DNA of 64,000 bases from Microvirga aerilata (lineage in GTDB: Bacteria > Pseudomonadota > Alphaproteobacteria > Rhizobiales > Beijerinckiaceae), in the NCBI RefSeq assembly GCF_016743775.1, contig NZ_JAEQMY010000017.1, forward strand, positions 1 to 64,000. Direction: 5' to 3'. Shown here one piece after another: positions 1-64,000 of the stretch. Positions within the stretch are counted from its first letter, which is position 1; every line of letters starts with the position of its first letter. Made by a program: the position numbers and the translations under genes. The notes beneath the pieces are model-generated. The model did not search any database and was not told where the DNA came from. It saw only the letters and a list, made by a program, of their open reading frames with translations.

Positions 1-483
1 GCTCTCCACAACCTTCGGCACCTCCCCTGGACCCTCGACGTCGTGGGCGACGGCGAAGCGCGACACAAGGTGGAGCGGCTGTTTGCTCCCCTCGCGCCAC
101 GGGTGCGCCTGCATGGAAGGATCGACAGCAAGGCGGACCTCAAGGCGCTCTATGAGGCTGCCGATCTTTTCGTCTGGCCTGCGGTCAACGAGGCCTACGG
201 CATGGTGCTGCTCGAGGCGCAAGCCTTTCGCTGCGCGGTGGTCGCCGGCGCTTACGGGGGCGTCGCCAGCGTGGTGAAGCACGGCAAAACCGGCTTGCTG
301 ACCCCGCCCGGCAGCATTGCGGGTTTTGCCGATGCAGTGGGCCATCTCTTGCAGGATCGGGAAATGCGTCATCGTCTCGGCTTCGCCGCCTCCCGTTTCG
401 TCAGGCAGGAACGGGATCTCGATCGCGCCGCCGAGCGCCTGCGCGATGCGCTCCGGCCGCTCACGGACGGAGCCCGACCATGA
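1..483 (+). CDS. Glycosyltransferase family 4, C-terminal part (5' end outside window)
   Basis: The reading frame is open from base 1, so only the last 160 residues are present. They match the donor-binding half of a GT-B glycosyltransferase of family 4. The motif around VWPAVNEAYGMVLLEA (the E-x7-E nucleotide-sugar site) is followed by a GLLTPPG loop and a helical C-terminus. The enzyme should transfer a sugar from an NDP-sugar to a glycan acceptor at the cytoplasmic face of the membrane. Its stop codon overlaps the start of the next gene by four bases (ATGA), so the two are almost certainly translationally coupled and work in the same glycan pathway. A GTG at 43 is internal and is not the true start. 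Family assignment is firm; donor and acceptor are unknown. Confidence 0.85.
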   Translation, partial: ALHNLRHLPWTLDVVGDGEARHKVERLFAPLAPRVRLHGRIDSKADLKALYEAADLFVWPAVNEAYGMVLLEAQAFRCAVVAGAYGGVASVVKHGKTGLLTPPGSIAGFADAVGHLLQDREMRHRLGFAASRFVRQERDLDRAAERLRDALRPLTDGARP

Positions 484-2411
484 GCCTGCGCGTCCTGATT
501 GCCGTCACGCATCTTCTCGGAGCGGGCCACCTCACCAGAGCCGCCGCCTTGGCACGCGCCTTTGCTCAAGCGGGGCACCAGACGACGCTTGTGTCGGGCG
601 GAGCCCCCGCCCGCCTCACGCCTCTCGATCATGTTTCCTTCATCCAGCTGCCGCCCGTGCGCATCGTTGGCACGGACTTCAAGACACTGCTCGACGAAGC
701 AGGGGTTCCGGTCGATGACAGTTATCGCGGCGCCCGGCAGGATCTTGTGCTCAAAATCCTCGAGGCTGCTCGGCCCGACGTTTTGATCACGGAGCTCTTC
801 CCCTTCGGGCGGCGTGTTCTGGCGGAGGAATTCATGGCCCTCGTCGAGGCTGCCCGCGCGCTGAACCCGCGCCCGCTCATCCTGTGCTCGATCCGCGACA
901 TCCTCGTGGCGCCCTCGAAGGCAGAGCGGATCGGGGAAGCCCATGAACGGGTTCTGCGCAACTACGATGCGATCCTCGTCCATGGCGATCCGCAGCTCGT
1001 TCCGCTCGAAGCCTCATGGCCGGTGGACGAGCGGATTGCGCCGCTTCTCCGCTACACCGGCTATGTGGATGAGAGCGAGAGCCCTCCGCCGCAGAAGGAG
1101 AAGCAGGGCATCGTGGTGTCGGGCGGGTCGAGCGCGGCAAGCCTTCCGCTCTACCGCGCAGCCGTCGAGGCGGCACGCAGCCTGACGGATCGCCTCTGGC
1201 GCGTCCTGATCGGACGGGGGGTGCCCGAGGCGGAATTCGAAGCTCTCCGGCGGAGCGCTCCCGCCCACGTCACCGTCGAGCGGGCACGACCCGATTTCCG
1301 TGCCCTCCTGTCCGGGGCCGAACTGTCGGTCAGCCAAGCGGGCTACAACACGGTCGTCGATCTCCTGCGCTGCGGCGTCCGGTCGGTTCTCGTCCCGTTC
1401 GAGGCGGGCCACGAGACGGAGCAGCGGCTTCGCGCGGAGCGCCTGAAGGCGCTGGGCCTTGCCGCAATCGTGCCGGAGGCGGAGCTGTCGCCGGAGCGTC
1501 TTGTGGAAGCGATCCGGCAGGAACTTCCACATGCATCCTACCAGTCTCCTTCCATCTCGCTCGATGGCGCAAGACGGAGCGTTGCCGTTGCGGAAGATCT
1601 CGCTCTCGCCAGACCGGCTCTTCATCGGACCATCGACTGGTCCCCTCTCGATCAGGCCCTGGATCGGGCACGGGACCGGAGCTGCCCTGTTGGCTTCTGG
1701 TGGCGGGATGACGACGCGGTTGCCGCGACGCCCCAGCTCGACCGGCTCCTCGCCCTTGCCGGGCGCTTCGATGCCGGAATCGCGCTCGCGGTCATTCCCC
1801 AGGCTCTCGAAACTTCCCTGATCCGGCGCATGGCCGATGAGGACCGGGCCTTTGCTCTCGTGCATGGATGGAGCCATGCCAACCATGCGCCTGCCGGCCA
1901 GAAGAAGGCCGAGTTCGGTGCTCACCGTCCGCGCGAGATCATGACGTTGGAGGCCGAACAAGGGCTGCATCGGGCAAGGGAGCGCCTCGGGCCGAAGCTC
2001 CTGCCGGTCTTCGTTCCGCCCTGGAACCGGATCTCCGCCGATGTCATCGCCCCCCTGCCGTCCCTGGGCTTTACGGCTCTGTCGACCTTCGGGGATCGGG
2101 AGACCGCGTTTGCAGCGCCGGGGCTCACCCGGATCAACACCCATATCGACCCCATCGACTGGCATGGCACCCGCAGCCTTGTCGAGCCGGAAGAGCTCGT
2201 CGCCGGCATCGCCGGGGCCGTCGAGCGGCGGGTTGCCGGCAAAGCCGATCCGAACGAGCCCATCGGCTTTCTCACCCATCATCTCGTTCATGACGAAGTC
2301 ATCTGGTCGTTATGCGAAAGGCTTATGGCCCATCTTGCCGATCGGGAAATTTATTTCCTGAGGCCCGATGAGTTGCTTCGCAATGGAAACAGGATCACGG
2401 TTGCGATCTAA
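480..2411 (+). CDS. Glycosyltransferase (MurG/GT28-like) fused to a polysaccharide deacetylase-like domain
   Basis: This 643-residue protein has two parts. Residues 1 to about 365 form a GT-B glycosyltransferase of the MurG/GT28 type: a Gly-rich N-terminal loop near GAGHLTRAAALARAF and a C-terminal donor site with SQAGYNTVVDLL and a following PFEAGHETEQ stretch. From about residue 400 a NodB-like carbohydrate deacetylase domain begins. It has an Asp triplet (410–412) after a WW pair and an HxxxH zinc pair at His462/His466, the arrangement of metal-dependent polysaccharide deacetylases. The start overlaps the upstream glycosyltransferase stop. The fusion suggests one polypeptide adds a sugar and then de-N-acetylates it, or pairs two steps in one location. 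No signal peptide is seen, so it is probably cytoplasmic. Substrate is unknown. Confidence 0.8.
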   Translation: MSLRVLIAVTHLLGAGHLTRAAALARAFAQAGHQTTLVSGGAPARLTPLDHVSFIQLPPVRIVGTDFKTLLDEAGVPVDDSYRGARQDLVLKILEAARPDVLITELFPFGRRVLAEEFMALVEAARALNPRPLILCSIRDILVAPSKAERIGEAHERVLRNYDAILVHGDPQLVPLEASWPVDERIAPLLRYTGYVDESESPPPQKEKQGIVVSGGSSAASLPLYRAAVEAARSLTDRLWRVLIGRGVPEAEFEALRRSAPAHVTVERARPDFRALLSGAELSVSQAGYNTVVDLLRCGVRSVLVPFEAGHETEQRLRAERLKALGLAAIVPEAELSPERLVEAIRQELPHASYQSPSISLDGARRSVAVAEDLALARPALHRTIDWSPLDQALDRARDRSCPVGFWWRDDDAVAATPQLDRLLALAGRFDAGIALAVIPQALETSLIRRMADEDRAFALVHGWSHANHAPAGQKKAEFGAHRPREIMTLEAEQGLHRARERLGPKLLPVFVPPWNRISADVIAPLPSLGFTALSTFGDRETAFAAPGLTRINTHIDPIDWHGTRSLVEPEELVAGIAGAVERRVAGKADPNEPIGFLTHHLVHDEVIWSLCERLMAHLADREIYFLRPDELLRNGNRITVAI

Positions 2412-2442
2412 TGCGTTATGCTCGTAGCCTCTGGAGGAGCAT

Positions 2443-4308
2443 ATGGAAGCGCCGCTCCTGTCGGTTCGCCAACTGACAGTCGATTTTCACACCGATGCCG
2501 GAGACTTCCGGGCCGTCGATGGTCTGACGTTCGACATTCCCAAAGGGAAAACCGTGGCGCTCGTGGGCGAGTCCGGTTCCGGCAAGTCCGTCACGGCTCA
2601 GGCCATTCTCCAGATCCTGTCGAAGAAGGCCCGCATTTCCGGGGGCTCCATCCTGTTCAAGGATCCGACCAACGGCGCCCCTGTCGACATTGCGGAGCTG
2701 CGGCCCGAGAGCGATGCCATGCACGCCCTGCGCGGCGGGCGCATCGCCATGATCTTCCAGGAGCCGATGACGTCCCTGTCGCCGCTGCACACGGTCGGCG
2801 ACCAGATCTCCGAGGCGCTCACCATCCACGCCAAGGTGGATCAGGGCGAGGCGAACCGGCGGACGATGGAGGTTCTGGCGCGGGTCGGGTTTCCGGATCC
2901 GAAGCGCGCCTTGCGAACCTATCCGTTCGAGCTCTCCGGCGGCCTGCGCCAGCGCGCCATGATCGCCATGGCGCTCATCACCCGCCCGGCCCTGCTGATC
3001 GCCGACGAGCCGACAACGGCCCTCGACGTGACCACGCAGGCCCAGATCCTGGACCTGATCAAGGAGCTTCAGGGCGAGACCGGCATGTCCGTGCTCCTGA
3101 TCACCCACGATCTCGGCGTCGTCGCCAACGTGGCCGACGAGGTGGTGGTCATGTACCGCGGGCGGATCATGGAGGCCGGCTCCCGGGACGACATCTTCCG
3201 CAACGCGCAGCATCCCTATCTCCAGGCGCTCATGCGCGCCGTCCCGCGCTTCGCCATGGGGGAGAACGAGCGCCTGACCCCGATTCGCGAGGTGACGAGC
3301 TCGGCCCTTGCGACCGCTCATGCGCCCGAACGCGTCCAACCCGCAGGGCCCATCCTGAAGGTCGAGGGCCTGACGAAGTGCTTCACGCTCCGATCCGGCT
3401 GGTTCTCCGGCAAGACCAGGGAGATCCGCGCCGTGAACAAGGTCGACCTGGAGCTTCCCGCGGGCAAGACCCTGGGCCTCGTGGGCGAATCCGGCTGCGG
3501 CAAGACCACCGTTTCCAAGATGATCATGCGCGCCCTTCCCCCCAGCGCGGGCCGGGTGATGTTCGACGACGGCACGGGCCTCAGGGACGTGCACCAGCTC
3601 GAAGGGGAAGCGCTGACCGATTACCGGCGCACGGTGCAGTTCATCTTCCAGGACCCGTTCTCGTCGCTCAACCCGCGCATGACCGTGTACGAGCTTCTCA
3701 CGGAGCCCTTGCGCATCCACAACATCGGCACGTCGGACGGCCGCTACGAGCGGGTCAAGCAACTCCTCGACATGGTGGGCCTCGACCAGCGTTCCTTGCG
3801 GCGCTATCCGCACTCCTTCTCCGGCGGCCAGCGCCAGCGCCTCGGCATCGCGCGGGCGCTGGCGCTCGAGCCGCGCGTGCTGCTGTGCGACGAGCCGGTC
3901 TCGGCCCTCGACGTGTCGGTGCAGGCGCAGGTGCTGAACCTGCTGAAAGACCTGCAGTCGGCCCTCGGCCTGTCCTATCTGTTCGTGTCGCACAACCTTG
4001 CGGTGGTGGACTACATCGCCGACAGCATCGCGGTCATGTGCCGGGGCTACATCGTCGAGGAAGCGCCGAAATCCTCCCTCTTCCGCAATCCGGTGCATCC
4101 CTACACGCAGGCGCTCCTGGCCGCGGTGCCGGACCCGGACATCGACCGGCCCCTCGACTTCGCCAAGCTGCGGGCGGACCGCTTCTCGAACCCTTCCGAA
4201 TGGCCGGAGCCTTTCCGCATCCAGCCCGGCGAGGTAGGGCATATGAAAGAAATCGAACCCGGCCATAAGGTCCGTCTCGGCGCCGTGACAGCCCAGGAGG
4301 CTGCGTGA
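2443..4308 (+). CDS. Dual-ATPase subunit of a peptide/opine-type ABC importer
   Basis: A 621-residue protein with two complete ABC ATPase cassettes in tandem. The first has a Walker A at residues 42–49 (GESGSGKS), signature SGGLRQR at about 165–171 and a Walker B ending DEPTTALD. The second has a Walker A at about 348–355 (GESGCGKT), signature SGGQRQR near 460 and DEPVSALD. Each cassette is followed by the oligopeptide-transporter C-terminal domain typical of DppD/DppF and YejF, with HPYLQAL and HPYTQAL motifs. A strong ribosome site (GGAGGAG) lies just before the ATG. The stop overlaps the binding-protein gene by four bases. It powers uptake through the permeases encoded by the next genes. 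Confidence 0.93.
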
Positions 4309-6221
4309 TGTTGCTCGGAGCACCCAAAAGAGCATTCCTGCTTGCGGCCGTCCTCGGCGCCTTGGCGCTCCCGGCCCTGGCGCAGGACTTCAAGGAGCCG
4401 CCCTTCTTCGCGAGCCTGCCCGCGGACAAGAAGCTTCCGCCGCTTGCCGAACGCCTGCCCAAAACACCCATCGTGGTCGATGCGGCAGGCCAATATGGCG
4501 GCGACATCGTCACCCTGGTGCCCCGCCCCCGGGACATCCGCTACATCTCCACCTATGCCTACACCCGGCTTGTGGGCTACGACCGGAACCTGGAGCTCCA
4601 GCCCGATCTCCTGGAAAAATTCGACAACGAGGACGACCGGGTCTTTACCTTCACCCTGCGCCCGGGCCACCGCTGGTCCGACGGTTCCCCCTTCACGGCG
4701 GAGGACTTCCGCTATTACTGGGAGGACATCGCCCACAACCTGGACCTCTCGCCGGCCGGTCCGCCCGAATTCATGCTGGTGGACGGAAAGCCTCCGCGCT
4801 TCGAGGTCGTCGACGAGCGCACCGTCCGCTACACCTGGGACAGGCCCAATCCGCGTTTCCTGCCGCAGCTGGCAGGCCCGCTCGATCCCGGCATCTACCG
4901 GGCATCCGCCTACCTGAGGCAGTTCCACGCGAAATATGCCGACAAGGCAGCCCTGGAGGAGAAGGCCAAGCAGCAGAAGCTGAAATCCTGGGCGGCCCTG
5001 CACAACCGCATGGACGACATGAAGGAGCAGACCAACCCCGGCCTGCCCACCCTGATGCCCTGGCGCGTGACGAACACGGCGCCGGCCAACCGCTTCGTCT
5101 TCGAGCGCAATCCCTACTACCACCGCGTCGACCGGCAGGGGCAGCAGCTTCCTTACGTCGACCGGATCATCATGGACGTGTCGGCCACCGGCCTCTTCGC
5201 CGCAAAGGCCAATGCGGGCGAGGAGGACCTCCTGTTCCGCGGCCTTTCCATGGGCGACATTCCCGTGCTCAAGGAGGGCGAGAAGGCCAAGGGCTACAAG
5301 ACCCTGCTCTGGCCCTATGCGCGCGGCACGGAGCTTGCGCTCTATCCCAACCTCAACACGGCCGATCCCGTGTGGCGCGGGCTCAACCGGGACATCCGTT
5401 TCCGCCGCGCCCTGTCGCTGGGCATCGACCGCAAGACCCTGAACAACGCGCTGCTCTTCGGGCTGGGCCACGAGGGCAACAACACCATCGTGCCGGAAAG
5501 CCCCCTCTTCTCGCCGGAGCTCAGAACCGCGAACGCCGCCTACGATCCGGCGGAGGCCTCGCGCCTTCTCGACGAGATCGGCCTGTCCAAGCGCAACGGC
5601 GCCGGCATCCGCCTGCTGCCCGACGGGCGCGAGCTGGAGATCATCGTCGAAACCGACGGGGAGAGCAGCCTCGTGGTGGACGGGCTCACCCTCGTCAGCG
5701 AATTCTGGCGCGAGATCGGCGTCAGGCTGTTCGTGAAGCCGCAGGATCGCACCGTGCTGCGCAACCGCTCGTTCGCTGGCCTCACGGTCATGGTGGCGGC
5801 ACCGGGGCTCGACAACGCGATCCCCACCGCCCTCATGCCCCCGACCGAGCTCGCGCCCATGCGCCAGGACAATTACGCCTGGCCGAAATGGGGGCAGTAC
5901 GTGGAAACCAAGGGCAAGAACGGAGAGGCCGTCGACCTGCCGGAAGCCCAGCGCCTGCTGGATCTCTACGATACTTGGATGAACACCGGGAACAGGGAGG
6001 TGCAGCGGCACGCCTGGCGCGAGATGCTGCGCAACCACGTGGAGAATCAATGGACCATCGGCACCATCTCCGGCGCGCTGCAGCCCATCGTGACCCGCAA
6101 CGGGCTGGAGGGTCTTCCCGCCAAGGCGCTCTACAGCTGGGAGCCCACCGCCATGCTCGGCATCTATCGCCTTGACGAGATCTACTGGAACAAAGCCGCC
6201 GGCAAAGAGGCCCGTCGATGA
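4305..6221 (+). CDS. Periplasmic solute-binding protein, SBP family 5
   Basis: A 638-residue extracellular solute-binding protein of family 5. Residues 1–26 are a signal peptide ending ALA before QDF. There is no lipobox cysteine, so the protein should be free in the periplasm. The mature part shows the family 5 features FTLRPGHRWSDGSPFTAEDF and a FERNPYYHRVD stretch. It is longer than DppA (about 530) and has a charged insert around residues 210–240. Family members bind peptides, nickel, opines or oligosaccharides; some large rhizobial relatives bind alpha-galactosides, so the ligand cannot be read from sequence. It sits between the ATPase and the permease genes with ATGA overlaps at both ends, marking a tightly coupled operon. 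Confidence 0.9.
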   Translation: MMLLGAPKRAFLLAAVLGALALPALAQDFKEPPFFASLPADKKLPPLAERLPKTPIVVDAAGQYGGDIVTLVPRPRDIRYISTYAYTRLVGYDRNLELQPDLLEKFDNEDDRVFTFTLRPGHRWSDGSPFTAEDFRYYWEDIAHNLDLSPAGPPEFMLVDGKPPRFEVVDERTVRYTWDRPNPRFLPQLAGPLDPGIYRASAYLRQFHAKYADKAALEEKAKQQKLKSWAALHNRMDDMKEQTNPGLPTLMPWRVTNTAPANRFVFERNPYYHRVDRQGQQLPYVDRIIMDVSATGLFAAKANAGEEDLLFRGLSMGDIPVLKEGEKAKGYKTLLWPYARGTELALYPNLNTADPVWRGLNRDIRFRRALSLGIDRKTLNNALLFGLGHEGNNTIVPESPLFSPELRTANAAYDPAEASRLLDEIGLSKRNGAGIRLLPDGRELEIIVETDGESSLVVDGLTLVSEFWREIGVRLFVKPQDRTVLRNRSFAGLTVMVAAPGLDNAIPTALMPPTELAPMRQDNYAWPKWGQYVETKGKNGEAVDLPEAQRLLDLYDTWMNTGNREVQRHAWREMLRNHVENQWTIGTISGALQPIVTRNGLEGLPAKALYSWEPTAMLGIYRLDEIYWNKAAGKEARR

Positions 6222-7237
6222 TCCGTTTTCTGTTGCGTCGCGGGGTCACCATGGCGGTGACGCTGCTGATCATCTCCGCCCTGGTCTTCTTCATCATCAA
6301 GCTGCCCCCGGGCGACTTCCTGACCAACCAGATCGCCGAGCTGAGGGCGCAGGGCGAATCCGCCTCCATCGCGAAAGCCGAGTTCCTGATTCAGCAATAC
6401 GGGCTCGATAAGCCCGCCTGGCAGCAATACCTGGTGTGGCTCGGCGTCATGCCCGGCCCGAACGGCTTCTCGGGCCTGCTGCAGGGCGACTGGGGCTGGT
6501 CCTTCGAGTTCGACAAGCCCGTGGTCGATGTGGTGGGCGATGCCCTGTGGCTCACCCTGTTCGTCAACTTCGCCGCCGTGATCTTCATCCACGTGATCGC
6601 GATCCCCATCGCCATCTATTCGGCCACGCGCCAGTATTCGACCGGCGACTACATCGCCACCTTCATCGGCTATATCGGGCTCGCCACGCCGAACTTCCTG
6701 CTGGCGCTCATCCTGCTCTACTACCTGAACCGCTGGTTCGGCATTTCCATCGGCGGGCTCTACGACCCGCAATTCGCGGGCGAGCCATGGAGCTGGCCGA
6801 AGATCCAGTCCCTGCTCTCGCATCTTCTCGTGCCGACCGTGGTGATCGGCCTCAGCGGAACGGCGGCCATGATCCGGCGCATGCGCGCGAACCTGCTCGA
6901 CGAGCTCAGCAAGCAATACTACGTGACCGCCAAGGCGAAGGGCCTGGGACCGACCAAGGCCCTGCTGAAATATCCCTTCCGCATGTCGCTCAACCCCTTC
7001 ATCGCCGATATCGGCAACCTGCTGCCGAATCTGGTATCCGGTTCCGTCCTGGTGTCGCTGGTGATGAGCCTGCCCACCGTCGGGCCGATCCTGCTGAGCT
7101 CGCTGAAGAGCCAGGACCAGTTCCTGGCCGGCTTCATTCTCATGTTCGTCGCCGTTCTCACGGTTGTGGGCATGCTGGTCTCCGATCTCCTGCTCGCCTG
7201 GCTCGATCCGCGCATCCGCATGGGAGGCGCACGATGA
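6218..7237 (+). CDS. ABC importer permease, DppB/YejB type
   Basis: A 339-residue inner-membrane permease of the binding-protein-dependent transport family. An N-terminal membrane helix (residues about 10–30, LLIISALVFFIIK) is followed by a periplasmic segment and five further helices. The cytoplasmic EAA loop is visible near residues 225–250 (LSKQYYVTAKAKG), where the ATPase docks. The start overlaps the binding-protein stop and its own stop overlaps the next permease start, each by four bases. It forms half of the translocation channel with the protein encoded immediately downstream. Confidence 0.92.
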   Translation: MIRFLLRRGVTMAVTLLIISALVFFIIKLPPGDFLTNQIAELRAQGESASIAKAEFLIQQYGLDKPAWQQYLVWLGVMPGPNGFSGLLQGDWGWSFEFDKPVVDVVGDALWLTLFVNFAAVIFIHVIAIPIAIYSATRQYSTGDYIATFIGYIGLATPNFLLALILLYYLNRWFGISIGGLYDPQFAGEPWSWPKIQSLLSHLLVPTVVIGLSGTAAMIRRMRANLLDELSKQYYVTAKAKGLGPTKALLKYPFRMSLNPFIADIGNLLPNLVSGSVLVSLVMSLPTVGPILLSSLKSQDQFLAGFILMFVAVLTVVGMLVSDLLLAWLDPRIRMGGAR

Positions 7238-8397
7238 ACACGGCCCTTCCCGCCAAGCGCCACTATGTCGATCCGGCGCCCTTCGATCCCGGCAAGACGG
7301 AGCCGGTGGGCGCAGGCAGCGAAAGCTTCTACCGCGCCTCCTCCTGGCAGCTCATGTGGTGGAAGTTCCGCCGTCACAAGGTGGCGGTGGCCGCAGCCTT
7401 CATTCTTCTCGCCTTCTACGCCCTGATCCCGTTCGTCGAGGTGATCGCGCCCTACAACCAGACCAAGCGCCACGGGGAATTCCTCTACGCGCCGCCGCAG
7501 GGCATCCACCTGATGCACGAGGGCCGCCTCATTGGCCCCTTCACCTATCCCTACACTTACAGCTTCGACCTGGAGAGCTTCCGGCGCGTCTACACGGTCG
7601 ACACCTCGCGCCCGCAGCCGATCCGGTTCCTCTGCCGGGCCGATGCCTATGAGTTGTGGGGGATGTGGCAGACCGACATTCACCTGTTCTGCCCGCCCGA
7701 AGGCGGCACGTTCTTCCTCCTGGGCACCGACAGGCTCGGGCGCGACCTGCTCTCGCGCATCATCTACGGAGCGCGCATCTCGCTCACCATCGGCATCGTC
7801 GGCATCGCGGTGTCGTTCACGCTCGGCCTCCTCTTCGGAGGGCTCGCGGGCTATCTCGGCGGCTGGGTCGATCACGTGATCCAGCGGATCATCGAGATCC
7901 TGCGCTCCCTGCCGGAGCTGCCCCTGTGGCTTGCGCTGTCGGCGGCACTCCCCCCGAACTGGAGCCCGATCCTGGTCTTCTTCGGCATCACCATCATCCT
8001 CGGCCTTCTCGACTGGCCGGGCCTCGCGCGCGCCGTGCGCTCGAAACTGCTCTCGCTGCGCGAAGAGGATTTCGTGAAGGCGGCGGAGCTGATGGGCGCG
8101 TCCAAGCAGCGCGTGATCGCCCGCCACCTCATTCCGAATTTCATGAGCCACCTGATCGCGTCCGCCACGCTCTCGATCCCGTCCATGATCCTCGGCGAAA
8201 CGGCCCTGTCCTTCTTAGGCTTGGGCCTTCGACCGCCGGTGACGAGCTGGGGCGTGCTGCTCAACGAAGCCCAGAACCTCGCCGCCGTGCAGCTTCATCC
8301 CTGGCTGCTCTTTCCCATGCTGCCCGTGGTGATCGTGGTGCTGGCGTTCAACTTCATGGGCGATGGCTTGAGAGACGCGGCCGACCCGTATCATTAG
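7234..8397 (+). CDS. ABC importer permease, DppC/YejE type
   Basis: A 387-residue inner-membrane permease, partner of the preceding one. Residues about 45–65 form the first helix. A long periplasmic insert of about 100 residues, including several Cys, precedes the core that begins at LGTDRLGRDLLSRIIYGARI. The EAA loop is near residues 270–290 (DFVKAAELMGASKQR). This long insert is larger than in DppC and is typical of YejE-like and related rhizobial permeases. The ATG start overlaps the upstream TGA. This is the last gene of the importer operon, and a stem-loop follows the stop within a few bases. Confidence 0.92.
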   Translation: MNTALPAKRHYVDPAPFDPGKTEPVGAGSESFYRASSWQLMWWKFRRHKVAVAAAFILLAFYALIPFVEVIAPYNQTKRHGEFLYAPPQGIHLMHEGRLIGPFTYPYTYSFDLESFRRVYTVDTSRPQPIRFLCRADAYELWGMWQTDIHLFCPPEGGTFFLLGTDRLGRDLLSRIIYGARISLTIGIVGIAVSFTLGLLFGGLAGYLGGWVDHVIQRIIEILRSLPELPLWLALSAALPPNWSPILVFFGITIILGLLDWPGLARAVRSKLLSLREEDFVKAAELMGASKQRVIARHLIPNFMSHLIASATLSIPSMILGETALSFLGLGLRPPVTSWGVLLNEAQNLAAVQLHPWLLFPMLPVVIVVLAFNFMGDGLRDAADPYH

Positions 8398-8398
8398 A

Positions 8399-8421
8399 CC
8401 GGGAGAATTATATTCTCCGGT
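8399..8421 (+). terminator. Stem-loop at the end of the importer operon
   Basis: An inverted repeat of ACCGG(G)AGAAT and ATTCTCCGGT with a three-base loop and one bulged G begins one base after the permease stop. There is no clear T-run on the plus strand, so it may act as an mRNA-stabilising 3' hairpin or a weak terminator between the convergent importer operon and acetyltransferase gene. Confidence 0.5.
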
Positions 8422-8428
8422 GATCGAA

Positions 8429-8854
8429 CTAAAGCTGCTTTGTCAGAAAAATCCTGCTTGTTCCCGGCGGCTGGCAGGCGATCTCACCGAAACGGCGCCA
8501 GCCATGGCGCTCGTAGAATCCAGGCGCTTGGAAACTGATGGTGTAGAGAACTCCCGTGACGCAGCCTCGGCGTCTCCCCTCCTCCTCGAAGGCCTGAAGG
8601 ATGGAGGTTCCAAGACCCGACCCCCGAAGATGTTTTGGGAGATGGAAGAGGTCCAGGAACAGCAGACCCAGGGATGAGCGACCCACTGCGCCTCCCAACA
8701 CTTCTCCGGTCGCCGGATTCTTCACGAGAACGGCAAGAGGTTGCCGATCTGAATATCCGGTCATCTCATCGTTGTAAGAGTTCAGGCCGCCGCGGATGAT
8801 CGCTTCGATCTCCTCGTCGACGGCATCGGTGACCACGATTTCAGGCTTGGACAT
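8429..8854 (-). CDS. GNAT-family N-acetyltransferase
   Basis: A 141-residue single-domain GNAT protein. The acetyl-CoA pyrophosphate-binding loop is at about residues 74–82 (LRGSGLGTS, matching the R-x-x-G-x-G pattern). It is followed by a helix with EEEGRRRG and a C-terminal FYERHGWRRFGE motif, which is usual for this family. It transfers an acetyl group from acetyl-CoA to an amine. The substrate cannot be deduced; related small GNATs act on antibiotics, polyamines or protein N-termini. It is transcribed convergently with the ABC importer operon and divergently from the amidase gene. Confidence 0.85.
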   Translation of the reverse strand: MSKPEIVVTDAVDEEIEAIIRGGLNSYNDEMTGYSDRQPLAVLVKNPATGEVLGGAVGRSSLGLLFLDLFHLPKHLRGSGLGTSILQAFEEEGRRRGCVTGVLYTISFQAPGFYERHGWRRFGEIACQPPGTSRIFLTKQL

Positions 8855-9020
8855 GGGATCTCCTGGGACAAGGAAGATCCTTATACATTATAACAACGCT
8901 TCAAGACCATGCTTGTCTCTCGAAAGAGGCAAGGCTGGACTCTGGCACAAGTGGCCTGTTGTTCTTGCGGGCAGGGAATGCGAGACATCCCGTACAGAGA
9001 TCGTCCTGCAGAGGTGCTTC

Positions 9021-9968
9021 GTGGCTGAATACCGGATTGATGCTTCCCCGGACACCGTTCACTGGGGCTATTTCGATGCGGGGCTTGCGCCTCGTCTCAC
9101 CGCCGAGTCAGGCGACACGGTCACGATCTCGACCGTGTCGGGAGGGCCGGAGGTGATGCCGCAGGCGCCCTTCGCGATCCCGGAAGCGCTGACGGCGGTG
9201 CATGCGGCCATGCGGCCAAAGCTGCCGGGCCATATCTGCACCGGCCCGGTCGCGGTGCGCGGCGCCAAGGCGGGTCAGGTTCTCGAAGTCCGCATCGAGG
9301 ACATTCAGCTGCATTACGACTGGGGCTTCACCTATGTGGGGCCGCAGAAGGGGGCGCTCCCTGACGATTTCGACGAGATGCACCTCATGCACATCCCGCT
9401 CGACCGCGAGCGCATGACGGGCCGGATGCCTTGGGGTCTGGAGCTGCCGTTGCGGCCGTTCTTCGGCGTCATGGCGGTTGCACCGCCTGCCGGATGGGGG
9501 AGCTTGAGCACGCTTCCGCCGCGCCGCAACGGCGGCAATCTCGACAACAAGGAGCTTGTGGCGGGCACCACTCTTTATCTGCCGATCCATGTGGACGGCG
9601 CCCTGTTCTCCGTCGGCGACGGACATGGCGTGCAAGGCGACGGCGAGGTTTGCGTCACGGCCATCGAGACCGGGCTGATCGGCACCTTCGGGCTGCATCT
9701 GCGCGAGGACATGAGCCTCACCTGGCCCATGGCCGAAACGCCGACGCACGTCATGACCATGGCGTTCGATCCCGATCTCGACGACTGCGTGGTCATCGCG
9801 CTGCGCAGCATGATCGGCCTGATCGTGGAGCGCACCGGCATCACGAAGGCGGAGGCCTATGCCCTGTGCAGCCTCGCGGCGGACCTGCGCATCACGCAGG
9901 TGGTCAACGGCAACAAGGGCGTCCACGTGATGCTCGACAAGAGCCTGCTGCAGAAGGCCCAGCGCTAA
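9021..9968 (+). CDS. Acetamidase/formamidase family protein
   Basis: A 315-residue protein of the FmdA/AmdA family, which hydrolyses formamide or short aliphatic amides to ammonia and the acid in the cytoplasm. Recognisable parts are GHICTGPVAVRGAKAGQ, the GVMAVAPP segment, NGGNLDNKEL and the metal-site-like FSVGDGHGVQGDGEV stretch. I start it at the GTG at 9021, preceded by a GCAGAGG ribosome site, because this gives the usual family length. The frame is open further upstream to 8796, but that extension overlaps the acetyltransferase gene and has no family character. The stop codon overlaps the stop of the convergent DUF763 gene. Confidence 0.88.
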   Translation: MAEYRIDASPDTVHWGYFDAGLAPRLTAESGDTVTISTVSGGPEVMPQAPFAIPEALTAVHAAMRPKLPGHICTGPVAVRGAKAGQVLEVRIEDIQLHYDWGFTYVGPQKGALPDDFDEMHLMHIPLDRERMTGRMPWGLELPLRPFFGVMAVAPPAGWGSLSTLPPRRNGGNLDNKELVAGTTLYLPIHVDGALFSVGDGHGVQGDGEVCVTAIETGLIGTFGLHLREDMSLTWPMAETPTHVMTMAFDPDLDDCVVIALRSMIGLIVERTGITKAEAYALCSLAADLRITQVVNGNKGVHVMLDKSLLQKAQR

Positions 9969-11215
9969 ACGGTCCCGGGCGGCGGCTCGTCTCCGAAGAT
10001 GGAGCGGCCGCCGTAGGAATGCGAGCTCGCCCGCTCCCGCCCGATATGCTCCTCCACGTCGGGTCCCGTGGCGTGGCGCTCGAGGGCGCGGGCCTGGTCG
10101 TCCAGGCGCTTCAGGGCGAACAGCTCCTCCTGCTGCCCAAGCTTCGCCTTCTGGACGGCCGATTTCAGCACCCGGATCGTTTCGTCATAGACGCGCACCG
10201 GCACCGGATACGGGTGCCGGTCCTTGCCGCCATGGGCGAAGGAGAAGCGCGCCGGATCGCTGAAGCGGCAGGGCGTGCCGTGCACCACCTCCGCCACCAT
10301 GGCGAGCGCCTGCACGGTTCGCGGGCCGACGCCGGGCGTCAGCAGGAGATCGGGGAAATCCGCCGGTCCGCGATCCGCTGCTGCCGCGAGGGTTCCGTGG
10401 AGCCGCCGCAGCACCACATCCTTGGGCCGTACGTCATGATGCTCCGGCATCACCAGGTGCGGCAGCAAGAGCTGCGGGCTCGAGACAGGCGCCGTTTCCG
10501 GCTCGCGCTCTTCCAGCGCCAGGAATTTGCGGGCGATGCCGTCGGGTCCGAGGGATCCGAGAAGCTCGATCTGCGCCCGACGCGAAGCCTCGGCCCGGCG
10601 ATCGGTCAGATTGACGATCGTCCCCTGACCGATGCCGTCGATGGCCGTGTGCGGCTCGTCGACGAAGCTCTCGAGATCCTCCGACAGCCAGTGATAGCGG
10701 CGCGCCTGCCGGCGCCCGTCGTTCATCCCCTGCTGGACAACCGCCCATTTGCCGTCGTCCGTGACGATGAAGCCGTGCAGATACAGGTCGAACCCGTCCT
10801 GGATCGCCGCGCTGTCGACCTTTGCGACCAATCTGCTCGCATTCGCGAGGGCAGCCCCGTCGAAGCCCACGCGCTCGCCAATAGTGATCAGCTCGTGCGG
10901 GGTCTGGCGCGAGTGTTTTCCGCGCCCGCCGCAGACATGGATTCCGAGCTCCTTGGAGAGCGGCGTCAATCCGCGTTTCAAAGCTCCGATGACGCTGGTG
11001 GTGATGCCGGAGGAATGCCAGTCCATGCCCATCACGGCCCCGAACGACTGGAACCAGAACGGGTGCGCGAGCCGGCGCAGCAGCTCGTCCCGCCCGTAGT
11101 GGTGCACGACGGCCTCGCTCACCACGCCGCCGAGGCGCGTCATGCGATCGGCCAGCCATTTCGGCACATGGCCGGAATGCAGCGGCAGGTCGGCGCTTCC
11201 GGCGCGTTTGGCCAT
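9965..11215 (-). CDS. DUF763 domain-containing protein
   Basis: A 416-residue protein matching DUF763, a family found in bacteria and archaea with no established function. The N-terminus MAKRAGSADLPLHSGHVPKW, a GMDWHSSGITTS segment, an HVCGGRGKHSRQTP motif and VVQQGMND are characteristic. The C-terminal third includes a helix-hairpin-helix-like LLLTPGVGPRTVQALAMVAE stretch near residues 300–320, which hints at nucleic-acid contact (inference). The ATG at 11215 is chosen because a GAGGAGA site precedes it and the family N-terminus begins there. The stop (TAG) overlaps the stop (TAA) of the amidase gene in the shared bases CTAA. Confidence 0.85.
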   Translation of the reverse strand: MAKRAGSADLPLHSGHVPKWLADRMTRLGGVVSEAVVHHYGRDELLRRLAHPFWFQSFGAVMGMDWHSSGITTSVIGALKRGLTPLSKELGIHVCGGRGKHSRQTPHELITIGERVGFDGAALANASRLVAKVDSAAIQDGFDLYLHGFIVTDDGKWAVVQQGMNDGRRQARRYHWLSEDLESFVDEPHTAIDGIGQGTIVNLTDRRAEASRRAQIELLGSLGPDGIARKFLALEEREPETAPVSSPQLLLPHLVMPEHHDVRPKDVVLRRLHGTLAAAADRGPADFPDLLLTPGVGPRTVQALAMVAEVVHGTPCRFSDPARFSFAHGGKDRHPYPVPVRVYDETIRVLKSAVQKAKLGQQEELFALKRLDDQARALERHATGPDVEEHIGRERASSHSYGGRSIFGDEPPPGTV

Positions 11216-11367
11216 CGGGCTGTGTCTCCTCGGGTTAGGCTTCAAGAACCCAATGGTATGCCATGACTTGAACCCATCGGTCATGATGGCAGTGGATCGG
11301 TTTGTTGTTCACTGTCTGCCTTGCGGCCGTAAAGCCGGGATGAGGATTCATAGCGGTGTGCGTGTGG

Positions 11368-11465
11368 GTGGATCCCCTCCCCCTCCGCTTCGCTCCGGCC
11401 GGGAACGACACTGAAGGTGGTGCCAGTGTCATCCCCAGCGCACGAAGTGAAGGACGGGGATCCAC
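11368..11465. repeat. Imperfect 98-bp palindromic repeat unit (REP-like)
   Basis: The left arm starts GTGGATCCCC and ends GACAC. The right arm starts GTGTCATCCCC and ends GGGGATCCAC. The reverse complement of the right arm aligns with the left arm over about 40 bases with a few mismatches, including a shared CCGCTTCG/CTTCGTGCG core. It lies in the 458-bp gap between the DUF763 and RNA helicase genes. The form is that of the extragenic palindromes dispersed in Hyphomicrobiales genomes. No second copy was noticed in this window. Confidence 0.65.
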
Positions 11466-11581
11466 GATCAAGCGCGCCGATGATCCCCCTCCCGGTCCTG
11501 AAAACCCGCAGGGGACGACAAGGGCGTGCGCGCTTCCCCTCACGGCCGTCAGTCGCGGTGTTCCCGCATCGATCGAAAGAA

Positions 11582-11609
11582 ACCCCTCTCGGACGGGGCC
11601 GAGAGGGGT
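11582..11609. terminator. Perfect 11-bp stem-loop between two transcription units
   Basis: ACCCCTCTCGG and CCGAGAGGGGT are separated by a six-base ACGGGG loop. No T-run follows on either strand, so it is probably a structured 3' end or transcript-stabilising hairpin rather than a stand-alone terminator. It lies 26 bases from the intrinsic terminator at 11635. Confidence 0.5.
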
Positions 11610-11634
11610 GGGAAGCACGCTTCGCTCTTCAAAG

Positions 11635-11666
11635 AAAAAGGCGCCTTGCGGCGCCTTTTTTTATTC
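11635..11666 (-). terminator. Bidirectional intrinsic terminator for the DEAD-box helicase gene
   Basis: A GGCGCC/GGCGCC stem with a TTGC loop is flanked by an A-run on the left and a run of seven T on the right, so it can form a U-tailed hairpin on both strands. It lies eight bases beyond the stop of the helicase gene on the minus strand. Confidence 0.85.
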
Positions 11667-11673
11667 TCATGCC

Positions 11674-13176
11674 TCAGCGGCGGCGCGGGCTCTTGTCGAG
11701 CCAAGCCACCTGGGCACCGTCCCCACGCCGTCCGTCGGAGCGGGCCGCGGCAGGCTTTGCCTGTGAGGGGCGCTGGCCCTGGACAGGCCTCTGGCCCTGA
11801 GCCGGTCGCTGCGCCTGTGCGGGACGCTGCTGGTTTCCGGCCGGCTGGCCGCCTTGCGGCTGACCGTTGCCCGCAGGCTTTCCGCTGCGTCCGCGGCGAC
11901 GCGGGCCCCGGTCGGCGTTCGGATCGGCGCTGCGCGGCTGGCCGTGGCCCTGATGCCCGCGGGCATGCGGAGCCGGACGACCGCGTTGCGGCTGCCTGTC
12001 CCGCTGGGACGGCTCGGAAGCCTCGCCAGCCACCGGACCGGCCGAGAAGCCTTCCGGCAGGGCCGCGACCGGCACCTTGAGGCGGGTCAGCTTCTCGATG
12101 TCCTTCAGGTAGGCCTTTTCCTCGTCGTTGCAGAACGAGATCGCAAGACCTGTCGCGCCGGCGCGCGCGGTGCGGCCGATGCGGTGGACGTAAGACTCCG
12201 CCACGTTCGGCAGGTCGTAGTTGATGACGTGGGACACGCCCTCGACGTCGATACCGCGGGCCGCGATGTCGGTCGCCACCAGAACCCGGCAAGTGCCGTT
12301 GCGGAAAGCGGCCAGGGCCTTTTCACGCTGCGGCTGGGACTTGTTGCCGTGGATGGCGGCCGCCACGATGCCGGCCTTCTCGAGGCCGCGCACCACCTTA
12401 TCCGCCCCATGCTTGGTGCGGGAGAAGACGAGAACGCGGTCGATGGACGCGTCGCGCAGGAGCACCTCGAGCAGGGCCTGCTTGCGGCCGGTCTGCACGA
12501 AGATCACGCTCTGCTCGACACGCTCGGCGGTCGTCGCCACCGGGGTGACGGCCACATGAGCCGGATTGCGCAGGAAGGACTCGGCCAGCGACGAAATCGT
12601 CTTCGGCATGGTGGCCGAGAAGAACAGGCTCTGGCGGTCCTTCGGCAGAAGGGTCACGATGCGCTTCAACGCATGGATGAAGCCGAGGTCGAGCATCTGA
12701 TCGGCCTCGTCGAGAACGAGGATCTCGATCTCGCGCAGGCTCAACGCCCTGCGGTCGATGAGGTCGATCAGGCGGCCGGGCGTGGCGACGAGCACGTCGA
12801 CGCCATTGGCCAGCGCCTTCTCCTGGCGGGAGATGGTGACGCCGCCGAACACCACCTCGGTGGTGAGCCGGAGGTTGCGGCCATAGGTACGGAAGCTGTC
12901 GGCGATCTGGCTGGCGAGCTCACGGGTCGGGCTGAGCACGAGCACGCGGGGGCTCTTGGCCCTGCGCGGCTTCGGGCTGTCGGAGAGGCGGTGCAGGATC
13001 GGCAGCGCGAAGGCGGCCGTCTTGCCGGTGCCGGTCTGGGCGATGCCGCAGACGTCGCGGCCTTCCATGGCAAAAGGAATGGTCTGCGCCTGGATCGGCG
13101 TGGGCTTCTCGTAGCCCTCGGTCGCGAGCGCCTTCAGGATCGGCTGGGCCAATCCGAAATCGGTAAAGAGTGTCAA
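11674..13176 (-). CDS. rhlE: DEAD-box ATP-dependent RNA helicase, RhlE-like
   Basis: A 500-residue RNA helicase. It has the Q motif (residues about 7–29), motif I AQTGTGKT at 46–53, PTRELASQI, TPGRL, DEAD, SAT and the C-terminal HRIGRTARAG motif, in canonical order. From about residue 375 the protein becomes a low-complexity tail rich in Gln, Pro, Gly and Arg (repeats of the type QRPAQGQRPVQ), typical of RhlE-type RNA-binding tails. It should unwind RNA duplexes during ribosome assembly and mRNA decay, often induced by cold. A long leader of up to 268 bases separates it from the divergent MFS gene. Assignment to RhlE rather than another DEAD-box subgroup is likely but not certain. Confidence 0.9.
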   Translation of the reverse strand: MTLFTDFGLAQPILKALATEGYEKPTPIQAQTIPFAMEGRDVCGIAQTGTGKTAAFALPILHRLSDSPKPRRAKSPRVLVLSPTRELASQIADSFRTYGRNLRLTTEVVFGGVTISRQEKALANGVDVLVATPGRLIDLIDRRALSLREIEILVLDEADQMLDLGFIHALKRIVTLLPKDRQSLFFSATMPKTISSLAESFLRNPAHVAVTPVATTAERVEQSVIFVQTGRKQALLEVLLRDASIDRVLVFSRTKHGADKVVRGLEKAGIVAAAIHGNKSQPQREKALAAFRNGTCRVLVATDIAARGIDVEGVSHVINYDLPNVAESYVHRIGRTARAGATGLAISFCNDEEKAYLKDIEKLTRLKVPVAALPEGFSAGPVAGEASEPSQRDRQPQRGRPAPHARGHQGHGQPRSADPNADRGPRRRGRSGKPAGNGQPQGGQPAGNQQRPAQAQRPAQGQRPVQGQRPSQAKPAAARSDGRRGDGAQVAWLDKSPRRR

Positions 13177-13444
13177 AACAGGTGTCTTTCGAACGGATGC
13201 GGTGAGCCGCGAGGCATGTTCGGCTTGAAAAAGCTGGCGCTTCAGGGCTCTTGAGGCGAGAGCCCGCGTGATGGGGCCGTCGTATGATTGAGCGATTGAA
13301 GAAGGGGACCGGGGTCCTCGCCGTTCCGCGATTATCCGTCACGCAGTCCCGCTCAAGCGCCTCGATGATCGAGCGCCGTCGCCTGTTGTGCATATGGGGG
13401 CTAAAAACCTATCCGTCAACCTCGGGGCCTGACATAAAGCAAGA

Positions 13445-14647
13445 ATGTCACCCTCCGGCTCCATGCCCTGGCGCATCGTCTCGGCTCTCTCGATCACCCA
13501 TCTGGTCTCCTACGGGACGCTCTTCTACGCCTTCGCGCTTCTGATCGAGCCCATGGAGCGGGACCTCGGATGGTCGAAGACGGCGCTGACCGCAGCCTTC
13601 TCGCTCGCCCTCGTGTCCTCCGCCTTCTTCGCGCTGCCCGTCGGGCGGCTCATCGACCGGGGCTATGGACGGGCGGTGATGACCGGGGGCTCGGTGCTGG
13701 CGGCCCTCCTCCTCGTTCTCTGGGCCCTGACGGAGAGCTATCCGGCTTTCGTTCTGATCTGGCTCGCCATGGGGGCTGCCATGAGCGCCCTGTTCTACGA
13801 TGCCGGCTTTGCCGTGCTGGCGCTCAACCTCGGCCTTCTGGCCCGCCGTGGGATCACGATCATCACCCTTGTGGCCGGCTTCGCCAGCACGGTGTTCATC
13901 CCTCTCCTCCATATCCTGATCGAGCACTACGGCTGGCGCGGGACGATTCTCGCGATGGCGGCCCTGAATATAGGGATCTGCGCGCTGCTGCACGCCTCCA
14001 GCATCCCGGCGGCCTCGAAGCCGCCACGGCATGAATCCGGAAGCCGGGCGGTCCTGCCATCGCTGTCGAATCCGCGCTGCGTTCTCGTGCTGCCGGCCTT
14101 CTGGCTGTTCGTGGTGACCAATGTCCTTCAGGGCATCATCTCGACCGGGCTTCCCATTCACCTGATCCCGATCTTTCTGGAGCGGGGCTTTTCGATCGAC
14201 GCGGCCGTGGCCGCCTATGCGGTGATTGGGCCGGCCCAGGTTGCGGCGCGGTTCCTCACCGGGTTCGGCGAGCGGGCCATGAGCCTGAGAGGGATCGGCG
14301 TCGCCACCATGGCCCTGAGCGCGCTTGCCTTTCTCCTGCTGCCCTTCGTTCCGGCGGGCTCCTGGCTGATCCTGGCTTTTGCGGGGCTGTACGGCGCGTC
14401 CAACGGGATGCTCACCATCGTGAAGGCGCTCCTGCCGCCGGAGCTGTTCGGCCGCGAGGATTACGGAGCGATCCAGGGGATGATCGCCATGCCGGTCCGG
14501 ATCGCCATGGCGGCAGCCCCTTTCGCGTTCGGCGCTCTCTGGGCCTGGTGGGGCAGCTACGATGCGGTCGTGGCGCTCTGCTTGGGCATGGCCTTGTGCT
14601 CTTTGGCCACATTCGTGCTAAACTTGGCCTTGGCGAAAGAACCGTGA
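13445..14647 (+). CDS. Major facilitator superfamily transporter
   Basis: A 400-residue membrane protein with about 12 hydrophobic helices in two six-helix halves. The first half carries the inter-helix 2–3 motif in the form GRLIDRGYGRAV. The central loop (about residues 190–210) is short and charged. The family moves small solutes by proton-coupled antiport or symport. Similarity to monocarboxylate/oxalate-type or YfkF-like MFS proteins is possible, but the substrate cannot be told. It is transcribed away from the RNA helicase gene, and glpD follows 79 bases later in the same direction. No terminator is obvious between them. Confidence 0.85.
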   Translation: MSPSGSMPWRIVSALSITHLVSYGTLFYAFALLIEPMERDLGWSKTALTAAFSLALVSSAFFALPVGRLIDRGYGRAVMTGGSVLAALLLVLWALTESYPAFVLIWLAMGAAMSALFYDAGFAVLALNLGLLARRGITIITLVAGFASTVFIPLLHILIEHYGWRGTILAMAALNIGICALLHASSIPAASKPPRHESGSRAVLPSLSNPRCVLVLPAFWLFVVTNVLQGIISTGLPIHLIPIFLERGFSIDAAVAAYAVIGPAQVAARFLTGFGERAMSLRGIGVATMALSALAFLLLPFVPAGSWLILAFAGLYGASNGMLTIVKALLPPELFGREDYGAIQGMIAMPVRIAMAAAPFAFGALWAWWGSYDAVVALCLGMALCSLATFVLNLALAKEP

Positions 14648-14726
14648 AAATTCAAACAACAGGCTTGCTTTAGGCGGCTAAAGAAATCATCTGCAGGGCT
14701 ACCGGGTTGCAAGGAAAGACGCGTTC

Positions 14727-16247
14727 GTGACGACAGTGACAGATCTTCTGATTGTGGGCGGCGGCATCAACGGCGCGGGCATCGCGCGGGATGCCGTGGG
14801 CCGAGGCCTCTCGGTGGTGCTCTGCGAGCAGGGCGACCTTGCCGGCTACACCTCCTCCGCCTCCACCAAGCTGATCCATGGCGGCCTGCGCTACCTGGAA
14901 TATTACGAGTTCCGGCTCGTTCGCGAGGCCCTGTTCGAACGGGAGCGGCTTCTCGAATCTGCCCCCCACATCATCTGGCCGCTGCGGTTCATCCTGCCGC
15001 ACGAGAAGGGGGTGCGTCCCGCCTGGTTCGTGCGCCTCGGCCTGTTCATGTACGACCACCTGGCTCCGCGCAAGAAGCTGCCCGGCACGGAAGGGATCAA
15101 GCTCACCCGGCATGCCGCCGGCCAGGCCCTCAAGCCCGGCTTCGACACGGCCTTCGTTTATTCCGACTGCTGGGTCGAGGACAGCCGCATGGTGGCGTTG
15201 AACGCCCTCGACGCCTTCGAGCGCGGTGCGGATGTCCGGGTGCGCACCAAGCTCACCTCCGCCCGGCGGGACGGAAAGACCTGGGTCGCCACCCTCCAGA
15301 ACGTGGAGACCGGCGAGACCGAGGAGGTTCGCGCCCGGGTCATCGTCAATGCGGGCGGGCCGTTCGTGGCCGACGTGCTCAACGCCAAGCTGGGGCTGAA
15401 CACCACCAAGAACGTGCGCCTGGTGAAGGGCAGCCACATCGTGGTGCCCAAGCTCTTCGACACCAAGGAAGCCTTCATCCTCCAGAACACGGACAAGCGC
15501 ATCGTCTTCGCCATTCCGTACCAGGAGAAGTTCACCCTGATCGGCACCACCGACATCCCGGTCGAATCCGTGCCGGACAAGACGGTCGAGATCACCCAGG
15601 ACGAGATCCAGTATCTCTGCAACGTCGTGAACCACTTCTTCAAGCGCGAGGTCACGCCCGCGGAAGTGGTGTGGACCTATTCGGGCGTGCGCCCGCTCTT
15701 CGACGACGGCTCCACCAACGCCTCTGCCGTGACCCGCGACTACGTGTTCGACATGGATGCGCCTGGGGGCCAGGCGCCCGTTCTGTCGATTTTCGGCGGC
15801 AAGATCACCACCTTCCGCAAGCTTTCCGAGCATGCCCTCGACGAGCTGAAGGCTTATTTCCCGAACATGAAGCCCTCCTGGACGGAGAAGGCCAAGATGC
15901 CGGGCGGCGACATGCCGGATGCGGATTTCGACCGCTTCTTCGCCACCGTGCGCCAGCGCTGGCCCTTCCTGCCCGAGCCCCTGGCCCATCGCCTCTCCCG
16001 GGCCTACGGCACGCGGATCGAGGAGCTCCTGGGCTCGGCCACATCCATGCCCGATCTCGGCGAGGATTTCGGCGCGGGGCTGACTGCCGCGGAGGTCGAT
16101 TACCTGGTGCGCCGGGAATGGGCGCGCACGGCCGAGGACATCCTCTGGCGCCGGTCCAAGCTCGGCCTCCATGTGCCGGCCGAGGCACCCGCCAGGATCG
16201 ACGCCTACATCGCAACGCAGAACGCGGCCTCCGTGGCCGCCCAATAA
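14727..16247 (+). CDS. glpD: Aerobic glycerol-3-phosphate dehydrogenase
   Basis: A 506-residue FAD enzyme that oxidises sn-glycerol 3-phosphate to dihydroxyacetone phosphate and passes electrons to quinone at the inner membrane. The N-terminal FAD loop is LIVGGGINGAGIARDA at residues 8–23. It is followed by TSSASTKLIHGGLRYLEYYEF, a signature of GlpD. The C-terminal region contains WTYSGVRPLFDD and the ILSIFGGKITTFRKLSE-type motif. Start is a GTG at 14727 with AAGGAAAG ten bases upstream; this reproduces the family N-terminus. glpK follows after 21 bases, giving a glycerol-use operon. Confidence 0.97.
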   Translation: MTTVTDLLIVGGGINGAGIARDAVGRGLSVVLCEQGDLAGYTSSASTKLIHGGLRYLEYYEFRLVREALFERERLLESAPHIIWPLRFILPHEKGVRPAWFVRLGLFMYDHLAPRKKLPGTEGIKLTRHAAGQALKPGFDTAFVYSDCWVEDSRMVALNALDAFERGADVRVRTKLTSARRDGKTWVATLQNVETGETEEVRARVIVNAGGPFVADVLNAKLGLNTTKNVRLVKGSHIVVPKLFDTKEAFILQNTDKRIVFAIPYQEKFTLIGTTDIPVESVPDKTVEITQDEIQYLCNVVNHFFKREVTPAEVVWTYSGVRPLFDDGSTNASAVTRDYVFDMDAPGGQAPVLSIFGGKITTFRKLSEHALDELKAYFPNMKPSWTEKAKMPGGDMPDADFDRFFATVRQRWPFLPEPLAHRLSRAYGTRIEELLGSATSMPDLGEDFGAGLTAAEVDYLVRREWARTAEDILWRRSKLGLHVPAEAPARIDAYIATQNAASVAAQ

Positions 16248-16268
16248 CAAGGCCTTCCGGGGGAGACC

Positions 16269-17765
16269 ATGGCTCAATATATCGGCGCCATCGATCAGGG
16301 CACGACCAGCTCGCGCTTCATCGTGTTCGACAAGGCCGGAACCATCGTCTCGGTCGGACAGAAGGAACACGAGCAGATCTACCCGAAGCCGGGCTACGTG
16401 GAGCACGATCCCCTCGAGATCTGGCGGAACACGCAAACGGTGATCCAGGAAGCACTGGCCAAGAAAGGGCTGTCCCCCCGCGATCTTGCGGCCATCGGCA
16501 TCACCAACCAGCGCGAAACCACGCTGATCTGGGACCGGCATACGGGCAAACCCCTCCACAACGCCCTCGTCTGGCAGGACACCCGCGTCGACCCCATCGT
16601 CGAGAGCTTCGCCCGGGACGGCGGCCCCGACCGCCTGCGCGACAAGACGGGCCTGCCGCTGGCGAGCTATTTCTCGGGCCTCAAGCTGCGCTGGCTGCTC
16701 GACAACGTGCCGGGAGCCCGCGAGAAGGCCGAGGCCGGCGACGTGCTGTTCGGCAATATCGACACGTGGCTCGTGTGGAACCTGACGGGCGGCATCGACA
16801 ACGGCTGCCACATCACCGACGTGACCAACGCGAGCCGCACGCAGCTCATGAATCTGGCAAGCCTCGACTGGGACGAGGAAATCCTGCAGCTCTTCGACAT
16901 TCCCCGCGCCTGCCTGCCACGGATCCGCTCGTCGAGCGAGGTCTATGGGGAAGCGGCCGACGGTTTGGCCGGCGTTCCGATTGCCGGCATTCTCGGCGAT
17001 CAGCAGGCGGCGCTGGTGGGACAGGCCTGCTTCCAGCAGGGCGAGGCCAAGAACACCTACGGGACCGGCTGCTTCATGCTCATGAACACCGGCGAGACCC
17101 CCTACCCGTCCACATGCGGCCTGCTGACCACCGTCGGCTATCGCTTCGGCGAGGCCAAGGCCATCTATGCCCTGGAAGGCTCCATTGCGATTGCGGGCGC
17201 GCTCGTCCAATGGCTGCGGGACAATCTCGGCATCATCCAGAACAGCACGGAGATCGAGCCGCTCGCCCGCAGCGTCGACGACAATGGCGGCGTGACCATC
17301 GTGCCGGCCTTCTCGGGCCTCTATGCCCCGCACTGGAACTCCCATGCGCGAGGCCTGATCGGCGGCCTGACCCGCTATGCCAACAAGGGCCACATCGCCC
17401 GGGCGGCACTGGAAGCCACGGCCTTCCAGACCCGCGAGGTGCTGGACGCCATGACCAAGGACACGGGCATCACGGCCAGGGAGCTGCGCACGGATGGCGG
17501 CATGGTCGTCAACGAGCTGCTGATGCAGTTCCAGGCCGATATCCTGGACGTTCCCGTGGTGCGCCCGAAGGTCATCGAGACCACGGCCCTGGGCGCCGCC
17601 TATGCGGCCGGGCTCGCAACGGGGTTCTGGAGCGGAACGGACGAACTCGTCCGCAACTGGGCCAGCGACAAGCGCTGGACGCCCGCCATGGACGCTTCCC
17701 GCCGCGAGCGTCTGAACGCAGTGTGGAACAAGGCGGTCTCCCGCTCCCTCGATTGGGCGGACTGA
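16269..17765 (+). CDS. glpK: Glycerol kinase
   Basis: A 498-residue FGGY-family kinase that phosphorylates glycerol with ATP to sn-glycerol 3-phosphate in the cytoplasm. The N-terminal ATP motif is [17 protein letters not shown] (residues 4–20). Substrate-site residues lie in the ITNQRETT and WQDTR segments, and the second FGGY signature appears as [19 protein letters not shown]. Length equals that of typical GlpK. It follows glpD closely with its own GGGGGAGACC ribosome site. No glycerol facilitator or GlpR repressor gene is nearby in the window. Confidence 0.97.
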
Positions 17766-17824
17766 TCCTTTGAGAATCCAGGGGCAGCAGCGATCCGTCG
17801 TCTGCCGCCGCCCTCTTCAGCACA

Positions 17825-18250
17825 CTACCCTGCCGGCAGCGCTGCGCGGATCTTGGCGGCCAACTCCGCCAGGACCTCGGGCTTTTCCATCTGGCCCGTA
17901 TGGGGCTTCAGCGGCACTCCCTCGAAGCGGGGGATGATGTGGAAGTGGATGTGGAAGACCACCTGCCCGCCTGCGCTTTCATTGAACTGCTGGATCGTCA
18001 GCCCATCGGCCGAGAGCGCAGCCTTCGCGGCTCTCCCCACCACCTGAACCGCTTTTGCGACCTCGGACAGATCGTCCGGCGCGATATCGAGGAGGTTGCG
18101 GGCTTTGGTCTTCGGGATCACGAGCACATGGCCGTCGCCCCGAGGCATGACGTCCATGAAGGCCAGGACGCGGTCCGTCTCGTAGACCTTGTGGCATGGG
18201 AGTTCGCCCCGAAGGATCTTCGCGAACACGTTGTTGTCGTCGTAGGTCAT
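17825..18250 (-). CDS. HIT family nucleotide hydrolase
   Basis: A 141-residue histidine-triad protein. The catalytic triad is H100-I-H102-F-H104 followed by II. GDGHVLVIPK near residues 38–47 is also typical. Family members (Hint/HinT branch) hydrolyse adenosine phosphoramidates or related nucleotidyl conjugates in the cytoplasm. The ATG at 18250 is chosen because MTYDDNNVFAKILRGE is the standard HIT N-terminus; the frame upstream is open but has no family resemblance. Convergent with glpK. Confidence 0.92.
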   Translation of the reverse strand: MTYDDNNVFAKILRGELPCHKVYETDRVLAFMDVMPRGDGHVLVIPKTKARNLLDIAPDDLSEVAKAVQVVGRAAKAALSADGLTIQQFNESAGGQVVFHIHFHIIPRFEGVPLKPHTGQMEKPEVLAELAAKIRAALPAG

Positions 18251-18679
18251 CCTGCCCTCTGCTCGTAAGCCATCCGCCCGGCCAAGCGCCCCGGGGGCGC
18301 TACCGTAGTTACTATACTGGCTTGAACACACAACCATCCCGTCCGGCAGAATTCATCGATGGGGCACGGGCCCGACTAGGCTGCGGTAGAGTGACGCTCC
18401 CGCCCAGGATGTGCCGAAGGTTACAGATCAGCCAGGATGATCCTTGCGCCGAACAGCCTCTTGAGCGACCGGGGATCAACTACATACCTTTCAGGAGGAT
18501 CCAATTCTCAAATATTGAACCCTAACAGCCCACATTAAGGTAAGTAGCTTGCTGGTTCTTTCTACTTGAGCCAGGCAATAGCCACCTTGAACGAGCGCGA
18601 ACATTTACTCTAAGCGTAACAATTTGTAGCACGTGAATATTTTCACGAATTTTTTTGCAAAGGTTCACACTTCCTCATC
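18251..18679. other. Gene-poor 429-bp stretch with a short inverted repeat
   Basis: No convincing gene is visible on either strand between the HIT gene and the stress promoter at 18680. It is more AT-rich than its surroundings near its right end. The only structure seen is a perfect inverted repeat at 18632–18647, CGTGAA-TATT-TTCACG, lying 33 bases upstream of the EcfG-type promoter, where it could be an operator. That role is a guess. Confidence 0.4.
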
Positions 18680-18704
18680 GGAACCATCGATTCCGCGAGC
18701 GGTT
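18680..18704 (+). promoter_or_regulatory. EcfG-type promoter for the KGG stress protein
   Basis: GGAAC at 18680–18684 and GTT at 18702–18704 are separated by 17 bases, matching the alphaproteobacterial EcfG consensus GGAAC-N16/17-CGTT except that the base before GTT is G. The predicted transcription start is about 31 bases before the ATG. Confidence 0.8.
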
Positions 18705-18741
18705 GTTGAAGCACGAACACCATTTGTTAAGGAGGCATAAG

Positions 18742-18936
18742 ATGGCGCCAGGTAGTTCGACTTCGAAGCGTGGCTTCGCGTCGATGGACTCTGACCGGCA
18801 GCGCGAAATTGCAAGCAAAGGCGGCAAGAGCGTTCCAGCTGAGAAGCGGTCTTTCTCCCAGGATCGTGAGCTCGCCTCTGAAGCAGGCCGCAAAGGCGGT
18901 CAGGCCTCAGGCAACACTCGCGGCAACCAGGAATAA
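18742..18936 (+). CDS. KGG-repeat stress-induced protein (YciG-like)
   Basis: A 64-residue, hydrophilic, Gly/Lys/Ser-rich protein with two KGG motifs, ASKGGK near residue 28 and AGRKGGQASG near residue 52. These are the hallmark of the small YciG/con-10-like stress proteins. The ATG has AGGAGG seven bases upstream. The gene is monocistronic between an EcfG-type promoter and an intrinsic terminator. Members of this family accumulate in general stress or stationary phase; their molecular action is not established. Expression under PhyR–EcfG control is inferred from the promoter match. Confidence 0.85.
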   Translation: MAPGSSTSKRGFASMDSDRQREIASKGGKSVPAEKRSFSQDRELASEAGRKGGQASGNTRGNQE

Positions 18937-18960
18937 CGACTCGATTCTGCACATTGGTTT

Positions 18961-18985
18961 AGGGGCCGCATCGCGGCCCCTTTAC
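18961..18985 (+). terminator. Intrinsic terminator after the KGG gene
   Basis: GGGGCCGC and GCGGCCCC form an eight-base stem with an ATC loop followed by TTTACTTTT, 25 bases after the KGG stop codon. Confidence 0.8.
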
Positions 18986-19016
18986 TTTTGAGTGCTTGAT
19001 AATTTTTAGAACATCT

Positions 19017-19559
19017 TCAGCTTTTGAAGTTGAACTCAGCCCTGCTCAAAACAGAGTCCACGACAACCTCGTCAGGCTGGCGATAGCCGACGATCGCCCT
19101 GAACTCGGGCAGGGCTGGAGGCTCGAACGCAAGCGAGCCGAGATCCATCTGACGGACGAGTTCGCCGGCCAGGGCCGACATGAAATCAAGCGAGACGATC
19201 TCGAGGAGCGCCGCAGCCTCCACGGCCACTCCGGAGGCCGGATTCCGCGTCGAGCCGATCATCGCCAGGAGACAGTACTCGTCCATGCTGCCGTGACGGG
19301 AGCCGACCGGCTTGTGGGAGAACGGCCTCCCCCGCTGCCGGGTCAAGGCAAAGGCGAGCAGCAGGGCGTCGGAGACGATCCCCTTCGCGGCTTCCGGCTG
19401 GGTATAGAATGCAAGGGCCTGCTCCGGCCCGTCGAGAAGAGCCAGGTCGTACTGGTCTTCCAGGCTGCCGAGGGAGCGGAACACGTCAACGACAGGAACC
19501 ATGCTCGGGTGGAGCAGGACCGCGACCGAACCCGACAGAAATGGGGGAACTTCAACCAT
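19017..19559 (-). CDS. Hypothetical protein, 180 aa
   Basis: I do not recognise a family. The protein has an alternating helical pattern with hydrophobic stretches, for example residues about 80–92 (DALLLAFALTRQR) and 125–145 (VAVEAAALLEIVSLDF), no signal peptide and no clear catalytic motif. Codon use and amino-acid make-up look genuine. The ATG at 19559 lacks a good ribosome site, and an unrelated-frame gene with a good start (19588–19824) lies 28 bases upstream. The two might therefore be a short operon or one gene split by a frameshift. Upstream of that gene is an EcfG-type promoter, so stress control is likely for both. Confidence 0.55.
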   Translation of the reverse strand: MVEVPPFLSGSVAVLLHPSMVPVVDVFRSLGSLEDQYDLALLDGPEQALAFYTQPEAAKGIVSDALLLAFALTRQRGRPFSHKPVGSRHGSMDEYCLLAMIGSTRNPASGVAVEAAALLEIVSLDFMSALAGELVRQMDLGSLAFEPPALPEFRAIVGYRQPDEVVVDSVLSRAEFNFKS

Positions 19560-19587
19560 GAAAGGGCGAACCTTGAACTATGCCCGC

Positions 19588-19824
19588 TCAGGCACGGAGG
19601 CCTGTTCCTGCGGCGGAAACATGCGGCCATGCCGGAATGAGGAGGTGACGCTTCAGCAACAAGGGACAGGTCACCTCGTCCTGGTAGGAAACGGGAATGA
19701 TGCCGCTCAGCATGGAGGCCGTCGACTGCCTGTCCCGGGAGGGAGAGCTCGACGTTAGCCGGGAAAACTCGTCCGGGAGCTCTTCCTGGCAAAGCACGGC
19801 GTCCAGTTCGTTCGTAGCTGTCAT
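19588..19824 (-). CDS. Small hypothetical protein under EcfG-type promoter
   Basis: A 78-residue product of unknown family beginning MTATNELDAVLCQEELPDEF. The ATG is well supported by GGAGGA six bases upstream and a perfect EcfG-type promoter about 30 bases upstream. A middle segment reads SYQDEVTCPLLLKRHLL. The last dozen residues look less natural. This, with the weak start of the next gene in another frame, raises the possibility that the true product continues by frameshift into 19559–19017. As annotated it would be a short stress-induced cytoplasmic protein. Confidence 0.55.
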   Translation of the reverse strand: MTATNELDAVLCQEELPDEFSRLTSSSPSRDRQSTASMLSGIIPVSYQDEVTCPLLLKRHLLIPAWPHVSAAGTGLRA

Positions 19825-19853
19825 GGCTTCCTCCGCATTGTTCTTGCAACGGC

Positions 19854-19878
19854 AACGTATGCGCCAAGCCAGGGTTCC
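19854..19878 (-). promoter_or_regulatory. EcfG-type promoter for the hypothetical gene at 19824
   Basis: On the minus strand GGAAC (complement of 19874–19878) is followed after 17 bases by GTT (complement of 19854–19856), with C before GTT. This is a perfect GGAAC-N16-CGTT match about 30 bases upstream of the start codon. Confidence 0.85.
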
Positions 19879-19942
19879 TTCCGCGGCAAGAAGTCCGGTT
19901 TCGCCCCGAAAACCGGCCGCGAAAAAAACTCTCGCATTCCGC

Positions 19943-19967
19943 GGAACCAGTTTCAGTGCGGCCCGTT
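19943..19967 (+). promoter_or_regulatory. EcfG-type promoter for a short RNA
   Basis: GGAAC at 19943–19947 and CGTT ending at 19967 are separated by 16 bases, a perfect consensus match. No credible coding sequence follows before the terminator at 20013–20044, so the product is probably an RNA of about 70 bases. Confidence 0.8.
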
Positions 19968-19973
19968 ATGACT

Positions 19974-20044
19974 ACAACCGGTCCGAATGCCCCCTTGGAC
20001 TGGCACCTTTAGAGGCGCAGCTACAATGGCTGCGCCTTTTATTT
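19974..20044 (+). ncRNA. Candidate EcfG-dependent small RNA with C-rich loop (sRNA 1)
   Basis: Predicted start is about seven bases after the promoter's GTT. The first hairpin pairs CCGGTCC (19978–19984) with GGACTGG (19997–20003), allowing one G–U pair, and exposes a 12-base loop with five consecutive C. A linker leads to a terminator hairpin of AGGCGCAG and CTGCGCCT (20013–20037) followed by TTTATTTT. The only ATG nearby, at 19969, lies before the predicted start. A C-rich loop, a short length and control by the general stress sigma factor are the features of Caulobacter GsrN. Homology to GsrN is not shown, only the design. Confidence 0.6.
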
Positions 20045-20081
20045 TGCCTGCTGCGATCCCAAGCCGCCCTCAAAAGCATAC

Positions 20082-20105
20082 GGCGCCTGGGTTTCCCCAG
20101 GCGCC
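20082..20105 (-). terminator. Hairpin downstream of the PRC-barrel gene
   Basis: GGCGCCTGGG and CCCAGGCGCC form a perfect 10-base stem with a four-base loop, 27 bases beyond the PRC-barrel stop on the minus strand. Only a short, interrupted T-run follows, so termination strength is uncertain. Confidence 0.6.
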
Positions 20106-20132
20106 GCCTGTCAGCCGAAGCTGATCGTTCGG

Positions 20133-20897
20133 TTACTGCTTCGGAGCGGTGGTGTTGCCGGCCGAACCCGTGGTCGTGCCGCCTGTGTTGCTGGCATCGG
20201 AATTGAACGCCGGGGCAGCCTGCAGCTCAGCCTTCGTCATGCGAAGCACAACGCGCTCGGGCTGGTTGTTGGCAGCGCTGCTGCCGGATGCGCCAGCATT
20301 GTTGTTCGCCGCCATGTTGGTCGAGCCGGCAGCACCGGAGCCGGTGGTCGCCGTATTGCCGGTCGTTGCAGTCGACCCGGTGGTGGCCACGTTGCCGCTG
20401 GCGGCGTTACCGCTGTTGCTGCTGTCCATGGCCTGAGCCTGCTGGCTATTGGCGAACTCGAGGGACTTGAACGGAACCGCAACGTCCTTCTCGCCGATCC
20501 CAAGGAAGCCGCCCACGCCAACCACGGCCGCCATTACCTGACCGTTCCGGTCCACGATCACGTCATTGATGTCGCCAATCGACTCGTTGTTGGCGCTGAC
20601 CACCCGGGTGCCGATGAGTTCGGAAGCCATGATCTGCTCGGGCTGCATCTGGGTCATGAACTGACCCTGCATGCCTCCCTGGCCCATGGCGGACGAGGCG
20701 CCCTGGTTCATCGTGGCGGAACCGGCAGCGCCGGCAGCGCCGGGCTGCATGGCCGAGGAGCCGGATGTGGTCGAGCCGGAGCCCGAAGCGGCCGGGCGGT
20801 CGGTGGCGCCGGAAGGGGTGGTGGATGTCTGTGCGAGGGCGGGCGCAGCCGCGAAAGCCGTCACTACAAGGCAAGCTGCCATATGCTTCTTCAGCAT
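20133..20897 (-). CDS. Secreted PRC-barrel domain protein
   Basis: A 254-residue exported protein. Residues 1–22 are a signal peptide ending APALAQ. A low-complexity Ser/Gly/Thr/Ala linker follows, then a PRC-barrel domain at about residues 85–150 (ASELIGTRVVSANNESIGDINDVIVDRNG and VGGFLGIGEKDVAVPFKSLEF). A long Asn/Gly/Ala/Thr-rich linker with SxSGNAASG-like repeats comes next, and then a closing VVLRMTKAELQAAPAF motif common in alphaproteobacterial homologues. It is probably periplasmic and stress related. A perfect EcfG-type promoter lies about 60 bases upstream. Molecular role unknown. Confidence 0.85.
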   Translation of the reverse strand: MLKKHMAACLVVTAFAAAPALAQTSTTPSGATDRPAASGSGSTTSGSSAMQPGAAGAAGSATMNQGASSAMGQGGMQGQFMTQMQPEQIMASELIGTRVVSANNESIGDINDVIVDRNGQVMAAVVGVGGFLGIGEKDVAVPFKSLEFANSQQAQAMDSSNSGNAASGNVATTGSTATTGNTATTGSGAAGSTNMAANNNAGASGSSAANNQPERVVLRMTKAELQAAPAFNSDASNTGGTTTGSAGNTTAPKQ

Positions 20898-20956
20898 TGC
20901 TTATTTCTCCTGAGGGTACATTGAATCGCGTTATGCGCCAAAGTGCGCGAGAGAGT

Positions 20957-20981
20957 AACGCTTAGCCCAAGCAAGCGTTCC
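20957..20981 (-). promoter_or_regulatory. EcfG-type promoter for the PRC-barrel gene
   Basis: On the minus strand GGAAC (20977–20981) and CGTT (ending at 20957) have the 16-base consensus spacing. The predicted leader is about 53 bases. Confidence 0.85.
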
Positions 20982-21272
20982 GAATATAAGCCTGTTCAAA
21001 GTAATGTTACAGGCACCTATATCTTCAAGCCGTCACATGAATACTTTTTTATATTCTGAGACAGCAAAGCAACCTTGCCACCCGTCAGTCGACAAGCGGC
21101 AATAGTCTTCTTGCTGAAGGCAACCGACGCTGGGCCGAATGGTTCCAGGCAAGCCAGGCTCAGGCTCAAGGGGTATAGGACGCACTCGGCGCCCTCGATC
21201 CATCGCGGCACACTACCGGCGCAGCGCAGATGCCTCGGCGGAGCGCTTCAGCCGACGGGACGCCTGGCTGCT
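20982..21272. other. Stretch without a supported gene
   Basis: Between the promoter of the PRC-barrel gene and the end of the next secreted-protein gene I see no supported gene. A 64-codon frame on the minus strand (21017–21211) has no ribosome site and no recognisable features. Confidence 0.4.
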
Positions 21273-21797
21273 TCAGGAAAGCGATTGCGGGAGCTGGGCG
21301 AGGCACAGGCTCGGCATCCTGTTGGCGCTGGCCTTGGCCAGGGGGCTGACATCCCCCACGCAACCAACCGGATTGCGACGCTTCTGCTTTTGCTCCTGCG
21401 GAGCTTCGTTGCCTTCCTGGCGGCGAACGGGGTGCTGGGCAACAGGCCTGTGAGCCTCTTCCTTCAGCGTGATAACGGGCAGGTCCGTGTTGCGGGCGAA
21501 GGTTGTCACGCCCGATTGCGGATCCGAGCGATACAGGACCCGCCCGTCGCGGTCCCGAAGGATGACGGTGGCCTGGCTCACCCCAACCAGCTCCACAGTC
21601 GACACCGTGGCAAGACTGTCGGCCGGAACGGCCCTCGCCACTCTGTCGCCCTTTGCCGTAGCCGCCTGCGGCGCGGCGTCATGAACCAGGGCTTCGGACT
21701 GCGCCAGCGAGGCGATGCTGAAGGAAGCGGGAACGAAGCTCCCGGCGAAGAAAAGAACCCCAGCCAATCCGGTCAATGCCACAGGCGTGCGGAACAT
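21273..21797 (-). CDS. Exported hypothetical protein under EcfG-type promoter
   Basis: A 174-residue protein with an N-terminal hydrophobic segment (residues about 5–30, ALTGLAGVLFFAGSFVPASF) that acts as a signal peptide or anchor. A soluble domain follows with VELVGVSQATVILRDRDGRVLYRSDP at about residues 70–95, a pattern of short beta strands seen in small periplasmic alphaproteobacterial proteins. The C-terminus is Gln/Lys/Arg-rich and ends with two Cys. The ATG at 21797 has GGAGA nine bases upstream; a GTG seven codons further upstream is less likely. A perfect EcfG-type promoter lies 41 bases upstream. I do not recognise the function. Confidence 0.7.
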   Translation of the reverse strand: MFRTPVALTGLAGVLFFAGSFVPASFSIASLAQSEALVHDAAPQAATAKGDRVARAVPADSLATVSTVELVGVSQATVILRDRDGRVLYRSDPQSGVTTFARNTDLPVITLKEEAHRPVAQHPVRRQEGNEAPQEQKQKRRNPVGCVGDVSPLAKASANRMPSLCLAQLPQSLS

Positions 21798-21837
21798 CCC
21801 TGTCTCCTGCCTTCCCACCTAAACTATTCGAAAAAAC

Positions 21838-21862
21838 AACGCGACCATATGTTTGATGTTCC
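21838..21862 (-). promoter_or_regulatory. EcfG-type promoter for the exported hypothetical protein
   Basis: On the minus strand GGAAC (21858–21862), 16 bases, then CGTT ending at 21838. A perfect consensus match, with a predicted leader of about 34 bases. Confidence 0.85.
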
Positions 21863-21909
21863 TGCATCCTTACGTAGGAGTGCAGAATAAAAAGAGGGAT
21901 AAAAAGCCT

Positions 21910-21935
21910 GGAACCTTTGTTTTCCGAGCAGCGTT
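21910..21935 (+). promoter_or_regulatory. EcfG-type promoter for a short RNA next to phyR
   Basis: GGAAC at 21910–21914 and CGTT ending at 21935, 17 bases apart, within the accepted 16–17 range. No gene starts on the plus strand before the terminator at 21996. Confidence 0.8.
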
Positions 21936-21941
21936 CTTTAA

Positions 21942-22022
21942 GCACCGGCCTCCTGGTCCTCCCCGCATTCCCCTTGTGCATTGGCCGGCACCTCAGACGG
22001 GCTTATGAGCCCGTCTTTTTTT
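21942..22022 (+). ncRNA. Candidate GsrN-like small RNA with a large C-rich loop (sRNA 2)
   Basis: Starting about seven bases after the promoter, the RNA would form a stem of CCGGCC (21945–21950) and GGCCGG (21983–21988). This encloses a 32-base loop with CCTCCCC and a second run of four C. The terminator follows at once: GACGGGCT and AGCCCGTC around a TATG loop (21996–22015), then seven T. The CCUCC core is complementary to Shine–Dalgarno sequences. Position beside phyR, the EcfG-type promoter and the C-rich loop all parallel GsrN of Caulobacter. The RNA is about 80 bases. Existence is predicted, not shown. Confidence 0.65.
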
Positions 22023-22044
22023 GTCTTGAATACATGAGCACCAA

Positions 22045-22068
22045 AGAAAACCCGGCCTTGCGGCCGGG
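22045..22068 (-). terminator. Intrinsic terminator of phyR
   Basis: CCCGGCC and GGCCGGG around a four-base loop. Read on the minus strand, the stem is followed by TTTTCTTT. It begins 33 bases past the phyR stop codon. Confidence 0.8.
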
Positions 22069-22100
22069 CTATTACTGCATCCAGTCCTGGCAGACGGGGC

Positions 22101-22907
22101 TTAGGCGGTGGCGGCGCGGGGTTCGCGGCGGCGGGCGCTCTGCTGGAAGAACAGGGCTTGGCTGATCACCGCGGATACGTTCGCGGGCTGGAACGGCTTG
22201 GCGATTAGGAAGGCCGGCTCGGGCCGCTCACCGGTCAGGAAGCGCTCCGGATACGCGGTGATGAAGATCACGGGCACCTCGAAAGCCTTGAGCAGATCGT
22301 TCACCGCATCGAGGCCCGAGCTGCCGTCCGCCAACTGAATGTCGGCCAGGATGAGGCCCGGCTGCTTGGCGGAGGCAAGCTTGACCGCCTCGGTCCGTGT
22401 GCGGGCGACACCCGTCACGTTGTGGCCAAGGCCTTCGACCAGGGCCTCGAGATCCATTGCGATCAGAGGCTCGTCCTCGATGATGAGGATGTCGGTGGCC
22501 ATGTCGGCTGCCAGCTCGCGGCCGGCCTCGTCGACAAGCTCACGAACGGTTCTGGTGTCCACATCGAGGATCTGGCCGACCTCTTCCTCTCCGAAGCCTT
22601 CGAGGCAGGACAGAAGAAAGGCCTGACGGGGAAGTGGGGTAATCTGTCCGAGGCGGACCTCCGCCGGAAGATCGCGCTGGATCTGCTCGCTGCGGCCGTT
22701 CACCGAAAGGGAGTTCCAGATCCGTGTGAAGACCTGGAAGAGCTCGACCTTCACGTTTCCGGAAGGCCCGATGGTTTCCGGCTCGCTCACGAGCGTTTCA
22801 AGCGTGGCGGCCACATAGGCGTCGCCCGCCATCTGGCTGCCCGTGAGCGCGCGTGCATAACGGCGAAGATATGGTAAGTGCTGGACGACAAGCTGAGCTG
22901 TCGACAT
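22101..22907 (-). CDS. phyR: General stress response regulator PhyR
   Basis: A 268-residue anti-anti-sigma response regulator. Residues 1 to about 125 form a sigma-like (EcfG-mimic) domain. The rest is a receiver with the acidic pair E144/D145, phospho-acceptor D189 (ILADIQLAD), T217 in FITAYPERF and K237 in IAKPFQP. The FITAYPE stretch is the FATGUY-type variant typical of this alphaproteobacterial pathway. When phosphorylated, PhyR binds NepR and releases EcfG. The ATG at 22907 is chosen because AAGGGGAAG precedes it and the N-terminus MSTAQLVVQHLPYLRRYARAL matches the family. It is divergent from nepR–ecfG, and its own promoter has an EcfG-type sequence. Confidence 0.97.
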   Translation of the reverse strand: MSTAQLVVQHLPYLRRYARALTGSQMAGDAYVAATLETLVSEPETIGPSGNVKVELFQVFTRIWNSLSVNGRSEQIQRDLPAEVRLGQITPLPRQAFLLSCLEGFGEEEVGQILDVDTRTVRELVDEAGRELAADMATDILIIEDEPLIAMDLEALVEGLGHNVTGVARTRTEAVKLASAKQPGLILADIQLADGSSGLDAVNDLLKAFEVPVIFITAYPERFLTGERPEPAFLIAKPFQPANVSAVISQALFFQQSARRREPRAATA

Positions 22908-22957
22908 TCGCTTCCCCTTAAACTGTGCTTTTGACTCGCTGTACCGATGGTTCTTTA

Positions 22958-22982
22958 AACTCGGCTGGGCTGCAAAAGTTCC
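22958..22982 (-). promoter_or_regulatory. EcfG-type promoter of phyR
   Basis: On the minus strand GGAAC (22978–22982), 17 bases, GTT (ending at 22958); the base before GTT is A rather than the preferred C. It sits eight bases from the divergent nepR promoter, so the two form a back-to-back pair. The predicted leader is about 44 bases. Confidence 0.8.
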
Positions 22983-22989
22983 ACGGGAG

Positions 22990-23014
22990 GGAACCGAGAG
23001 CACCGATGAGCGTT
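22990..23014 (+). promoter_or_regulatory. EcfG-type promoter of nepR–ecfG
   Basis: GGAAC at 22990–22994 and CGTT ending at 23014, with perfect spacing. EcfG would thus stimulate its own operon. The predicted leader is about 70 bases and ends in a GGGGAAG ribosome site. Confidence 0.88.
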
Positions 23015-23092
23015 ATTGCTCGAAAACAAATATACGGATACTGCCAAGGTTGGCCATCCCTCCAAAAAAATCGGGGTGGCAAGGGGAAGAAT

Positions 23093-23317
23093 ATGACGGT
23101 TGACAAGGGGAACAAGCTGGCGCGGGCCGTGATGGACAACTCCCTGGACGACAAGCTTGCAACCGATCCGAAACTCGACAGCGGCAGCCAGAAACGAATC
23201 GGCGACCAGTTGCGCGCCATGTACGACGAGCTGATGCAGCAGCCCGTGCCCGACCGTTTCAGGGAATTGCTCGACCAGCTCGACAAGAAGAACGGGACCA
23301 AGGAGGGGTCTCAATGA
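23093..23317 (+). CDS. nepR: Anti-sigma factor NepR
   Basis: A 74-residue protein whose second half (IGDQLRAMYDELMQQPVPDRFRELLDQLD, given here only as positions about 36–64) is the conserved NepR two-helix core. NepR holds EcfG inactive until phosphorylated PhyR takes it away. The ATG at 23093 is chosen for its GGGGAAG site and family length; the upstream-open frame would run through the promoter. Its stop overlaps the ecfG start by four bases (ATGA), which couples anti-sigma and sigma synthesis. Confidence 0.95.
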   Translation: MTVDKGNKLARAVMDNSLDDKLATDPKLDSGSQKRIGDQLRAMYDELMQQPVPDRFRELLDQLDKKNGTKEGSQ

Positions 23318-23859
23318 CCCCAGACCCGGAGCCCGAGTTACGAGAGGCTCTTCTTGCTGCGGTCCCCAGCCTTCGGGCTTTTGCCATTTCGTTATCAGGT
23401 CAGGTCGATAGAGCCGACGATCTTGTGCAGGACACCATCCTGCGCGCCCTCTCCAACCTGCATCGGTTCGAACGAGGGACGAACCTGAATGCCTGGCTGT
23501 TCACCATCCTTCGCAATCTCTTCCACTCCGAGTATCGAAAGCGCCGCCGCGAGGTGGAGGATCCCGATGGATCCTATGCAGGCCGCCTGAAGGTCCAGCC
23601 CGAGCAAGGCTCCCGCCTGGACTTCGAGGACTTCCGCACCGCCCTTGCCAAGCTCCCCTCCGACCAGCGGGAAGCGCTTCTTCTGGTGGGGGCTTCGGGC
23701 TTCTCCTACGAGGAGGCTGCGAGCATCTGCGGATGCGCGGTCGGGACGATCAAAAGCCGGGTGAACCGCGCCCGCTTCCGTCTCGCCTCCCTGCTGAATG
23801 TCGACGACATCGAAGATTTAGGCCCCGACAGCATGACCCGCGCCGCCCTGCAGGGGTAG
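23314..23859 (+). CDS. ecfG: General stress response ECF sigma factor EcfG
   Basis: A 181-residue ECF sigma factor of the EcfG (ECF15) group. Region 2 is at about residues 18–85, with DDLVQDTILRAL and NAWLFTILRNLFHSEYRK. Region 4 is at about 115–165, with LPSDQREALLLVGASGFSYEEAA and a GTIKSRVNRAR helix for -35 recognition. It directs RNA polymerase to GGAAC-N16/17-CGTT promoters, ten of which occur within about 6 kb here. It starts inside the end of nepR, and a strong terminator follows 40 bases after the stop. Confidence 0.96.
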   Translation: MTPDPEPELREALLAAVPSLRAFAISLSGQVDRADDLVQDTILRALSNLHRFERGTNLNAWLFTILRNLFHSEYRKRRREVEDPDGSYAGRLKVQPEQGSRLDFEDFRTALAKLPSDQREALLLVGASGFSYEEAASICGCAVGTIKSRVNRARFRLASLLNVDDIEDLGPDSMTRAALQG

Positions 23860-23895
23860 GTTTCGGCCAACTCGCGCCTCAAGCGCCCCTACGAA

Positions 23896-23930
23896 AAACG
23901 CCGCCTTTTCAGGCGGCGTCGTTTTTTTAG
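23896..23930 (+). terminator. Intrinsic terminator between ecfG and the DUF1328 gene
   Basis: ACGCCGCC and GGCGGCGT form the stem; A-rich sequence precedes and seven T follow, so it can serve both the nepR–ecfG operon and the convergent DUF1328 gene. Confidence 0.85.
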
Positions 23931-23944
23931 AGGAGCATGCCCCG

Positions 23945-24118
23945 TTACATGGGGCTTCGTCCGCGCAGCAGCCCGATGACAGCCGAGATGGCAAACAGGA
24001 CGATTGCAACGAAGAAGATCAGCTTGGCGATCTCCACGGCCGTGCCGGCAATGCCGCCGAAGCCGAACAGAGCCGCAACCAGAGCGATGATGAGAAAAGT
24101 GACTGCCCAACCGAGCAT
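23945..24118 (-). CDS. DUF1328 small membrane protein
   Basis: A 57-residue protein beginning [20 protein letters not shown]. It has two membrane helices (about residues 4–20 and 32–50) separated by [12 protein letters not shown], which matches the YtjA/DUF1328 family exactly in length and layout. It ends GLLRGRSPM. The family is widespread in proteobacteria, located in the inner membrane and often stress induced; the role is unknown. An EcfG-type promoter lies about 50 bases upstream. It is easily missed because it is shorter than usual gene-length cut-offs. Confidence 0.88.
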
Positions 24119-24168
24119 GGTGTTACCTCGCTAACTTGAAGTCGACCAGAAGTCGAAGATGTTCAAAC

Positions 24169-24194
24169 AACGCCAAGCGCGACTGTGAGGTTCC
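24169..24194 (-). promoter_or_regulatory. EcfG-type promoter of the DUF1328 gene
   Basis: On the minus strand GGAAC (24190–24194), 17 bases, CGTT (ending at 24169). Predicted leader about 44 bases. Confidence 0.8.
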
Positions 24195-24263
24195 GCGAAA
24201 AAGACTCAATTCACAGCTGTCCGGCAATTCACCAAAAGTATTCGAGATGCCTTTTAGGAGCAT

Positions 24264-24288
24264 GGAACCTGGTTCTTACCCGGACGTT
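24264..24288 (+). promoter_or_regulatory. EcfG-type promoter of the small membrane protein gene
   Basis: GGAAC at 24264–24268 and CGTT ending at 24288, a perfect 16-base spacing. The ATG of the next gene is 28 bases downstream. Confidence 0.85.
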
Positions 24289-24315
24289 TTCCAGAACACT
24301 TGGGAGAGATGTCCA

Positions 24316-24519
24316 ATGGATCGTTCAATTGCCCTTCGTGCATTTTGCATCTTTACGATTGTTACTACGCTCGCTGCAATCACCGGCTTGGCATCCCATG
24401 TAGAGCTTGCCGAAGTACTTTTCCTGATCGGTGGATCGCTCTCTGCTCTGATGCTTTTCTTCGCCCTGGCGACACCTGCGCACAGCCCCGTTCCGGTGCG
24501 CGTCCGCCGCAGGCGCTGA
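24316..24519 (+). CDS. Small two-helix membrane protein, stress regulated
   Basis: A 67-residue protein with two hydrophobic segments, about residues 9–24 (AFCIFTIVTTLAAITG) and 32–52 (AEVLFLIGGSLSALMLFFALA), and an Arg-rich C-terminus ending VRVRRRR. The ATG at 24316 follows a GGGAGAG ribosome site and lies 28 bases after a perfect EcfG-type promoter; the frame upstream is open but would cross the promoter. No family recognised. A terminator follows after 20 bases. It resembles other small EcfG-regulated membrane proteins in being short, hydrophobic and monocistronic. Confidence 0.72.
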   Translation: MDRSIALRAFCIFTIVTTLAAITGLASHVELAEVLFLIGGSLSALMLFFALATPAHSPVPVRVRRRR

Positions 24520-24538
24520 CATCCTGAACCTTCCTGAA

Positions 24539-24563
24539 AGGGCGGCCGCCAGGGCCGCCTTTT
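24539..24563 (+). terminator. Intrinsic terminator after the small membrane protein gene
   Basis: GGCGGC and GCCGCC pair across a seven-base loop and are followed by TTTTA. Confidence 0.75.
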
Positions 24564-24601
24564 ACATGCAGGGACCGCCGCATCACGCCATCCGGCTTCG
24601 A

Positions 24602-24637
24602 TAAAAAAAGGCCCGCGTCGAAGCTCGACGCGGGCCC
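24602..24637 (-). terminator. Intrinsic terminator of the pyrimidine permease gene
   Basis: GGCCCGCGTCGA and TCGACGCGGGCC form a long perfect stem with a short loop. On the minus strand it is followed by seven T. It starts 29 bases after the permease stop codon. Confidence 0.88.
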
Positions 24638-24665
24638 GAACGGCAAGGCTCCGGAGCGGCCTTGG

Positions 24666-25997
24666 CTACTCGGCCGCCTGCGGATGTTCAGCCGCCACAG
24701 GTCCGACGCGCAGGATGTGGTAGAGGATGATCGCGCCGAACGTTGCCGTGCCGATACCGTCCAGGGTGAAGCCGCCGACCGTCAGCTTGAAATTGCCGGC
24801 GCCCAGGATCAGGGCCACGGCTACGGTGATCAGGTTGCGCGGGTTGGAGAAATCCACCCGGTTCTCCACCCAGATCCGTCCGGCCGTTGCGGCGATGAGG
24901 CCGAACACCACGATGGACAACCCCCCGAGCACCGGGCCCGGGATGGTGCCGATGAAGGCGCCGAACTTGGGCGAGAGGCCGAGAAGCAGGGCAAACCCGG
25001 CGGCGATGATGAAGACCAGCGTCGAGTAGATGCGGGTCACGGCCATGACGCCCATGTTCTCCGCGTAAGTGGTCATTCCCGTGCCGCCGGCTGCCCCCGA
25101 CAGCATCGTGGCGATGCCGTCGCCCATGAAGGCGCGGCCCAGATACGGATCGAGGTTGCGGCCCGTCATGGCGCCGATCGCCTTGATGTGCCCGAGGTTC
25201 TCCGCCACCAGGATCACCGCGACGGGGGCGATCAGGCTGATCGCCCGTATATCGAACACGGGGCTCTGGAAGGACGGCAATCCAAACCAGGCCGCTTGGC
25301 CGATTTTGGCGAAATCGATGGGCTGGCCGTAGCCCAGGAGGTTCGCGCAGACGAAGTAGATGAAGTAGCCGATGATGCCGCCGACCAGAACCGGCAGGCG
25401 GCGCCAGAGGCCCGGCGCATAAACCGCCACGAGCCCGACCGCCACAACGGTGGCGAGCGCGATCCAGCGCGCGAAATCGGACCCGGCCTGGTTGTCCGAC
25501 GTGATGCCGGAAGCGCTGTTGATCGCGATCGGGGCCAGCACCAGGCCGATGGCCGCGACGATGGCGCCCGTCACCACGGGCGGCATGATCCGCTCGATCC
25601 AGCGGTGCCCCGCCAGCTGAACCACAAGCCCGATCAGGAAATAGAGCGCGCCGGCCGCGATGATGCCGCCGAGGGCCAGGGGAATATTGGGGTTCGGGCT
25701 GCCCACGCTCGCCCCGGTGGCGACGAGCACGGGACCGATGAAGGCGAAGCTCGACCCGAGGTAGCTCGGCACCCGGCCTCCCACCACGAAGAAGAAGATC
25801 AAGGTCGCAAGGCCGGAGAACAGGATCGAGACGTTCGGATCGAAGCCCATCAGGATGGGCGCCAGCACCGTTGCGCCGAACATGGCGACCACGTGCTGCA
25901 GGCCCACAACCACCATCTGGCCGGTCGGCAGCCTTTCGTCCGGCATGATGGCCCCTTCGGTCTTCAACGACCATCGCGGCAGGAAACTGTCGGCCAT
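24666..25997 (-). CDS. rutG: RutG-like uracil/pyrimidine permease (NCS2 family)
   Basis: A 443-residue inner-membrane transporter with about 14 helices of the nucleobase:cation symporter 2 family. The N-terminus (PRWSLKTEGAIMPDERLPTGQ) and later VAENLGHIKAIGAMTGRN and GGTGMTTYAENMGVMAVT match RutG of Escherichia coli particularly closely. The protein should import uracil or related pyrimidines with protons. No other rut genes (rutA–F) are adjacent, so the link to pyrimidine catabolism rests on similarity of this protein alone. A different NCS2 substrate, such as xanthine, is less likely but not excluded. Monocistronic, ending at a strong terminator. Confidence 0.85.
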   Translation of the reverse strand: MADSFLPRWSLKTEGAIMPDERLPTGQMVVVGLQHVVAMFGATVLAPILMGFDPNVSILFSGLATLIFFFVVGGRVPSYLGSSFAFIGPVLVATGASVGSPNPNIPLALGGIIAAGALYFLIGLVVQLAGHRWIERIMPPVVTGAIVAAIGLVLAPIAINSASGITSDNQAGSDFARWIALATVVAVGLVAVYAPGLWRRLPVLVGGIIGYFIYFVCANLLGYGQPIDFAKIGQAAWFGLPSFQSPVFDIRAISLIAPVAVILVAENLGHIKAIGAMTGRNLDPYLGRAFMGDGIATMLSGAAGGTGMTTYAENMGVMAVTRIYSTLVFIIAAGFALLLGLSPKFGAFIGTIPGPVLGGLSIVVFGLIAATAGRIWVENRVDFSNPRNLITVAVALILGAGNFKLTVGGFTLDGIGTATFGAIILYHILRVGPVAAEHPQAAE

Positions 25998-26160
25998 GAT
26001 TACTCCCCCAGGCTATGACGCATTGGGTTGCACCGTAGACTTGGCACCCGCCGAATGGCTAGGTGGCGTAAGGACTTATTAACCGGCGTCGGAGCCCAGA
26101 TTCTGGACAAATGCCCGTTTGATCGCCACAAGATTACACGACGAGCCTATGGAGACGCCG

Positions 26161-27180
26161 ATGCGCAAGGACCATAACGTACCGACGGGGGCGGTGCACA
26201 GCCTCTGGGTCGACAGCCAGTGCCTGCAAGGCAATCTCCTGGGCGACCCCAGCCGTCGGCGGGTGGATGTGTATGTTCCCGCAGGCCACGACGGCCGGGA
26301 TCTGCCGCTCCTTGTCGACCTCGTCGGCTACACGGCCGGCGGCCCTGCCCATACCAACTGGAAGAACTACGGCGAGAACGTGCCGGAGCGGCTCGACCGG
26401 CTGATCGGCACCGGGGCGATGCCGCCGGTCGTGGTGGCGTTTCCCGATTGCTTCACCCGTCTCGGCGGCAACCAGTATATCGACAGCGCGGCGATGGGAT
26501 TGTGGGAGACGTTCCTGATCCGCGAGATGCTGCCCTTCGTGGAAAAGCGTTTCGGCTGCGGAGGTGACGGGCGCCGGGGCGTGTTCGGCAAAAGCTCGGG
26601 CGGCTACGGGGCCATGGTCCACGCCATGCGGCACGGAGGATCGGTCTGGTCGGCCGCGGCCTCCCATTCGGGCGATGTGGGCTTCGAATACCTTTATCAC
26701 CTTGGGGAATTCACCGGGGCGCTGCGCCACTTCGTGGATCACGGCATGTCCATCGAGGCCTTCCTGCGCAAGTTCGAGGCCGGCCCGAAGGCGAAGGACA
26801 AGGACTGGCATGTGCTGATGCTGCTGGCGCAGGCAGCAAGCTTCGACCCCGACCCGAGCCAGTTCTACGGTGTCCGCCTGCCGGTGGATCTCGAGACCTG
26901 CGAGGTTATCGAGGAGCGCTGGGCCAACTGGCTGCGCTGGGACCCGCTGCGCATGGCGGATGATCCGGGCCACCAGGACAACCTGCACCAGTTGAAAGCC
27001 TTCTACATCGATTGCGGCGACATCGACCAGTACAACATGGTCTACGGTTCACGGATCCTGCACCGGAAGCTGAAGAAGGCCGGCATTCCCCATACTTACG
27101 AGGAGTTCCACGACGACCACTCCTCGGTCGACTACCGCATGGACACCAGCCTGCCGATCCTGGCCAAGGGCCTCGCTTAG
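26161..27180 (+). CDS. Alpha/beta-hydrolase, esterase family
   Basis: A 339-residue cytoplasmic hydrolase of the putative esterase (esterase D/Fes-like) group. The nucleophile elbow is GKSSGG near residue 144. An upstream VAFPDCFTRLGGNQY and a preceding DLVGY strand fit the oxyanion region, and the catalytic His is likely in EEFHDDHSSVDYR near the end. The ATG at 26161 has GGAGA five bases upstream. Another ATG lies four codons earlier and a TTG further out, so the start could be slightly longer. The substrate is unknown; relatives cleave S-formylglutathione, siderophores or acyl esters. It is transcribed divergently from the permease gene. Confidence 0.82.
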   Translation: MRKDHNVPTGAVHSLWVDSQCLQGNLLGDPSRRRVDVYVPAGHDGRDLPLLVDLVGYTAGGPAHTNWKNYGENVPERLDRLIGTGAMPPVVVAFPDCFTRLGGNQYIDSAAMGLWETFLIREMLPFVEKRFGCGGDGRRGVFGKSSGGYGAMVHAMRHGGSVWSAAASHSGDVGFEYLYHLGEFTGALRHFVDHGMSIEAFLRKFEAGPKAKDKDWHVLMLLAQAASFDPDPSQFYGVRLPVDLETCEVIEERWANWLRWDPLRMADDPGHQDNLHQLKAFYIDCGDIDQYNMVYGSRILHRKLKKAGIPHTYEEFHDDHSSVDYRMDTSLPILAKGLA

Positions 27181-27189
27181 ACGGGGACT

Positions 27190-28137
27190 TCAGGCGCCGC
27201 CCGGCTCATCCTCGGTCGGCAATTCGCAGTGGTTGTGGATATGCGTGGCCGCGAGCGCCGCATGGCCCATGCCAACCACGATCTGGTCGATGCCGCGAAC
27301 AATGTCGCCTGCGGCATAGAGGCCCTTGATCGTGGTCTGGCAATGACTGTCGACCATCAGGCTGCCTGACGGGTCGTGTTCGGCGCCCAAGGAAATCGCA
27401 AGATCCGAGCGGTATTTGAGCCCGAGCGCCGAGTAGAGTACGTCGAAGCGGTGCTCCTTGCCTCCCGCGTTCACGGCGGAGATGCGGTCGCCCTCCATGT
27501 CGAGGGATTCCACCGGGCTTTCCACCACCTTGATCCCGTGCTCATCGAGCTTTCCCTGCTGCTCCGGGTCCAGTTCCAAGCGCTGCCCTAGGGTAAGAAG
27601 GGTCACGTCGCGGGAATAGGTCCTGGCGATGAAGACCGCCTCCCCTATTCCGTGGGCCCCATAGGCGATCACGGCTATCTTCTGATCCCGCGACTCGTAG
27701 CCGTCGCAGATCGGGCAATACCGGACGAGGCCCCGTTGGACCGCGTTTGGCACGTCCGGCAGGTCGGGCTCGATATCGACGGCGCCTGTCGCCATCACCA
27801 CGCGGCGGGCCGCGATCTGGTTCGTGCTGCCGTCATTGCCTTCCACCACGGCGATGAAGCGATCCGGCTGCTTGCGCAGGCCCGTGACCCGCCCCGTCTG
27901 GATCCGTGCTCCGTATTGCTCCAGGTTCGAGCGCGCGCGCGCCACGATATCCTTGCCGGAGATGCCCTCCGCGAAAACCGGGATGTTGTGGCTGGTGGGG
28001 ATCCAGGCCGCCCGCGGCGTTCCGCTGTCCACCACAAGGAACTCGCGCTTGAAGCGGGCCAGATACAGCGCCGTCGTCAGCCCCGCCGGCCCTCCGCCGA
28101 CGATCAGGCAATCGAGAATCCCTCCGTTTGCCGCCAT
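27190..28137 (-). CDS. Thioredoxin reductase-like FAD/NAD(P) oxidoreductase
   Basis: A 315-residue flavoprotein of the thioredoxin reductase family. The N-terminal FAD loop is LIVGGGPAGLTTALYLARF (residues about 10–28). A CPICDGYE redox motif lies in the middle, and the NAD(P) domain follows with AYGAHGIGEA. The last motif GLYAAGDIV binds the flavin again. The CxxC pair (CPIC) differs from the usual CATC of TrxB. It could therefore reduce a thioredoxin-like partner or use a different electron acceptor. The ATG at 28137 is preferred for the AGGAGG site and family N-terminus. It is convergent with the esterase gene. Confidence 0.86.
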   Translation of the reverse strand: MAANGGILDCLIVGGGPAGLTTALYLARFKREFLVVDSGTPRAAWIPTSHNIPVFAEGISGKDIVARARSNLEQYGARIQTGRVTGLRKQPDRFIAVVEGNDGSTNQIAARRVVMATGAVDIEPDLPDVPNAVQRGLVRYCPICDGYESRDQKIAVIAYGAHGIGEAVFIARTYSRDVTLLTLGQRLELDPEQQGKLDEHGIKVVESPVESLDMEGDRISAVNAGGKEHRFDVLYSALGLKYRSDLAISLGAEHDPSGSLMVDSHCQTTIKGLYAAGDIVRGIDQIVVGMGHAALAATHIHNHCELPTEDEPGGA

Positions 28138-28446
28138 TCCCCTGCAATCCTCCTGGTGATCTACAGGAAGCACAACACTTGAGAGCGGGAAAAGATCGTG
28201 GGGGAAGCGTCAACCGCCCCCGTCGATCAGAGGCTCAGAAGAGCACGCCAACACGGTTGGCTTCGTTCTGCCAAAATCCCCCACAGGTGATCAGGGATCA
28301 GGGCGAACGCTCTTCTGCAGAGACCTTGTAATAGCAGGCGACGTGACAACAGCCCCGCGAGGCCGGAGCGATGCTGTCGAACTTTCAACACGCTTGACTA
28401 ACGTTCTAAACGCTATATCGTTCATAAGACAAGGTGAGGCTTTCCG

Positions 28447-29013
28447 ATGGTTCATGATCAAAACTGGCCCGCGTGTGATCCTTCAACCCACATCCAGTAT
28501 GCCATCCATTCTGCGCGGGCTGTTGTCGCGGCACTGATAGCGCGGGACCTGAATGCTGCCGAAGAAGCTGCACTGCGCACCTGCCACGACTGTGATCTTC
28601 TGGTTCGCTTGCTCCGCGATGTTGCGTCGCTGCTGGGAGATCCGCGCAACCAGCAGCTTGGCCTTGACCCGATGGAAACGTTCGTCCTGGCCCGCCGCGC
28701 GAACAACGTACTGGCGATCGTGCAGGATGCAGCGCCTAATGAACATTCTCCTGCTCTCTCTTGTCGAAACTTGGACAGTACGCTGGTCGAACTTCGCAAG
28801 TCCTGCGACCCTTGCTCCGGCGAGCCAGAAGCCGGTGACAGGCCGCACACCTCTCCTCAGGCACCTCAAGCGCCCACTGTCGCATCAACCGGATTGCGGG
28901 TACGGCTCGTCCCATTTGAGGGTGAGAACGGGACCGCCTCTCCGGCCGAAAGCAAACAGAACAGCAGCTCTCCACGGTCGGACGACCCGCCCTCTGGCTG
29001 CGCCGAGCGCTGA
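28447..29013 (+). CDS. Hypothetical accessory protein, 188 aa
   Basis: I do not recognise a family. Residues about 20–95 are helical and Ala/Leu/Arg-rich (ARAVVAALIARDLNAAEEAALRTCHDCDLLVRLL). The C-terminal half is low complexity, rich in Pro, Ser and Thr, with no membrane segment. The ATG follows a GTGAGG-like site. The HNH nuclease gene begins 12 bases after its stop, suggesting co-transcription. It opens the accessory region that runs to about 34.5 kb. About 310 bases upstream, back to the flavoprotein gene, hold nothing recognisable. Confidence 0.55.
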   Translation: MVHDQNWPACDPSTHIQYAIHSARAVVAALIARDLNAAEEAALRTCHDCDLLVRLLRDVASLLGDPRNQQLGLDPMETFVLARRANNVLAIVQDAAPNEHSPALSCRNLDSTLVELRKSCDPCSGEPEAGDRPHTSPQAPQAPTVASTGLRVRLVPFEGENGTASPAESKQNSSSPRSDDPPSGCAER

Positions 29014-29025
29014 GGAGCCCTCAAC

Positions 29026-29403
29026 ATGCCCTTTGCCCGACCGTGTGATCTTGGGACAACGCTACGGCGCCGGCTTTCGCCGCGGCAGCGGCTGGCCATC
29101 TGGGAGCGGGCGCGGGGCATTTGCGCGATCTGTGAACGGAGAATTGATGGTGTTCGCGAGCGCTGGATCGTTGAGCACATCCGGGCGCTTGAGCTTGGAG
29201 GCCAAGACGAGCCCGACAACATGGGACCAGCGCACGAGACGTGTGGGCGCACCAAGACCCGCGAGGATCACCGCCGCACGGCCAAAGCGAAGCGGCAGAA
29301 GATCCAGCATCTCGGTGCTAATGAAGCCAAACGCCCCCTGCCCTGTGGCAGACGCAGCCGCTGGAAAAGAAAGATTGATGGCACCATCGTGCCGCGACAA
29401 TAA
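29026..29403 (+). CDS. HNH endonuclease-like protein
   Basis: A 125-residue nuclease-like protein. The zinc ribbon and catalytic fold are visible: C33-x2-C36 (CAIC), the HNH histidine H51 in IVEHIRALELGGQD, N65 in DNMGPAH, H70 and C73 (HETC), then KTREDH. This is the classic HNH order, so metal-dependent DNA cleavage is likely. A basic C-terminal tail (KRQKIQ … RWKRKID) would add DNA contact. Stand-alone HNH proteins of this size are common in prophages and mobile islands; no other phage gene was recognised nearby. It probably forms an operon with the preceding hypothetical gene. Confidence 0.8.
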   Translation: MPFARPCDLGTTLRRRLSPRQRLAIWERARGICAICERRIDGVRERWIVEHIRALELGGQDEPDNMGPAHETCGRTKTREDHRRTAKAKRQKIQHLGANEAKRPLPCGRRSRWKRKIDGTIVPRQ

Positions 29404-29675
29404 CCCTCCGTCCCATTTAACAAGTTCGCTGATTGCGCTCCAACGTGCGACATGGCGGTCAGGCCAACCCTCGCAACAGCCTCAGGCCCAGCTTCGGGTT
29501 GTCGCCCGCCGCTTGCGGAAGCCAAGGACGGCTCGTCAGAGCACAGACGCAATCCATGAACAGCAAACCTGCGGCATGGGTAGGCACACGGCGGTCTAGA
29601 CGTGTGAGCTGACCAAGCAAGGTTGCCGCATCGTCACCGAATGGGTCACGCCCGAGGCAGTTCAGCTGACAGCAC

Positions 29676-30089
29676 TTATCCAGTGGCCCAGTTTTCGATC
29701 TGAAGGCCACTCACCCGCTGAAATTCCCTCTCGTTGTTGGTGACCAGGATCACCTCAAGGCTCTTGGCATGGGCGGCGATCCAGAGATCGTTGTTGCCGA
29801 TCAGTTCACCTCGAGCAGCAAGATCGGATCGGATGGTCCCATACATATCGGCCACATTGGCGGCCATCGGCAAGACCGGAATCAGTGCTGTCAACTCCGC
29901 CAAGATCACCATAGCTTTGCCGGGGTCCGGGCTTTTCCGAACGCCATAAGCCAGTTCACCATAGGTTATGACCGAGATCGCCGTCGAGCCGGGAGGCAGG
30001 ATCCGAAATCGCTCGAGGACGGCTTGCGGGCGCTCCCGGCGGATGTAGATGCAGATGTTGGTGTCGAGGAGATAACGACATTTGAGCAT
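29676..30089 (-). CDS. vapC: VapC-type PIN-domain toxin
   Basis: A 137-residue PIN-domain ribonuclease. The acidic active-site residues are D9 (YLLDTN), E45 (TYGELAYG) and D101 (GNNDLWIAAHA), in the order expected for VapC, with LVTNNEREF near the end. VapC toxins cut tRNA or rRNA and slow growth when free of antitoxin. The start codon overlaps the last base of the antitoxin stop (TAATG), the usual translational coupling. The C-terminus is near 29676, and a weakly supported open frame of about 80 codons (29459–29710) lies beyond. Confidence 0.92.
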   Translation of the reverse strand: MLKCRYLLDTNICIYIRRERPQAVLERFRILPPGSTAISVITYGELAYGVRKSPDPGKAMVILAELTALIPVLPMAANVADMYGTIRSDLAARGELIGNNDLWIAAHAKSLEVILVTNNEREFQRVSGLQIENWATG

Positions 30090-30307
30090 TATAGGCCGTC
30101 ACGCTCCTGAGGCGGGGCTTCGTCGCGCTCGATCTCCGGGAGATCACACAGCAGCTCGAAGGCTTTGGCCAAACTTCTGGGCTTCTCCCGCAAGACGATT
30201 TCGTCGCCCCGGCGAAAGATCTCGACCTCATCGCTCGTGAGGCGAAACTGCTTCGGCAGCCGAACAGCCTGGCTGTTGCCGGACTGAAATACCTTGGCGA
30301 CCGCCAT
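30089..30307 (-). CDS. vapB: VapB-type antitoxin (AbrB/SpoVT fold)
   Basis: A 72-residue antitoxin. Residues 1–45 form an AbrB-like DNA-binding swapped hairpin (VAKVFQSGNSQAVRLPKQFRL). The C-terminal part (RSLAKAFELLCDLPEIERDEAPPQERDGL, residues about 44–72) is the toxin-binding tail. The ATG at 30307 matches the family start and is preceded by GGAG. It overlaps vapC by one base. It should repress its own operon by binding the palindromic element just upstream. Confidence 0.9.
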   Translation of the reverse strand: MAVAKVFQSGNSQAVRLPKQFRLTSDEVEIFRRGDEIVLREKPRSLAKAFELLCDLPEIERDEAPPQERDGL

Positions 30308-30318
30308 CCCAAATCTCC

Positions 30319-30340
30319 GTATATACATATTAGTATATAC
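30319..30340 (-). promoter_or_regulatory. Candidate VapB operator
   Basis: Two copies of the self-complementary octamer GTATATAC, at 30319–30326 and 30333–30340, are separated by six AT bases, giving a 22-base palindromic element 12 bases upstream of the vapB start. This is the size and place expected for a VapBC autoregulatory operator overlapping the -10 region. Confidence 0.65.
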
Positions 30341-30369
30341 ATTGATCGGCAACTATGCAAGGTTTCCCC

Positions 30370-30834
30370 TCATAAGTCGTCTAGCTTTTCGGTCGTGTGG
30401 TTCTGCAGAGCGGCGCACTCCTCATTGAGGGCGCGAATGGCCGTGCGGTGTCCCGACAAGGCCCGACGCTCGTAACGGTCCAACCGAGCTAACCCCTTCC
30501 CAAGCATCTCGAGCGCAAAGTCGATGACTTTTAGGTTGCGGAACATAATGTCAAAGTAGGTCGTCCTGATGTGCCGAATCCGAATCATGCTGACGGAGAC
30601 CTGCGCAACGCGCTCGGCTGCTTTTAGGATCCGGGGATTGTCTCTCTCCTCACCTGCTATGAGACGTGCCAAACGCGCTACCTCGCATGACCAGTCCGCA
30701 TCGGCCGAAGCCGGAATGGAGAGACCATGTTTTAGCGCATTGCGACGGGATTTCTCCTTTCCCGTTGCTGTGCGTGGCCCAGTGCTGCGTTGGGCATTGG
30801 CACGGTTGGCAGCAATTCTTCGAGGGGAACACAT
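30370..30834 (-). CDS. Hypothetical protein with RNALKHGL motif
   Basis: A 154-residue basic, helical protein. The N-terminus AANRANAQRSTGPRTATGKE-KSRRNALKHGL is a motif shared by many uncharacterised bacterial proteins of accessory regions. The rest is a long helical segment (MIRIRHIRTTYFDIMFRNLKVIDFALE, positions about 75–105) ending in Glu/Asp. No enzyme motif is seen. It is co-directional with vapBC and the downstream family member at 30852–31472. Similar proteins often lie beside that family in alphaproteobacteria (recollection, not verified here). Confidence 0.6.
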   Translation of the reverse strand: MCSPRRIAANRANAQRSTGPRTATGKEKSRRNALKHGLSIPASADADWSCEVARLARLIAGEERDNPRILKAAERVAQVSVSMIRIRHIRTTYFDIMFRNLKVIDFALEMLGKGLARLDRYERRALSGHRTAIRALNEECAALQNHTTEKLDDL

Positions 30835-30851
30835 GAGTCGTGCCCAAGGGT

Positions 30852-31472
30852 TCAGTCGATATCGGTGACATCGTCGGTGATCATCCGGGACCGGCGTTTG
30901 CCTCCCTCCCGATACCGATCGAGTTCACCGATCACTCGATCGCGGCGAGTATTGACCCCAGCGATCATCCGCTCAATGCGCTCCACCGAGGCAAAATGAA
31001 AGGCAAAAGCCCGTGCGGTCATCTCATTGTCGTCGAGGTCATGCTCAGCAAAGATGCCCTTTATGTGAGTGACTGCGGGTTTATGACCCTTGGAATAGCA
31101 CGCTGCAATGGACGGAATGCCGTCGATCACGTTTGCTCCTTCGATACCCTCCAGCACGTCTTCCAACTCTTCCTGGGCACGCCGTCTCAGGAGGCCATTC
31201 TTGAGCCGCCGCAGGCGTTCGCCTTCCCACATCAGATCCGTAATGTCCCTGACCCACATGGCTTCGATCACATCGGTGGGTTTGATGGCAGCCGTGACCT
31301 TTATTAGCAACGTATCATAATCCTGTGCACTCTCGCCCCAAACCAGAGGGCGTGTGGCGAAAAGACTACCGAGGCCATCCGGATGAACCTGAACGTCCTC
31401 GTCTCTCGGACGACACGGCTTTCGAGATCTGGGCGCCGTCTTTGACGGGCGTGAAGCGGGGGTGGGCGACAT
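30852..31472 (-). CDS. Uncharacterised alphaproteobacterial accessory-family protein (intact copy)
   Basis: A 206-residue protein. Core features are an N-terminal basic stretch, PLVWGESAQDYDTLLIKVTAAIKPTDVIEAMWVRDITDLMWEGERLRRLK (about residues 43–92) and a C-terminal helix VERIERMIAGVNTRRDRVIGELDRYR (about 165–190). It belongs to a family found in many Hyphomicrobiales genomes with no assigned function. The ATG at 31472 is chosen for the near-ideal AGGAGAGG site four bases upstream; the frame is open further but has no family similarity. Three related, divergent or broken copies lie between 32089 and 34461. Confidence 0.7.
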   Translation of the reverse strand: MSPTPASRPSKTAPRSRKPCRPRDEDVQVHPDGLGSLFATRPLVWGESAQDYDTLLIKVTAAIKPTDVIEAMWVRDITDLMWEGERLRRLKNGLLRRRAQEELEDVLEGIEGANVIDGIPSIAACYSKGHKPAVTHIKGIFAEHDLDDNEMTARAFAFHFASVERIERMIAGVNTRRDRVIGELDRYREGGKRRSRMITDDVTDID

Positions 31473-32088
31473 TGGTCCTCTCCTTTGCATGCACCCGGTG
31501 CGTGCCAGTCGCGACCTTTTCTGAACCGGGATGTTGTCAGCGAGCGCCCGACCGAAGCCCCATTTACCGGTCTGTGCGCACTCACACAGGCTACACCGCC
31601 GACCTTTCCGTGAGGTTGTCAGATCTGGTCTCGGCGGCTTGTGGGTCCTGGCAGCTGGGGAATGCCTGTCACGAAGGCTTTCGCGCTTGAAGGCCGGGAG
31701 AAATGTCCAAGTTCGTTCAGGAGAGGCCGAACGTCGTGGACTGCAGATCAAAAGGTGATAGATCGCTACGCTGCCGCTCAAAGCGTCTCCCATAGCTGAT
31801 TTGAAATCTCCTGCACCCGATTTGCCCTGATGTTACAGGCGCGCAACACGTTGATCTGTGCCTCAACAATCGGGGGACGCTCCGATAAGTGCTCTTGGCT
31901 TGCCTCTAGCTCATCGCGCAGATCATGCACGAATCCGCTGACCATACTTGTTGGTGGCGGGAAGTGTCGTCCGTGTCCCGGCGCGATCTGCGTCGATGGC
32001 GTTGTTCACCCGCTCTGGCGCAATGCCGTGCTCTGACCACCCCGCAGCCCTCCGGGTTGGCTGGTGCGTGCCGGCACAACTGTGGCGG
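31473..32088. other. 616-bp stretch without a supported gene
   Basis: No convincing gene on either strand. It separates the intact family member from a divergent N-terminal remnant and probably includes decayed sequence from the same family cluster. No repeats or terminators were noticed. Confidence 0.35.
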
Positions 32089-32343
32089 TCAGGCTGCCCC
32101 CTTCCTGCCTGTGACCAGCCGCAGGCACGCCCCGATCATCCGGCAACGTGGGGTTCCCCAGTTCTCATCAATGATGGCTTGGGTGAGCGCAGTCCCTATG
32201 GCATCGCATGGACTGATGTCAGAGGTGATCGCTTGATGCAGCGCCTGATAGGTCCTGTGGTCCTCGCCCCGAATGATGTCTAGGCCTGCTGCAGATGCCG
32301 CAGATCTCCGTCGAGGCTTGGTGCGCACGGGCATGTAGGTCAT
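32089..32343 (-). pseudogene. N-terminal remnant of the accessory family
   Basis: An 84-codon frame. Its middle (GEDHRTYQALHQAITSDISP... then DAIGTALTQAIIDENW) aligns without gaps with GESAQDYDTLLIKVTAAIKP...DVIEAMWVRDITDLMW of the intact copy at 30852–31472, with about 12 of 37 identical positions, but the remainder of the protein is missing. It could be a very divergent short member rather than a pseudogene. Confidence 0.45.
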
Positions 32344-32374
32344 CGGGGAGGCTCTCGCCCGGTACCATTTGCCG

Positions 32375-32563
32375 TCAATACGATGAGGTTAACTCTGTGA
32401 ATGAGGCGTGGCTTCTCCCAGCCCTGCGGACCCGGGCCCGTTGGGTCTCGCGGTACCGCTCCAGTTCCTGAAGAAACGATCGGCGACGGGCTTTCGCGAC
32501 CGCAATCATGCGACCGATACGGTCAAGCTCGGCACTGTGGCGGAGGAAAGACTGTGCGCTACT
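32375..32563 (-). pseudogene. C-terminal remnant of the accessory family
   Basis: About 62 codons encode AELDRIGRMIAVAKARRR-SFLQELERYRETQ, which matches the C-terminal helix of the intact copy (VERIERMIAGVNTRRDRVIGELDRYREGG). No N-terminal part is found upstream in any frame; the frame continues into unrelated sequence under the RTX gene leader. It looks like the end of a copy whose front was deleted. Confidence 0.5.
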
Positions 32564-32656
32564 TTGATACAGCATGGAACGGCAAAGCCACAAGCAAAGT
32601 TGATGAAGGAGAAATGTTGTGCCCGGGCCGACCCGAACCGTTGTAGGAGTCTGCCC

Positions 32657-33784
32657 ATGCCGACCGTGATTGCCATTGAGGCCAAGCCCGTTGAATTCGA
32701 GGGAATCGATACCGGCTTCCTTCACCTCTACCTCGTCAAGACCGTTACGGACGAGCAAGGGCGCGTCGTCTCGGAAAAGGTGATCCGAGGCACAGCAGGA
32801 TCGAATGGTGATCTTGAGACGTTAGTCGATGCCAATCTGGCCACCTCGCCCGATCGGAGAGGCTCCGACACTCCCGAGGAGAGGCATCGTGAGGTTCTCG
32901 ATACTGGCACCAGGGACGCTAATGATGTCTGGCAGATTATGGTCCAGCATGCCAACAACATCGAGAAAGCGGATCTGGACTATAGCGTTGATATCTTCAA
33001 GGAAATTTCTGGAGGTGACCTGAACAGCAACTCGGTTGTCGCGTCAGTGCTCCATTCGGTTGGCCTGAACTTGACCACAAGCTTCCCGGATGGCGTCAGC
33101 CGCTCCGATGCCCCTCTCTACGGCCAGCTCCAGTATATGAACGTGGACGATGCTCTCTTCGGCACGGCGAACAACGACCGTATCATGGGCGGCGTTGGGA
33201 ACGATCGGCTTTACGGCCGCCATGGGGACGACCGCCTTTATGGGGAAGACGGGAATGATCACCTTCACGGCAGTAATGGCAATGACGCTCTGTTTGGCGG
33301 GAGCGGCAATGACAATCTGGACGGCAGATCCGGCAATGACGCTCTGACTGGCAGCCGCGGAAATGACCGTCTTTATGGCAGCTTCGATGACGATGTTCTG
33401 AGTGGCGGAAGCGGGAATGACCGTCTCTACGGCGAGTCGGGCGCAGACATTCTGCGCGGCGGCTCTGGCAGGGATGCTTTCGTCTACAATGCAGTTCCGA
33501 ACAGTCAGGCGGACGTCGACACCATCCGAGACTTCTCGGTTGCCAATGACACGTTCTGGCTGAACAACAGTGTGTTCACAGGTCTAGGGCGTGAGGGTCA
33601 GCTGAGATCATCGGCCTTCAGGACCGGGACGGAGGCGCATGATACAACCGACCGCATCATCTATGATCGCGACCAAGGCGTTCTCTACTACGATCACGAC
33701 GGTAGTGGCGCGACAGAGCAGATTGTGGTGGCGAAGCTCTCGACTGGCCTAAGGATGACCAATATGGATATTCTCGTCATCTAG
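32657..33784 (+). CDS. RTX hemolysin-type calcium-binding protein
   Basis: A 375-residue protein. Residues 1 to about 165 are a mixed domain of unknown type. Residues about 167–276 hold roughly a dozen nonapeptide repeats of the type GGxGNDxLx (MGGVGNDRL, FGGSGNDNL, SGGSGNDRL), which bind Ca2+ in a parallel beta roll. The C-terminal part (DTIRDFSVANDTFWLNNSVF, then GVLYYDHDGSGA) is the usual uncleaved type I secretion tail, so the protein is probably exported through a TolC-type channel. No secretion genes are nearby. The ATG at 32657 has GTAGGAG nine bases upstream. Enzyme activity, if any, is not visible. Confidence 0.85.
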   Translation: MPTVIAIEAKPVEFEGIDTGFLHLYLVKTVTDEQGRVVSEKVIRGTAGSNGDLETLVDANLATSPDRRGSDTPEERHREVLDTGTRDANDVWQIMVQHANNIEKADLDYSVDIFKEISGGDLNSNSVVASVLHSVGLNLTTSFPDGVSRSDAPLYGQLQYMNVDDALFGTANNDRIMGGVGNDRLYGRHGDDRLYGEDGNDHLHGSNGNDALFGGSGNDNLDGRSGNDALTGSRGNDRLYGSFDDDVLSGGSGNDRLYGESGADILRGGSGRDAFVYNAVPNSQADVDTIRDFSVANDTFWLNNSVFTGLGREGQLRSSAFRTGTEAHDTTDRIIYDRDQGVLYYDHDGSGATEQIVVAKLSTGLRMTNMDILVI

Positions 33785-33950
33785 ACTCGGTCTCCAGAGA
33801 TCCCGCGCAAGGCGCCAGGTCAGCGAGGCAGCCCCACCCTGCAACGTCGACCTTGGCTGTTGCGAATCAGATGCACCGGACGCGTTGCGTCTCAGTCCGG
33901 TGCAGTATCTTAAGCCTCACAGCGCCTGTCCGAGCAGTGCTCCTTCCGAC

Positions 33951-34461
33951 TTAGGCTTTTGCGATCGTGGGCGGCTGAAGTTGTGGGAGAGACACAAGGC
34001 CAATGTGTGGTGTGCTGGTCTGCAACAGAAGGTCTATGACGTCCTCAAGAGCTGGGTCGTCGACCACAGTATAGAAAGCCAGGAGAGGCGGAATGCTGTG
34101 CTCAACTCCGTCAATCACGTCCGACCCTTCTATTGCTCGCAGGTGATCCTCCAGTGCCTCTTGAACGCCCTGGTTCAGGAGGTCGACCTGGGCGCCGTGG
34201 GCGTTGGGTCCCTATGTGGTCAGTAATGTCCTCGGCCCACATGGCTTCGAGGATATCCGCGGGCTTCCTCGCCGCCATCACCTTGAACAGCAGCTCATCG
34301 TACTCGCTCTCGTCCTCACCCAGGACCAAGGGACGCTTGGGGAAGAGACCTCTGAGATTTATGGGGTGAATTTGCAGGTTGTCTTTCCGCGAGCGGCGCT
34401 TTTTCCGCTGCCAGGCGGCCGGTTGCATCGACGAGATATCAGTTTTGGTTGATACGGGCAT
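33951..34461 (-). pseudogene. Frameshifted copy of the accessory family
   Basis: The start (ATG at 34461, GGAGG upstream) leads into SKTDISSMQ and PKRPLVLGEDESEYDELLFKVMAARKPADILEAMWAEDITDHI, closely related to the intact copy at 30852–31472. After DHI this frame turns to low-complexity Arg/Pro/Gly. The expected continuation (NQGVQEALEDHLRAIEGSDVIDGVEHSIPPLLAFYT, here about 34000–34170) is found in a different frame of the same strand, ending with a stop at 33951. A frameshift near 34190–34235 therefore splits the gene. A small deletion including the WExxRLRRLK segment is probable. Confidence 0.65.
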
Positions 34462-34921
34462 TGCTACCTCCCTGGCAAAGATGGTGAGTGACCCCGTTCG
34501 CATCGTGCAAGCGTTCCATCGCGTCATCAAAAAGATTAACCGGCGCTGAAAAACCCATCTTAACGGACTGACCTTGCCGCGAGGTTTCCGTTGCCGCTGG
34601 AGCGGACCTCGACAGCCGACCTTAAAGCGCGCGGCACGAACGGCTGGGTGCGAGAGCCCAGGACCGTTCAAAGTGTTGCCAATCGTCGCGACCCGCAAAG
34701 GCTCAGTGACAGATCTTTCGGCATGGTGGCCCCGACAGGTAGGAAAGACCCGGGCCAAGCAGGATGATAGCTGCCGGGAACATAGTAGCACCTACTATGC
34801 CGGCGTCCAAATTAGTAAAGACATGCTACGCTGCCAGTGCGGACGCTCGGTCTTCCTTTGTGCAGCACAGACTTGTATGACCTCCCTCCGGGCGAGGTTA
34901 CAGTCATGGAAAATCGAGCGA
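34462..34921. other. 460-bp stretch before the acyltransferase gene
   Basis: The plus-strand frame of the acyltransferase is open back to 34574, but the sequence before 34922 has no family similarity or ribosome site. No gene, terminator or repeat is supported here. Confidence 0.35.
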
Positions 34922-36988
34922 ATGGCCGACACGATTGCCAAAACACAGAACTACCGACCTGAGATTCAAGGCATCCGTGTCATTGGGGCGCTGCTCGTTG
35001 CCTGTTTCCACATTTGGGGCGGGCGAGTCTCGGGCGGCGTGGATGTGTTCTTCGTCATCTCTGGCTTCTTGATCACGGGGTCGCTCTACAAGGAAGTTCA
35101 GAACAGCCAGACAATTGACGTGATCGCCTTCTGGGGTCGGATTGCCAAGCGCATCGCTCCAATGGCTTATCTGGTGCTCGCGCTTACGCTTCTCGCTGCC
35201 CTGCTGTGGATGCCCAAATCTCGGCAGGTGGGCTTTTTGTCTGAGGTCCTCTACAGCGCCGTTCATCTTGAGAACATTAAGCTCATGATGAACTCGGTGG
35301 ACTACCTTGCCCGCGAGGAAGCCCCCAGTCCGGTTCAGCAGTTTTGGGCTCTCTCCGTCCAGGTGCAGTTCTATGCCGTCTGGCCATTTCTTCTCCTCGC
35401 AACCGGCATCGCGGCGAGAAGAGTTAGGTCAAGAACAGGCATCTACATTGGGGCTCTGACAGCCGTATTCCTGGCCTCCCTGGCCTATTCGATCATCGAG
35501 ACCGGGGAGGACCCATCTCCAGCCTATTTCAACACGTTTGCGCGTGTATGGGAGTTTGCCCTAGGGGGCCTTCTTGCCATTGCTTTGCCCCGGCGAACCC
35601 TACCGCCAGCGCTGCGATGGCTGGCAGGGTGGGCTGGCCTTGCACTGGTAGTCAGTTGCGGCTTTGTTCTCCCCGCCTCCGCAGACTTTCCAGGATATGT
35701 CGCATTATGGCCAACGATGGGAGCGGCCCTGGTGCTGCTATCAGGCGGCGGCAATCTGCGCTTCGGAGCAACCCAGATTCTGGCCTCCAGGTCGCTGGTG
35801 GCACTGGGCGACATCTCATTCTCGTTCTACCTCTGGCACTGGCCAGTTTTGATATTCGCCATGCTCCTGACCGGGCGGACCCATCTCGGCCTAGGGACTG
35901 GATTAACAGTAATTGCGGTGGCGTTCTGCGGCGCATACCTCGCCAACCGCTGGATCGAGCAGCCGATCCAGCGCTCCTCCCTGGGCAAGGTCCGCCGATG
36001 GCATATCCACGCCATGGGAGCCGCAATGGCCGCATCTGTGCTTGCCGTGACAGCCGTTTGGATCCTGACAAACGGCGGAGTAGACGACATCCGAAGTCTT
36101 TCGATCAAGGACTATCCTGGCGGATCCGTCATGGCCTCAGGCGACACTGCAATAAAGCCTGGCCTAGCGATCCAACCCCATCCCGGCGTCGCGAAGGATG
36201 ACAAGTCCAAGCCATTTGTCGATAAGTGCCACCAGGATCAGCGCAAGGCCGATATCCTCGCGTGCAACTATGGGAACGATCGCGCGCCAACTAAAACAAT
36301 TGCCCTGGTCGGCGGGTCACATTCTGCGCATTGGCTCGAAGCCCTTGAGCAGCTCGCTCATCAATATGGATGGCGTGTTCTCAGCATCACGAAAAGCGCC
36401 TGCCCCTTTGAGATCAATGCTCAGCGCAAGCAGCCCTGCATTGAGTGGAACGAGAACATCATCGGGTATTTGGCCCAATTGAGGCCCGATGTCGTGTTCA
36501 CAACCTCAACACGTCCCTACCGCGGCCCCACTATCGGGCACGGTCTGGAAAAACCGAGAGAGATCATCCCGGAGGGTTATCTGATGCAATGGGCCCGTCT
36601 TGCCGAAAAGGGGCTGACAGTTGTGGCCGTTCGCGACAATCCGTGGCTCGGTACCAACATACCGGAGTGCGTTGAGAAGCACTCTGCGGATGTTTTTAAG
36701 TGCAGCCGTCGGCGCTTAGACGTTCTGGATGACATGGATCCCTCCTCGAGGCTCGCCTCTAAGCCTGGCAATGTCTCATTTATCGACCTCTCCGATCACT
36801 TCTGTGATCCGGCACGGTGCCTTGCTGTCGTGGGGAACTTGCTTGTCTATAGAGACAACCATCACATGACTGCATCATTCAGCAGAAGCTTGGCCGTGCC
36901 TTTGGAGGAACGCCTGCGTCAGGTTCGGCCAGATCTGTTTCAGATAACTTCCGTCAGCCAAGAGAGCTCAGCCATGGACCCTCAGTAG
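34922..36988 (+). CDS. OafA/YrhL-like O-acyltransferase with C-terminal SGNH domain
   Basis: A 688-residue membrane enzyme. Residues about 10–365 are the acyltransferase-3 domain with about ten helices. Landmarks are YRPEIQGIRVIGALLVACFHIW (here from residue 10), a GGVDVFFVISGFLITG loop with the family's conserved FFVISG, and RIAKRIAPM. Residues about 455–680 form an SGNH esterase-like domain with GGSHS (catalytic S466; GDS replaced by GGS) and D645-x-x-H648. Family members move acyl groups, often acetyl, across the membrane and add them to surface glycans such as O-antigen or peptidoglycan. It opens the polysaccharide region and likely decorates its product. Confidence 0.9.
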   Translation: MADTIAKTQNYRPEIQGIRVIGALLVACFHIWGGRVSGGVDVFFVISGFLITGSLYKEVQNSQTIDVIAFWGRIAKRIAPMAYLVLALTLLAALLWMPKSRQVGFLSEVLYSAVHLENIKLMMNSVDYLAREEAPSPVQQFWALSVQVQFYAVWPFLLLATGIAARRVRSRTGIYIGALTAVFLASLAYSIIETGEDPSPAYFNTFARVWEFALGGLLAIALPRRTLPPALRWLAGWAGLALVVSCGFVLPASADFPGYVALWPTMGAALVLLSGGGNLRFGATQILASRSLVALGDISFSFYLWHWPVLIFAMLLTGRTHLGLGTGLTVIAVAFCGAYLANRWIEQPIQRSSLGKVRRWHIHAMGAAMAASVLAVTAVWILTNGGVDDIRSLSIKDYPGGSVMASGDTAIKPGLAIQPHPGVAKDDKSKPFVDKCHQDQRKADILACNYGNDRAPTKTIALVGGSHSAHWLEALEQLAHQYGWRVLSITKSACPFEINAQRKQPCIEWNENIIGYLAQLRPDVVFTTSTRPYRGPTIGHGLEKPREIIPEGYLMQWARLAEKGLTVVAVRDNPWLGTNIPECVEKHSADVFKCSRRRLDVLDDMDPSSRLASKPGNVSFIDLSDHFCDPARCLAVVGNLLVYRDNHHMTASFSRSLAVPLEERLRQVRPDLFQITSVSQESSAMDPQ

Positions 36989-37264
36989 CCTCTTAGCACT
37001 GCAGCAGTACACCTCTGCAGCAACACGAAGACTGAGGGATCTAATCGTTGTGAGATCCATTGCCTTCGCACCGGGTGCGGCAAGCCAGTCCTAACCACTT
37101 GGACGCTCTGCATGAGGCGGCAAGTTATCGTGGAATGGAATCTGAGCCTGCACACCCGGAACTTTAATAGCCAGCCTTGGATATTACAACTTACCCGCCC
37201 TTCTCAAAGAGAGCTCAGCACGGTAAGAAACCGGTTTGATCGCCAAGGCTGCAGACCTAACAGA

Positions 37265-39334
37265 ATGGATATTTCGAGCAAGTTTTCAGGATCGGCTAGC
37301 GAGCCCCCTCTCAGCGTGGTCATTGGCATCCGAAACTGGGGGCTAGATCGCCTAAAGGTTGCTCTTAGGTCACATTTAGAGTCGGATACTCCGGACCTGG
37401 AAATTATTATTTCAGATTATGGGTCAGCCAACTGCGACGATGTTTCCAAGATAGCCCAAAAGTTTGGTTGCAAGTACATCTATAGTAGAGCTGATGTTTG
37501 GAGCCGCTCATCGGCTCTCAACGCAGGCATCGCGGAGGCTTCAAGCAACAACATACTCACAACAGATGCAGACATAATATTCTCACCAAAGTCCCACGAC
37601 GTCTTAATTCATAACCTTCAGCGCATGCCGGATTCCGTGCAGATCATCCAATGCCGGGATCTTCCCGAGGGCTTCGGTTCTGAAAGTCTTTCGCATTTCG
37701 ACTGGAACCATCTTTTCAAGGTGTCGGCAATCCGCCCCAGATGGGGCATGGGCGGCTCAGCGACCTTCAGGAAGGCTCTCTTCTCGAGGCTACACGGCTT
37801 CGATGAGCGGATGACGGTCTGGGGCGGAGAAGACAACGACTTCGTGCAAAGAGCCCGCCGTTCGGGAGCGATCCTGAACTGGGTCGAGAACCCTGAGGCC
37901 CAGATCTACCACATCTGGCACCCTCCGGACTCCCGGGGAGCTTCTCCGGCAGAGGCAAAGATTGTCGAGAACAACAAGAAGCTTCTCGATCAGGATTTCA
38001 CGGTTGTCAGAAACCTGTCGCGCTCCTTTCGGCGATCCCGCTCGTCCGATCCCACGGCATCCATCGTCATCGCAACGAGGAACAGGCCGGAGTTGCTGCG
38101 CGAATGTGTGCGCAGCTGTCTGGAGCAGACGTTCCAGGATTTTGAGATCATTGTCGTCGACGACGGATCGAACGAGGCCCTGAGGCCGAGGCTCGACGAT
38201 TTCGGCGACGAGCGACTCCGCGTGATCCGGCTCGAGGAAAGCAGAGGCATTGCCTATGCGAGGAACCATGCCAACAGGCTGGCGCGCGGAGAGTACATCG
38301 CAATCCAGGATGATGAGGATCTGATGCTGCCCCAGAGACTGGAGCATCAGCTTGGCGCCATCGCGCATGACTTTGCCGGCACCTATGGCGGCTGGATTGC
38401 CTTCGACGACCAGTCAGGCGCGCTAACCCCGAACCCTGGATGGAAAGCGTTCGATCTGCCGTCGATGATGTTTGGTAGGGGCCCCGCCCATGGGGGCATT
38501 CTGATCAGGAGGCGGACCCTTGATCATTACCGATATAACGAGACATTTCAGGCGAACTCCAGCTTCGACCTGCTGAACAGGATCGCGCGCGGGAGCGTCC
38601 GGCTAGCTCATTGCGGTCACTACGTCATCCTTCGGCGTCTGCGCCCATACGATCATGCTGGTCCCGACAATTTGGCTCAGAAATCCACGTCGACCATCAG
38701 CAAGGCTATGGCCCGTGCTGCGGTGTCGGCAGACCTCGAACAGCAATATAGGAAAGCTGCAAGAGCGAACCCGAAGATCCAGATTGCCTTCTCGGAGGTC
38801 ATGGATGCATCTCAGCACCTGCCTCGGCATCTGCTGTCCCAGAGGGTGCAGCTCGAGTTCCGAAGCCCCCCGCCTGCGGACGGTGGGATAATGGATGTGT
38901 TGAGGTCCATGCTGGCTGATCGCCGACCCATCAACATCAAGTTCAGCAAGGGCCCTCAAGGCGGCGTCAAGACCATCACCGTCGCCTGCGACAGCAACAA
39001 GGACTGCAACCAGATCATCTCCACCTTCTCAGAGATTGGGGAGATTCAGCACGTCAGCAATTTCGTGCTCCCCCGCGCCCATTCCGACCTATCTCGGATA
39101 GAAGCATATTTCGAAGGAACTGATGCCGGAGAAGGGGAGTATTTTCGGGTCGGCGACGATATCGAAGGACTCATCCGGACGTTAGGCAAACACTGCAGCC
39201 GTTGCTTTCTTGCCGCAACTGGCAAGGCGGAGTACCGGTTGGGCCTTCCGCCGCTCGAAGCGCCAGTCAGGGCTCTCGTTCACGCGAAGATAAGTCGCTT
39301 CCTGACGAGTGGCCGCCACATGTCGGAGGCTTGA
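37265..39334 (+). CDS. Double-domain GT2 glycosyltransferase
   Basis: A 689-residue protein with two GT-A (family 2) domains. The first, residues about 17–235, has PPLSVVIGIRN, an ISDYGS nucleotide site and TDADI as the metal-binding acidic triad. The second, from about 260, has ASIVIATRNR, VVDDGS and an IQDDEDLMLP motif. A C-terminal segment of about 180 residues has no clear assignment. Two active sites suggest addition of two different sugars or of a repeating pair. The start is uncertain: ATG at 37265 is chosen because the GT2 fold begins right after it; an ATG at 37112 would add 51 less typical residues. Confidence 0.85.
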   Translation: MDISSKFSGSASEPPLSVVIGIRNWGLDRLKVALRSHLESDTPDLEIIISDYGSANCDDVSKIAQKFGCKYIYSRADVWSRSSALNAGIAEASSNNILTTDADIIFSPKSHDVLIHNLQRMPDSVQIIQCRDLPEGFGSESLSHFDWNHLFKVSAIRPRWGMGGSATFRKALFSRLHGFDERMTVWGGEDNDFVQRARRSGAILNWVENPEAQIYHIWHPPDSRGASPAEAKIVENNKKLLDQDFTVVRNLSRSFRRSRSSDPTASIVIATRNRPELLRECVRSCLEQTFQDFEIIVVDDGSNEALRPRLDDFGDERLRVIRLEESRGIAYARNHANRLARGEYIAIQDDEDLMLPQRLEHQLGAIAHDFAGTYGGWIAFDDQSGALTPNPGWKAFDLPSMMFGRGPAHGGILIRRRTLDHYRYNETFQANSSFDLLNRIARGSVRLAHCGHYVILRRLRPYDHAGPDNLAQKSTSTISKAMARAAVSADLEQQYRKAARANPKIQIAFSEVMDASQHLPRHLLSQRVQLEFRSPPPADGGIMDVLRSMLADRRPINIKFSKGPQGGVKTITVACDSNKDCNQIISTFSEIGEIQHVSNFVLPRAHSDLSRIEAYFEGTDAGEGEYFRVGDDIEGLIRTLGKHCSRCFLAATGKAEYRLGLPPLEAPVRALVHAKISRFLTSGRHMSEA

Positions 39335-39335
39335 T

Positions 39336-40241
39336 TTGCAGACCGAGACCGTATTCGACCCCTCCGAGCGGATCATCACCATCAAGTACTCACCAGAGCG
39401 GTACGACGCCTTTCCTCCAGCTGCCAATGCCTGGATGGACGGACGCATCACGGACCTGAACAGGGACCGGGAGGCGGCAGCTCACGCCTTGCTTCTGCTT
39501 GCGTTCGTCTCGGGTCGATTTTGCCCGTCACGCGGCTGTGGGGCTGATGTGGCAGGATCGCTGCGCGATCTGTTCTCTCCGCGCAACGTGCTTCTTGAGG
39601 GCGTCGATCTCTCGCCGGCCCGCATTCCATCGGGCATCCGCACCGCAATCCTGGGCGACGGATCCTATCGGATGGCGGCAACGGTGAGGGTCACGAGACC
39701 GGACGTTGTCTTCAAGCTGAGCGAGAGCGCGCAGACGACTTTGGCGGGCCCGCGCAACATGACCATTTCATCCAACTTTGGCTTGTTCTCACCAGGGAAA
39801 GGTCAGCTAAATGCCCTCATACCGACCATCGCCGCGGCTCTGCTGTTCTCGGAGGATGCAGGACTCGGACGCTTGGTTCTTCCGGTCAATGATCTGGACC
39901 AAGGCGAGGTTGAGCTGATCAAGCGTCTTACTGCTTTACTCGCCGCAGTGAATATCGCGGTTGATGCTCCCCTGCTGGGAAAGGAACTCCACACCTTGTC
40001 GGACCTGCTGCTTGATCCGGCCAGCCTCGAGTTGTTCTTTGCCGAAGGTCATGAGTACAGCAACACACCGGACGACCTGCCGGACTTCTGGTTCGTCAGG
40101 CTCCTGTGGGCAAGGAGGACCGGCAGTTCAGAGGATCTTGACGAGGCTGCGGCGAGGCTGCGCTCGTTCTCCGAGGCGGGGCACTTCTTCTCGCCTCGGG
40201 AGCAGGACATGATAAGGTCCGGTGCGAGGACGCACATGTGA
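39336..40241 (+). CDS. Hypothetical protein of the polysaccharide region
   Basis: A 301-residue protein with no recognisable family. A Gly/Arg-rich stretch (AFVSGRFCPSRGCGADVAG) is followed by alternating strands and helices (IPTIAAALLFSEDAGLGRLVLPVNDLDQG) suggestive of an alpha/beta fold; no signal peptide, no membrane helix. The best start is a TTG at 39336, with GGAGG six bases upstream, one base after the preceding glycosyltransferase stop. A GTG at 39309 would overlap that gene. Position between glycosyltransferase genes suggests a role in glycan assembly, but none can be named. Confidence 0.6.
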   Translation: MQTETVFDPSERIITIKYSPERYDAFPPAANAWMDGRITDLNRDREAAAHALLLLAFVSGRFCPSRGCGADVAGSLRDLFSPRNVLLEGVDLSPARIPSGIRTAILGDGSYRMAATVRVTRPDVVFKLSESAQTTLAGPRNMTISSNFGLFSPGKGQLNALIPTIAAALLFSEDAGLGRLVLPVNDLDQGEVELIKRLTALLAAVNIAVDAPLLGKELHTLSDLLLDPASLELFFAEGHEYSNTPDDLPDFWFVRLLWARRTGSSEDLDEAAARLRSFSEAGHFFSPREQDMIRSGARTHM

Positions 40242-40283
40242 CCAGCCCCTCATGAGAACAGCAGCCGAATTGACGATGACGCG

Positions 40284-41003
40284 ATGATCTCCAGAGCTAT
40301 CAAGAACCTAACGCCGCTGTCGCTTCGCATCTTCCTGAAGAACCGGCTTCCCGCGCGCATAGTCGGCGCAGTTGCCACGCCCCCAGCCTCAACCCGCGAC
40401 AAAGCTGATAACGGCCGCAGGCCCATTCAGCCCCAATGCCCTATCTGCGGCACATCCCTGCCGAGCGCCCCATCCCAGTTGGACATCCAGTGCACAGGCT
40501 GTGGCGCCCTGCCACATCACCGGAAACTGGCGCTCGCCGTCTATGCTCATGCGAGGCTGGCGGATACTCAAGTCCTCGTTGTTGGATCTGACGACGTCCT
40601 CCAACTCATTTGCGAGGGATTGGAGAAAGTCACCTTCGCGCCGGATCCGGCCGACGTACCTGTCGACCTGCGCTCCAAGGTGGATCTTTGCATCCACTCC
40701 TATTGGCTGCAGGGCAGCAAAATGGGGCCTGAGAAGAGCCTGCGCAGCCTGGACGCGCTCCTGTCCCCCAAGGGAAAGCAGATCTTCACCCTCGACACCT
40801 CATGTCGGTGGCACCCGATCCAATGGCAGCGGGGCCCGCACGCATTCCTAGAGTGGCTTCATCGAGGGGGTTGGGCAGAGGCAAACGTATTCGAGCCGGA
40901 TGAGGTCTACGGAGGCGGGGCTGGGGAAGCTTTCGGGTGCAGCCCTACTATTGAAAGCCCTGCTACGGCTGTGATCCTTCCTGGATCAATGCTGCGCAGC
41001 TAG
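40284..41003 (+). CDS. Methyltransferase-like protein with N-terminal zinc ribbon
   Basis: A 239-residue protein. A CPICG…CTGCG pair (about residues 52–76) forms a zinc ribbon followed by ALPHHRKL. This layout resembles the front of class I methyltransferases in glycan clusters, where a similar ribbon precedes SLERHR. A later segment (LRSLDALLSPKGKQIFTLDT) resembles the strand-4/helix region of such enzymes. The usual Gly-rich AdoMet loop is not clearly present: LVVGSDD takes its place. The enzyme may be diverged or inactive. Confidence 0.5.
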   Translation: MISRAIKNLTPLSLRIFLKNRLPARIVGAVATPPASTRDKADNGRRPIQPQCPICGTSLPSAPSQLDIQCTGCGALPHHRKLALAVYAHARLADTQVLVVGSDDVLQLICEGLEKVTFAPDPADVPVDLRSKVDLCIHSYWLQGSKMGPEKSLRSLDALLSPKGKQIFTLDTSCRWHPIQWQRGPHAFLEWLHRGGWAEANVFEPDEVYGGGAGEAFGCSPTIESPATAVILPGSMLRS

Positions 41004-41285
41004 GGAGACGATGCGGAGGTCCTTTGGTTCATGCGCAACGGTGATCACAATGGGAATGCTGGTCCGGGGCCAAAATGTGAACCGGCTGCGCTTCTTCTTC
41101 TAGACACCCAGTTTTACGCAAGATATTGCAACCCAGATGGATTTTAGCCGACACTTGGGATGGCGGCTTGGCTTTCTCTATCTGGATCAAGGTTATGAAT
41201 AAGCGCGGACCCATATCGGCCGAGGAGAAGGCTGTATCTTTTACGTCTCAGATTCATCTAGAAGTTGCGGGTTGAGCCTAAAGAT

Positions 41286-43202
41286 ATGGCCATAGCAAAG
41301 AAACTTAGGCACCTGATTCCAGCAGAGGGGCGGGTTCTCATAAAGAAGAAATTTCCGGAACTCGTCGAAAAAGTTGCTATCGGTGTAGACCTGCTTCCTT
41401 CCGCTCTGAACGGACGCGCGTGGAAAAGGCTTCTGCAGCCAAATCCCAACCAACGCCTTCACCACCTCTCTTCTAAGATGTGGTGCGGATTTGGGGAGAG
41501 GACGGCCAAGGAGCTCGAGCTTTCGAAGCTATCAGACCAGCGGGACCGCAAGGTCCTTGCATCGACTGCCTGGTCTCTCGCCAAGTGGTATGCCTTTAAC
41601 AGAGATTACGGCAGAGCTCTTGAGAACCTCATTCTAATGACGACAGCCATCCCCAGGATGCGCCGCAACGCCTATACCCAGCTCATGATAGTCGAGTGCC
41701 TGCTTCAGCTGGACCGACCGGATGAAGCCCGGGACTGGCTGCAGTGGGCGTCAAGAGGAGCCGAACCTAAAGCGGAACTCTGTCTGTCCGCGGCTAATAT
41801 CAGCCTTGCGCTGGCGCGCCTTCAGAGCTCGGCATCCTCAGCCGACGCCGAAAGGCTGTCATTGCTGAACCAAGTCTATGAGGGTGCAGGCTTCTCGAAG
41901 ATCGAGAAGATGAACGAGGCAGCTCCGCTGACCCTCGGCAATATCACCGTTCCGCATCCCCGTCCGGTGGAAGCATCGGCGAAATTGAGTGTTCTGATGC
42001 CCGCCTACAACTGCGCGGACACCCTGCCTACTTCCCTAATCAGCATCCTGAACCAAACATGGCGCAACCTGGAAGTGCTGGTCGTCGATGACAGGAGCCA
42101 AGACGATACCTGGCAGGTCATCGAGCGCTTCGCGCAGACCGACAGCCGCGTTATTCCCTTGCGTCATGAGCGGAATGGAGGTGCCTATGCGGCCCGGAAC
42201 ACCGCACTTGCACATGCTACCGGAGAGTTCGTGACTGTTCATGATGCAGATGATTGGTCACATCCAGAAAAATTTGCCGCCCAGATGCTCTATGCAACCT
42301 CCCATCCCGAGAGCATTAGCACAACCATTGGCGTTCGAGTCTCCTCCGACCTCCAGTTCGATGTGAAAGCGAACATGGCCGGGATGCTCATGGAGAACAC
42401 GTCGTCGTTGCTCCTGAGGAGGCAAATGCTGGTCGAACTCGGCGGCTGGGACCAAACCCGGATGGGCGCTGATTCAGAACTTTATGAGCGTGTGAAGGCC
42501 AAGCACAAGTTAATAACGAACAAGCTCTTCATGGGCACGCCCCTGACCCTCATCCTCTTCAGCGGTTCGTCTCTCACGCAAACCAAAGCGGCCGGCCTTG
42601 CGACGGTAAACTATGGGGCACGCCGGCAGTACAAGGAAGCCTACCGGTTTTGGCATGCGAGCGAGTTGGCCAAACCCGAACCGGACCTCCGCATGACGGA
42701 GACCCGTCGGTTTCCAGCCCCGCGCATCCTGCTGGGGCAGAAGGGAGAAATCACGGACATAGACCTCGTGATCGTCGGTAACTTCGCCGATGCTAAGCAC
42801 TCGACCGAACACCACATTGCCCAGTGGGACGTTTTGGCCCGAGCCGGCCTCAAACTGGGGTTGGCTCATTGGCCATCCTACCGGCGGGCGGAAGCCAACA
42901 TCGCCTCACCCGCTCGCACGGCTCTTGCCATTGGGCTCGCAGAAAACATCGTTCCGGGTGAGGCCGTGTTGTGCACGACTGCAATCGTACTCGGCTCCGA
43001 TCTGCTCAACGACCCTCCTCATCCTTTGCCGAGCATCCAAACCGAGCGCCTGTATGTGGTGACCGAGCTTGGCCTCTCGGACGAGCAGCATGAAGCCTTC
43101 AGGCAACGCTTCGGCTGTGCTCCTGTCGTGATCGGTTCAGACTACGCCGAGCCTCTGCTGGCGGCGTTGACATCCAAGGGGTTGAGTTCGGCCCCGACGT
43201 AA
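41286..43202 (+). CDS. GT2 glycosyltransferase with helical N-terminal domain
   Basis: A 638-residue protein. Residues 1 to about 220 are helical and repeat-like, without a known domain. The GT2 domain begins near residue 235: LSVLMPAYNCADTLP, VLVVDDRSQDDT, and VHDADDWSHPEKFAAQM with the DxD. The C-terminal part of about 180 residues (from about 455) is unassigned. It closely resembles the convergent gene at 43342–44922 in layout and motifs, so the two are paralogues. The ATG at 41286 is chosen; a TTG seven codons earlier is also possible. Donor and acceptor sugars are unknown. Confidence 0.85.
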   Translation: MAIAKKLRHLIPAEGRVLIKKKFPELVEKVAIGVDLLPSALNGRAWKRLLQPNPNQRLHHLSSKMWCGFGERTAKELELSKLSDQRDRKVLASTAWSLAKWYAFNRDYGRALENLILMTTAIPRMRRNAYTQLMIVECLLQLDRPDEARDWLQWASRGAEPKAELCLSAANISLALARLQSSASSADAERLSLLNQVYEGAGFSKIEKMNEAAPLTLGNITVPHPRPVEASAKLSVLMPAYNCADTLPTSLISILNQTWRNLEVLVVDDRSQDDTWQVIERFAQTDSRVIPLRHERNGGAYAARNTALAHATGEFVTVHDADDWSHPEKFAAQMLYATSHPESISTTIGVRVSSDLQFDVKANMAGMLMENTSSLLLRRQMLVELGGWDQTRMGADSELYERVKAKHKLITNKLFMGTPLTLILFSGSSLTQTKAAGLATVNYGARRQYKEAYRFWHASELAKPEPDLRMTETRRFPAPRILLGQKGEITDIDLVIVGNFADAKHSTEHHIAQWDVLARAGLKLGLAHWPSYRRAEANIASPARTALAIGLAENIVPGEAVLCTTAIVLGSDLLNDPPHPLPSIQTERLYVVTELGLSDEQHEAFRQRFGCAPVVIGSDYAEPLLAALTSKGLSSAPT

Positions 43203-43341
43203 ATCCCCACAGGATCTCAACGGCCGATTGAAGCTGCCAGAACCCAATGTCGGCCACGCATCGTCGCCAGTCGTTCAGCCGACGCTCGTGTGGAAGCGGC
43301 GTTGTTGGCAGGACCGGCCAGTCATGAGCCGGGTCCGACGC

Positions 43342-44922
43342 TCAGGAGCCATGTCCGGGCGAGGGGGCGAGACTGTCCGGTATCGGAAACGGCCGCTTCT
43401 CAAGAGGAAAAGGCACGTAGAGCGGGTTCGCGGTCTCATGCCAGAGGCCGAAAGCTTTGCGGTATGCGCTCCGTGCAGGACTGAAAAGACCCAGATCGCT
43501 GTCGATCTGGAAAGCCCCTCCCCCCGAGAGACTTGCGTCCGACCAACTCACGAAAGAGAGCAGCTTGTCGATCTTTCGTATGGACCTTGAACCGAACGAC
43601 CGACCCATCCTGAGATGAAACTCCCCATCGCCTGCCGCGCGCACGGAGTCATAGTATCCTATCGTTTCCAGGACCGGCTTTTGTCGGAACATGAGCGACG
43701 AGGCATCTGGCCTGAAGTAGCCGTTCAGAGCCCTGAAGCCGCGCTGTTTAGAGCAGCGAACATGATCTACCCAAGTCGCGATGATCGATTGATCTCGCCG
43801 GAGCTCGGCAACCGCGGTAGCAATCTTCTGCGGGTGAGCCCAATCGTCAGCGTCCTGATTGGTCACGAACTCTCCCGTGGCGGATGCAAGCGCCATGTTC
43901 CTGGCAACAAATACGCCCGAATTACGCCCCATGGACAACAGGCGAAAGCGTGGGTCGGCATCACAGAACGGCGCCACGATGCTGGCAGTGTCATCGGTGC
44001 TCGCGTCGTCCACGACGATCACCTCGAAGTCGCGGTAGGTCTGATTGCGCAAGGACTCCAAGACGTACGAAATGGTTCCGGCGCTGTTGTAGGCCGGCAC
44101 CAGGATCGACACCAATGGTCCCTGCAAAGGAGGATTGGCCGGCGCACTTTTTAGATTCTCGCAGGCGAACGGTGCACTCTCATCCTTCAACTGGACCGGG
44201 GTTAGGCCCTGCTTCGAGAGGACCGAGTTAATTGAGGCAAGCTGAAGGTCATAGCGTCCGCTCCAGAAGTGGAGCTGAGCATCGAAGATGTCCAGTTTCA
44301 TTCCCGTCCTGGCGCTGCCTGCTGCGTCTCGTAGCGCCTTCTCCAGATCGATCGCGTCTTGCTCCCAGCCTTTCTCGCGAAGATCGTGGGCGCATTTGAG
44401 GATCGTGTCGAACTGCTCCGCCGCCAGCCAAGTCCGTTGAGAGACAATTCGTTCCACCACAAACCTATGCGCATCCGGCCCCATTCTTTCGGCGAAAGGG
44501 CGGACCTTGTTCAGGAACTCGGACGCGGCCATGGAATTCGGTTCGTTCAAGGCACCCTGGATGATCCCAGCAACCGCATCGAACTGCTTCAGATTGGCAG
44601 CCGCCAGAAGATAGACGTGCCGGCAGGCAAAGTCCTTCCTGTTCTCTTCTGGCATCGCTTCGTATGCCTGTATGACATCCTTGAATCGGTGTGCCGTGAG
44701 ATAGCAATCGAGCAGTATACGCCAGGCCCGAGCATTTTTCGTCTCCATGCTCTCGATCTGCGCGGCCGCGGCATTGAAGTTGCCTGCGTCGATGTTCCTC
44801 CTGGCATGCTGGAGCGCAACGCTCTGGCGGCTGAAGCCGATTGTCCTAGCCCGCGACACTATCCTTCGAAGAAGATCGATCTTTTTGAGCCGTGAGACAG
44901 TGCTTCGGAGGAGACGTTGCAT
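43342..44922 (-). CDS. GT2 glycosyltransferase, paralogue of the convergent gene
   Basis: A 526-residue protein with the same plan as 41286–43202: a helical N-terminal region of about 250 residues (ARRNIDAGNFNAAAAQIESME, hinting at TPR-like repeats), then a GT2 domain (VSILVPAYNSAGTIS, VIVVDDASTDDT, NQDADDWAHPQKIATAV). The two genes face each other across 139 bases and look like an inverted duplication that diverged. It is the last gene of a minus-strand series with rmlA, rmlC and rmlB. It probably adds a sugar supplied by them, which is inference from position. Confidence 0.87.
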   Translation of the reverse strand: MQRLLRSTVSRLKKIDLLRRIVSRARTIGFSRQSVALQHARRNIDAGNFNAAAAQIESMETKNARAWRILLDCYLTAHRFKDVIQAYEAMPEENRKDFACRHVYLLAAANLKQFDAVAGIIQGALNEPNSMAASEFLNKVRPFAERMGPDAHRFVVERIVSQRTWLAAEQFDTILKCAHDLREKGWEQDAIDLEKALRDAAGSARTGMKLDIFDAQLHFWSGRYDLQLASINSVLSKQGLTPVQLKDESAPFACENLKSAPANPPLQGPLVSILVPAYNSAGTISYVLESLRNQTYRDFEVIVVDDASTDDTASIVAPFCDADPRFRLLSMGRNSGVFVARNMALASATGEFVTNQDADDWAHPQKIATAVAELRRDQSIIATWVDHVRCSKQRGFRALNGYFRPDASSLMFRQKPVLETIGYYDSVRAAGDGEFHLRMGRSFGSRSIRKIDKLLSFVSWSDASLSGGGAFQIDSDLGLFSPARSAYRKAFGLWHETANPLYVPFPLEKRPFPIPDSLAPSPGHGS

Positions 44923-44964
44923 ATGGAATGGACAGCCTTCTGGTGCTGGCGTCGGAACGCGCCG

Positions 44965-45861
44965 TTATCCAAGCAATCTGCGAGGAAAACGCTCCGCATC
45001 ATCCGCAATTCGGAGCAGATACTGACCATATGTGCTTTTCGAAAGCTTCGTGCCCAGAGACACGAGCTGAGTGCGGTCGATCCAGCCGCTCGTAAAGGCG
45101 ATTTCCTCCGGACATGCGATGCGGAACCCCTGACGCTTCTCGAGCGCGCGCACGAACTCGGAGGCCTCGACCAAGCTGTCCGGCGTACCGGTGTCCAGCC
45201 AGGCATAACCCCGGCCCATCAGCTCGACTTGGAGCTCACCCATCTCCAGATAGATGCGGTTCACATCAGTGATTTCGAGTTCGCCGCGAGCGGAGGGCTT
45301 TAGCCGGGCTGCAATGTCGGTCACCTGATGGTCATAGAAATACAGCCCCGTCACGGCCCAGTTCGAGCGGGGAGCCTTAGGCTTCTCTTCGATCGAAACC
45401 GCTTTGCCATTGCTGTCGAACTCGACAACACCATACCGCTCGGGATCGGTGACATGGTATGCGAAGACGGACGCGCCGGATGTTCGGTGTGCTGCGGAAC
45501 GCAGAAGATCAGTCAATCCGTGTCCGTAATAGACGTTGTCTCCGAGGATCAGCACGGACGGCTCGCCTGCGACGAAGTCAGCACCGATAACATAGGCTTG
45601 AGCAAGCCCTTCGGGTTTCGGTTGCTCCGCATAGGACAAGCGAATGCCCCACTGCTCGCCGGTACCCAAAAGCTGCTTGAACCGCGGCAGGTCATCCAGC
45701 GTGGAAATGATGAGAATATCCCGCACTCCCGCCAGCATGAGGGTGGTCAGCGGATAGTAGATCATTGGTTTGTCGTAGATCGGCAGCAACTGCTTTGACG
45801 TAACGTAGGTCATAGGATGCAGGCGCGTTCCGCTGCCGCCGGCCAAGATGATGCCCTTCAT
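44965..45861 (-). CDS. rfbA: Glucose-1-phosphate thymidylyltransferase
   Basis: A 298-residue RmlA enzyme: dTTP plus glucose 1-phosphate to dTDP-glucose, the first step of dTDP-deoxysugar synthesis. The N-terminal nucleotide loop [11 protein letters not shown] (residues 8–18), [16 protein letters not shown], and [11 protein letters not shown] are diagnostic. The ATG at 45861 is the family start; the frame extends ten codons upstream without similarity. It lies downstream of rmlC and rmlB on the same strand. Confidence 0.95.
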
Positions 45862-45906
45862 CGCTATACTCCTTGATATTTCTAACGTCACCGGGGCGAG
45901 CCTAAA

Positions 45907-46464
45907 CTACGAGAAGTAGACCGGAAGTTCTGCAAGCTTTGGCTGGTGGCGGTCTTTATCGGAAAGAACGGCTCGGGAAGGCTCGATTGGCCATTCAATC
46001 TCGAGAGCAGGATCGTCCCAGAGCAATCCATGATCGTGAGCGGCAGAGTAATATGACGAAACTTTATAATGGACTTCGGTATTAGGCTCGAGTGTACAGA
46101 AGCCGTGAGCGAAGCCTATCGGCACGAACATCTGGCGACCATTCTCCGCTGAAAGCTCAACAGCAACGTGCTTTCCATAGGTCGGAGAGGACCGACGAAT
46201 ATCAACGACAACATCAAGAATAGAGCCCCGCACGACACGGATCAGCTTGGCCTGAGCAAATGGTTCGGCTTGAAAGTGCAGGCCCCGCACAGTGCCTGCT
46301 GACGCGGAAAGAGAACAATTGTCCTGAACGAAATCGGCCGCAATGCCCGCCTCGGCAAAATGCTGCTTGTGAAAAACCTCCGAAAAATATCCACGGCTAT
46401 CACTCAGGCGCCCTGGCGTGATCACCTTCGCATCAGGGATTTTCGTTGGCTCCACACTCAGCAC
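45907..46464 (-). CDS. rfbC: dTDP-4-dehydrorhamnose 3,5-epimerase
   Basis: A 185-residue cupin enzyme that epimerises dTDP-4-keto-6-deoxy-glucose at C3 and C5. It has the SRGYFSEVFH motif, the catalytic-histidine segment VRGLHFQAEPFAQAKLIRV (about residues 58–76) and the HYKVSSYYSAAHDHGLLWDDP stretch with catalytic Tyr and Asp. A GTG start (46464) with GAGG nine bases upstream gives the normal length. The matching reductase rmlD is not in this window. Confidence 0.95.
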   Translation of the reverse strand: MLSVEPTKIPDAKVITPGRLSDSRGYFSEVFHKQHFAEAGIAADFVQDNCSLSASAGTVRGLHFQAEPFAQAKLIRVVRGSILDVVVDIRRSSPTYGKHVAVELSAENGRQMFVPIGFAHGFCTLEPNTEVHYKVSSYYSAAHDHGLLWDDPALEIEWPIEPSRAVLSDKDRHQPKLAELPVYFS

Positions 46465-46547
46465 GGCCCATCCTCACTCTGGTTTGACTGCTTCAACATA
46501 CTTGAACGCCGTCACTCGCAATAACCGATTCAGCCCATATCTGCGAG

Positions 46548-47609
46548 TTAGATCGCCACTCCGAGCCGCTCGCCCTGATAGACGCCGGAGCGAACGCGCT
46601 CCCACCAAGCTTGATTGTCGAGATACCAGGAGACGGTCTTCCGGAGCCCGGTCTCAAAAGTTTCGGATGGACGCCATCCCAACTCGCGCTCGATCTTACT
46701 GGCGTCGATGGCATAGCGCAGATCGTGGCCGGGCCGATCGGTCACGTAGGAAATCAGCTTTTCTCGTGGCGCGATCGCGTTGCTCGGCGCCATCTCATCG
46801 ACGAGCTGACAGATAGAGCGCACGACGTCGATATTCGTGCGCTCGTTCCAGCCGCCGATGTTGTAGTTCTCGCCCACCCTGCCTTTGCCGGCTACGAGGA
46901 TCAGCGCGTCAGCGTGGTCCTCCACGTAGAGCCAGTCGCGCACATTCTCGCCCTTTCCGTAAACGGGTAGAGGCTTTCCCTCGAGCGCATTCAGGATCAT
47001 GAGAGGGATGAGCTTCTCAGGGAAATGGTAAGGTCCGTAGTTGTTAGAGCAATTGGTGATCAGCGTCGGCAGGCCGTAGGTGTGGTGCCAGGCGCGCACG
47101 AAATGGTCCGACGCAGCCTTCGACGCTGAGTAAGGCGAATTGGGCTGATACGGGTACTCCTCATGGAAGAATCCTTCATGGCCAAGGGATCCGAAAACTT
47201 CGTCCGTCGAGATGTGATGGAAGCGGAATGTATCGCGCCGCGCGGCATCAAGCCTACTCCAGTAAGCCAGCGCCGCCTGGAGCAGTGTGAAGGTGCCGAC
47301 GACGTTCGTCTGCACGAACACTCCAGGACCGTGGATCGAGCGGTCAACATGGCTTTCGGCGGCGAGATGCATGATCACGTCCGGCTGATACTCATTGATC
47401 ACGGTCTTCATCCGCTCGGCATCGACGATATCGGCGCGCATGAAGCGATATCGGTCACTGCCTGCGACAGATCGGAGGGAGTCGAGATTTCCCGCATAGG
47501 TGAGTTTATCGACGACGAGAACCTCATGCGGGGTACTGGCGATAAGCTTGCGCACGACGGCCGATCCAATAAACCCGGCGCCCCCGGTGACCAGATATCG
47601 CTTTGCCAT
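46548..47609 (-). CDS. rfbB: dTDP-glucose 4,6-dehydratase
   Basis: A 353-residue extended short-chain dehydrogenase. NAD-binding GGAGFIGS (residues 9–16), the [10 protein letters not shown] motif with catalytic Asp/Glu and [15 protein letters not shown] with the catalytic Tyr–Lys pair identify it as RmlB. It converts dTDP-glucose to dTDP-4-keto-6-deoxyglucose. The family start is the ATG at 47609, six codons inside the longer frame. It is followed downstream by rmlC and rmlA. Confidence 0.96.
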
Positions 47610-47785
47610 GACCTGTGCTCTCTCCATTACCAGTTACGTCGGCACTGCCGAGCAAGCCCGCTCGTTGAGGCGAGGGTTCTAACCTATCAAAGAAATATCG
47701 TCCACGGCCTCTGGCGTCTCCTCTGCCTGGGGGCAAAAAGCCACAATCGAGGCTCTACCTCAACTCCAGGTAGCAAAAACAACTA

Positions 47786-49801
47786 CTAGCTCATCCGTTG
47801 CATTGACCGGAAATAACCCGCCGCTTCCTTGCGGATCCGCTCTAATAGCGGATGCTCCTCCACCTGACGGTAAGCGGCGAGGATCTTGTCAGCGCCGTAG
47901 AGCTCCCGCAGGCGCTTCCAAGCTTCCGCCATGTGAACGACCCGCTTTTCCTCGTCGATGCTCCTCGACTTGCGGTGAAAGACGAAGGTGTTAGTTGCGA
48001 CGGCCAGTTCGAAGCCCGCGGCGCGAGCCCGGAAGCAGTAGTCGTTTTCCTCACCATAGAAGAGCTTGAAATTCACTTCATCGAAGAACCCGATGCTCTC
48101 AATGACTTCCTTCTTGATGCCGAAGCAAAAGCCGTGAACCAGCGGAGTCCGAGGCACGAGATCCGCCTTGCTCCAAGTCTCACAGGCAAGGTCGAGATCG
48201 GAGTGTTTCAGGCCACGCGGTAGCGGATTGATGGTCGTGTTGTTGCGTTTATCCTTGATCTGAGGAATGGATTGCGCTCCCGCTGCATTCGAGAGCGGGC
48301 CGACAATGCCTATCCTATCGCTCTGGTTGGCTGCATCGAGCAGTTTCAAGGCCCAGTTCGGGCTTACGATCGTGTCGCTGTTGAGAAGGATGCGAAATCC
48401 GGCTCCCGCAGCGGCAAGGCCACGATTTGCCGAACGCGTGTACCCCAAATTGTGCTCGTTTTCGAGCAGGACGACCCGGTCCCGGGTCGCTGAAAATTCT
48501 CGCAGATAAGAGGTCGTCGCCTCGTCGGAACGGTCATTGACGACAATGATCCTGTGACTTGGCAACAGGCTCGCCCACGCTGCCTCCAGGCAAAGCCGGA
48601 CGTCGTCGAGAGCGTTGTGAACGCAGACGATTATGTCGATGGGAATGTCGACTAGAGGCTCCAGTCGCTCCCTCTTGACCTCGGCGAAGCTCAATCCCGC
48701 TGAAGGGGTGGCGACATGGCCGAGCTTTACGAGAATATCCGGAAGCTTCAAAGCCCGCGCGAAGCTGTGGCGAAAGTAGGAGAAGTCCTCGTGGTCTCTG
48801 ACGGACGCACCCTGTGGCAGAAGCGGAACGATCTGGAGAGGTGGATGGCTGTAGGTGACCCATGCCAAGGCGAGTTGATCCCTGCGGCTGAAGCTTTCGA
48901 TCTGCCGCCACCAGGCATGAAGGGCATCGGCAGTCTCCTGACTTTTGAGGAGAACGATCATGAACCCGGTTTCGAATAGCGGCTGATTCAAGGGGAGACC
49001 AGCGCTCCTGTAGTGCTCAATCTGTAAATCGATGAGCTTTGCTGCATCCTTCTTAAGCCGCTTGCAGGCTTCGGCCTCCTCATAGAAGCACGTGCGATGC
49101 GGGTGCGATACCAAACCAAGCTGGGCGCCCTGCTGCCTGACCATCTCGATATAGTGATGTACATCGCCTCTGAAGATGATGTTGGCATCCAGCCATACAG
49201 CAGCCTGGTGGGTCGGGAAAAGCTCGTGCGGATGTGTCTTAACCCAGCGGGCGATCCTCGTTGGATCAGGGTGATAGTATGGCGAGGATCGCATCTGCCA
49301 GATGCCGTAATCATTCCGCGGGCGATCCGTGAAACACACGTACTCAACATCGGGATCGATGCGATCTGGAAGAAGCAAGTTGTCGTATTCGCCGAAGATG
49401 GCCGTGTAAAAGACGATTCTCCGGCCTTCCGGTGCAGAGGAACGGTGGGCAGAAATCTGCCGCGCGATATCGTCCTTCACATCCCATCGATTGTCGAAGA
49501 AGGCCCGGGCGGCCCGCCTCGGCAATCTTGTCGCTAGAATGTCCTTCGTTCGATCAACACCGCGCTGCACCCCAGCCGCCATACTGGGAAGACGCCTGGC
49601 CAGCAGCCGCAAGGGACGCGTCACTGTCCAGGACAGAGAACCGCGTAACCCGTTGACTTCTGATCGCAGCTCTCGGACCGTGGCTTTGAGTTCCGCGATC
49701 TCGTCCTTTTGTTGCTGGACTTGCTCCTGCAGCGAGGCGGCATCTGCTAAAGCGCTAGGGTCAGCGGGTTGGGACATGGAACGCGGAAGTTCTTGGGTCA
49801 T
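47786..49801 (-). CDS. DUF616 domain–GT2 fusion glycosyltransferase
   Basis: A 671-residue protein in three parts. Residues about 15–60 form a coiled coil (LQEQVQQQKDEIAELKATVRELRSEV). Residues about 125–345 are a DUF616/TOD1-like glycosyltransferase domain (RRIVFYTAIFGEYDNLL, YVCFTDRP, PHELFPTHQAAVWLDANI with the DxN). From about 390 there is a GT2 domain (IDIIVCVHNALDDVRLCLEAA, IIVVNDRSD, LLNSDTIVSPNWALKLLDAA). A coiled coil of this kind often tethers glycosyltransferases to each other or to an export complex. Two catalytic domains imply two transfers. It lies between rmlB and the wzt/wzm exporter. Confidence 0.85.
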   Translation of the reverse strand: MTQELPRSMSQPADPSALADAASLQEQVQQQKDEIAELKATVRELRSEVNGLRGSLSWTVTRPLRLLARRLPSMAAGVQRGVDRTKDILATRLPRRAARAFFDNRWDVKDDIARQISAHRSSAPEGRRIVFYTAIFGEYDNLLLPDRIDPDVEYVCFTDRPRNDYGIWQMRSSPYYHPDPTRIARWVKTHPHELFPTHQAAVWLDANIIFRGDVHHYIEMVRQQGAQLGLVSHPHRTCFYEEAEACKRLKKDAAKLIDLQIEHYRSAGLPLNQPLFETGFMIVLLKSQETADALHAWWRQIESFSRRDQLALAWVTYSHPPLQIVPLLPQGASVRDHEDFSYFRHSFARALKLPDILVKLGHVATPSAGLSFAEVKRERLEPLVDIPIDIIVCVHNALDDVRLCLEAAWASLLPSHRIIVVNDRSDEATTSYLREFSATRDRVVLLENEHNLGYTRSANRGLAAAGAGFRILLNSDTIVSPNWALKLLDAANQSDRIGIVGPLSNAAGAQSIPQIKDKRNNTTINPLPRGLKHSDLDLACETWSKADLVPRTPLVHGFCFGIKKEVIESIGFFDEVNFKLFYGEENDYCFRARAAGFELAVATNTFVFHRKSRSIDEEKRVVHMAEAWKRLRELYGADKILAAYRQVEEHPLLERIRKEAAGYFRSMQRMS

Positions 49802-49939
49802 GCGATCGGGACCTTGCCGATCAGAACCCGCGAGCCCAGCCGATGGCTGCGTGGGAATGCTGAACCCGAGGCGGTCATGCTGATTTTCGCGTCAGTTCCA
49901 TGCTCATCATCATTGAGCCTTTCCGATAGCATGACAGGA

Positions 49940-50704
49940 TCACCCGTCATTACCATCTACGCCCATGGAGACAGCGTATGTTTCAATAACCTCATCGATG
50001 GGCCCAGATGCTTTGATTCGACCGTGCTCCAAGATAATCGCCTTGTTGCAGAGGTCTCGCAGCACCTTGTTGGAATGGGAAGCAAGCACCAAGAGCTTGG
50101 AGTCACGAGCGAAGCTCTCTAGCTGCTCATTGGCCTTCTTCAGGAATCGTGCATCGCCGGTAGCAACCACCTCATCCAACAACAGGATGTCGGTTTCAAC
50201 GTGTGTGGAAATTGCAAAGGCCAAACGTGCTCGCATGCCAGAGGAATAGGTACGCATCGGAAGATCGAGAAAGTCTCCGAGTTCGCTGAATTCTGCAATG
50301 GCATCAGCCTTCTTCTTCAACTCAGCTTTGCTCATCCCCAGATACAGACCACGAATGAAAATGTTGTCGTAGCCGGTGGAATCCATGTCGAGACCGAAGC
50401 CGAGATTCAGCAGTGGTGCCACCCGTCCTTGGACGGTGACCCGCCCGTGGGTCGGCGGATAGAGCTTCGCCATGACGCGCAGGAGCGTTGACTTGCCTGC
50501 ACCGTTGTGTCCCAGAAGAGCCAAGCGATCCCCCGGCCCTAGCGTGAGCGACAATTGATCCAGGGCGCGAACCACCATTTGGCCCGACTGCCCCTGTGAC
50601 AACTGCCCGCCAATGTGGCTTTCCTTGGACGACTGCCGCCGGTCGGACTTCGACGCTTGCACGGGAAATTCCAGCGTGATGTTTTCAAGCTTGATTAGTG
50701 CCAT
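49940..50704 (-). CDS. wzt: Polysaccharide ABC exporter ATPase (Wzt/KpsT)
   Basis: A 254-residue ABC ATPase for polysaccharide export. Walker A is GHNGAGKST near residue 64; the signature is YSSGMRARLAFAI and Walker B ILLLDEVVATGD, with the Wzt-type SHSNKVLRDLCNKAIILEHG following. It ends just after the ATPase core, so it lacks the C-terminal carbohydrate-binding domain of long Wzt proteins (about 400 residues or more). That places it with KpsT and short Wzt forms, which do not read a terminal glycan cap. The permease gene wzm lies nine bases upstream, and together they flip or export the completed glycan across the inner membrane. Confidence 0.93.
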   Translation of the reverse strand: MALIKLENITLEFPVQASKSDRRQSSKESHIGGQLSQGQSGQMVVRALDQLSLTLGPGDRLALLGHNGAGKSTLLRVMAKLYPPTHGRVTVQGRVAPLLNLGFGLDMDSTGYDNIFIRGLYLGMSKAELKKKADAIAEFSELGDFLDLPMRTYSSGMRARLAFAISTHVETDILLLDEVVATGDARFLKKANEQLESFARDSKLLVLASHSNKVLRDLCNKAIILEHGRIKASGPIDEVIETYAVSMGVDGNDG

Positions 50705-50713
50705 TGCCCCACC

Positions 50714-51571
50714 TCAAAGCCAGAACGCAATGCGCCGGCGCCAGTGGGCATAGATCGGGACGGTGACACCCCAACCAATCGCTGTAATCCCGATGGCCAC
50801 CGCCCAGACCAAGGTGGTCGGTGCGTGCCCAAGCAGCGGTGCGCGTAAGAGTTCGATAAAATAATAGAATGGATTGAAATCCACGAAGATCGTGCGGATT
50901 CCCGTGACACTGTCCGGATACCAGAGGATCGGGGTCACGAAAAAGGCGAGACGCATGGCGTTCGGGATCATCTGCCCCAGATCTCTGTGACGCACGTTGA
51001 TGAGACCAAGCAGCAGTGCAACCCAAATCCCATTGAGAAACACAAGCATTAAGGCGGGAAGGATCAGGATGACATTAGGAAATGCCGACACACCGTAGAG
51101 AATAACAACCGCAATATACACCAGCGAGTTGAAGCCGAGGATGATCAAATTCTTCCAGAGAAGCTTATAGATATAGACGGTCCTCGGAACGGGGATCTCC
51201 CGGATCGCAGTGGCATTACCCACAAAGGCGTCCTTCCCCTCGAGCACGAGAGCATTGAGAAAAACCCATACCATATAACCGGTGACAAGATGGGGGATAT
51301 AGTCAGACGTCGGATGGCTCATGATCCCACCGTACAGGCTGCCAATGCAGGTCACGAACAAAGCCAGGCTCAGCGTATTCCAGAACGGGCCGATGCGCGA
51401 GCGACGGTGACGTGTCTGCACATCGCGCCAGCCCAGCGTCATCCACAACTCACGCCAGCGCCAGCCGTCCCGAACCTCTTGCAGGACATCCAACATATTC
51501 GAACCGTTGGTTCTCAACTTCGCTTCCTTGATCCCGTTCCTGGCGCTCGGACGTTGAACCCGAGACGCCAA
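50714..51571 (-). CDS. wzm: Polysaccharide ABC exporter permease (Wzm/KpsM)
   Basis: A 285-residue ABC-2-type permease with about six helices. A short cytoplasmic N-terminus (LWMTLGWRDVQTRHRRSRIGPFWNTLS) is the ABC-2 signature before the first helix. GYMVWVFLNALVLEGK, RHRDLGQMIPN and a C-terminal HWRRRIAFWL are typical. It pairs with the Wzt ATPase. The start at 51571 is the farthest in-frame ATG; a start at 51496 would also keep the family region. Confidence 0.92.
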   Translation of the reverse strand: MASRVQRPSARNGIKEAKLRTNGSNMLDVLQEVRDGWRWRELWMTLGWRDVQTRHRRSRIGPFWNTLSLALFVTCIGSLYGGIMSHPTSDYIPHLVTGYMVWVFLNALVLEGKDAFVGNATAIREIPVPRTVYIYKLLWKNLIILGFNSLVYIAVVILYGVSAFPNVILILPALMLVFLNGIWVALLLGLINVRHRDLGQMIPNAMRLAFFVTPILWYPDSVTGIRTIFVDFNPFYYFIELLRAPLLGHAPTTLVWAVAIGITAIGWGVTVPIYAHWRRRIAFWL

Positions 51572-51645
51572 ACTTATCTAAACTTGGGCCGACGCCCATT
51601 GGTGAGGCAGTGGCTCTCGTCTCGGATGACCTCACATCTGCGCGT

Positions 51646-52953
51646 TTACGCCTTCACCACGTTACCGCGGGCGCCCAGATATCGTCCGCGCGTATCGACG
51701 ATGAGCTTCGCGTGCTTCTCAATGATGCCGTAGTCGAATTTGTCGTGGTCCGTTGCGAGAAGCACCAGATCGTAATCGGCAAGTGCCTCGGGGGTTAGCT
51801 CGACGCTCTTGAGATCGAAGGAATAACGCCGCATCTTAGGGAAGCTCGGGACGTGCGGATCGCTGTAGGAAATCTGCGCCCCTTTATCCTGAAGCAGCGT
51901 CATCAGCTCGACTGAGGGCGACTCCCGCATGTCGTCGACATTCTTCTTGTAGGCGATGCCGAGAACAAGGATTTTGCTGCCACGGATCGGCTTCTCGCGC
52001 TCGTTGAGGGCATCGGCGATTTTCTCGACGACCCATTCCGGCATCGTGCTATTGATTTCGCCCGCGAGCTCGATGAAGCGGGTATGGAGGCCATACTCGC
52101 GCGCCTTCCAGGTCAGGTAGAACGGATCGATCGGGATGCAGTGCCCTCCCAAGCCTGGGCCGGGATAATAGGGAACGAAGCCGAACGGCTTGGTAGCGGC
52201 TGCCCGAATGACCTCGTGGATATCGATTCCCATCCGGTCGGCGATAATCTTCATCTCGTTGACGAGACCGATATTGACCGCGCGATGGATGTTCTCCAGC
52301 AGCTTTGTCAACTCAGCAGCCTGCGTGGAGCTTACCGGAACAACCGTGTTGATCACTTGGCCGTAGAGAGCAAGGCCCACTTCTAGGCAGGACGGGGTGC
52401 TGCCGCCGCAAACCTTGGGGATATTGTGCGTACTGAACTTGGCATTCCCCGGATCCTCGCGCTCGGGCGAGAATACGAGAAACGCATCCTCGCCCACGGT
52501 GAAGCCAGCCCTCTCAATCCGGGGGCGCAACTCCTCTTCAGTGGTGCCAGGATAGGTGGTGCTCTCCAGAGATATGATCTGACCAACTCTCAGATGCGGC
52601 AGAAGCGCGTCGACCGTATTCAATACGAAGCTGAGGTCCGGTTCACGATACTTGTTCAGGGGCGTGGGGACGCACAGGATCAGGGCGTCTACGTCGCGAG
52701 CACGTGACAGATCGGAGGTTGGCTCGAACCCGTTCTTGATCGCCTTGGCAATCCCTTCGGAGCCGATATGTTCTATATAGGTCTGCCCCTGTTTGAGGAG
52801 ATCGACCTTACTCTGGTCAATATCGAAACCGACGACCTTGTAGCCGACCTCGGAATAACGGAGCGAAAGCGGCAAACCGACATAGCCCAGCCCGACGATG
52901 CCGATCACAGCGGTCTTCTCGTTGAACTTTTTCAGCAGCGTATCTTTGTGCAT
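51646..52953 (-). CDS. UDP-sugar 6-dehydrogenase (WbpA/UDP-GlcNAc type)
   Basis: A 435-residue nucleotide-sugar dehydrogenase. The N-terminal NAD site is [10 protein letters not shown] (residues 21–30), the middle domain carries SPEREDPGN, and the catalytic Cys is C271 in [16 protein letters not shown]. The layout and [11 protein letters not shown] motif match WbpA/VipA-type enzymes, which make UDP-N-acetyl-D-glucosaminuronic acid, more closely than UDP-glucose dehydrogenase; UDP-N-acetylmannosamine as substrate is also possible. The product is an uronic acid donor for the glycan. It is the promoter-proximal gene of the minus-strand run ending at the GT2 at 43342. Confidence 0.9.
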
Positions 52954-53343
52954 CGAAAAATCTCGGCTTTAGGCGCCTAGGATAGGACGGCCCTTCTATA
53001 AGGGCATTGATCTAGACCGCATACCTCCGGAAAGCGCCATAGTGCCGCGCCTCCTGCAGGTGAAGGCCAATCCGGCCAACAAGCCTGACCGGCGTCCCTT
53101 GGGCGCCGCTATACCTCTTTGAACTCGGTCCAGCAACCCTGACACAGCGTCAGACCAACCTGACGCAATGAGGGCGAAACGACGCCTTTCCGAACGGCAT
53201 CTGGGCCTCTCATAGGTCCTATTCGTTAGCCGCCCGACCCGACATGGCCAAGGTTATGGAGGGGTTAGCCATCCTCTGCGTCTCCGTCTTGCCTGCCTCA
53301 TCTGATCGATTTACTAGAACGGATCCGATCTTGGAGAGCATGA
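52954..53343. other. 390-bp divergent promoter region with a hairpin
   Basis: No gene is visible between the divergent dehydrogenase and GT2 genes. A perfect hairpin, GCCCTT-CTAT-AAGGGC, is at 52990–53005, 37 bases upstream of the dehydrogenase start. It may be an operator or a leader structure. The rest shows no recognised elements. Confidence 0.4.
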
Positions 53344-54234
53344 ATGCGCGTTTTGGCCGTCGCGGTCACCTACAATCCAGATCCGGACCTGTTGGCCCGT
53401 GTCCTAGGATCTGTCGCCCCCCAAGTCCAGGGGATCGCGGTGGTTGATAATAATTCGTCCAATGCTAGGAGCGTGAGAGATGCCGCATCCGCGGTTCGGG
53501 CTCATGTCCTTGAAAATGAACAGAATCTCGGCATAGCTGCTGCTCAGAATCAGGGCGTCGCATTGGCACGTGACGAAGGCTACTCGCACATACTGCTGCT
53601 AGACCAGGATACGGTGTTGGCAGCTGGCGTCGTGGCAGACCTTTCGAGCCATCTGGCCGCTCTTGAGGTAGAGTACGATGGAGTCGCTGCCATAGGTCCA
53701 GCCTATTACGAACTTAACAGCGAGCGGCAGACCCGAGCCTATCAGGCCAACGGGCCTCTCCTATCCCGTCGTTCGCTCAAAGGCTTGGACTGTCCCGTGG
53801 AGAGCGACTTCATCATCGCTTCGGCATCTCTAGTCTCCTTAGACACGCTCGATAAAATTGGCAGCTTCAAGGAGGATCTATTCATTGATCTTGTCGATGT
53901 TGAGTGGTGCTTACGTGCCCGTGCAAGTGGATATCAGAGCTTTTTGTCTCCTACAGCCGCAGTCGAGCATCGTTTGGGTAGCACGATCGCACGAATTGGC
54001 CCCCGGAGAGTGGCGGTCCATGTGCCGATACGAAACTATTACTGGGTCAGAAATGCCCTCTGGCTCTCCCGCCAGCCCTACACTCCCTTGGCTTGGCGGC
54101 TCTATTTCATCAGCAGGGCCTTAATATTTCCGCTCGTTTACACAACTCTTACCGACCATCGACTCATGAGGCTCCGGCTTATTTGTCGTGGGATCTGGGA
54201 CAGTTTCACTGGGCATTTGGGTTCTTTGAAGTGA
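53344..54234 (+). CDS. GT2 glycosyltransferase, rhamnosyltransferase-like
   Basis: A 296-residue GT2 enzyme of the type often named rhamnosyltransferase. Motifs are LAVAVTYNPDPDLLARVL, IAVVDNNSSN, NLGIAAAQNQGVALA, LLLDQDTV and FIDLVDVEWCLRARASGY. The LDQD and VEW motifs are typical for dTDP-rhamnose-using members, which fits the rml genes nearby. The only plus-strand gene among the minus-strand genes here. The ATG at 53344 has GGAGAG nine bases upstream. Donor assignment is inference. Confidence 0.82.
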   Translation: MRVLAVAVTYNPDPDLLARVLGSVAPQVQGIAVVDNNSSNARSVRDAASAVRAHVLENEQNLGIAAAQNQGVALARDEGYSHILLLDQDTVLAAGVVADLSSHLAALEVEYDGVAAIGPAYYELNSERQTRAYQANGPLLSRRSLKGLDCPVESDFIIASASLVSLDTLDKIGSFKEDLFIDLVDVEWCLRARASGYQSFLSPTAAVEHRLGSTIARIGPRRVAVHVPIRNYYWVRNALWLSRQPYTPLAWRLYFISRALIFPLVYTTLTDHRLMRLRLICRGIWDSFTGHLGSLK

Positions 54235-54359
54235 ACGGCGGCTTACTAAGCTAGTGAAAGCTATATCCCTGCATTCATGTCGACAGCACATTGACCCATG
54301 GCTACAGTCATTCTAGACACGCTGATCTTGGTAACGACGCCAGACAACAGGGTCGCTCT

Positions 54360-55430
54360 CTATCTCGAATTTTGCATTGTTGATGCAAGTTCATGATATG
54401 CATTCTGCCAGTTCGTAGCCTGTTTTTCCATCCACTTGGCTTGGGCCGAGTTGGTCTCTGCCTCCAAAGCTCGAACGCTGTCCCCATACCAGAGTTGGGT
54501 TAATCGCTTCAGCAAGTTGGGTGTCGCTGCAATATCAAGGAGAGCCGGCAATGCCAACACCCGCTCCGGGGTAGGCCGGAAGCAATGCACTACATGGTAA
54601 GCGAGATTGAGGCGTGTCTCAATAACACTCAGATCGTCCAATCCGTCTTGAGCCATCACTCTCATGAGCCGATCAATAGAAGCGAACATCGCGGGATCTC
54701 GCGTTGCCGCGCCAATATAAGTGGATCCATATCCCTTGATGTCGGACTCGAACCCACTGAAGTACGCGTCGATATTTATAGCAAAAAGACGTTCCAGCCC
54801 CGAGATTGTCGGATATGAAATATGTTCATATGAAGAGTTGAACCAATCTCGATTGTCGCGATGATCAGAGATAAGTGGGACCTCGAACAGCAGGACTCCA
54901 TTGTACGTCAACAGATCGAGACTTTTTCTAATAGCGCCAGAGAAATCAAGTACGTGTTCGAAGGTAGCGATAGATGTGATGACATCAAAGCGACCCACTT
55001 TATCAACGGATATCGCAGGATCAGCAACATCGTGAGACAGGATCGTCACGCCGTGGCTCGCAGCCTGCGCCGCTGCACTGCCATTCACTTCGATTCCAAA
55101 ACATTCATAGGGGCCGGCTAAGCGTCGGAGCAGAAACCCATCAGCGCAACCAATATCTAAGACCCTACCTCCAGAAGGCTTTGCAGCTTCAACAAATAAT
55201 CTTGCCCAAAGAAGACCGTGCTCAGCAGTAAAAGCATAATCTTCATAGCCGACCGCACCGGCGGCAGTCTGACCATAATAACCATCCTCGTAGAAGGCCT
55301 CCGTACTTTCAGGCGGATCCTCAATTGTACCCATTCCACAATCTGCACAGAACTGTATGCGACGCCCGTCCCCGCGTGCAACATAGTTTGCAACTTGTAC
55401 ACAGTGGCAGACATTACATGAGAAACTCAT
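54360..55430 (-). CDS. AdoMet-dependent methyltransferase with C-terminal coiled tail
   Basis: A 356-residue protein. It starts with a zinc-binding CNVC…CADCG region, then a class I AdoMet domain with RVLDIGCADGFLLRRL (near residue 90), an FDVITSIATFEHVLD active-site motif, and LLTYNGVLLFEVP. The C-terminal 90 residues are helical and end in a coiled stretch (ALEAETNSAQAKWMEKQATNWQNAYHEL), which could bind a partner glycosyltransferase. It probably methylates a sugar of the growing glycan, perhaps as a chain terminator. Such terminators are usual in ABC-exported glycans, but this role is inference. Confidence 0.82.
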   Translation of the reverse strand: MSFSCNVCHCVQVANYVARGDGRRIQFCADCGMGTIEDPPESTEAFYEDGYYGQTAAGAVGYEDYAFTAEHGLLWARLFVEAAKPSGGRVLDIGCADGFLLRRLAGPYECFGIEVNGSAAAQAASHGVTILSHDVADPAISVDKVGRFDVITSIATFEHVLDFSGAIRKSLDLLTYNGVLLFEVPLISDHRDNRDWFNSSYEHISYPTISGLERLFAINIDAYFSGFESDIKGYGSTYIGAATRDPAMFASIDRLMRVMAQDGLDDLSVIETRLNLAYHVVHCFRPTPERVLALPALLDIAATPNLLKRLTQLWYGDSVRALEAETNSAQAKWMEKQATNWQNAYHELASTMQNSR

Positions 55431-55504
55431 GGGCGCATCCTTCCAGAGTCGAGCGTAATTCAGAGATCTAACTTGAATATATTACAGAATGAGCGATCAA
55501 TGAA

Positions 55505-56593
55505 CTATGATAATATTAGGCTCCTGAATACTGCCTCGTAATCATCTAGCATTCGGGTCCGATCAAACCGTTCTTCCGCTACGATTCTGCACATGAGCTG
55601 CATCTGACGAAATATTGACGGCTCCTTGAGCCACTCGGCAAGCACCCGCGCAATTTGCGGGTGGTCTTCGGGTCGGAACAAGAAGCCGTTAGAACCGGGC
55701 TGGATGAGTTCTGGGATGCCGCCGACTGGCGCACCAATAACCGGGACACCACAGGCGTTTGCTTCCATGATCACATTTGGCCTGCCATCCAGCTTCGACG
55801 GCACAACTAGAACATCGAGCTGGGCGAGAGCCGCAGATGCTTGGTCCACATAACCACCAAACTGAATGACATCCGCAGCCGGACCATCTCCGATGCGGGC
55901 TTTAACTGCCCCAGACATCTCTCCTTCACCGAACATAACGAATTGTAACCCTGGCAGAGCTTGATGCAAGTATTCAGCGAGAGTGACGAAGCCGAGAGGA
56001 TTCTTCTCAGGTGACATTCTCCCAAAGTACCCTACAACAAGGCTATTGTCATTCCGAATAGAGCTCTTTGGTTTAAAAATATCTAGGTCGATCCCACTTT
56101 CTACTTTGCATATGTTTGGGTCAGTCTTAGAAGTATTATCACATATAAACTGCTGCATGTCACTGCTCTCAACGATGACCCCATCGAAGCAGGCCTCAAA
56201 GAGGAAGTGATTTAGCGTATGACCAACCTTATTATAGAGCACATCAACGATACGTCGCTGCGGCTCACGCTCCTTTAAATATGGGAGCTGACGGTATGCC
56301 CAAGGTGATCCAATTTGCAGCACCAGACCAATTTGCCGCTCTCGCACAACACCGGCCAGCATATCAACGCCTGTCACACCATGTGCATCAGAGAAGTCGA
56401 TCAACCGATCATCGGCAGCGAAATCCTCAGCTCGATCGGGTGTGTAACCTCCGGCTCCCGTTCGATAATATCCGACATGAACATCGATGCCTCGATCGCG
56501 CATCGCGCGGAGCACGATCAGAGACAAGGCTCCGTTCACAAGGAACGGGTGAAGCGCGAGTATACCTTGATCCATAAACGACCGAGTCCCCAT
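55505..56593 (-). CDS. GT4 glycosyltransferase
   Basis: A 362-residue GT-B family 4 enzyme. Donor-site motifs are VVGYFGRMSPEKNPLGFVTLAEY and VLVVPSKLDGRPNVIMEANACGVPVIGAPVGGIPE, with the E-x7-E within the last. The start overlaps the end of the upstream GT2 gene by 40 to 58 bases, depending on which ATG (56593 or 56575) is used. The overlap and the lack of space for a promoter show that the two are co-translated. Sugar specificity unknown. Confidence 0.88.
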   Translation of the reverse strand: MGTRSFMDQGILALHPFLVNGALSLIVLRAMRDRGIDVHVGYYRTGAGGYTPDRAEDFAADDRLIDFSDAHGVTGVDMLAGVVRERQIGLVLQIGSPWAYRQLPYLKEREPQRRIVDVLYNKVGHTLNHFLFEACFDGVIVESSDMQQFICDNTSKTDPNICKVESGIDLDIFKPKSSIRNDNSLVVGYFGRMSPEKNPLGFVTLAEYLHQALPGLQFVMFGEGEMSGAVKARIGDGPAADVIQFGGYVDQASAALAQLDVLVVPSKLDGRPNVIMEANACGVPVIGAPVGGIPELIQPGSNGFLFRPEDHPQIARVLAEWLKEPSIFRQMQLMCRIVAEERFDRTRMLDDYEAVFRSLILS

Positions 56594-57750
56594 CGAAGAT
56601 AGTTTGGAGTTTTAGTGGCAGGTTTCTTTGGAAGTACTGTGGGTTTGGGCTGAGGGCTACTGCTCTTCTTGTGCCGAGTGGCCTTCGAAGCCTCCCGATA
56701 TAGATCCTCCCATGTTTTACTCTTCTGATACCAGTAGTCTCGAGCTTCAATATAAGCCCCGATATCTCGCTCAAGCCTACTCAGGTGCGCCGCCTGCTCT
56801 GAACCATCCGTCAAGGCAAGAGTTCGGCGACCGAGGCGTGTGAGAGAGGGGTCCTCGTCGCGCGCAGCCAATGCCGTTCGGAACGTTGTAAAATCGGCAA
56901 ACCCAGTTCCTGCCATCATCAGACCAAGCAGCCTATGTACCTCGATAGGCTGCAGTGCGCTGAGTTGAGGGTGGCGTGCGACCCAGGTCACAATGCGCTC
57001 AATTGATGGATATAGGGCCCGGGCCTCGGCCAACGGGACGAGGTTTCGCAACATCGAGTGGGTGATTTCAAGCATTGTCCCTAGCGGATCAGCATGTGTC
57101 ACGCCCTGTGAATGTTGCCGAGAGAACGTGAGAGGCTCAGGTAGAACTGCGAAGCGGCAGCCTAAACGGAGTGCACGAGTCCATAACTCATAATCGGGGG
57201 CCCGAACCATCGCTGGATCATCGAGACCGATCCGCAAGTGGGCCGCGCGACGTACCATTGTAGACGACCGGCAGAGTGGATTGGCTCCCAACCATGGATC
57301 AAGGCGGTTGAGGTCGTGCGCGACGTTCGTGAGCGCCTCCAATTCCTGGGCCTTTGGATGTGGCATGCCCTGCTTGTCGACGAATTTAACGTACGTTCCA
57401 ATAATGTCGAGCGACGGGTCAGCAGCGAGAGCTGCCAGTTGAAGCTCGGCCTTCTGCGGAGCGATCCAATCATCGGCATCCAAGTTTACCAGCCAATCCC
57501 CGGAGGCGGCTTCCACCGCGCGATTGTAGCTCGCGGCGCCTCCGACGTTGCGTTCATTGACATGCAATCTTATCCGAGGATCGGCGAAGCTCCGCACGAT
57601 TTCGACCGATCGATCGCTAGATGCATCGTCTACAACTACGATTTCGAAGTCCTGTACGGTCTGATCAAGAATACTGCGGAGCGTCGTTCCGACAAACTGC
57701 TCGTAATTATAGGATAGAACGATATAGGAGAGTTTCGGGATCTTGCTCAT
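56536..57750 (-). CDS. GT2 glycosyltransferase with coiled and basic C-terminus
   Basis: A 404-residue protein. The GT2 domain (residues about 5–240) has LSYIVLSYNYEQFVG, IVVVDDASSDRS and VNLDADDWIAPQK. The C-terminal region has a helical stretch (SRLERDIGAYIEARDYWYQKSKTWEDLYRE), then a Lys/Pro/Ser-rich basic tail ending KVYSRFTRSL, which could contact membrane lipid. The DADDW motif is shared with the GT2 genes at 41286 and 43342. It overlaps the next gene downstream (GT4) and its start overlaps the end of the aminotransferase gene by four bases, so all three are in one operon. Confidence 0.88.
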   Translation of the reverse strand: MSKIPKLSYIVLSYNYEQFVGTTLRSILDQTVQDFEIVVVDDASSDRSVEIVRSFADPRIRLHVNERNVGGAASYNRAVEAASGDWLVNLDADDWIAPQKAELQLAALAADPSLDIIGTYVKFVDKQGMPHPKAQELEALTNVAHDLNRLDPWLGANPLCRSSTMVRRAAHLRIGLDDPAMVRAPDYELWTRALRLGCRFAVLPEPLTFSRQHSQGVTHADPLGTMLEITHSMLRNLVPLAEARALYPSIERIVTWVARHPQLSALQPIEVHRLLGLMMAGTGFADFTTFRTALAARDEDPSLTRLGRRTLALTDGSEQAAHLSRLERDIGAYIEARDYWYQKSKTWEDLYREASKATRHKKSSSPQPKPTVLPKKPATKTPNYLRWGLGRLWIKVYSRFTRSL

Positions 57751-58850
57751 GGCAAACAGGCCACAACGCGGTCTATGTCAGCCTCTGACAAATCCTCATG
57801 GAACGGCAGTCCAATCACACACTTCGCAAGTGAGTTGGTTGCTGAGAGGTCAGTTCGCGGCACGTCGGCAAAGGCAGGATGACGGTGACAACCGAGCCCC
57901 CACCAGCGTCGCCATTCCACTCCCGCCGCTGCAAGTTTGTCCAACGTGGACGCAACTGACTTCTCTGGAAGGACCACGTTAAGGGTCATCGTAACCCATT
58001 CGTCTCCGGCACCAGGCTGCAATCGTGCTTCTTTATTCTTCAGGCGGGTTGCATAGGCGTCTATCAATAGACGAAGCCTGTCAAGGCGAGTTGGAAGTGC
58101 CTCCAAAGCGGCGAGTCCAACAGCAGCTGCATACTCGGAGATTCGGTAGTTTCCCCCACGGATGGCCGATAAGCGCTCACTCCCCAGAAAACCGAAACCG
58201 GTCATAGCAGTGGTGGACTCAGTAAAGTCGGCATCGGCCGATAAGATCGCTCCGCCCTCGCCGATACCAAGAACCTTTGTCGCGTGAAGGCTGACGCAAA
58301 CGGGCTGCGCTCCGACACGGTCGAACACGGACGTGACTGCGGCCGCAGCATCAAATACCACAGGTATGCCATGCTTTACCTCGAATGCCATCCAGTCGTC
58401 GAAATCTGGCGGCGCTCCGAATGCACTGACCACAAGGACCGCCGCAGGCAGCGTGTCGAGCTGCTGCAAGGCAGCCTCGGCGATCTCAGGGGTCACCATG
58501 AGAGTGTCAGGATCAACCTCAACCAAGAATGGCGTCAAACCCGCGTTGCAGACCGCGTGCGTGCTCGCAATGAAGGTGAACGCAGGCATGATGCAAATTC
58601 CGCCCTTTGAGCAGGACTTTGCGCGCAGAGCCAGTTCGATTGCAGCCGTGCCATTACAGGTCAGTGTGACGCCGGCAGCCCCCGTCAACTTCGAGAGAGA
58701 AGCAGAAAATTCCCGGGATAATGGGCCGTAATTGCTGTAGATTCGGCTTGCATCAATCCGAGCCAGATAAGGCGCGATGGCCGAAGCAGTCGGAAGCTTT
58801 GGTACTAGCACTTTGATCGGCGCACCCGATCGATCGGACACCTGAGACAT
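57747..58850 (-). CDS. DegT/DnrJ/EryC1-family sugar aminotransferase
   Basis: A 367-residue PLP enzyme. The Schiff-base lysine is K192 in SLHATKVLGIGEGG, preceded by the cofactor-binding D167 (FDAAAA). The family transfers an amino group from glutamate to a keto-sugar nucleotide. Next to a NeuD/PglD-like acyltransferase, and with a LegB-like dehydratase about 2.5 kb upstream, it fits formation of a 4-amino-4,6-dideoxy (or 3-amino) sugar, later N-acylated. The start codon ATG at 58850 is preceded by a weak ribosome site. Exact substrate unknown. Confidence 0.9.
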   Translation of the reverse strand: MSQVSDRSGAPIKVLVPKLPTASAIAPYLARIDASRIYSNYGPLSREFSASLSKLTGAAGVTLTCNGTAAIELALRAKSCSKGGICIMPAFTFIASTHAVCNAGLTPFLVEVDPDTLMVTPEIAEAALQQLDTLPAAVLVVSAFGAPPDFDDWMAFEVKHGIPVVFDAAAAVTSVFDRVGAQPVCVSLHATKVLGIGEGGAILSADADFTESTTAMTGFGFLGSERLSAIRGGNYRISEYAAAVGLAALEALPTRLDRLRLLIDAYATRLKNKEARLQPGAGDEWVTMTLNVVLPEKSVASTLDKLAAAGVEWRRWWGLGCHRHPAFADVPRTDLSATNSLAKCVIGLPFHEDLSEADIDRVVACLP

Positions 58851-58906
58851 GGAGTCAATGAACCTCTATCCTTGAATTACAATGAATGCTGAAGCTGGCA
58901 CCTGCC

Positions 58907-59536
58907 TCAATCTGGAGCTGCCTCGGCGCGGTGTACCAGCGGCCGGGCCGGCACTCCAACAACTGTGCTCCCGGCTTGTACGTCGCGAATGACGGCAGCT
59001 CCTGCCCCAACGATGGACCAAGCACCAATACGACACCCCGGTGCAATTACTGCCCCAACCCCGATGTTGGCCCCCTCCTCAATCACAACACCACCCGCCA
59101 GTGACACTCCTGGACCTAGGCTTGCATAGGCCCCGATCACACAATCATGGGTGATTGTACACCCAGGATATACCAGTACATGAGGTGAAACCTTCACATC
59201 AACGGTCATACTTGCTGCTCCCAATATCATCACGCCTTCGCACAACGTGACGTTTGGGCCAATGATTGCGGCCGGGTGGACTGCGGTGGCGTACCGCACG
59301 CGACCCATCTGTTGAACAAGCTTCTCCCGAGCACGGCCATCGCCCACCGCTACGAGAAAGCTACCCTCTGGATCAGAGGACCAAGCCTCAAGATCATCAG
59401 CAACTGGAATACCCCGAACAGGCGAAGTTGCGTAGCCCGGCTCAACCAAGAATCCGCTTACCGATGTACTAGAGGCCTCTAAGACAGCAAGCACTTCACG
59501 TCCGAGGGCTCCAGCTCCTAAGATTACAACAGCCAC
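58907..59536 (-). CDS. Sugar N/O-acetyltransferase, NeuD/PglD-like
   Basis: A 209-residue protein. The N-terminal Rossmann-like part (AVVILGAGALGREVLAVLE) and a C-terminal left-handed beta-helix of hexapeptide repeats (IGPNVTLCEGVMILGAA, VGAVIAPGCRIGAWSIVGAGAAVI) match the NeuD/PglD group. These enzymes acetylate an amino sugar nucleotide such as UDP-4-amino sugar with acetyl-CoA. The GTGVPARP-type end (VVGVPARPL) is the usual lid. It lies 56 bases upstream of the aminotransferase gene on the same strand, so the two likely act in sequence. Confidence 0.9.
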   Translation of the reverse strand: MAVVILGAGALGREVLAVLEASSTSVSGFLVEPGYATSPVRGIPVADDLEAWSSDPEGSFLVAVGDGRAREKLVQQMGRVRYATAVHPAAIIGPNVTLCEGVMILGAASMTVDVKVSPHVLVYPGCTITHDCVIGAYASLGPGVSLAGGVVIEEGANIGVGAVIAPGCRIGAWSIVGAGAAVIRDVQAGSTVVGVPARPLVHRAEAAPD

Positions 59537-59767
59537 GCCTGTACCCGTCTGTTTAGTCGCTCTGATGAACCGTAGTTTCCTGTCGCGCGGCGGTCAATTC
59601 AAAGCCTAATCTTCCGCGCAGTGGTACTACAGGCGATAGCAAGTAAAACCCTGCTCAACTTCAGGCTTAAATCGCGAACGTGCGAGATCGGTGAAAGGAG
59701 CCCATACGGTGACGAAAGCAACGCTCCTTGAGCGTGAGCTTTTTCCAGAACTCAGCCGCGGGGAAAG

Positions 59768-60685
59768 TCAGTGACATGCATTTTCTGCATCAGCGAGGAT
59801 TTGCGGAAGAAGACTCTCAAAATCTGGAGGCTCTGGAGCCAGCCCGACGGCTAGGAGGCGCTCCGTACTTCCGACCAGCAACGGCATGTCATCCGACCGC
59901 AAAAGTTCCGGATCCACTTGCACGTCAATGCGCTTGCCGCACGCCGTGATCATGGAGTTCAGGAGCACATCAAGCCTGAACGCGTGCCCACTGCAGAGAT
60001 TTAGGATAGGCCAACACCAATGGCGGGCGCATGCCAACGCAATAAGAAGGTGTGCCGCTTCTCTGACATCGATGAAGTCACGGCTGACTTCAAGATTGCC
60101 AACTTTGATGACACCGTCAGTCCCGGAGGCCTTGACGATGCGTCGAGCAAATGATGGCAACGCAAGCTTCGGAGGCATTCCCAACCCGACCGGATTGAAT
60201 AGCCGCGCCACCATCACCGGCAGGCCGCGCTCGGCCGCGGCCAGGCCAAGGAGCGTCTGGGTATATTTGGAGATGCCATAATCGCTGCGGGGCTGGCAGG
60301 GATGATCCTCCCGGACCGGCATGGCATCGTTGCTGACGTAGCCGTATTCAGCCGCCGATCCAAGCAGAATGGTTCGCGGCGGATTGGCCATGCCGGACAA
60401 GGCGGCCAGCAACCCTGCCGTCGGGACAGCATTGGCTTCGAAGAGCAGCCGGGCCTCCCCATGGGTTGCACCAGCGCAGTGAATCACGACATCAGGCCGA
60501 CTGACGGCGAGAGCGTGCTCAAACTCCGTTCGCCCCCAGGGCCCGGGCCCAAGGACGATATCCCGATCCGGTCGGCTGCTTTCAGCCCGCGTGGCACACC
60601 TAAACGAAATGCCGGCAGACGCGGGAGACGCCAGAATGTGGCGCCCGAGAAATCCACTCGAACCGGTGAGAAGGATCCTCATCAT
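59768..60685 (-). CDS. NAD-dependent epimerase/dehydratase family protein
   Basis: A 305-residue extended SDR. The NAD loop is LLTGSSGFLGRHI (residues 5–17), the SDR Tyr–Lys pair is in YGISKYTQTLLGLA and an SAAEYGY segment carries the catalytic Ser. It resembles enzymes that reduce 4-keto sugars (RmlD/GDP-talose-type) as well as general sugar epimerases. It might stand in for the missing RmlD, but its neighbours make a role in the GDP/NDP-amino-sugar set more likely. The start (ATGATG) overlaps the stop of the nucleotidyltransferase gene. Confidence 0.82.
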   Translation of the reverse strand: MMRILLTGSSGFLGRHILASPASAGISFRCATRAESSRPDRDIVLGPGPWGRTEFEHALAVSRPDVVIHCAGATHGEARLLFEANAVPTAGLLAALSGMANPPRTILLGSAAEYGYVSNDAMPVREDHPCQPRSDYGISKYTQTLLGLAAAERGLPVMVARLFNPVGLGMPPKLALPSFARRIVKASGTDGVIKVGNLEVSRDFIDVREAAHLLIALACARHWCWPILNLCSGHAFRLDVLLNSMITACGKRIDVQVDPELLRSDDMPLLVGSTERLLAVGLAPEPPDFESLLPQILADAENACH

Positions 60686-61404
60686 GAACGCAGACGCGGC
60701 GAGAAGGCCTCTGGCTCGCCCTCCACCATTTTCTGCGCCAAGGCAAAGTCTTCAGGACGCCCGATGTCGAGCCACGTGCAGGCCTGCTGGTGGCACCGCA
60801 CCAGCATGTCGGCTTGAGACATCGATTGCATGAGGGTCGGCATGTCGAGATACTCGCCTGGTATGAGCCACTGGCGGACGGCATTCCGGTTGAGCACGTA
60901 AAGGCCCATACTGACGAGATGCTGATAGGTCGGCTTCTCGCGGTATCCAACCATTCGCATATTCTGGTCGACTTCCAACAGGCCGAACTCGGACTTAAGC
61001 TCACGGCGATAAGTGCCAATGGTCGCTGCAGCGCGACTCGATATGTGGTCGTCAATCATCAGGCCCATATCAAGGTTCGTCAGCAGATCGCCGTTCGTGA
61101 GAATGAAGTTCTCCTCCAGCTGATCGAGAACCAAACTCATGGGTCCCGCAGTACCTAAGGGCTTGTCCTCCACACTATATGTGATCGAAATTCCAAAGCG
61201 GGAGCCATCCCCGAAGAAAGCCTCGATCAGATGCCGCAAATGATTGACGGCGATGATGGCCTTAGTCACGCCCGCTGCGCGGAGTTGGCGAAGCAAGATC
61301 TCGAGGATCGGCTTATCGCCGAGCGGCATAAGAGGTTTCGGGAACAATGCGGAGTAAGGATGCAGCCGCGAACCCTTGCCGCCGGCCATGATGATTGCCT
61401 GCAT
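60682..61404 (-). CDS. Sugar-1-phosphate nucleotidyltransferase
   Basis: A 240-residue enzyme with the nucleotide loop IIMAGGKGSRLHPYSALFPKPLMPLGDKPI (from residue 4). Overall type is that of mannose-1-phosphate guanylyltransferase or PtmE-like sugar nucleotidyltransferases. With the LegB-like dehydratase gene upstream on the same strand and the SDR gene downstream, it probably supplies the activated hexosamine to be dehydrated. The nucleotide (GTP, UTP or CTP) is not identifiable. Its stop overlaps the start of the next gene. Confidence 0.85.
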   Translation of the reverse strand: MQAIIMAGGKGSRLHPYSALFPKPLMPLGDKPILEILLRQLRAAGVTKAIIAVNHLRHLIEAFFGDGSRFGISITYSVEDKPLGTAGPMSLVLDQLEENFILTNGDLLTNLDMGLMIDDHISSRAAATIGTYRRELKSEFGLLEVDQNMRMVGYREKPTYQHLVSMGLYVLNRNAVRQWLIPGEYLDMPTLMQSMSQADMLVRCHQQACTWLDIGRPEDFALAQKMVEGEPEAFSPRLRS

Positions 61405-61419
61405 GAACGTTTCTTTCGC

Positions 61420-62418
61420 TTAAACCGTATAGGTTGTAGCGGCATACAGCTCGCGGTTCGCCGAAATAAATTCGATGACCTGACGAAGACCGTCGTCCAA
61501 CACAGTCGTCGGCCGCCAGCCAAGAAGCCGTGCCGCTTTCGAATTATCTGATACGAGCTTCATGACTTCGCTCTTGCTCGGCCGGTCTCGTGCCGCGTCA
61601 TGAACAATGGGCTTATCCATCTCCATCAACTGCAGGATGCGCTGTGCGAAATCACCGATGCTGTAAGTCTCTCCGGTCCCGAGGTTGATGGTCTCGCCTT
61701 CGATCCCGGGCATGATTCCAGCAAGGATGAAACCTTCAACGGTATCCGCAACGAAGGTTATGTCGCGCTGTGGCGTCAGCGACCCGAGATGAATCTCATC
61801 ACGCACAAGCGCCTGAGAGATGATGGTCGGAATGAACGCACGGGCCGACTGACGCGGCCCGAACGTATTGAAGGGCCTGAGCACGACGACGGGCGTATCG
61901 AAGGACAAGTAGTAAGAGTCAGCAATTTTGTCCGCACCGATCTTGCTGGCGGAATAGGGCGACTGACCCTGAAGAGGATGCTCTTCGTCAATGGGCGCGC
62001 GACGCGCCGTACCATAAACCTCCGATGTGCTGGTATGCACGACCCGACCAGTTCCGAGCCGACGGGCGGCCTCTAAGACGTTCAATGTTCCCTCAATATT
62101 CGCACGAACATACGACCGAGGCGCCACATAAGAATAAGGAATAGCAATCAGGGCAGCTAGATGAAGGACCATATCTTGCCCTTCCACTGCTCTAAATACA
62201 AAATCGCTATCCTCAATATTACCTGAAACAATCTTAAGCTTGTTACGAAGATCTTCGGATAGAAACTTCAGATTTCCGATAGAGGAGTTGGAATTGTACC
62301 GCACCATGGCCGTCACATTTGCGCCGCGCCGCAGCAGCGTCTCGACGAGATGGCTCCCGATGAACCCCCCTGCGCCCGTTACCAAAATGTTCTTGCCCGT
62401 AACCACAAGAGCCTCCAT
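61420..62418 (-). CDS. NAD-dependent sugar 4,6-dehydratase, LegB-like
   Basis: A 332-residue extended SDR. The NAD loop is LVTGAGGFIGSHLVE (residues about 12–26), followed by LHLAALIAIPYSYVAPRSYV, VHTSTSEVYGTARRAPIDEEHPLQGQSPYSASKIGADKIA. These match LegB-type enzymes, which dehydrate NDP-GlcNAc to a 4-keto-6-deoxy sugar in legionaminic-acid and bacillosamine-like pathways. No sialic-acid-type synthase (LegI/NeuB) or CMP transferase is seen in the window, so the product is probably a 4-amino sugar rather than a nonulosonate. The ATG at 62418 is chosen; the frame extends 73 codons upstream into the next gene without similarity. Confidence 0.86.
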   Translation of the reverse strand: MEALVVTGKNILVTGAGGFIGSHLVETLLRRGANVTAMVRYNSNSSIGNLKFLSEDLRNKLKIVSGNIEDSDFVFRAVEGQDMVLHLAALIAIPYSYVAPRSYVRANIEGTLNVLEAARRLGTGRVVHTSTSEVYGTARRAPIDEEHPLQGQSPYSASKIGADKIADSYYLSFDTPVVVLRPFNTFGPRQSARAFIPTIISQALVRDEIHLGSLTPQRDITFVADTVEGFILAGIMPGIEGETINLGTGETYSIGDFAQRILQLMEMDKPIVHDAARDRPSKSEVMKLVSDNSKAARLLGWRPTTVLDDGLRQVIEFISANRELYAATTYTV

Positions 62419-62509
62419 CAAACTATTCTCGGGCTGCAATATATCGCTCGAGGACCGATGTCGAGACGCGATATACCCCTCCTGTGCCCTCCCTCCGGAA
62501 CTACGGGCG

Positions 62510-64000
62510 CTACGAACGTCGTTCCACAGGTTCAGACGCGACTGGCTGGCCTGCATTGTCAGACTGCCGATCACGGCTAGGCTTGCCCAATAGGTCTGAC
62601 AATGCGGACTCGTAGTCCGCGAGCATTCTACGGGCATCGAATTTCTGCTCGGCGGACAGCCTTGCTTTGTGCTTCATCTGCTGAAGCCTGTCCGGATCCC
62701 TTGCAAGCTTCACAATAGATTCAGCGAACGCTGCGTAATCACCAGCATCACAAAGGAGACCGCTCACGTCCTGCTCGATCATTTCCGGCAAGGCCCCAAC
62801 ACTTGACGCAAGGACCGGAACCCCAAGAGCCAGAGCCTCCAGCACGACCACAGGGCGGCCGTCGAAGCGCGATGGGAGGCAGAGCAGGTCATAGGATGCA
62901 ATAAAGGGAGCAACATCCGGAACGGCTCCCATGAGATGAAAGCGACCGGCAGGGAAGTTCGCATCGGTTACGGCAGCCTCGATCTTCTTCCTGAGGGGGC
63001 CTGCTCCTGTCATTATAAAGGTAACCGGCAGGCCCTCCGGCACCAGCTTGGCGACTTCAACGAAACCGAGCGGGTCCTTTTCTTCCGACCACCGCCCTGA
63101 GAACCCTACGATGACGGTGTCGCTCGAGATTTCCAATTGCTGGAGCACACCTTGGCTCTTGGGTTTTGGCGAGTAGCTCACGAGATCGAGGCCACTTTCA
63201 ATCAGCCGAACCCGGCTCAATGCCTCCCCCTGCTCGAACAACCAACTGCGGACCTCTTGGTTCTCCACGAGATTGAAGTCGATGCAGTCAGAATATCTTC
63301 GATTGTTGGACGTGTGTCCAACGGTATTGAACAGGAGGTCGATGACCTTTAGATTAGGATGAAGAGCTTTCAGCCAAGGAAGCCTTTCATAGAAGGCGGC
63401 GCTTCCGACAATCCAGAGTAGATCAACCCGCTTCGACCTGATGAGGTAATCGATGAAGTCGTTCCAGCGATCCTTCTTGAGAAAGCGAGGGAGATGGTAA
63501 ATTTGGTTCGTCGCGCTCTGGAACCATTCCGTGGTGTCGCCGTGTTCTGATCCTGCTTGCACGGTCGTGATGATGATGACCCGCCAGCCAACGGCGTTCA
63601 GATGCGCCACAATTGAACTCAGAAGGCGCTCCGCCCCTCCAATGATCAGGAATGGCAGCGCGAGCATAACGGTCGGTTGAGCATCGGCTATGTCACGGCC
63701 GAAACGATTGAGATTGCGCAGGGGCTCCGGGTGGCGCCGATCCTGAGCAGCCAGCTCCCTTGAGTGTTTAAGGGAATCAGGCTGCAGGACATCCGCATTA
63801 AGTTCGCGAACAGCCGATCTCTGATGCTCGATCGGCAAGACATCCTGCCCGCTGCTCAAGCTGACACCATGAACACGATATTTGAAGAGGCGCTCGCCAA
63901 CGATATTCCAGAATCGAGCACCGAGAGCACCAAGCCGGACCCAGAATAGCCAATCCTCATGAACATGCCCGGTACTCAGGTCGGAGTCCCGGAAGCCCCC
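62510..64000 (-). CDS. GT2–GT4 fusion glycosyltransferase (5' end beyond window)
   Basis: The frame is open to the last base, so the N-terminus is missing; 496 residues are visible. The first 35 or so visible residues (GHVHEDWLFWVRLGALGARF… then RLFKYRVHGVSLS) are the end of a GT2 domain, with the EDW catalytic-base motif. After a linker, a GT4 domain follows: MLALPFLIIGGAERLLSSIVAHL, VIVGFSGRWSEEKDPLGFVEVAKL, and LLCLPSRFDGRPVVVLEALALGVPVLASSVGALPE with the E-x7-E. A TTG at 63859 could be mistaken for the start, but the GT2-like codons upstream argue against it. Two transferase domains suggest two successive additions. Confidence 0.85.
   Translation of the reverse strand, partial: GGFRDSDLSTGHVHEDWLFWVRLGALGARFWNIVGERLFKYRVHGVSLSSGQDVLPIEHQRSAVRELNADVLQPDSLKHSRELAAQDRRHPEPLRNLNRFGRDIADAQPTVMLALPFLIIGGAERLLSSIVAHLNAVGWRVIIITTVQAGSEHGDTTEWFQSATNQIYHLPRFLKKDRWNDFIDYLIRSKRVDLLWIVGSAAFYERLPWLKALHPNLKVIDLLFNTVGHTSNNRRYSDCIDFNLVENQEVRSWLFEQGEALSRVRLIESGLDLVSYSPKPKSQGVLQQLEISSDTVIVGFSGRWSEEKDPLGFVEVAKLVPEGLPVTFIMTGAGPLRKKIEAAVTDANFPAGRFHLMGAVPDVAPFIASYDLLCLPSRFDGRPVVVLEALALGVPVLASSVGALPEMIEQDVSGLLCDAGDYAAFAESIVKLARDPDRLQQMKHKARLSAEQKFDARRMLADYESALSDLLGKPSRDRQSDNAGQPVASEPVERRS

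Follow-up and report, generated by a model that had tools for sequence, protein, structure and literature searches.

The window analysed here, 64,000 nucleotides of the Microvirga aerilata assembly GCF_016743775.1 (contig NZ_JAEQMY010000017.1, positions 1 to 64,000 of the forward strand), carries phyR, nepR and ecfG of the general stress switch close to two candidate small RNA genes, with the features below.

19943 to 20050, plus strand: second candidate EcfG-driven small RNA, with a promoter from 19943, a stem CCGGTCC/GGACTGG, the loop GAATGCCCCCTT and a terminator
21910 to 21935, plus strand: EcfG-type promoter GGAAC-N17-CGTT (GGAAC at 21910-21914, a 17-nt spacer, CGTT at 21932-21935)
21941 to 22022, plus strand: predicted small RNA of about 80 nt, its start placed about 6 nt past the -10 element
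21945 to 21988, plus strand: core hairpin CCGGCC...GGCCGG, with arms at 21945-21950 and 21983-21988; these are the 44 positions of covariance model R1
21953 to 21964, plus strand: module 1, CUGGUCCUCCCC, retained by the majority of phyR-linked copies seen; paralogues mostly lack its first part
21965 to 21968 and 21976 to 21979, plus strand: predicted inner hairpin GCAU/GUGC, holding the proposed seed
21968 to 21976, plus strand: proposed seed UUCCCCUUG, complementary to the nepR and phyR Shine-Dalgarno sites
21995 to 22022, plus strand: intrinsic terminator, a hairpin at 21995-22016 with a 9-pair stem, then seven T to 22022
22104 to 22907, minus strand: phyR, convergent neighbour of the small RNA
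22912 to 22919, minus strand: phyR Shine-Dalgarno AAGGGGAA, proposed target, an 8-nt complement of the loop
22990 to 23015, plus strand: EcfG-type promoter upstream of nepR-ecfG, from a motif scan
23080 to 23088, plus strand: nepR Shine-Dalgarno CAAGGGGAA, proposed target, a 9-nt perfect complement of the loop
23093 to 23317, plus strand: nepR, the anti-sigma factor gene, from its reading frame
23314 to 23859, plus strand: ecfG, overlapping nepR by ATGA

Read directly from the window sequence, positions 21910-22022 of the plus strand hold an EcfG promoter, a CCGGCC/GGCCGG stem with exactly 32 nt of C-rich loop between its arms (CCTCCCC and CCCC included) and a terminator, the whole reading toward the 3' end of phyR, which has its own terminator-like site on the other strand. 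The longest C run in this loop is four, and there are two separate C4 blocks. A sequence-only reading of the same DNA had placed here an EcfG-type promoter, a stem with a 32-base loop and a seven-T terminator, together making up a small RNA gene that adjoins phyR; the parts are borne out base for base, and the gene they were taken to form is supported by what follows. Structurally, the fold z-score is −2.74 for 21930-22022 and −2.91 for 21941-22022. The pattern GGAAC-N16/17-CGTT occurs at eight sites, whereas 0.6 would be expected for 64 kb (the mean of 20 first-order Markov sequences), and all eight fall between 19878 and 24264. Mechanically called open reading frames overlap the region, and core lengths across 105 loci picked by their loop (43, 44, 45, 46 and 48 nt in 2, 99, 2, 1 and 1 loci, respectively) differ by single bases, which makes a protein-coding reading unlikely. 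The stretch is apparently a non-coding RNA gene of a conserved kind, and it is apparently transcribed by EcfG, the general stress factor.

Conservation was followed from the genus outward. A 63-base query found an orthologue in 47 of the 48 genus genomes, the sole genome without a match (G026) being 92% complete and in 780 contigs. Model R1, a covariance model built from eight phyR-linked copies, matched at least 93 of 397 genomes of the GTDB family at E<1e-6 among the matches listed, with its strong matches, again among those listed, falling in g1 (44), g28 (44), g153 (2) and g139, or Salinarimonas (3); at E<=1, it matched 205 of the 397, mostly weakly. The sequence-only reading had expected promoter, loop and terminator to be conserved, had named their absence from close relatives as the observation that would count against it and had suggested a covariance search with a model built from the element; the parts proved to be present in close and in more distant relatives, and the genus and family counts above are the outcome of those two checks.

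For the separate parts we used the 105 loci, which carry the exact 19-nt loop pattern, with one genome per species; since the loop was the selection criterion, its invariance in this set is no evidence, and the other parts were unselected. The names among the 80 listed of these loci are Methylobacterium, Methylorubrum, Microvirga, Salinarimonas, one Rhizobiales strain and a few bins. Every one of the 105 has a promoter with (C/T/G)GTT 16-17 nt after GGAAC (exactly CGTT in 101), a stem and, by a permissive rule, a terminator. A convergent phyR lies within 2.5 kb in 99 of them, 131-582 nt from the loop pattern; four of the other six loci end within 450 nt, and two (L219 and L266) are without phyR in 4747 and 2073 nt. 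Outside the exact pattern, several Methylobacterium-type copies have a first C block of five or six and one has AACC instead, and among 11 chosen copies from relatives, seven have runs of five C and three (L140, L141 and L146) runs of six. Across 297 genomes of the order, the loop pattern with at most one mismatch matched six, five of them in the window's own family and its own genome included; the sixth (G143) was rejected by eye, promoter and stem both missing. On 26 of 28 phyR loci from other families, the best R1 match had a chance-like E of 0.035. Weak matches within the family (L148-L151 and L165-L169) were also excluded as members, promoter and loop missing by eye. A bin named Rhizobiaceae (L174), with a phyR 98.5% identical to that of the window and an RNA of the same kind, is probably mislabelled.

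Paralogues of the loop occur as well, with three further copies in the window's own genome (C347, C371 and C11) and up to six in other genomes of the genus. They keep CCCCGCAUUCCCCUUGUGC or near forms and have both stem arms replaced, giving GGACCC/GGGUCC, CGGCCC/GGGCCG and CGGAGG/CCUCCG, and the three Salinarimonas orthologues have CUGGCC/GGCCAG. MAFFT alignments across stem types were out of register, so we relied on the model from the eight phyR-linked sequences and on a separate test in which arms were re-paired 500 times among 33 members: the true arms change together, with a mean score of 12.8 against a mean of 8.8 (maximum 10.5) for re-paired ones. Rows left out of the alignment were a reverse-strand false match in L035 and near-identical or untested rows. 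Most members are predicted to contain the inner hairpin GCAU/GUGC, which is GCAC/GUGC in one subtype; its loss in Salinarimonas makes it inessential.

Upstream, GGAAC is found in 22 of the 23 paralogues examined, a count that leaves out L081 and L092, two exact loop copies that have no upstream GGAAC and were excluded as members. Many of the paralogues with GGAAC have a GATT- or ATT-like -10 element, unlike CGTT. At L038, L040-L043, L084, L085, L088-L091 and L093, GGAAC is followed by GAATT-, GGATT- or AGATT-like -10 elements, and most of these loci also have a second conserved hairpin region in common; paralogues with such elements are perhaps read by another EcfG paralogue. By listed coordinates compared by hand, an ecfG-like gene lies no more than 3 kb from at least six of 22 paralogues, against 0.32 expected. 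Eleven genus genomes, the window's own (G000) included, have 10-24 ecfG-like matches each among the matches listed, some of them partial or only about 40% identical. The window's genome has eight hfq matches, one of them next to the C11 paralogue, which also has an ecfG-like gene beside it. At that locus (L277, G000:C11:2600-18600), about 3 kb of a single strand hold the ecfG-like gene, the additional hfq, whose identity to the main one is about 55%, and the small RNA paralogue. With the ecfG-like copies of the eleven genomes and the hfq copies of G000, genes for the stress response and for an RNA chaperone have been multiplied to an unusual degree.

The second candidate RNA, at 19943-20050, recurs with its promoter outside the window in at least 22 of the 105 named loci, a lower bound because the 8-kb loci often fall short of its position. 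Without the promoter, its pattern was found in 43 of 248 family genomes, where the GAATGCCCCCT-type loops of the own genus and the matches in three g139 genomes look real and most others look like chance. Two of its stem pairs change on both sides, and the covariation is weak, 53 of 500 shuffles reaching the observed score.

Functionally, the loop points to the ribosome-binding sites of its neighbours. Along its whole length, the segment UUCCCCUUG (21968-21976) is complementary to the nepR Shine-Dalgarno CAAGGGGAA (23080-23088), and it complements that of phyR over 8 nt (AAGGGGAA, 22912-22919, minus strand), with a predicted seed pairing energy of −13.8 kcal/mol. It had been suggested from the letters alone that a CCUCC core could bind Shine-Dalgarno regions; CCUCC itself is mostly absent from the paralogues, whose common part is CCCCGCAUUCCCCUUGUGC, and what stands is a specific complementarity to the nepR and phyR sites, which lies in the UUCCCCUUG portion of CCCCGCAUUCCCCUUGUGC. 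That the loop complements the ribosome-binding sites of two genes belonging to one stress switch is a new observation.

How far it extends can be judged from start sites in relatives. AGGGG precedes nepR in 83 of 87, phyR in 87 of 89 and ecfG in 9 of 34 scorable sites of the named loci, and in other families of the order it precedes nepR in 0 of 22 and phyR in 5 of 28; start codons were picked by a rule that rewards AGGGG, and it was this same rule that gave 0 of 22 for nepR in other families. The full AAGGGGA is present at 43 of the 89 phyR sites and missing from 46. Among 871 start sites taken by a simple rule, a background made up largely of orthologous neighbourhoods and including nepR, AAGGGG occurs at 17 and AAGGGGA at five, and five other window genes behind EcfG-type promoters have AGGAG, GGAGG, GAGG or GGAG forms and no AAGGGG. 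Because orthologous loci share descent and are not independent, Fisher significance values for such counts are inflated. Changes in the loop are not mirrored at the sites: nepR of Salinarimonas has no AGGGG, and several Methylobacterium-type loops have lost or changed one base while phyR retained AAGGGGA. Ranked by duplex energy among 44 window start sites (45 rows, with phyR entered twice), phyR comes third and nepR seventh, so neither stands out on energy alone. With 12-mers complementary to each half of the loop, searched in 48 genomes, many genomes had no site beyond the RNA copies themselves and hence no 12-nt site is common to all 48; for the first 12-mer, a reversed-pattern control yielded similar numbers.

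In Alphaproteobacteria, the current understanding is that the general stress response works through a partner switch made of proteins. We propose, with a probability of roughly 0.55, that an RNA of about 80 nt transcribed by EcfG would pair with the nepR and phyR Shine-Dalgarno sites and feed back on the PhyR-NepR-EcfG switch. Within the general stress response, EcfG would transcribe this non-coding RNA, the stem would present its C-rich loop, and the segment UUCCCCUUG, common to the paralogues, would pair with the unusual CAAGGGGA/AAGGGGA Shine-Dalgarno of nepR and phyR, blocking or modulating translation of nepR (and with it ecfG) and of phyR. A fall in NepR would amplify the response, whereas damping would follow from a fall in PhyR and in coupled EcfG; given the nepR/ecfG overlap and the role of PhyR as activator, net damping, a negative feedback, seems somewhat likelier than amplification. 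Judging from the hfq content of the genome, the RNA may use Hfq. A broader picture, which we hold tentatively and at less than even odds, is that the stress-induced RNA would close a post-transcriptional loop through its nepR and phyR sites, and that in Microvirga this circuit would have been multiplied, as same-loop, new-stem paralogues that tend to adjoin an extra ecfG, with one cassette also containing an extra hfq, and with a second hairpin RNA at the window's own locus.

Feedback on the switch has to be weighed against a plainer role, in which an EcfG-driven RNA of GsrN type acts downstream on many G-rich mRNAs, has no special part to play at nepR or phyR, and meets AAGGGGA there by inheritance. 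Loop changes that go unmirrored at nepR or phyR would be expected of such an RNA, as would other window start sites that pair equally well or better by energy, and GsrN itself targets katG and co-purifies with many G-rich RNAs, no feedback being found in the passages of PMC5869019 drawn on here. We nevertheless regard this role as rather unlikely, since AAGGGGA is rare elsewhere (five of 871 start sites) yet stands at both switch genes, and nepR of other families has no AGGGG (0 of 22).

The target might instead be a protein and not an mRNA, with the C-rich loop acting as a decoy that draws off an RNA-binding protein or imitating a ribosomal site. In the phyR-linked copies, the conserved loop runs to about 28 nt and does exceed the usual seed length, and the eight hfq matches would suit a protein partner, but the paralogues retain only CCCCGCAUUCCCCUUGUGC or near forms and the match to two Shine-Dalgarno sites of one switch requires no such protein, which leaves the decoy improbable. 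It is more improbable still, to the point of being hard to credit, that there is no independent RNA and that the element is left over from a promoter and terminator, acts in cis as the end of phyR or is a short coding gene: the small RNA does end beside the phyR-side terminator of the other strand, and reading frames do overlap it, but loop and stem are conserved far beyond what a terminator needs, copies exist away from phyR, nearly all of those examined having GGAAC upstream (22 of 23), and core lengths vary by single bases. Against these alternatives, pairing with the nepR and phyR sites is the reading we prefer. It would make this RNA a conserved, small candidate with base-pair predictions on two switch genes, in a clade to which the laboratory genus Methylorubrum/Methylobacterium belongs.

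There, EcfG3 of M. extorquens is suggested to be regulated at the protein level, "possibly by a small RNA", in the portion of PMC4814048 used here, and the RNA of the window is a candidate for that regulator; the portion of PMC6520949 used here leaves small RNAs of M. extorquens unexamined by its authors. The RNA had been called undescribed, and this holds in that no description was found among open-licence PMC papers and there is no Rfam family: Rfam (release 15) gave no window match above its gathering cut-off and, around the locus, ten matches at E<=10 that all stayed below threshold.

The closest known system is GsrN (Tien, Fiebig and Crosson 2018, PMC5869019, cited throughout for the passages drawn on), which is driven by an EcfG-class factor, has a 5' C-rich loop and a 3' terminator, and sits near general stress response genes in most Caulobacteraceae; processing to a 5' isoform, stabilisation by Hfq and the katG leader as a target are further traits of GsrN. 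Shared with it are the EcfG-class promoter directly upstream (read here from sequence, in all 105 loci and with exact CGTT in 101), the 5' stem with an exposed C-rich loop, the 3' terminator, and a place near stress regulators, 99 of the 105 loci here having a convergent phyR no more than 2.5 kb away. Moreover, nepR, a proposed target here, is a pull-down partner there: in Caulobacter, the nepR-sigT mRNA co-elutes with GsrN, and the authors found neither regulation nor feedback on the sigma factor in the passages concerned. The two differ in that the loop published for GsrN contains a run of six C in place of the two separate C4 blocks of the window's RNA, in length (about 106 nt against a predicted 80 or so), in the proposed nepR and phyR Shine-Dalgarno targets and in the family with swapped stems. 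The earlier label "GsrN-like" is kept as an analogy of architecture and setting, not as a statement of homology to Caulobacter GsrN, and the six-C run is absent from the window. A promoter-plus-loop GsrN pattern, only inferred from the target table of PMC5869019, was found in 0 of 385 genomes of the class and is uninformative.

As a kind, EcfG-driven RNAs beside general stress response genes are already published (PMC5869019), with GsrN-like RNAs predicted in Rhizobiaceae, Rhodopseudomonas palustris and Bradyrhizobium diazoefficiens, the latter two by position and promoter alone; the main text does not contain the word "Methylobacterium". The suggested Hyphomicrobiales counterpart is therefore, as an idea, not new for other genera. 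Likened by published description and not by sequence, those predictions share the EcfG site and the position at the stress locus, and the Rhizobiaceae ones also the C-rich loop. At 3 of the 28 phyR loci, which come from three other families, an EcfG-type promoter close to phyR precedes a predicted RNA that has a long stem, a C-rich loop and a terminator (L299 2392-2516, plus strand; L309 3529-3630, minus strand; L313 3515-3645, minus strand); R1 does not match them, and they were set aside as analogues and not counted as relatives. From the portion of PMC3927594 used here, the SmelA075/SmelA099 type shares a conserved C-rich anti-Shine-Dalgarno loop on stems of variable sequence and differs in having three or four hairpins, each with CCUCCUCCC, whereas the window's RNA has one C-rich hairpin plus terminator, a different loop and no CCUCCUCCC. 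By architecture and position, the predicted small RNA beside phyR belongs to the GsrN kind, and by analogy, it probably works as a GsrN-type stress RNA.
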